Both the position numbers and the translations under genes were made by a program. Positions 1 through 22,207 of a stretch of 22,207 bases of DNA are shown one piece after another. The notes beneath the pieces were generated by a model, which did not search any database, was not told the DNA's origin, and saw only the letters and a program-made list of their open reading frames with translations. Source of the DNA: a virus; the IMG/VR virus record IMGVR_UViG_3300020222_000193, positions 1 through 22,207 of that record; one strand, 5' to 3'. The number at the start of each line of letters is the position of its first letter. Within the stretch, counting starts at the first letter, position 1.

Positions 1-1
1 C

Positions 2-196
2 ATCACGCTCGACGACGGGACATCGAATTGGCAACGGTTCCTCGGCCCGGCGGGACTCGCAAACGACATGAAATCTCGGGGGATGGCAACCGTAAAATGC
101 AACGCCAACGGCGACTACCGATACACGCTCGACGCGACCGGCTCGGGTACGTTCGACATTCCATCGTTCCGCTATCTTGCCGTCCGCGTCCGATAG
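2..196 (+). CDS. C-terminal fragment of an unidentified, probably structural protein
   Basis: The frame is open from the left edge to a TAG at 194-196 and gives the last 64 residues of a protein whose start lies outside the window. The fragment is rich in Gly, Thr and Asp and ends in a beta-type stretch (FDIPSFRYLAVRVR). This is typical of a small virion protein but not diagnostic. The stop codon overlaps the AGGAGG ribosome-binding site of the next gene, so the two genes are tightly linked. Its place upstream of the adaptor gene suggests a head-module protein (capsid, decoration or similar); this is inference from gene order. I do not recognise the family. Confidence 0.6.
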   Translation: MTLDDGTSNWQRFLGPAGLANDMKSRGMATVKCNANGDYRYTLDATGSGTFDIPSFRYLAVRVR

Positions 197-200
197 GAGG
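195..200 (+). promoter_or_regulatory. Strong Shine-Dalgarno AGGAGG fixing the start at 207
   Basis: A perfect AGGAGG sits 6 bases upstream of ATG 207 and overlaps the preceding stop codon. It supports ATG 207 over the in-frame TTG at 177, which would start inside the upstream gene with no ribosome site. Confidence 0.8.
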
Positions 201-206
201 CCCATC

Positions 207-665
207 ATGGCAATCACGCTCAAAGTCAACGCCGTCCGCCCCAACGCTGACGGAACCTCGCAGACCGTGTTCTTCACGATCACCGACGACGACGGCAAGG
301 ATCTCCGATACCACGCCGACACGCCCATCCTCGACGCCGCCGGCATCGTCGCCTACTTCGAGGCGAACAAGGACAAGCTCCACGTCCAAGTCCTCCGCGA
401 GTTCTGGCCCGACGCGGACATCGCCCCGTTCCAGAAGGATGGCGCGTCCGAACTCGAAGCCTTCAAGGCGTGGATCGCCGCCGGCCACAAAAACGCCGCC
501 GGGACGGACGAGGCCGGGAACCCGGCCTTCACGGTCATCGAGCGCCGACGCTGGCGCGACACGCATCCCGCATGGATCAAGCTCCTCGAGGACGTGAACG
601 CCGCGTCGTCGCTCCAGGACGTAAAGGCCGTCCTCCGCAAGATCGTCAAGGCCCTCGACAGATAG
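207..665 (+). CDS. Hypothetical protein, 152 aa, head-proximal
   Basis: The start ATG 207 is chosen because of the AGGAGG at 195-200; an in-frame TTG at 177 would add ten residues but lacks a ribosome site. The first 45 or so residues look like beta strands (MAITLKVNAVRPNADGTS, then VFFTITDDDG). The rest is probably helical, with a Trp-rich middle and a basic C-terminus (VLRKIVKALDR). No signal peptide or membrane segment is visible. The next gene follows after seven bases. I do not recognise the family. Its position between a probable virion gene and the tail genes suggests a minor virion or assembly protein, but nothing in the sequence shows this. Confidence 0.75.
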   Translation: MAITLKVNAVRPNADGTSQTVFFTITDDDGKDLRYHADTPILDAAGIVAYFEANKDKLHVQVLREFWPDADIAPFQKDGASELEAFKAWIAAGHKNAAGTDEAGNPAFTVIERRRWRDTHPAWIKLLEDVNAASSLQDVKAVLRKIVKALDR

Positions 666-672
666 TCCGACA

Positions 673-843
673 ATGAACGTCATCGACCGCGCCCGCTTCC
701 TGATGTTCGGGGATGCGGGAAAAGAAACACTCGAAAAAGAACGGGACGACACGGCGAAGGAGAAAGCCTCCGTCATCGTCCCCGCCAAATACTCGGCCAA
801 GCAGAGGCCGAAGTGGATGAAGGACAGGAAAAAGGAGAAATGA
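673..843 (+). CDS. Small charged protein, 56 aa
   Basis: A short open frame runs from ATG 673 to TGA 841-843. It fills a gap that would otherwise hold no gene. The product starts MNVIDRARFLMFGDAG and is dominated by Lys, Glu and Asp, ending in a cluster rich in Lys (KDRKKEK). Its end overlaps the start of the next gene by four bases (ATGA at 840-843), the same junction used throughout this window, which supports it as a real gene. No clear ribosome site precedes ATG 673, so the start is less certain than the frame. Function unknown. Confidence 0.6.
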   Translation: MNVIDRARFLMFGDAGKETLEKERDDTAKEKASVIVPAKYSAKQRPKWMKDRKKEK

Positions 844-1073
844 ACGGCAACAAAGCCTGGGGACGCCGGGCCACGACCTCGGCCGTCGTCATCATCTTGA
901 CGACCGTGGCCTACTACGTCTCCCTATTCAAGGGAATGGCTGTCGAGTGGTTCATCGAATACGCCAAGGTGATGATTTACATCTTGGGGTTCGTCGTCGG
1001 CGGGCTGACGATCACCGACGGCATCATGAATTGGCGGGCAAAAAATGGAGATATACCCGACAAGCGCGTATGA
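840..1073 (+). CDS. Small two-helix membrane protein, holin candidate, 77 aa
   Basis: The start ATG 840 overlaps the previous stop (ATGA) and follows a good AAGGAG at 832-837; the in-frame ATG at 813 would place nine residues inside the upstream gene. Two hydrophobic segments are visible, at about residues 11-30 (TSAVVIILTTVAYYVSLF) and 43-62 (KVMIYILGFVVGGLTI), joined by a short loop with Lys, Glu and Trp. The C-terminus is charged (WRAKNGDIPDKRV). Size and two-helix topology match class II-type phage holins, which make lesions in the inner membrane at lysis. However, the peptidase is about 10 kb away, so holin is an inference. It could also be another small virion or membrane protein. Confidence 0.7.
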   Translation: MNGNKAWGRRATTSAVVIILTTVAYYVSLFKGMAVEWFIEYAKVMIYILGFVVGGLTITDGIMNWRAKNGDIPDKRV

Positions 1074-1530
1074 CCACCATCGCTATCGGTCATGTGACCG
1101 ATGCGGCGGGCCGACATACAACGTCGTCATCGACTTTGATGCCGGGGCCGTTTGTCCGACCGTCGGAGAAACTTTGACCGGGGCGGCCTCCGGGGCAACG
1201 GGCGTGGTCGTCGAGACGAATCTTGTGTCGGGGACATACGCGGGCGGAGACGCCGCCGGGCGGGTTCTGCTGGAGACTCCGACCGGATACGACACCTTCC
1301 AGGGGACGTGCTTCAGCGACAATGAGGCCGTCACGGGGAGCGTCGGCGGGGTGGCCATGCTGACGGTTGACGGGGCCGGGGCTTTCAAGGTCAATGGGAG
1401 ACTTTACCCGGAGGGCGAAGTCAATAACATTGATGGACGATGGTTATGCCGCGAACACTACGAGAGGGAATATCCGAAAAAGGGGCTTGACGAGGCGTGG
1501 ATAGACGCGGACGAGGAAAGGAACGCATGA
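1045..1530 (+). CDS. Zinc-ribbon-like protein interrupted by a structural-type domain, 161 aa
   Basis: The start ATG 1045 overlaps the upstream gene by 29 bases and has only a weak ribosome site. Near the N-terminus is a CxxC pair (C17 and C20 in CDRCGG). Near the C-terminus is a CxxH pair (C135 and H138 in WLCREHYE). Together they would make a normal four-ligand zinc ribbon, but about 114 residues lie between them. The intervening segment, about residues 35-125, is Gly/Thr/Ala-rich with the pattern GETLTGAASGATG, which is common in phage structural proteins and probably beta-rich. The C-terminal tail is acidic. The stop overlaps the GroES-like start (ATGA at 1527). Metal binding is inferred from the ligand pattern; role unknown. 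Confidence 0.75.
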   Translation: MEIYPTSAYDHHRYRSCDRCGGPTYNVVIDFDAGAVCPTVGETLTGAASGATGVVVETNLVSGTYAGGDAAGRVLLETPTGYDTFQGTCFSDNEAVTGSVGGVAMLTVDGAGAFKVNGRLYPEGEVNNIDGRWLCREHYEREYPKKGLDEAWIDADEERNA

Positions 1531-1808
1531 AAATCAAACCGGCCGGGACAAGGATTTTCGTCGAGCTTCTAGCTGTCGAGGAGCGGCAGACGAAAGGCGG
1601 CATCTGGTTGCCCGACAAACACGCCGAGCAATCGCGGGTCGGGACCGTTCTGGGGGTCGGGCCGAAGGTGGTTGACTTCAAGCCGGGGGATCGGGTCGTC
1701 ATCCCGTTCTACAGCGGCATCGGGGTCGATTACCCCGGAAGCGGCTATCATTACGACACCCACCGATTCTTGGAGCAGACGGAGATTTGCGGCACGCTGG
1801 AGGAGTAG
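1527..1808 (+). CDS. GroES-like co-chaperonin, 93 aa
   Basis: The protein starts MKIKPAGTRIFVELL, matching the first strand of GroES (MKIRPLxDRV). At residues 24-29 it has GGIWLP, equivalent to the mobile-loop GGIVL of GroES, whose hydrophobic tripeptide docks on GroEL. The stretches VGTVLGVGP (38-46) and FKPGDRVVIPFYSG (51-64) match the remaining core of the fold. Length is close to the 97 residues of bacterial GroES. ATG 1527 is chosen because it overlaps the previous stop (ATGA) and follows AGGAAAGGA; an in-frame ATG at 1497 is less likely. Phage co-chaperonins such as T4 gp31 replace host GroES so that GroEL can fold the large capsid protein. By analogy this one should assist folding of a head or tail protein of this phage. 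Confidence 0.9.
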   Translation: MKIKPAGTRIFVELLAVEERQTKGGIWLPDKHAEQSRVGTVLGVGPKVVDFKPGDRVVIPFYSGIGVDYPGSGYHYDTHRFLEQTEICGTLEE

Positions 1809-2483
1809 ATGGGGGCCAAGTCGTTCACCAACTTCAAGGCCCATCTGAAACTTCGGATGGGCAACAATGACGCCTGGGACCCGTATTACGGGGAGTGGGT
1901 CAATTCGGCGTATAGATACCTGACGTCGCTTGACCGGGTCGCCAAGGCCGGTCGAAGCGCGTATTTCCCGCAGTTGGAGACAAGCGAGGACAAAACGACG
2001 ACGGCCGGGTATCCGTATGTCGCCGTGCCGTCGGACGCGCTGACGGTTCGGGAGTGTTTCGACGCGACGAACAAGACGCACTTAGAGTGGATGTCGTGGG
2101 GGGACTACGTCTCGCAGACGAACCGGGACGAGACGACCTCTCGCGGCAAACCGGCCAAGTGGCATCGTCGCGGCGCGTACATCTACCTGTATCCGACACC
2201 GGACGGCGAGCATACCATCAGGGCCTATTACCGGAAGTTGGTGGCCGACCTGTCGGGCGGGACGGACGTGACCGCCATCGGGGCCGAGTGGGACGACATC
2301 ATCTTGGAGTTGGCCCACTATTTCGCCCGGCTCTGGAACAACGAATACGACAAGGCCAAGGTCTCGCACGACGACGCCTTCAACCGGATCGCCCAACTGA
2401 TGACCGTCTATGACGACGAGGAGAAGGCGCGGCGCGAGGTCATGCGGCCGGACGAGCAAGGGACATGGCAACCGACGTATTGA
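1809..2483 (+). CDS. Head-to-tail adaptor protein (SU10/T7 gp11-like), 224 aa
   Basis: ATG 1809 directly follows the GroES-like stop and is preceded by GGAGGAG. The protein is mostly helical at both ends, with a central beta region containing YVAVPSDALTVREC, a Trp-rich stretch (LEWMSWGDYV), then PAKWHRRGAYIYLYPTPDG followed by IRAYYRKL. This order is characteristic of podovirus adaptor proteins that form a ring between portal and tail nozzle. The C-terminal helix (LAHYFARLWNNEYDKAK) also fits. The nozzle gene follows after two small genes, as expected for a tail module. The family call rests on recognised pattern and context, not on a search. The last 19 bases overlap the next gene. Confidence 0.75.
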   Translation: MGAKSFTNFKAHLKLRMGNNDAWDPYYGEWVNSAYRYLTSLDRVAKAGRSAYFPQLETSEDKTTTAGYPYVAVPSDALTVRECFDATNKTHLEWMSWGDYVSQTNRDETTSRGKPAKWHRRGAYIYLYPTPDGEHTIRAYYRKLVADLSGGTDVTAIGAEWDDIILELAHYFARLWNNEYDKAKVSHDDAFNRIAQLMTVYDDEEKARREVMRPDEQGTWQPTY

Positions 2484-2665
2484 ACCTGGAAGGGTGGTGG
2501 GAGGAGACGCTTTGGCATGACCGGGGCGTCCCGGCACTCATCAACGCCAGCTTCGAGGAGCGCGACCGGAACGCGGCGTTTACGGCCTTGATCGTGGTCG
2601 CGGCGAAATATCCCGAAGTCGGGAGAATCCTGGGGATGGAAACGCGAAAACTGGAGGGGGAATAA
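2465..2665 (+). CDS. Small hypothetical protein, 66 aa
   Basis: The frame starts at ATG 2465 inside the adaptor gene's last codons, preceded by AAGGGA, and ends at TAA 2663-2665 directly before the next ATG. The product is probably all helical: an N-terminal acidic Trp-rich part (NLEGWWEETLWHD), then FEERDRNAAFTALIVVAAKY, ending in a charged tail. No membrane segment or known motif is seen. Its position between adaptor and tail genes suggests a small tail or assembly factor. The tight fit to both neighbours supports it as a gene. Confidence 0.7.
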   Translation: MATDVLNLEGWWEETLWHDRGVPALINASFEERDRNAAFTALIVVAAKYPEVGRILGMETRKLEGE

Positions 2666-3055
2666 ATGGGCATAACAGTCACGGGGGCGGCCGAACTCGC
2701 TAATCTCTGCGGGAACGTCTCGACGCCGGTTTCGTTTACGTATGTTGCCTGCGGGACGGGGACGACGGCGTTCTCCAACGCGCAGACGGCCCTGGTTACG
2801 GAAATCACGGACTCCGGCCTTGAGCGGGCCGCCGCCACGCGGACCCGCGTCACGACGACCACGGCCAACGACACGGTACAGTTTGCGAAAACATGGACGG
2901 CCAGCGGGTCCAAGACGGTCAAGGAGGTCGGGGTGTTCAACGACGCATCGGCCGGAATCATGCTGGCGCGGACGAAGCTTACGTCGGAAAAAGTCCTCGA
3001 CAGCGGCGATTCCCATACGCTCATCTATAAGATCAAGTTCCCGGCGACGGCGTGA
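2666..3055 (+). CDS. Phage tail/virion structural protein, 129 aa
   Basis: ATG 2666 follows the previous stop with no gap and has a strong GGAGGGGG ribosome site at 2653-2660. The protein is Thr/Ala-rich and beta-type. It has the run VACGTGTTAFSNAQTALVTEI, a middle with GLERAAATRTRVT, then NDTVQFAKTW, a VKEVGVFNDAS segment and a final strand YKIKFPA. This pattern recurs in phage structural proteins often annotated as tail or tail-fibre-associated. Placed between adaptor and nozzle genes, it is probably a minor virion component; the exact role is unknown. Confidence 0.7.
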   Translation: MGITVTGAAELANLCGNVSTPVSFTYVACGTGTTAFSNAQTALVTEITDSGLERAAATRTRVTTTTANDTVQFAKTWTASGSKTVKEVGVFNDASAGIMLARTKLTSEKVLDSGDSHTLIYKIKFPATA

Positions 3056-3067
3056 CGGAGATGGAAA

Positions 3068-4336
3068 ATGCGGCTGACGTACCCGCTGAAGCCGATTTCC
3101 CATGCCGTATCCACGGAAAGCCCGTCGCTTTTCATGACGCCGGGGTTTTCCCCGTGGGCGTCCAACGGCAGAATCGAGCAGAAATCTTTTAAGAAACGAC
3201 CGGGGTATTTGATTGACCGGGCCGTGGGGCGGTTTATCTATGGGGTCCATCTCTTTCAGACCCTTGTCGGGTCGAGATACACGCTCTATTTGACGGACAC
3301 GGACCTCGCCAAAAAGGAGACGGGGACCGGGGAGACGTTCTCGTATGTGACGAAAACTTACACAACGGGTACAGTCTCAGGGGTTTCGGGCGCGAACGTC
3401 ACGGGAAACGGAACAGCGTGGGACACGAACGCCAAGGCCGGGGACAAGTTCATCATGGCCGCCGACTTGTCGGCCAACGTCGAGCCGGACGAACATTGGG
3501 CGACCATCCAGACGGTCGGCGGGGCGACGGCCATCACGCTTTCGGGGAACTACGCGGGCGCGACGACGACCGGGAACTACATCATCCGCCGCGTCTATTC
3601 CGTCCCGACCGACGAACGATGGTCCACGGCCATTCTCGATGACAAGTTTATCTTCACGAACGGGAATGTCAACGTCCAATACTACAACGGGTCCGGGGCG
3701 GCCGCCGACCTGGACGCGACCTATGCGGTCAAGGCCCGGTTCTGCATAGAATACGCCAACCGATTGTTTTTAGGGGACTATGAAGATTCGGTTGCGGGAC
3801 GCTTGCCGACGTCTATCCGATGGTCGAAGGAGGGCGATCCGACGACATGGGTGGACTCCACGGCCGGGGAATTGGACCTTATCGAGACGGAGGACTTCTT
3901 GGCGGGCCTCGGCAAGGTCGGCACGTATCTCGTCATTTACAAGCGGGATAACATCCACGTCTATACGCGGACGGGGGTCGCCACGAACCCGATAACGCTC
4001 GTGGCCCAGAGGCGGGGCATCGGTTGCGCCGCCCCGTATTCCATCATCGAGTTCATGGGGACGAACGCCTTTGTCGGCCGGGACGATTTCTACATGATGA
4101 ACGGCGATACGCCCATCCCCATCGGTGAGAAAATCCGGACCAAATTTTTCGACATCACGCCGGTCACGGCCGTCGAGAACGTCTGGGGGGCGCACGACCC
4201 GTTGCGGAACGAGTTGCTCTGGACGGCCTCGACGCTGGCCGGGAAATACGCCTTCGTCTATAACTACAAGCATAATGAATGGTATACGTATGAGTTCCCG
4301 GACGACATGACGGCATTTGGACGGGGGGCCTTGTGA
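3068..4336 (+). CDS. Tail nozzle / tail tube protein B-like, 422 aa
   Basis: The N-terminus carries FSPWASNGRIEQKSFKKRPGY. This Asn-Gly-Arg followed by a Lys-Arg-Pro-Gly-Tyr signature is typical of podovirus nozzle proteins (P22 gp10, SU10 nozzle, T7 gp12 families). The later part has repeated beta blades: FCIEYANRLFLGDY, IRWSKEGDPTTW, YLVIYKRDNIHVYTRTG, and a C-terminal YNYKHNEWYTYEFP. These fit a beta-propeller that forms the tail channel below the adaptor. At 422 residues it is much nearer P22 gp10 in size than T7 gp12 (794). An extra Gly/Thr-rich segment lies at about residues 100-175. ATG 3068 follows GGAG at 3057-3060. An ATG at 3061 is out of frame. Confidence 0.8.
   Translation: MRLTYPLKPISHAVSTESPSLFMTPGFSPWASNGRIEQKSFKKRPGYLIDRAVGRFIYGVHLFQTLVGSRYTLYLTDTDLAKKETGTGETFSYVTKTYTTGTVSGVSGANVTGNGTAWDTNAKAGDKFIMAADLSANVEPDEHWATIQTVGGATAITLSGNYAGATTTGNYIIRRVYSVPTDERWSTAILDDKFIFTNGNVNVQYYNGSGAAADLDATYAVKARFCIEYANRLFLGDYEDSVAGRLPTSIRWSKEGDPTTWVDSTAGELDLIETEDFLAGLGKVGTYLVIYKRDNIHVYTRTGVATNPITLVAQRRGIGCAAPYSIIEFMGTNAFVGRDDFYMMNGDTPIPIGEKIRTKFFDITPVTAVENVWGAHDPLRNELLWTASTLAGKYAFVYNYKHNEWYTYEFPDDMTAFGRGAL
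3369..3593 (+). other. Inserted beta domain within the nozzle protein
   Basis: Residues about 101-175 of the nozzle protein form a Gly/Thr/Ala-rich unit containing VTGNGTAWDTNAKAGDKF and HWATIQTVGG, ending in TGNYIIRRVY. It separates two blade-like regions and looks like a small module spliced into the propeller. Similar sequences occur in other phage tail and fibre proteins. Boundaries are approximate and the function is unknown. Confidence 0.45.
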
Positions 4337-4337
4337 C

Positions 4338-5225
4338 ATGGCTACTGCACCGACGAATCTTGTGGCGGCGGCAGACGGGTCCGGCATCCTGCTGACGTGG
4401 ACGAACGGGGAGACCTATGACACGGTAGAGGTTTGGCGGGATTGGGGGAGCGGGTATTTCCTGGCCGAGGAGCTTGTGGGAAGCCCGGAGTCGAAATACA
4501 TCTGGGAGGCTCCGAACGACACACGCTCGTCGTTCAAGGTCCGGGGATGGTCCGACTCTTACCCGCCCGGCGACAAATACAGCGACTTTACAAGCGATGT
4601 CTCCGTCGGCCAATTCGAGACGGAATGTTCCGACGAGTGCGCCGTGACGGATGCCGTGACGTCCGTATCCGCAAAGGTTACGGATGTAACCGATATTTGC
4701 GATGTCTCGGATTCGGTTACGAGCCGGGCCACCTACGTGACAACGATTCTGGACACCTGCGCCGTGACGGATTCCATCACGTCCACGCAGACCGTCCGTT
4801 CCCTCTATACGTTCTATTGGGGTTCGAGCGACGGGAACGTTTATGTTTATGACAACGGGCTTTTAAGCGACAATGGGGCCTCGATTCTCTCGTCGTGGAC
4901 GAGCAAGACCGTGGACTTTTCGGAGCTTCGCCCGGACCTTCACGACCGGTGGAAAACGCTTTACAAGGTGGACTTGACGTATAACGACCTGACGGCTTCC
5001 ACGCCGGTCATTCTCGGCGTCTCCAATGATGGCGGGGCGACGTTCACAAGCTACTCGGCGCAGGTCGGAACCGGCAGTCTGACCGTCGGACAACATACGT
5101 TCTGGATTGTCCCCATGACGGGGCAGTATTTCGTCTTTCGGGTCGAGTGGCCGTCGCCCGACAAGGAGTTCCAGCTTCTGGGGCTTGATGTCCAGGTCGA
5201 GGTCATGGGAGAGGCCGTGAGCTAA
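4338..5225 (+). CDS. Fibronectin III-containing tail protein with 20-residue repeats, 295 aa
   Basis: ATG 4338 follows the nozzle stop by one base; an in-frame ATG at 4317 lies inside the nozzle gene and is less likely. Residues 4-90 look like a fibronectin type III domain (APTNLVAAADGSGILLTWTN, then VEVWRDWGSGYF, ending FKVRGW). Residues 101-150 are three tandem 20-residue repeats each starting with Cys. The rest (about 155-295) is a beta-rich domain with LYTFYWGSSDGNVYVYDNG and ending FQLLGLDVQVEVMG. This resembles adhesion or nozzle-associated domains of phage tails. The stop overlaps the fibre start (TAATG). Likely a tail accessory protein joining nozzle and fibre; inferred from position. 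Confidence 0.7.
   Translation: MATAPTNLVAAADGSGILLTWTNGETYDTVEVWRDWGSGYFLAEELVGSPESKYIWEAPNDTRSSFKVRGWSDSYPPGDKYSDFTSDVSVGQFETECSDECAVTDAVTSVSAKVTDVTDICDVSDSVTSRATYVTTILDTCAVTDSITSTQTVRSLYTFYWGSSDGNVYVYDNGLLSDNGASILSSWTSKTVDFSELRPDLHDRWKTLYKVDLTYNDLTASTPVILGVSNDGGATFTSYSAQVGTGSLTVGQHTFWIVPMTGQYFVFRVEWPSPDKEFQLLGLDVQVEVMGEAVS
4638..4787 (+). repeat. Three 60-bp / 20-residue tandem repeats with Cys-Val-Ser/Thr-Asp core
   Basis: The units begin at Cys101, Cys121 and Cys141 (codons at 4638, 4698 and 4758) and read CAVTDAVTS, CDVSDSVTS and CAVTDSITS, exactly 20 residues apart. The DNA copies have diverged at many third positions, so the repeat is kept at protein level. Confidence 0.85.
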
Positions 5226-8110
5226 TGGAATATGGGACCGGGTTCATCATGCTTCCGTCGCCCCCGGCGGCGTTGGACGGCGTGGTGTCCTATCTCCAGG
5301 CATTGTATTCCACGCTGAATCTCGTCGAGACAAACCGGCTGATTGACATTTCGCGGCTGAAAATCCGGCTGGAGTCGGATGAGCCGCCGGACCCCGTTCC
5401 GGGCCTGATTTGGCTGGACACGGACGACGGGACCGTCTATGTCCGGAACGAGGACAATACGGGCTGGTACACGGTCGGGACGGGTGCGCCGGGGACATCC
5501 GGCTACAGCGGAAGGTCCGGCTACAGCGGGATGTCCGGGTGGTCCGGCCTCTCCGGTTGGTCCGGCTCCGGGGTGTCCGGCTATTCGGGCGAGGGGACGA
5601 GCGGCTATTCGGGAATGTCCGGTTGGTCCGGATGGTCTGGATTGTCTGGGTGGTCCGGGAGGTCCGGGTGGTCCGGGGTATCTGGGTGGTCTGGGTGGTC
5701 TGGATTATCCGGATGGTCTGGTTGGTCCGGGCTGGTTGGTGCGCCTGGGGCGACCGGCGCGAAGGGCGACCCCCCGTGGTACAACGTCAAGACCTATGGG
5801 GCTGTCGGGGATGGCGTCACGGACGACACCTCGGCCGTCCAAGATGCGGTTGATGCCGCGATTGTAGACGGCGGATGCGTCTATTTCCCGACGGGGACAT
5901 ATAAGCTCACATCGGAAATTGACGTTGATGGGATATGCACGATTCTCGGAGAGGACCGTTCTTCCACCATTCTGAAGTTCTACGGATGCAACGGCCTTGA
6001 CCTCAACTACCACCAAATCAGCCTGGAAGGGTTCATACTCTGGGATGGCGACGGAGACAAGACCGGGACCGGGATTACGCTGAATGCGGTTTATGGCGCA
6101 CCGTGGGCGCACATCTTCATGAAGAACATCTGGGTCTACGGGTTCAACCTCGGAATGGACATCAGCTATTGTTGGGAATCGTCGTTTGTCGGCGTGACCG
6201 TGTCAGAGGGGAGGTACGGGGTCAGCGTCACGGGGCAGAGCGTTAATATTCAATGGACGGGATGCAGTCTCCAGAGCGTTTTGACGAGCGCGGGGACATA
6301 TTCCGTCAAAGTCGCTACGGATGGCTCATACGACCCGGAGGGCATCACATTCGGGAACTGCCTCATGTTTGGCGGCGAAACGGCGGTTCGCCTGGAGACA
6401 GCCCCGTGGACGTTCTTCAACAACTGTATCATCGACGGGGCGGATGTCACGGGGGTTTATATTTCGGGCGGGGCCAGCGGCATAAAACTCATCGGGAACT
6501 ACATCTACACAGCCGGAACGGGGACCGCCTACGGTATTTATATTGCCGCCATCGTCGGGGCAACGTCGGTCGGCTCAACAATCACCGGGAACTATCTGCG
6601 GGCCGGGGGCGGGGCCGCATCCACCGGCATCTACGTCGGGGCGAACAACGAACATAATGTCATCAAGGAAAACACGCTCATCCATTTCACCACTTGCGAC
6701 GTGAGCGTGAATAGCTCCAACAATGTCATCGGGCCGAACACGCACTATTCGTCCGGCAAGACGGATAAGGACGTTTACCTGACGGCCTTGGGGAATGTTT
6801 ATCTTCCGTCCGTTTTGTCGGATGGGATGAAATCCACGGTACATTCGTTTGTCCGTGCGGTCCTGCCGGGGACGAACACGCTCTCGGCCGCCGCCGCCGC
6901 CATGCAGGACGGCGATACGCTCGTTCTTCAGGCGGGGACATACACGCAAACGGTCCCCGTGACAATCCCCGCGACGGTCAACAATTACGGCATTGTCGGA
7001 CAGGGAAGCGGGGGATACGGATACGACAACGCCACCCTGTCCGGGACGGTCATTCGGTTTACCGCCGCCGTCGACGGAATCACCAAAAGCACCGCCGACG
7101 CGGCCTACCGGAGTTGCCATGTCCTCCTCCAAGGGTTCACGATGGTCTATGACGTGAACTCGTCCGGGGCGGGGTTATGTGGTATAATGGTCTGGGGTAA
7201 TTCCGGAATGTCCCACAATCAACCAATGGTCACCCTGCGGGACATTCAGTTGACTTACGGGGCATCCGTCGGAAACAACTGGGAGGTGGGCGTAGACCTG
7301 ATCGATTGTCGAGAATTTCTCATCGACAACTGCCGCCTTAGAAAAGAATCCAACTCGTTTGTTCGGGCTGGCGTTTTGCCGACAAACACCGGCTTTAGGT
7401 TCCAGTCGTGCATGGGCGGCGAGATCGTCAATTCCGTCGCCTGGTGGTATGAAAAGAACTTCCATCTCACCAAGGCATCAGACGCCCTTATCAAAGACGC
7501 GACGAAACATGGTTGCGAGGGCATTTACGTGACGAACTGCCATGCCTCGTATGGGAGATACGGGTTTGTCCTGGGGTACAAATCGTTCGCCTGCCACTTC
7601 AAGAACATCGGAATCGCGGAAAACGCCGAATACGCTATCTGGGAAGATACGGCTTCCGGGACGGAAAACAGCGGGTATCATACGTTCGACGGGATTTATA
7701 CGGACATCGGGGAGGGGGCATGGGAGGGCGACTCCCCCCTCGTGGAATCCACCCACGTCATTTTTCTTCGTATGCCGGGGACCATCGTTAGAAACGGGAC
7801 AATCAACCTAGAGGGGAAGAACGCCAATGGGGTCGTCATCGACTCCGGGTCCGGGGCGGACGCGGACTATTGCATCGTTGGCGGCCTCATCTTCCGGGAT
7901 GGGGGGGTTGGGGGATCAAGTTGCGTCTGGAGCAACGCATCCCAAAACAGCATCATCGAGGGGAATATATTCCTGGGGACAAACGGGGCGGGGTATGACA
8001 TCACGGTCGGGGCCGGGAGCAACCAGACCTTGATACACGGGAACCAACTCGACATCGCCGTGAACGACGCGGGGACGGACACGGCCCAATACGACAACCT
8101 GGAGCATTGA
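5225..8110 (+). CDS. Tail fibre/spike with collagen-like stalk and two beta-helix modules, 961 aa
   Basis: ATG 5225 overlaps the previous stop. Residues 1-85 are a probable virion-anchoring part with an IWLDTDDGTVYVRN strand pair. Residues 87-181 are collagen-like with Gly at every third place. From about 186 the sequence YGAVGDGVTDDTSAVQDAV is the classic start of the pectate lyase 3 right-handed beta-helix family, common in capsule- or LPS-degrading spikes. Its coils run to about 530 (repeated NNVI/GNYI turns). A second module starts near 548 (GTNTLSAAAAAMQDGDTL, LQAGTYTQTV) with its own coils to the end. No separate C-terminal trimerisation or autoprotease domain is obvious. Receptor binding and possibly glycan cleavage are inferred; catalytic residues cannot be assigned by eye. 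Confidence 0.85.
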   Translation: MEYGTGFIMLPSPPAALDGVVSYLQALYSTLNLVETNRLIDISRLKIRLESDEPPDPVPGLIWLDTDDGTVYVRNEDNTGWYTVGTGAPGTSGYSGRSGYSGMSGWSGLSGWSGSGVSGYSGEGTSGYSGMSGWSGWSGLSGWSGRSGWSGVSGWSGWSGLSGWSGWSGLVGAPGATGAKGDPPWYNVKTYGAVGDGVTDDTSAVQDAVDAAIVDGGCVYFPTGTYKLTSEIDVDGICTILGEDRSSTILKFYGCNGLDLNYHQISLEGFILWDGDGDKTGTGITLNAVYGAPWAHIFMKNIWVYGFNLGMDISYCWESSFVGVTVSEGRYGVSVTGQSVNIQWTGCSLQSVLTSAGTYSVKVATDGSYDPEGITFGNCLMFGGETAVRLETAPWTFFNNCIIDGADVTGVYISGGASGIKLIGNYIYTAGTGTAYGIYIAAIVGATSVGSTITGNYLRAGGGAASTGIYVGANNEHNVIKENTLIHFTTCDVSVNSSNNVIGPNTHYSSGKTDKDVYLTALGNVYLPSVLSDGMKSTVHSFVRAVLPGTNTLSAAAAAMQDGDTLVLQAGTYTQTVPVTIPATVNNYGIVGQGSGGYGYDNATLSGTVIRFTAAVDGITKSTADAAYRSCHVLLQGFTMVYDVNSSGAGLCGIMVWGNSGMSHNQPMVTLRDIQLTYGASVGNNWEVGVDLIDCREFLIDNCRLRKESNSFVRAGVLPTNTGFRFQSCMGGEIVNSVAWWYEKNFHLTKASDALIKDATKHGCEGIYVTNCHASYGRYGFVLGYKSFACHFKNIGIAENAEYAIWEDTASGTENSGYHTFDGIYTDIGEGAWEGDSPLVESTHVIFLRMPGTIVRNGTINLEGKNANGVVIDSGSGADADYCIVGGLIFRDGGVGGSSCVWSNASQNSIIEGNIFLGTNGAGYDITVGAGSNQTLIHGNQLDIAVNDAGTDTAQYDNLEH
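5483..5767 (+). repeat. Collagen-like Gly-X-Ser repeat, 9-bp period, in tail fibre
   Basis: From Gly87 to Gly181 Gly recurs every third residue, with 25 Gly-X-Ser triplets and two one-residue breaks (near residues 115 and 123). Ten triplets have Trp at X, others Tyr, Leu, Met, Arg or Val. Proline is confined to the flanking GAP triplets. The DNA is an imperfect 9-bp minisatellite built on GGTTGGTCC-like units. Confidence 0.9.
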
Positions 8111-10299
8111 TGAAAATCTCAATCGTCATCCCGACCTACACCCACGACGTTATGCCGTGCCTGCGGTCTGTGTTCCAATACACCTCCGGGGCCGAGATCA
8201 TCGTCGTCGCCAACGGGTCTCCGCCGCCGAAGGTCGCGGCCCTCAGAAATCTTCCGGGCATCCGGCTCATCGAGTCGCCGGAACCCCTGGGATACGCCGG
8301 GGCCGTCAACGTCGGCGTGAAGAACTCGACCGGGGATTACATCGTCCTCCTGAACGACGACTGTCTGCTGTTGGAACAGCCCGTCAACCGCTGGCTGGAC
8401 CAGCTTTTGGCCCCGTTTTCGAGTCCGACGGTCGGACTGACGGGGCCGCTCTACGGATATTCCGCCCCGGCGGATGCGAACTTCCTGGTGTTTTTCTGCG
8501 TGATGATCCGCCGGGCCGTGTTCGACGCCATCGGCTATCTCGACGAGTCGTTCAATCCGGGGGCCGGGGAGGACACGGACTTCTGTATCCGGGCCGAACA
8601 AGCGGGCTTCAAGGTCGTCACGGCCACAGTCGGGCCGACCCGTCCCGAGGGCGGGCTTGTCATCGGGGACTTCCCCATCTACCACAAGGGCGAGGCGACC
8701 GTCGCCCATCTCCCCGGATGGGAGGAAACGTTCAAGAAGAACGCGCAAAAACTTCTGGAGAAATACAACAAGAAGTGGCGGCTGTCGAACTATTGTGAGC
8801 GGGCCGTCATCGGGGCCGCCGACGACGCGCCGCCCCGCGAACGGGCCAGGTACGAATGGGCCGCGAAACGAATCGTCGGACGGAAAGTCCTGGAAATCGG
8901 CTGTTCCTCCGGCTACGCCCTCCGGTTTCTGAAGGACGTTGACTACCACGGCATCGACAAGGACCCGGCTGTCATCGAATATGCCAGACGTCAGTTTGGG
9001 GACCATTTCGAGGTGGCCGACATCAACGCCTATGACTATGGGCAATATGACACCATCATCGCCTTCGAGGTCCTGGAGCATTTGGACAACGGGCGGGAGT
9101 TGGCGCAAAAGCTGAAGAACCACTGCCGGTGCCTGCTGGCGACGTGCCCTTACGACGAGACGCCGCTGTGGGTCTCGTGGCACAAGCTCTCCCATCTTGT
9201 GCCGGATAGTTTCCCTGGATTCAAGGCAAGATACATTTCGGCTGGCGGGGAAATAGCGACGCATCCGATGGGGCCGGAGACGATACTGCTGATGAGTTGG
9301 GGCGAGCCGGAGGTGCTGTGTTTTGTCCCGACGCGGGGGCGTTACGAGACGACCCTTCCGCTGACGTTGGCCGCCGTCATAAACCAGACCCGCCCTCCCG
9401 ATAGGGTGGTCATCTACGACGACGGGGACCACCGTGATTTGCGCGAAATCCCCATCTACCGGAGCCTGTTCATGCTCGCCGAGAGGAAGGGTATCTCTTG
9501 GGAGGTCGTGTTTGGGGACGGTTCCGGCCAGCACCGAGGCCATCAAATCTCCCAGGGCATGGGGGCTGCGTTTGTCTGGCGCGTGGACGACGACGAGATT
9601 CCGGAGCCGGACGTTCTGGAGATATTGTTACGGGATATGGGGGACGGCGTTGGGGCTGTCGGCGGGCCGTGTCTCGTGCCGGGGATGCCGGACGGGCCGC
9701 CGAGCGTCGGGAAGATCACGGAGCCTGGGCTTCCATCCCCCCAATGGCGGGTCGGCCAACGGATGGACGTTGAACATCTCCACAGCACGTTTCTCTACCG
9801 GCCGGGGATTGTTGATTACGACTCCCGGTTGTCGCCCGCCGCCCACCGCGAGGAAACGATTTTCACGCACGAGATTTTCCGGCGCGGCAAACGTCTCATC
9901 TACGAGCCGCGGGCCGTGACCTGGCATCTCCGCAACCCAGAGGGCGGGATACGCTCCCATTCCGACCGTCGGAATTGGGACCATGACGAGGGCGTGTTCC
10001 GGCTCAAGATGGCCGAGTGGGGGCGGGGGACGGACGGGAAGCTCGTCTATCTGGACTCCGGGCTTGGGGACCACATCGTGTTTTCGACGCTGGTCCCAGA
10101 GCTTTTGGCGCGGCACAAGAAGCTTGTCGTGGCCTGTTGCTACCCGGAGGTGTTCGGGGGAATGGCCGTCGAGTGCGTGAGCCTGGAGTGCGGGAAGATG
10201 ATGGGGGCCGACCCGGAGACGCACAACGTCTATAAATGGATGGCCGACCGGGCGTGGAACAGGCCGCTTGTGGACGCCTACAGGGGGCTGTATCTATGA
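8110..10299 (+). CDS. Multidomain glycosyltransferase-methyltransferase-glycosyltransferase, 729 aa
   Basis: ATG 8110 overlaps the fibre stop (TGATG) after GGAG; a TTG at 8107 is unlikely. Four parts are visible. Residues 1-220: a GT2 (GT-A) domain with ISIVIPTYTHD, the nucleotide/metal motif NDD at 82-84 and a GEDTDFCIRAEQAGF segment. Residues about 240-395: a SAM-dependent methyltransferase with VLEIGCSSG (motif I) and IIAFEVLEHLDN. Residues about 398-630: a second GT2 domain with FVPTRGRYETTLPLT and VDDDEIPEPDV. Residues about 640-729: LVYLDSGLGDHIVFSTLVPEL, like the N-terminal part of GT9 heptosyltransferases. It probably builds and methylates a glycan on the virion, the fibre or the host surface. 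The acceptor is unknown. Confidence 0.85.
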   Translation: MKISIVIPTYTHDVMPCLRSVFQYTSGAEIIVVANGSPPPKVAALRNLPGIRLIESPEPLGYAGAVNVGVKNSTGDYIVLLNDDCLLLEQPVNRWLDQLLAPFSSPTVGLTGPLYGYSAPADANFLVFFCVMIRRAVFDAIGYLDESFNPGAGEDTDFCIRAEQAGFKVVTATVGPTRPEGGLVIGDFPIYHKGEATVAHLPGWEETFKKNAQKLLEKYNKKWRLSNYCERAVIGAADDAPPRERARYEWAAKRIVGRKVLEIGCSSGYALRFLKDVDYHGIDKDPAVIEYARRQFGDHFEVADINAYDYGQYDTIIAFEVLEHLDNGRELAQKLKNHCRCLLATCPYDETPLWVSWHKLSHLVPDSFPGFKARYISAGGEIATHPMGPETILLMSWGEPEVLCFVPTRGRYETTLPLTLAAVINQTRPPDRVVIYDDGDHRDLREIPIYRSLFMLAERKGISWEVVFGDGSGQHRGHQISQGMGAAFVWRVDDDEIPEPDVLEILLRDMGDGVGAVGGPCLVPGMPDGPPSVGKITEPGLPSPQWRVGQRMDVEHLHSTFLYRPGIVDYDSRLSPAAHREETIFTHEIFRRGKRLIYEPRAVTWHLRNPEGGIRSHSDRRNWDHDEGVFRLKMAEWGRGTDGKLVYLDSGLGDHIVFSTLVPELLARHKKLVVACCYPEVFGGMAVECVSLECGKMMGADPETHNVYKWMADRAWNRPLVDAYRGLYL

Positions 10300-10769
10300 A
10301 AATCATCATCTCCCCCTACAGCCGGAGGCTTCGGAACGGGAACGAAAACCCAAAAAATTACCCATTTTGGGACAATGTTACCCAAAAGCTGGCGGGCCAC
10401 GAAATCGTCCAGGTCGGCGTCGTCGGGGAGCTGGGGCTTGTCACGGATTTTCGTCCAAATTTGCGCCTTGACGAACTCCGAGAACTTCTGAAATGGTGCG
10501 ACACCTGGGCCTCCGTGGACAATTTTTTCCAGCACCTGGCGTGGTCTGTCGGCAAGCCGGGCGTGGTCATTTGGGGCCAATCCGACCCGGAGATATTCGG
10601 TCATCGGGAGAACGTGAATTTACTGAAGGGGCGGGAGTTTTTGCGGGCAAACCAATTCGACATCTGGGAAACGGCGAAGATGAACGTCAAGGCATTCGTC
10701 TCGTCGGATGTCGTCGTCTCGGCCATTTTGGGGTTCAACCATGATAAGCAAATACATCACGAAGGCTGA
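10296..10769 (+). CDS. GT9 (heptosyltransferase)-like C-terminal-half protein, 157 aa
   Basis: ATG 10296 overlaps the previous stop (ATGA). The sequence resembles the C-terminal Rossmann half of GT9 (ADP-heptose:LPS heptosyltransferase) enzymes. It has an opening strand (MKIIISPYSRRLRNG), a central LRLDELRELLKWCDTWASVD, and FFQHLAWSVGKPGVVIWGQSDP, which parallels the family's DSGPMHLAAALGxPxVxLFG sugar-nucleotide site. The usual Asp-Ser-Gly is replaced by Asp-Asn-Phe. The N-terminal half appears to be the last 90 residues of the upstream protein, so the two may pair. The last 29 bases overlap the M15 gene. Activity is uncertain because the N-half is shorter than in complete enzymes. Confidence 0.65.
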   Translation: MKIIISPYSRRLRNGNENPKNYPFWDNVTQKLAGHEIVQVGVVGELGLVTDFRPNLRLDELRELLKWCDTWASVDNFFQHLAWSVGKPGVVIWGQSDPEIFGHRENVNLLKGREFLRANQFDIWETAKMNVKAFVSSDVVVSAILGFNHDKQIHHEG

Positions 10770-11160
10770 ATATCGCTGTCGGTGTTGCGGCGGGTATCCC
10801 CCGGACTTCCGGTTCGGGGACGATATGCCGGACATCTACGCGGACATCTTCGGGAAGTTTGCCGCGATTCGGGAGGAGTTTGGGCGGCCCATCATCATCA
10901 ACAGCGGGTATCGGTGCGAGCGGCGCAACGCGGCCGTTGGGGGAAGCCCGCTGTCAGCCCATCTTTTCGGGCTGGCCCTGGACATGGAGGTCGGGTCGGA
11001 TATGATGCGCCTCCGTGACATTGTGCGGAGATTGTTCCCGATTCTCCGCATGGGGTGGAAAAAGTATTCGGACGCCGGGCAGACGTTCATTCACATCGAC
11101 AATGCCTACCGCGTTTCGCCGCGCCCGACGCCGCTTTTTGTCCAGGGGCTGGAATGGTGA
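10741..11160 (+). CDS. M15A-type zinc peptidase, probable endolysin or virion lysin, 139 aa
   Basis: ATG 10741 gives an N-terminus (MISKYITKAEYRC) like other phage M15A peptidases; an in-frame ATG at 10708 would add eleven residues. Residues 51-67 (IIINSGYRCERRNAAVG) and the SxHxxGxAxD motif (S72, H74, G77, D81) match the family. The third ligand is H118 in FIHID. All zinc ligands expected are therefore present. These enzymes cut peptide cross-links in peptidoglycan (L,D- or D,D-endo/carboxypeptidase). No signal peptide is visible, so release would need a holin unless the protein is carried in the virion. Its place ahead of the ejection proteins allows either role. Confidence 0.88.
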   Translation: MISKYITKAEYRCRCCGGYPPDFRFGDDMPDIYADIFGKFAAIREEFGRPIIINSGYRCERRNAAVGGSPLSAHLFGLALDMEVGSDMMRLRDIVRRLFPILRMGWKKYSDAGQTFIHIDNAYRVSPRPTPLFVQGLEW

Positions 11161-11633
11161 AAATCCGACCGTTGGACTTGACGCCGGAGGTGTTCCGGCG
11201 GATTGTCTCGGAGATGATGCGGCCGGACAAGCTCCACGTCTCCGACGAGGAGCGCGACGAGTGGTCGGTCCTGAACAGGTTGGCCTGGATGTGCCACGGG
11301 GGGCTGACGCTGTGGGAGGGGTATGACTTGGCGGGGGACGGGGTGCTGGTGTTTTGGGACATTCGCCCCGGCCTGAAATGCACGGTCATGTTGGTCATTT
11401 GGGGGACATCGTTCTGGGGGCCGGACGTGGTCCGCGAGGCGCGGGCGTTGATGGATGATGTCGCGGTGCGGCACTCGCTCCGCAAGATGGAGTCGGAGAC
11501 GGCCTCGGCGGAGTCGGCGCGGCTGGCCCGCATGGTTGGGTTCGAGACCGAAGGGGTGAAGTTCAATTCTTTCATCCGCGACGGGGAACTGAAAGACGTT
11601 ACCCTGTTGGGGAAGTGTTTTGGAGGTGAGTGA
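11154..11633 (+). CDS. GNAT-like acyltransferase-fold protein, 159 aa
   Basis: ATG 11154 overlaps the end of the peptidase gene by seven bases; GTG 11157 is an alternative. The C-terminal part (SAESARLARMVGFETEGVK, then RDGELKDVTLLGK) has the layout of the GNAT fold's last helix and strands, where an Ala/Arg-rich helix precedes a Gly-Phe turn and an EG pair. The middle has FWDIRPGLKCTVMLVIWG, but I see no clear acetyl-CoA loop (R/QxxGxG/A), so it may be non-enzymatic. In T7-like gene order this is the position of gene 13, an assembly-related internal protein; that link is positional only. The stop overlaps the next start (TGATG). Confidence 0.6.
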   Translation: MVKIRPLDLTPEVFRRIVSEMMRPDKLHVSDEERDEWSVLNRLAWMCHGGLTLWEGYDLAGDGVLVFWDIRPGLKCTVMLVIWGTSFWGPDVVREARALMDDVAVRHSLRKMESETASAESARLARMVGFETEGVKFNSFIRDGELKDVTLLGKCFGGE

Positions 11634-12106
11634 TGGGCGCAGGAAACAGCGACATTCAGTTTACGGCAGGCGTCCCGCAAGACGTGGCCCAGCTTCGGCG
11701 GCAGTTGATTGCGTCGTTGAGCGGAAAAATGGGCCAGGGGGCGACGCCGTATGGGGGGCAGGTGGCCTACGGGTTCGACCCGCTCCAGCTTCAGGGGGCG
11801 AACATCATGTCGAACTATCTCTACGGGCGGGGATACCAGCCGTCTCGGGGTATGTCGGCTCCGATGTCCGGCGGGGGCGGGGGCATAAATACGGGTCCGA
11901 TAACCGGCGTCCCGACGACTCCGCCAGAGGGTGGGCCTGGGCCGTGGGACCCAGTAGGCGGTGCGCCGAATCCTGGGCCTACGCCTGGGCCTACGCCTGG
12001 GCCGGGGCCTGATCCGGGGGCGATTCCGCAGATGTCTCCGTATGCCCCCAAAAATCAGCAATTCACGACCCTGGCAAACCTTTTGCCGTTCCTGATGAAC
12101 CGATGA
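11633..12106 (+). CDS. Gly/Pro-rich virion-type protein, 157 aa
   Basis: ATG 11633 follows GGAGGTGAG and overlaps the previous stop; a GTG at 11630 is less likely. Residues 1-70 look folded, with LRRQLIASLSGKMGQG and a YGFDPLQLQGANIMSNYLYG segment. Residues 75-130 are low-complexity Gly and Pro with a PGPTPGPTPGPGP run, and the end is hydrophobic (FTTLANLLPFLMNR). The next gene starts within its stop (ATGA). The position in a block of internal-type proteins suggests a small virion or ejection component. I do not recognise the family. Confidence 0.7.
   Translation: MGAGNSDIQFTAGVPQDVAQLRRQLIASLSGKMGQGATPYGGQVAYGFDPLQLQGANIMSNYLYGRGYQPSRGMSAPMSGGGGGINTGPITGVPTTPPEGGPGPWDPVGGAPNPGPTPGPTPGPGPDPGAIPQMSPYAPKNQQFTTLANLLPFLMNR
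11972..12002 (+). repeat. 12-bp tandem repeat encoding Pro-Gly-Pro-Thr
   Basis: About 2.6 copies of CCTGGGCCTACG in the Gly/Pro-rich linker, in frame, giving PGPTPGPTPGP. A likely site of slippage and length variation. Confidence 0.75.
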
Positions 12107-12318
12107 AGCTCAAGGGTCTTTCCAAGTTCGAGAACGTTTGGCCGCGAAATCCGACCCAAACCGGCTTGTTGAGATTCATGCGCCTGCCGGGAGGGGACAT
12201 GAAAACGGCCTTCGGGGACGCCATGAAAAACTTCGAGTCGTCCAGGGGGCAATTCGATTTTTTTAAGGCCGTGAAGAACCCGTTCGCCGGGGAGGTGCCG
12301 AATGATGGACACATCTGA
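12103..12318 (+). CDS. Small basic hypothetical protein, 71 aa
   Basis: ATG 12103 overlaps the previous stop (ATGA). The product has Lys- and Phe-rich segments (MKLKGLSKFENVWPRNP, then FFKAVKNPFAGEVPNDGHI) and no membrane helix or known motif. Its end overlaps the next gene by 17 bases. The coupled start and tight fit support it as real. Probably part of the internal protein block; function unknown. Confidence 0.65.
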   Translation: MKLKGLSKFENVWPRNPTQTGLLRFMRLPGGDMKTAFGDAMKNFESSRGQFDFFKAVKNPFAGEVPNDGHI

Positions 12319-13531
12319 CCTCAAGGATTATTATTCCCCCAAAACCGTGTCGAGCCAGGGGACATCGACCGCATCGAGCGGCTTCAAGCCGGACCTGTCG
12401 GGCGGGTACCAGCTGTTTTACCCCGGCATGAACGAAATCCCCAATGTCGGGCAAACGTGGTGGAGGTCCCCGGATTGGGCCGGGGGGGTCACGTGGAACG
12501 ATTATTGGGGCTGGCAGGACCCCGATGCGGTGAGAAACCTGTATCGCGGCGCGTCCGGGCCGGTCTCGGACGAGCAGTTTTACGGGTGGAATTTCACGCC
12601 GCAGACCGAGTATGATTGGCGGCACTACTACCCGGACTACAAGACCGACCAGGAATGGCGGGACAGCGGATACGAATGGGATGAGTCCAACCGACAATGG
12701 ATAAATGCTCCGGGGCCTCTTTACATCGGGGCCGGAGGGCCGAATACGGGAAACCAGGGGGGAACGACAATGGGCGACTGGGATCAATACTCGGACTTGG
12801 GCGGGTTTCAAAATTACCCGTGGCAGTGGGGGCAGGCGTCAGACGTTTTCTCGCAGTTTGCCGGGGGACTCCCAACCGACGTTCCCTCTCAATGGCAAGA
12901 CGCGACGACGCTGGCAACGCAAATGGGGGCGACGGGGATGCCGACAAGCTGGTCCCCGTGGTATCAGGCCGCCAAACAGCAGACGCAATACGACATCAAT
13001 GACGCGATCAAGCAGGCTTCCGAGCAGGCCGGATTGGGCGGGACGCGCTGGTCGTCCGTCCTCGGAAGGACGGCCCAGGACATCTCGTCGCGGCGGATGG
13101 CGGAGTTGGGCCAGCAGTGGACGGCCCAAGAGCTTGGGGCCGAGGAGGCCGCGAGGGCGCGGCAACAGCAGGCCGTCAATCAACTGTATCAGTTGGGGTC
13201 CGGGACGGCCGGACTCACGGAGTCGGCCAAGGACCGGGGGATGACGGCCGCCGGGCAACTCGGCAATCTGGGGTCGATGTACGCGCAGTTGCCGATGACG
13301 GCGGCGCAGACGGCGATGGGCCTCGGTGGGCAGATGCAGGCCACGGGCCAAAGCACGCTGGACAAACTGTTCGGGTCGGCGATGCGGATGGCCCCGGAGA
13401 ACAACCCGTGGCTCCAATACATCTACCAGATGGCGACGGGGCAGGGGACGCCGCAACAGTACACCCCCGGAGCCGGGACGCAACTTCTGTCCGGCATAAC
13501 GAGCATTCTGCCGTTTCTGTTTCTGTTATAA
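12302..13531 (+). CDS. Internal/ejection-type virion protein, 409 aa
   Basis: Tandem ATGs at 12302 and 12305 follow GGGGAGGT; the first is taken. Residues 1-180 are rich in Tyr, Trp, Asp and Pro (YYSPKTVSS, VTWNDYWGWQDP, YDWRHYYPDYK) and may be extended. Residues about 210-330 are Gln/Ala-rich and helical (YDINDAIKQASEQAG, AEEAARARQQQAVNQLYQLG), with an LGxxxAQLPMTAAQTAMGLGG part. The C-terminus is hydrophobic (LLSGITSILPFLFLL). This mix of helical, Gln/Ala-rich and membrane-active segments is typical of podovirus ejection proteins that leave the head with DNA. The role is inferred from composition and neighbours. Confidence 0.7.
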   Translation: MMDTSDLKDYYSPKTVSSQGTSTASSGFKPDLSGGYQLFYPGMNEIPNVGQTWWRSPDWAGGVTWNDYWGWQDPDAVRNLYRGASGPVSDEQFYGWNFTPQTEYDWRHYYPDYKTDQEWRDSGYEWDESNRQWINAPGPLYIGAGGPNTGNQGGTTMGDWDQYSDLGGFQNYPWQWGQASDVFSQFAGGLPTDVPSQWQDATTLATQMGATGMPTSWSPWYQAAKQQTQYDINDAIKQASEQAGLGGTRWSSVLGRTAQDISSRRMAELGQQWTAQELGAEEAARARQQQAVNQLYQLGSGTAGLTESAKDRGMTAAGQLGNLGSMYAQLPMTAAQTAMGLGGQMQATGQSTLDKLFGSAMRMAPENNPWLQYIYQMATGQGTPQQYTPGAGTQLLSGITSILPFLFLL

Positions 13532-13543
13532 GAGGAGGGTGAG

Positions 13544-13804
13544 ATGAGTTTTTACAACCCATACATGAAGGGGCCGGATTTTGGGGCCGGGATTTCCGGG
13601 GCGGCGCAGAACATCATCCAGATGTTGCTGTTGAAGAAGTTCATGGGCGGCGGGCAGAAACCCTTGGCGCCGGGGATGCCGACACCGGGCGCACCGACCG
13701 GGCAGACCACCATGCCGCAAAACATGACCATGCAGATGCCCGGACAGGACGAATCTCAACTCCAGATGTTCTTGTCGTATCTGCGGTCGCAAGGGCTGTT
13801 GTAA
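13544..13804 (+). CDS. Small Met/Pro/Gln-rich virion-type protein, 86 aa
   Basis: ATG 13544 has a perfect AGGAGG at 13533-13538. The protein has a Gly-Ala N-terminal part (GPDFGAGISGAAQNIIQMLLLKK with a short hydrophobic helix), then a low-complexity Met/Pro/Gln/Thr middle, and a C-terminal helix (LQMFLSYLRSQGLL). Its composition resembles the linker and helix arrangement of the 157-aa protein upstream. The strong ribosome site suggests high expression, as for a virion protein. Function unknown. Confidence 0.7.
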   Translation: MSFYNPYMKGPDFGAGISGAAQNIIQMLLLKKFMGGGQKPLAPGMPTPGAPTGQTTMPQNMTMQMPGQDESQLQMFLSYLRSQGLL

Positions 13805-13819
13805 CCCGAGGAGGGCGAG

Positions 13820-14761
13820 ATGGCTTATTACGGAGTGGGCGGGGGTCCGGCGGAATGGGCGTCCCATCAGGAGCAAATCCGCAACCAGCGAACCCAAAAC
13901 ATCATCAACATGATTATAAATCTCGCGGGCAAACAACGCGAGGAGGAATGGGCGCAACGGGAATGGGAGAACAAGCAGGGCGAGCAGGACTGGGCGAAGC
14001 GGTATCAAATGATGGGGCTTGGGTTGCGCGAGGCGGCGGAGTCTCGCCAAGCGGGGCGCGAGGAAAGGGCCGGGGAACAATGGGCGAAGGATTACGGTCT
14101 CCGGGAAAAGACCTATCAGCTCGGGCGGGACAGGCTGGCCGAGACCGTCGCGGCCAGGAAGGAGAAGGTGGGTCCGTCCGACGACAAGGTTGCCGCGCAA
14201 CAGTTGGCTAATGACAGAAAGACATTGATGTTTCTTAACGGGCAGTATCAGAAGTCCCTGTCCGCGCTGGAGGCGAAATTCAGGCTAGCCCCGACCCTGA
14301 ATGCCCGGACGGAAATCGAGAGGCAGATAAACAACATCAAGGCCGCGCAGGGGGAGGTTGGACGTCTCGGCGCGGAGTTGGCCTACGGGCCGTGGGATAA
14401 TGATTTGCGGGCAAAAATCAAGGGTTTGTCCGATACCACTAGGGTTGCCAATCTCGGTGTTGGCGGCGAGGGATTCTTCAGGAAGGCCATGAAGGGGGAA
14501 CTGCCACCGCAAGATATACCGCAAACCGCGCCCGCGCCGACCCCGCAGGTCGCCCCGCCCGCGTCCGACCGTCAGACCGGACAGCCCAGCCTCGACAGTC
14601 AGGCAGGGGCCGAGATTTTGACGCCGGAACTCCTGGAGCGGTATAAGAAGAAATTCCCCAAGTCGTCGTATGACGAGATTATCACGAAGTACAGAGCAAA
14701 ATTCCCCGGCAAGGTGGACGAAGCCGCTATCGCGGCGTATCTTCGGGGCAAGAAAAAATGA
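13820..14761 (+). CDS. Coiled-coil internal virion-type protein, 313 aa
   Basis: ATG 13820 has AGGAGG at 13809-13814. Residues about 15-130 form a long charged helix with Glu, Arg, Gln and repeated Trp (EEEWAQREWENKQGEQDW, AAESRQAGREERAGEQWAKD), a likely coiled coil. Residues about 135-200 continue as helices (LARMxxx-free, NARTEIERQINNIKAAQG). A Pro/Ala-rich linker follows near 235-260 (TAPAPTPQVAPPASDRQ). The C-terminal 45 residues form a small basic domain (LERYKKKFPKSSYDEIITKYRA trimmed here to its core). It occupies the place of T7 internal proteins 14/15 and ends overlapping the next start (ATGA). The ejection role is inferred. Confidence 0.7.
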   Translation: MAYYGVGGGPAEWASHQEQIRNQRTQNIINMIINLAGKQREEEWAQREWENKQGEQDWAKRYQMMGLGLREAAESRQAGREERAGEQWAKDYGLREKTYQLGRDRLAETVAARKEKVGPSDDKVAAQQLANDRKTLMFLNGQYQKSLSALEAKFRLAPTLNARTEIERQINNIKAAQGEVGRLGAELAYGPWDNDLRAKIKGLSDTTRVANLGVGGEGFFRKAMKGELPPQDIPQTAPAPTPQVAPPASDRQTGQPSLDSQAGAEILTPELLERYKKKFPKSSYDEIITKYRAKFPGKVDEAAIAAYLRGKKK

Positions 14762-17700
14762 ACATCGCGGCCCCCAAGCCACAGAAGCCCGTCGCCTTGC
14801 CCGACATCGGCCTCGACGAGAGAGAACTTCCCGACATCGGTCTCGACGAGGAAGAACCCCAGGAGCGATGGGCCGCGCCGTGGGCCAAACGAAGGGAGCG
14901 CGGCGTAAAAGACAACGCCTCCCCGCTTTACGTGGCGGCCGCAAGCACATACGGACTCATTCGGAATTTCGTCGACACGGCACTCGGCGCCCCACTGAGG
15001 TTGGCGCAGAACGTCGCGCAGAAATTCAATCCCTATGCGACGGCCGCGCCGGAGGGGGCGCAACAACTCGATGTCATGCCGGAGATTCCGGAGGCCCCGC
15101 GAACCGGACATATCCTTCAACCGGCGATGGAGGCCGTCGGGCATTTCGGCGGCTTCGTCTCCGGGAAGGGCATACCGGGCAAGACGGGGAAGCTCGCAGG
15201 CGGCAAGGCTGGTCGGGCCATCGAGGCCGGCCTGGCGCGGGCAACCGGCAAGGTCGGCATCCCCCTGGCCGCCGGGAGGGTCGGCAGTGAAGTCGTCGCC
15301 CTCGGGACGATGAGTCTCTTGGCCGATGACAGCCCCGAGCTTGAGGATATGTTCAATCGGGCCGGGGGCGGGGCGTTGTTGGGGGCCGCGTTCGCCCTGC
15401 CGAAGCTCGTCCAACTCCCCAAGGTCGGGCCGCTCGTCAACCAGATCATCCGTCAATTTGGGACACGGGGGCTGGCTTATGCTGTGAGCCAATACGACCC
15501 GGAGACAATGAAGCGGATCGTCGGGTCCATCGAACAGGCCATCAAAACAAAGGGGATGATGGGGGCTGAGGAGTCCGACCAATTTGTCAATGATGTGTTC
15601 AACGAGGCGTTGTTCTCGTGGTTTTCATGGAAGCGGAAGCGCGGCGGGGTGACGGCGAACGATATTTTGCGGGTTCGCGAGGAAGCGAAGCGCGGCGGAC
15701 TGAAGATCAAGGACGAGACGGCGCAATTCATGGAGAAGGTTGTTTCCGAGAGTCCGGTGGCGGAACAGCGAATCCCGCAAATCATCGGACCCGAAGGTCT
15801 GACGGTCAGACCGGACTTGATGGAGGTTGTGTCTGGGAAGAAGGCGATGCCGCCGACCGCCACCAAGGAAGTCGTCCCGGAGGCCAAACCAACGCCGCCG
15901 CCCACGGCGGCCGAACCGAAGCCGGTCACGTCCCCGGCTGTGTCGGACACGGCACCAAGAACCGTTTATCGGGGATATTCAAGCAAAGAACCTGGCGAGG
16001 CGGCATGGTGGTCAGAGGACCCGAAATATGCCCAATCGACAGCAGAGGCCCGAGTTGCCGCCAAGGGCGGAGAACCGATAGTGGAAGTTGCCCGGATTTC
16101 CCCGAAGAGGCCCCATGTAACGGAGAAGTTTGCAAGTGCCGCGTTAGAGTTAGAGGACGTGCCCCACAACGCCGATGTTATCAAAACGAAATCGGGGCGC
16201 GAATATTTTATCTTGGGTAAGGCGGACGATGTTATATCTGATCGGCGCATCCTCCGGTCGCCATCCACCACGGCCGCCGAAAAGGTCCTTCGGCAGTTGG
16301 AGGAGCGGACGGCGGCGGGGGACACGGCCTCGGTCGGGAAGTTGGAGAAGGCGATAGAGGGGATGGTTCGCGGCAAAAAAGTGAGCGACGTCGACCGGAG
16401 CCTGCTGATGGACGCCCTCAGCAAGTCTCGCGCCGCAAGAGCGGCCGCGCCAGAACAAGCCCCCGTTGCCGAGGCTCTCCCGGCCGACACGGTGACCCCA
16501 AAGGAAGCCGCCGACAGCGGGTTCAAGCGCATCGGGGAAAGCCGGGAAAAGTTGATGAACCCGGCCGAGCAGAAGCGGTGGCTTGAGGAAAAAGTCCGGG
16601 CCGCCAAGGAAAAGGCCGTTGATGACATCCCCATAGACAGATACGACGAGTGGATTGCCGACGCCAAAAACAAGGTTCTGTTTGATGTTCCGGGGGACGG
16701 ACAGTTTTTGGTTTACAACACCAAGCGGGCGATGGGGTTGTTCGAGGAAGCTGTCAAGAAATGGCCGACAACTCGACTAACGCCGGGACGACCGTCGCTT
16801 CCGTCCAAGGCCCGCGTCCCCATAGACGCGCCGTATCTCGGTGGGGGTTATGAAAACATGGGTCCCGGAAGGTTCCACTCCTTGGAACAGATACGAAGAA
16901 GCGGGACGCCGACGCTGGAAATAAAAAGGGCCGAGGGCGATTATTTAAGCGATGGGTCTTACCTTGTCAAGAAGGCGGACATCGGCAAGAGCAAGGTGAA
17001 ATCCGCAGTCCCCGAAATCGGTAGTATGCGGGGGAAGGCCGGGGAAATATTTGCCGACGCCGCTAAGGGGGCGAGGGCGGAACTCCGACCCGACACGATC
17101 GAGTCCGGCGACAAAAAGCACGCCAACCTGATATTCAAAAACGCCGAGACGGGGCAAGACATCACCTTCAACTCCGCTTTATTCGGTGACGTGATGACGG
17201 CGGTCGGCGGGGACCGGGTCATGGGGTCAACCCCGGACAAGGCGGCGGTGATATATCGCGGCGACAAGCCCGTTGCCGTCATCATGCCCTTGAGCAAGGT
17301 GTCCAGAAAAGGTGCGGCCATCAACCAGCCGGAGCCAAGAAAGACCGACCTTCCGGCGGTCAAAGACATCAAGGACGCGCTCCCCAAGGTTCGCGGCGAG
17401 GAACCCGAGGGCGGCATAACCATGAGCGTCGGTTTGCCGGTCGAGCAGGCCGCCCGTGGACTCCGCAAGTCGCTCGACGCGGCGGACAGGTATTTTGAAA
17501 AGACCCTCGGCATCGCGCCGGACGCATCATCGGCGGAGGCCAGCGCGGCCATTGTCAGAAAGGCCACCGAAAGCCGCGAGAAAATGTGGGTCCCGCTCTA
17601 CAAGGCGGAAACGAATCTTCGCCGGATGGGGGCGGCCGGAAACGGACTGGCGGATGCGGCCATCAACAGCATCAAGGACCACACCCAACTTTCCCAGAGG

Positions 17701-19857
17701 GCGCACCTTGTTTACAAGGAAGCCCACGCGCTTATGAGAAAGTCCGTGCGACCGAACATCCTCCAGAAAACCGCCCTTCGGCGGCAGACGGACGGCAGAA
17801 TTGTCGAGCGGCTTGACGCCCTCATCGAGGGGAGAATAAAACCGGCAAACGTCCACGAAAAAGCGGCCGTGGACATCATGCGGGGGCTGACAAAAAAGTA
17901 TGCCGACTTAGCCAAAGAAGCCGGGGTCAAGGGGTCCGACGGCGATGAATGGGTCGGCCTCGGAGAAACATACGTTCCCAGGGCATACAAGAATCTCTGG
18001 GCGTTTCTGAAAGACCCGAAGTTCTCCCATTTCAAGGATGCCATCATCGAGGAGATTGCCAAGGAAAAGTTCGGCCACGAGAAAGACCCCGTGCGGGCGA
18101 TGGAACAGGCCAGAAATTACTTCAGCAACGCCAGGGCGGACATGAAATCCAGGCCATACGGACACCTGGAATCCCCCCGGTTGTTGAGCGATGCGGCGCT
18201 GGCCCGGCTCTTGGAGAAGTGGAGCAAGCTCCATCCGGGAGAGCCGTTCCCGCTGGAACCGCGCCATGGTTCGGACGTGTGGATTGAATATCTCGACCGG
18301 GCGGCCGAACGAATCTCATGGATTAAAAACTTCGGCAACGACGCCCACTTCAAGGGTGAGCAGGTCCCGCAAAAAGTCGCGGATGCCCTCACCAACATGG
18401 AGAATCCGAATAATCAGGCGTATGTCAAGAATTTGTTTAGGAATATCGCCCGGCCGCCGGTTGCGCCGGCTATAGATAAAGCCCTGAGATACATTCGGCA
18501 GGGGCAAATCATCAAGCTGACGTTTGCCGGGATTCCGAACCTCACGCAGTTTTTGACGAACTCCGTGACGACCCAACCGGCCGCGACGATTCCCGAGACG
18601 CTGTGGCGGACGCTCAAGGTTCCCTTTGACAAAGCGGCGCGGGCGGCGTTCGCGGCCACGGGCGCGGCCCCGCACCTTGAGGCCGGAAAGTTCGCCCATG
18701 TCACGTCCCAACGCGGCGTCGACACGATGACAAGATACTTCCTCAAGGGCGTCGGGTTCACGGGAACCGAGTTGTTCAACGCCCTGTGGTCGGCCATGGC
18801 CGGGCGGGCGACCGCTAAACATTACGGGAAGAAGCTCGCCGAACACGGGGACAAGGCGTGGCGTGCCCCGGCATGGCGTGATCAGTTGCGGCGGCTCGGC
18901 TTCACGGACGCCAAGATAGACGCGCTCATCAAAAGCGGGGCCTGGGACACGGTGGACGCCCAGGCCATCGCCGACGCGGGGTTCCATGCCCGTCGCCTGA
19001 CGCAATTCGCGGCCGATGCCTTCGCAAAGCCCGCCTCGTGGACACATCCCATCATGCAAACGCTCGTACAGTTCAAAAACTTTGCCTACAACCAGACGGC
19101 CTTCATTTACCGGGACGGCCTCAAGGAGGTCGCTAAGTTTGTGGTGTCGGGGGGCCGGGAGGGGATGCCGACAAATCTGGCGAAGATGATGGTGATGATT
19201 CCGCTGGCGGGGTATTTCGTCACGGAGGCCAAGGACCAAATTTACAAGATGTTTGGCCTGGACCTGTATTCGTCCCTGATAGAGGGAAAACCTTTGCCGG
19301 CGAAAATGGCGTTTTGGGCGGCAAATGCGGGGGCGCTTGGGATCGCGCTCGACGCCATTCTAGCAACCAGACGCGGGGTCAAGGGGGCGGTTGGATTTTT
19401 AGGCGGCCCGACGGCATCGGACATCGCCGGGCTCTGGGAACTCGCCAGCACGGCCGCCGCCGACGCATCCAAATCCTTCGAGGACAAAGACCTGAAATGG
19501 ATAGCCCATCGCCGCAAATCCCTGGTCCATGCCCTGGCGAAGTGGGGGGCGTCGCTCAACCCGTTGGCGCGGATTACCGTAGCCAAGTTCTCCAAGGGAT
19601 ACAGCGAGCTTCGGACGGCCGCCCAATGGAACAGCTTTGTCGCCGAGCAGGTCGCCAACTACAAGCGGCGATACATGACCGTCTCGCCGGAGGTCGCCGA
19701 GCAGGAATGGCGCGTTTTCGAGGAGACCGTCATGCCGGAATACTACGACAAGTTCGAGAAATGGATCGCCCGCCCGACCCACGATGAAATCGTCAAGTGG
19801 TGGGAAGAGGCCGGGAAGCATCCGTCCGAGAGAATCAAGATGCGGGGGAGACGATGA
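14758..19857 (+). CDS. Giant multidomain internal/ejection (polyvalent-type) protein, 1699 aa
   Basis: ATG 14758 overlaps the previous stop (ATGA). An acidic N-terminus has two LPDIGLDE repeats. Residues about 60-260 are Gly/Ala-rich with hydrophobic stretches. Residues about 400-500 (TVYRGYSS, WWSEDPKYA, REYFILGKADD) look like an ADP-ribosyltransferase-type fold. Residues about 640-850 hold small beta segments, including AAVIYRGDKPVAVIMPLSK. Residues about 890-1240 are helical with GLGETYVPRAYKNLW. Residues 1250-1699 contain IIKLTFAGIPNLTQFLTNS, membrane-like helices (MMVMIPLAGYFVTEAK) and a Trp-rich basic end. It fits large podovirus ejection proteins (T7 gp16 is 1318 aa) and polyvalent proteins injected with DNA. 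No transglycosylase domain is seen. Confidence 0.8.
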   Translation: MNIAAPKPQKPVALPDIGLDERELPDIGLDEEEPQERWAAPWAKRRERGVKDNASPLYVAAASTYGLIRNFVDTALGAPLRLAQNVAQKFNPYATAAPEGAQQLDVMPEIPEAPRTGHILQPAMEAVGHFGGFVSGKGIPGKTGKLAGGKAGRAIEAGLARATGKVGIPLAAGRVGSEVVALGTMSLLADDSPELEDMFNRAGGGALLGAAFALPKLVQLPKVGPLVNQIIRQFGTRGLAYAVSQYDPETMKRIVGSIEQAIKTKGMMGAEESDQFVNDVFNEALFSWFSWKRKRGGVTANDILRVREEAKRGGLKIKDETAQFMEKVVSESPVAEQRIPQIIGPEGLTVRPDLMEVVSGKKAMPPTATKEVVPEAKPTPPPTAAEPKPVTSPAVSDTAPRTVYRGYSSKEPGEAAWWSEDPKYAQSTAEARVAAKGGEPIVEVARISPKRPHVTEKFASAALELEDVPHNADVIKTKSGREYFILGKADDVISDRRILRSPSTTAAEKVLRQLEERTAAGDTASVGKLEKAIEGMVRGKKVSDVDRSLLMDALSKSRAARAAAPEQAPVAEALPADTVTPKEAADSGFKRIGESREKLMNPAEQKRWLEEKVRAAKEKAVDDIPIDRYDEWIADAKNKVLFDVPGDGQFLVYNTKRAMGLFEEAVKKWPTTRLTPGRPSLPSKARVPIDAPYLGGGYENMGPGRFHSLEQIRRSGTPTLEIKRAEGDYLSDGSYLVKKADIGKSKVKSAVPEIGSMRGKAGEIFADAAKGARAELRPDTIESGDKKHANLIFKNAETGQDITFNSALFGDVMTAVGGDRVMGSTPDKAAVIYRGDKPVAVIMPLSKVSRKGAAINQPEPRKTDLPAVKDIKDALPKVRGEEPEGGITMSVGLPVEQAARGLRKSLDAADRYFEKTLGIAPDASSAEASAAIVRKATESREKMWVPLYKAETNLRRMGAAGNGLADAAINSIKDHTQLSQRAHLVYKEAHALMRKSVRPNILQKTALRRQTDGRIVERLDALIEGRIKPANVHEKAAVDIMRGLTKKYADLAKEAGVKGSDGDEWVGLGETYVPRAYKNLWAFLKDPKFSHFKDAIIEEIAKEKFGHEKDPVRAMEQARNYFSNARADMKSRPYGHLESPRLLSDAALARLLEKWSKLHPGEPFPLEPRHGSDVWIEYLDRAAERISWIKNFGNDAHFKGEQVPQKVADALTNMENPNNQAYVKNLFRNIARPPVAPAIDKALRYIRQGQIIKLTFAGIPNLTQFLTNSVTTQPAATIPETLWRTLKVPFDKAARAAFAATGAAPHLEAGKFAHVTSQRGVDTMTRYFLKGVGFTGTELFNALWSAMAGRATAKHYGKKLAEHGDKAWRAPAWRDQLRRLGFTDAKIDALIKSGAWDTVDAQAIADAGFHARRLTQFAADAFAKPASWTHPIMQTLVQFKNFAYNQTAFIYRDGLKEVAKFVVSGGREGMPTNLAKMMVMIPLAGYFVTEAKDQIYKMFGLDLYSSLIEGKPLPAKMAFWAANAGALGIALDAILATRRGVKGAVGFLGGPTASDIAGLWELASTAAADASKSFEDKDLKWIAHRRKSLVHALAKWGASLNPLARITVAKFSKGYSELRTAAQWNSFVAEQVANYKRRYMTVSPEVAEQEWRVFEETVMPEYYDKFEKWIARPTHDEIVKWWEEAGKHPSERIKMRGRR
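14797..14850 (+). repeat. Two copies of LPDIGLDE, 30-bp period
   Basis: Residues 14-21 and 24-31 of the giant protein both read LPDIGLDE, separated by Arg-Glu. The DNA copies differ at silent sites. It may be a short recognition motif or a linker. Confidence 0.8.
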
Positions 19858-20474
19858 AGAAACCATTGATTTACGTTGTCGCCGCCGTGGCCGTGTTCTT
19901 CGCGGCCAGGGCCGGGTTCCGGGCCTGGGACATCTATGACTCGCGGTCGGTGGCCCTGGGCGCGTATCAGGCCGCCGCCAAGGTCGCCAAGGCCCGCGAG
20001 AAGGTCCACCTCGCGGAAATCCGCCGTCACGAGGCGGCCATAAAGGCCCAAACAGCGGCCGTCGCCAAGGCCGAGGCCGAGGCGTTGAAGGGGAAACTTA
20101 CGGCGGCCGCCCTGAAAGAAGACCTGAAGGTCATTGAGACGGCCCTGACTGCGGCCAAGACGGACGCGGAAAGGGTCGTAATTTTGACAAACGAGGTCAA
20201 AAAAATGGCCGACATCATCTCCGCCCAGGACGCCGTGATTGTCAATCTCGAACGGGCCGTCGACGGGTGGACGATAAAATACAACCACCAGGTCAAAATC
20301 TCGGAAGGGTATTTGGAGATGTGGAAGGCGGAGCGGGAGCGGGCCGACGCCTGCGACAGGCTCCAGAGGGTTTTGGCCCGTGATTTGCGGATAGCCCGGA
20401 TGTCGGGCACGGTCAAGACGGGGGTGCTGGTTGCCACCGCCGGTGTCGCGGCGTATACTCTATTGAAGAAGTGA
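19854..20474 (+). CDS. Membrane-anchored coiled-coil protein, spanin-like, 206 aa
   Basis: ATG 19854 overlaps the giant protein's stop (ATGA); an in-frame ATG at 19797 is within that gene. Residues 4-21 are a membrane segment after two Lys (KKPLIYVVAAVAVFFAARAGF). Residues about 33-150 are a long Ala/Lys/Glu coiled coil. Residues about 187-203 form a second hydrophobic helix (KTGVLVATAGVAAYTLLKK). A membrane anchor plus periplasmic coil next to TerS/TerL matches T7 gene 18.5 (Rz-type inner-membrane spanin), which fuses membranes at lysis. No outer-membrane lipoprotein partner with a lipobox is seen, and the second hydrophobic end is unusual for Rz. A structural role is possible. Confidence 0.65.
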   Translation: MKKPLIYVVAAVAVFFAARAGFRAWDIYDSRSVALGAYQAAAKVAKAREKVHLAEIRRHEAAIKAQTAAVAKAEAEALKGKLTAAALKEDLKVIETALTAAKTDAERVVILTNEVKKMADIISAQDAVIVNLERAVDGWTIKYNHQVKISEGYLEMWKAERERADACDRLQRVLARDLRIARMSGTVKTGVLVATAGVAAYTLLKK

Positions 20475-20480
20475 GGGGGC

Positions 20481-20738
20481 ATGGACAAGCAGACTCTTGT
20501 GGCACTTGGGACGGCGGCCGCGCTCGTGGTCTTGGGCGCGTGGAACGTCTACAAATGGTGGCGGGAGTATTCTATGAGAAAAAAATACAAGCTCGGCCCG
20601 AATCCGGAACGTTGTGACAATCACGAGCAGAGAATCCGCGCCGTGGAAGAGTGCGTCTCCGGCGTCAAGGTGGACCTGGGGGTAATCAAGACAGACATCG
20701 GTTGGATTAAGCGCCACCTGGAGGGAGGGCCGCGATGA
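20481..20738 (+). CDS. Single-helix membrane protein, holin-like candidate, 85 aa
   Basis: ATG 20481 follows GAGGGGG. Residues 5-24 are one hydrophobic helix (TLVALGTAAALVVLGAWNVY), followed by basic residues (KKYKLG) that suggest the C-terminal part is cytoplasmic. Residues 44-80 are an amphipathic, possibly coiled segment with CDNHEQRIRAVEEC and VKVDLGVIKTDIGWIKRHL. The last part resembles small phage membrane proteins in lysis cassettes. T7's holin 17.5 also has a single helix and sits near this position, so holin is plausible, but the sequence gives no specific motif. The next gene starts inside its stop. Confidence 0.65.
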   Translation: MDKQTLVALGTAAALVVLGAWNVYKWWREYSMRKKYKLGPNPERCDNHEQRIRAVEECVSGVKVDLGVIKTDIGWIKRHLEGGPR

Positions 20739-21001
20739 AATTCCAATGGCGGCGGTATTTTCTGTCGTTTATCGGGGAGGCCATCTTCAACCCGGACTAC
20801 CACGGATACCACGGGGGGCGCGTCGAGGTCTACGACGAGCGCAAGGACTCTCCGTATGCCATAGAGGAGATGCGGTATTTCACCCGCGACCCGGCGTTCA
20901 ACAAATTCCGGAACGAGTGGGACTTCCGGAACGTTTCCCGGCGGCGGTTGGACAAAATCAGGAAAACGTTATGGGAGAAATTTTACGAAGATGTCACTTG
21001 A
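20735..21001 (+). CDS. Hypothetical protein, 88 aa, upstream of terminase
   Basis: ATG 20735 overlaps the previous stop (ATGA) and follows GGAGGGAGGG. The product is rich in Phe, Tyr, Arg and Asp, starting MKFQWRRYFLSFIGEAIF and ending with a basic helix (VSRRRLDKIRKTLWEKFYEDVT). No membrane segment or known motif is seen. The last 11 bases overlap the small terminase candidate. Function unknown; the conserved-looking position between lysis and packaging genes may help in a search. Confidence 0.7.
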   Translation: MKFQWRRYFLSFIGEAIFNPDYHGYHGGRVEVYDERKDSPYAIEEMRYFTRDPAFNKFRNEWDFRNVSRRRLDKIRKTLWEKFYEDVT

Positions 21002-21287
21002 GAAGCGCACGAGGCGGGAACTCATCGCGGAATGGCGGGAAAAGAATCTCCAAGAACTTGATGAAAACTTGAGGGTCTGGAAGTCCATCCGGGACGACCC
21101 CGAATCGTCCGACAAGGACCGCATCGAGGCCGCCAAAAGCATCGCCCGGCAGATGGGGGCGTTGTCCCCCGACCGGGAATCGGCGGCCAAGGGGGGCAAG
21201 GCCCAGACGTTTGACGTCCCCGAAAAGCCCGCCCTGAGGCCCGACCACGCCTCGGAAATAGACGAACTCCTGCGTTCAATTAAATGA
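20991..21287 (+). CDS. Candidate terminase small subunit, 98 aa
   Basis: ATG 20991 lies inside the previous gene's end, with GGGAG at about 20970. The protein is helical and charged (RRELIAEWREKNLQELDENL). Residues 40-60 (SSDKDRIEAAKSIARQMGAL) match a pattern common to short phage TerS proteins, in which a helix recognises packaging DNA and forms an oligomeric ring. The C-terminal part (PDHASEIDELLRSIK) could be the TerL-contacting tail. Its stop overlaps TerL's start (ATGA), the classic TerS-TerL layout. Identification rests mostly on position and the central helix pattern. Confidence 0.65.
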   Translation: MSLEKRTRRELIAEWREKNLQELDENLRVWKSIRDDPESSDKDRIEAAKSIARQMGALSPDRESAAKGGKAQTFDVPEKPALRPDHASEIDELLRSIK

Positions 21288-22207
21288 ATTTCGACAGACA
21301 AGCCATCCTTCGGGAATGGTACCGCCGCCTCCCGGAGAGCGACCGGGCGGAGTGGCTGGCCCACCGGAGGGCCTGCGACAAGCGGCTTTTCTTTTTCATC
21401 AAGGAAGTCGGCGGGTATTCCCCCAAAAGCGGCGGGGACATCATCCCCGAAATCCACGGACCCATCTGCGACTCGTGGCAAGACCCCAGGGTTTTGCGGC
21501 AATTCGTCTTCATGCCGCGATTCTGGAGAAAGACGACCTGCCTGACCATCTGGGGGAACCTCTGGGAGTATCTGCGGAACCCCGAGGTCCGCATTTTGAT
21601 CCCGTCCGAAAAACAGGACACGGCGGCCAAGTGGGTCCTGCAAATCGGAAACCAGGTTCTGCGGAACGCCCGGCTCCGCTGGCTCTACCCGGAACTCCAG
21701 CTTGTGGACGATTCATGGACGAAAACCCATCGCTGGTCAAGCCTGTACCTGGAGTTTCCCCGCGTGGGAATCTACCCGGAGGCGACAATCGAGTGCGTCG
21801 GCATCCGGGGGGCCTCGCAGGGCGGCCACTACGACATCATCTCCCCGGACGACTTGGTCGGCGAGAAGGGCATGGAGTCCGAGCTTGTCCGCCAAGACGC
21901 CGTCCGCTGGTTCAACAACATCGAGGAGCTTTTGATCCAGCCGTCGATGAACGCGGCCGACCCAAGCCGGATACACGGCACGGGGACCCATTGGAGTCCG
22001 GGGGACTTCGGGGAATACGTCCAAGAAAACTACGAGGAATACGTTTGGCACATTGTTCCGTGCCGAAAGACCATCGTCACCGGAAAAAAGCCCCACGTCG
22101 TCTATTTGAACAACCCGAATGTCGGCGAGGGGGAGTCGAATTTCCCGGCCGGGGGGACGACGGAACACTACGTCGCGATGGCGGCCAATCCGAACAAGGA
22201 AGTCGAG
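21284..22207 (+). CDS. Terminase large subunit, N-terminal ATPase part (cut by window edge)
   Basis: The frame is open from ATG 21284 to the right edge (308 residues), with no stop. It overlaps the small terminase stop (ATGA). The ATPase motifs of DNA-packaging motors are visible: a P-loop at residues 77-85 (MPRFWRKTT, with the Lys-Thr-Thr of Walker A), a Walker B at 183-190 (YDIISPDD), and the coupling motif GTGTHW at 232-237 followed by SPGDFGEYV. The RNase H-like nuclease domain should follow outside the window. The protein drives DNA translocation into the head at the portal. The P-loop lacks the usual Gly residues. Confidence in the family is high. Confidence 0.9.
   Translation, partial: MNFDRQAILREWYRRLPESDRAEWLAHRRACDKRLFFFIKEVGGYSPKSGGDIIPEIHGPICDSWQDPRVLRQFVFMPRFWRKTTCLTIWGNLWEYLRNPEVRILIPSEKQDTAAKWVLQIGNQVLRNARLRWLYPELQLVDDSWTKTHRWSSLYLEFPRVGIYPEATIECVGIRGASQGGHYDIISPDDLVGEKGMESELVRQDAVRWFNNIEELLIQPSMNAADPSRIHGTGTHWSPGDFGEYVQENYEEYVWHIVPCRKTIVTGKKPHVVYLNNPNVGEGESNFPAGGTTEHYVAMAANPNKEVE

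Follow-up and report, generated by a model that had tools for sequence, protein, structure and literature searches.

The gene at positions 1045-1530 (+) of the window, the whole 22,207-base IMG/VR virus record analysed here, encodes a small protein in which a phage structural module lies between the two ligand pairs of a putative single zinc site. The initial annotation had proposed that a structural module is inserted in a small zinc-binding protein. This is well supported, both by homology of the module to Hc3/nozzle proteins and by relatives that lack it; the direction of insertion in time is unproven, since the tree is unrooted. What is new here is that one and the same site is found bare, occupied by this module (module A), or occupied by a different insert, and that the zinc site is dispensable in one lineage. 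No published description of this zinc-clamp family was found in the literature searched.

The open reading frame starts with ATG and encodes 161 amino acids followed by a stop. As first noted from the DNA, a CxxC at residues 17-20 (CDRC, 1093-1104) and a CxxH at residues 135-138 (CREH, 1447-1458) are 114 residues apart, and the GETLTGAASGATG segment lies between them, at residues 41-53. The zinc-clamp gene overlaps the next gene, for a GroES-like protein, by 4 bases. The features are:

1045..1530 (+), zinc-clamp scaffold with inserted module, whole gene, 161 aa (ORF; full-length homologues; alignment)
1045..1110 (+), N-terminal scaffold, residues 1-22, with a short predicted strand at 14-16 (AlphaFold2; N-part profile matches L017, L032 and L050)
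1093..1104 (+), CxxC (C17, C20), putative ligand pair one (present in 17 of 18 alignment rows)
1111..1395 (+), inserted module A, residues 23-117, predicted beta-rich, pLDDT mostly 93-96 (AlphaFold2; matches in Hc3 proteins; absent from bare forms)
1396..1527 (+), C-terminal scaffold, residues 118-161, with a predicted strand, beta-hairpin 126-135 and helices 136-142 and 144-160 (AlphaFold2; C-part profile)
1447..1458 (+), CxxH (C135, H138), putative ligand pair two, start of a helix (17 of 18 rows; AlphaFold2 helix 136-142)
1527..1808 (+), GroES-like co-chaperonin, next gene (Pfam Cpn10 1.1e-12; phrog_3188 1.8e-13)
1809..2483 (+), SU10-type head-tail adaptor (PF24175 7.2e-17)
2666-3055, gp80-like fibre protein (Pfam/PHROGs searches)
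3068..4336 (+), virion protein of the Hc3/nozzle type, which served as phylogenetic marker (phrog_3287 4e-36; phrog_578 head closure Hc3 1.6e-5)

Further downstream in the window are a 961-aa ORF with GYSG/GWSG repeats (5225-8110) and a 730-aa ORF that by eye resembles a glycosyltransferase-methyltransferase fusion (8107-10299).

The zinc-clamp gene is present in 24 distinct viral contigs, window included. The first scan gave the full-length relatives L001 and L002 together with phages sharing the middle part only; profiles of neighbouring genes then added 33 Hc3 loci and others. Left out of the 24 are L020, whose gene is identical in DNA to that of L019, and L047, in which the upstream part is cut off and the C-terminal part alone is present. 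Repeat contigs or windows are not counted (L008, L011, L013, L026, L027, L030, L036, L044-L046, L049 and L058-L062), and Hc3-bearing loci that end before the slot were set aside (L034, L035, L038-L042 and L052). The scaffold profile found nothing in L022, L056 and L057, which are distant Hc3 matches. Likewise, tblastn of the bare proteins of L017 and L032 and of the L053 protein gave no match in 50,697 phage records, neither the window protein nor any other scaffold member searched was assigned by Pfam or PHROGs, and every match of the family profile to PDB sequences, LIM proteins among them, had an E-value of 0.24 or worse. The sole find in a scan of genome contigs was a module match in L012, an Omnitrophota MAG contig.

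The scaffold is found in three forms. Module A is present in 17 of the 24 contigs (window, L001, L002, L014, L015, L016, L018, L019, L021, L031, L033, L037, L043, L048, L053, L054 and L055). No module is present in six (L017, L032, L051, L023, L024 and L025), which form four lineages by sequence and have the gene in the same slot. The remaining form, in L050, carries a longer insert in the same loop; it has no similarity to module A and places the ligand pairs 172 residues apart. The L050 insert had no match in phages, and locally it is related, weakly, to a single segment downstream of Hc3 in L043 (E 3e-4); by its TNGDF...GW pattern it may be a carbohydrate-binding-type jelly roll. The bare proteins measure 88 aa (L017), 91 aa (L032), 92 aa (L051) and 70 aa (L025, with L023 and L024 also at ~70), so that the length of about 60 residues expected by the initial annotation for relatives without the insertion was too short.

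The kinship of the bare proteins with the window protein rests on a held-out test, in which a profile made from module-bearing scaffolds only, with the module columns omitted, was searched against 3240 ORFs. It retrieved all six bare ORFs (L017 8e-17, L032 1.4e-14, L051 3e-14, L023-L025 5e-12 to 3e-10) and L050 (1e-9); nothing outside the family fell below 1e-3, and the best reversed ORF stood at 0.0099. The C-part profile by itself matched the held-out bare ORFs at E 3e-8 to 9e-15. Homologues without the insertion but with the same kind of C-terminal tail, as the annotation had anticipated, do therefore exist.

In an 18-row alignment only four Cys/His columns are conserved, namely C17, C20, C135 and H138, and all four residues are present in 17 rows; Cys 37 and Cys 89 of the window protein are not conserved. 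A chance occurrence of CxxC and CxxH is rejected on the conservation of exactly these four columns, and we infer that the scaffold protein binds zinc. Across the 24 contigs, all four ligands are found in 18. L023-L025 have CxxE and CxxC, and L051 has CxxE and CxxH, i.e., the second Cys of pair one is missing. The one exception among the 18 rows is L037, in which all four ligands are missing, as they are in its near relative L048. Both proteins (L037:2333-2818 and L048:2823-3284) bear the module and keep the scaffold; the L048 gene has a frame break near the C-terminus, with its second half in a shifted frame, and was read in three frames and not mended. It follows from the CxxE forms and from the ligand-free L037 and L048 that zinc is not indispensable. 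The joint loss of both pairs in L037 and L048, within a single lineage, matches the expectation of one shared site. In the bare homologues the pairs are 31-38 residues apart, or 18 where pair one is CxxE.

The predicted structures bear on the class of the zinc domain. The AlphaFold2 model of the window protein, made from the 18 rows, has a mean pLDDT of 83.5, with most of the module at 93-96 and most scaffold elements up to residue 140 at 81-89. The order of elements in this model is strand 14-16, CxxC, module strands 24-117, strand 120-122, hairpin 126-135 and a helix from 136 (by DSSP, E14-16, E126-129, E132-135 and H136-142). The model of the bare L017 protein has the scaffold elements in the same order (E17-19, E54-56, E59-61 and H63-77) at a low confidence, pLDDT 65.9. 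In these predictions the element order is of the treble-clef/LIM type: a CxxC knuckle, a beta-hairpin, and a helix starting at the CxxH. The initial annotation had read the two pairs as zinc-ribbon halves. A zinc ribbon has its two CxxC/H knuckles on beta-hairpins and no ligand pair on a helix. That label is rejected because the window and L017 models both place the second pair at the start of a predicted helix, which follows the beta-hairpin.

Comparison of the L017 model by VIA-align gave 8 of 88 PDB chains at Z 2.0-2.6, to be read with the low confidence of the bare model in mind. Seven of the eight we take, by title or identity, to be RING-type, LIM or ClpX zinc domains; these model-based matches are suggestive of a treble clef, not proof. 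A Foldseek search of viral structures with the bare model gave none at E 0.001. The predicted succession of CxxC, hairpin and CxxH-starting helix is common to the scaffold and known treble clefs, such as the second LIM finger and the ClpX zinc-binding domain. Pfam LIM gave a weak match (0.06 for L019), beside the low structural scores against LIM, RING and ClpX zinc domains. Its C-terminal 'G-x-x-YC-x-x-HY' presumably also recalls the second LIM finger. In contrast to LIM, which has two zinc sites, the scaffold has one predicted site with four conserved ligand columns, and most members carry a module of ~93 aa inside that site. Its sequence matches all lie below the curated threshold: the best score to Pfam LIM (PF00412) is 14.1 bits (L019) vs a gathering cut-off of 22.9, and the window protein gave none.

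By sequence, module A is a phage virion domain that occurs in nozzle (Hc3) proteins of other phages as well. hmmsearch matched it in L003-L007, L009, L010 and L012. In all of these loci except L009 the matching protein is of the Hc3 or 'phage stabilization' type, and the match lies towards its N-terminus; in L009 it is a hypothetical protein from a Methanomicrobiales-assigned virus. Alignment of module A to the modules of the Hc3 proteins by hhalign gave 99.5%, E 3.4e-23, over 68 columns, and L021 weakly matched a Vibrio phage 1.232.O protein annotated as head-closure Hc3 (E 8e-3). P22 gp10 is of the nozzle type of short-tailed phages. SU10 gp17 is likewise the Hc3/nozzle protein of a short-tailed phage, as described in PMC9509320. 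In contrast to the Hc3 proteins in which it occurs, module A is absent from the Hc3 proteins of scaffold-bearing phages (0 of 22). Conversely, where Hc3 does carry module A (seven loci), no scaffold gene was found within 1.1-4.8 kb of upstream DNA. The Hc3 protein of the window, for its part, matches tail-fibre families (phrog_2712, 1980 and 1591) at residues ~98-171, possibly another mobile module.

The module A profile had no match in PDB sequences, and Foldseek gave none for module A at E 0.001. Among PDB structures it scores highest against baseplate proteins of the T4 type (Z 7.3-7.4, 79-84 residues, rmsd 3.1-3.7). Their titles name T4 or Klebsiella phage baseplate, and we take them to be the T4 gp7 baseplate wedge, residues ~759-848. 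The identity of gp7 to module A is 12-14%, the Z range is middling by the tool, and translation-factor barrels of the EF-Tu/aIF2-gamma type come nearly equal to gp7 (Z 6-6.7). When the model of the window protein was compared with BFVD, seven matches reached E 0.001, and the named ones are mostly baseplate, neck, fibre and other phage structural proteins. Promiscuous Ig-like and other modules are a theme of the literature on phage structural proteins. Hoc, the subject of PMC10385173, is an example. Module A resembles such modules in being a beta module that recurs in unrelated virion proteins, with no Ig-like status implied; it differs in that it sits inside one putative zinc site, flanked by the two ligand pairs, and in that the same gene slot is held in other phages by homologues that are bare or have another insert.

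How the three forms arose was addressed with two unrooted trees, one of the neighbouring Hc3 and adaptor proteins (22 rows, four of them bare) and one of the scaffold (56 or 58 columns). Insertion is the simpler reading, given the bare scaffolds and, at the same position, a second insert unrelated to the first. If the module-bearing form were ancestral instead, the bare proteins would be products of repeated excision. Such a history agrees with the predominance of module-bearing forms (17 of 24 contigs) and with the neighbour tree, in which four changes are required for the four bare rows (well supported branches force three of these), a single clade of bare rows is rejected (p-AU 5.5e-6), and bare L025 is nested among the module-bearing L016, L001 and L015. 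In the same tree, L050, with its different insert, is the sister of L021, which carries module A (99/99). However, the scaffold itself tells otherwise: its tree has almost no supported branches, and in tests on few columns, with clades picked after the alignment was seen, it rejects L025 with L001, L015 and L016 (p about 0.02-0.025; 0.025 with 58 columns), whereas bare rows and L050 as one clade are not rejected (p 0.41-0.51; 0.41 with 58 columns), nor is L050 with L021 (p 0.25). Because the neighbour and scaffold trees conflict, it is more likely that the whole small gene has been exchanged between phages, which explains the scatter in fewer events than repeated excision. Repeated excision, which also has to contend with an unrelated insert in the very same loop of L050, was set aside as the first-choice history and we regard it as unlikely. 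Besides exchange, we read the data as pointing to modules gained separately two or more times, or gained once and replaced once.

The gene order around the scaffold is conserved. A GroES gene directly follows the zinc-clamp gene in 23 of the 24 contigs (undetected in L031), and the SU10-type adaptor gene comes after it in 23 of 24 (L002 ends before the adaptor); upstream, a major-head-like gene is found in L002, L058 and L059. The GroES homologues of L025:3905-4285, L023:4155-4535 and L024:4613-4993 have a DnaJ-like CxxCxGxG motif pair in the N-terminal region, at the place expected of the mobile loop (Pfam DnaJ_CXXCXGXG 0.0037, below cut-off). Further small CxxC...CxxC proteins occur upstream of the zinc-clamp gene (L002:4236-4956, L025:225-1110, L015:63-575 and L037:550-834). 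The two large ORFs upstream of it in L050 (L050:178-4139) have, by eye, signal-peptide-like hydrophobic starts, unusual for virion genes.

From the position of the gene between major-head and adaptor genes and from the other homes of module A, we infer a virion location for the protein and a role for module A. It is reasonably probable that the protein is a virion-accessory zinc clamp that presents its module at the head or head-tail connector, and that it is bare or carries another module in other phages. The scaffold would be a small, single-zinc, LIM/treble-clef-like unit running from CxxC knuckle through beta-hairpin to CxxH-starting helix, whose knuckle-hairpin loop holds the ~93-residue beta module A in the lineage of the window. 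By closing the base, zinc would keep both ends of the module together, so that module A could fold and protrude as one unit. Other phages would use the scaffold bare, or to present an unrelated module B, as in L050.

A less likely alternative is a role in assembly. Here the protein would be a zinc-dependent helper or regulator that works outside the virion with the adjacent phage GroES, its module binding a capsid or connector client. The immediate adjacency of GroES, overlapping in the window, and the small CxxC/CxxC proteins nearby in L002, L015, L025 and L037 speak for such a helper, but the other home of module A is in Hc3/nozzle virion proteins and in structure it resembles portions of proteins of the baseplate, neck and fibre, which makes this role doubtful. 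That the pairs form no single site and are separate half-motifs or disulfides of an ordinary multidomain protein, as their distance in the window protein might suggest, is very improbable given their closeness in the bare homologues, their concerted loss in L037 and L048, and the treble-clef element order of the predicted models.

The virion-accessory reading can be taken a step further, more tentatively. Two unrelated inserts in one loop, the bare forms, and a module A that was found in both places in none of the loci covered raise the possibility, which we put below an even chance, that the scaffold is a zinc-stapled socket at the head-tail connector into which unrelated display modules are plugged, swapped or omitted, with module A moving between socket and nozzle (Hc3). 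The family amounts to a natural experiment in protein architecture, in which one putative zinc site is split by a whole domain and bare, module A and different-insert versions occupy one slot. It would exemplify how an insertion site stapled by a metal can accept domains unrelated to one another, and would allow the movement of virion modules from protein to protein within a phage particle to be tested.
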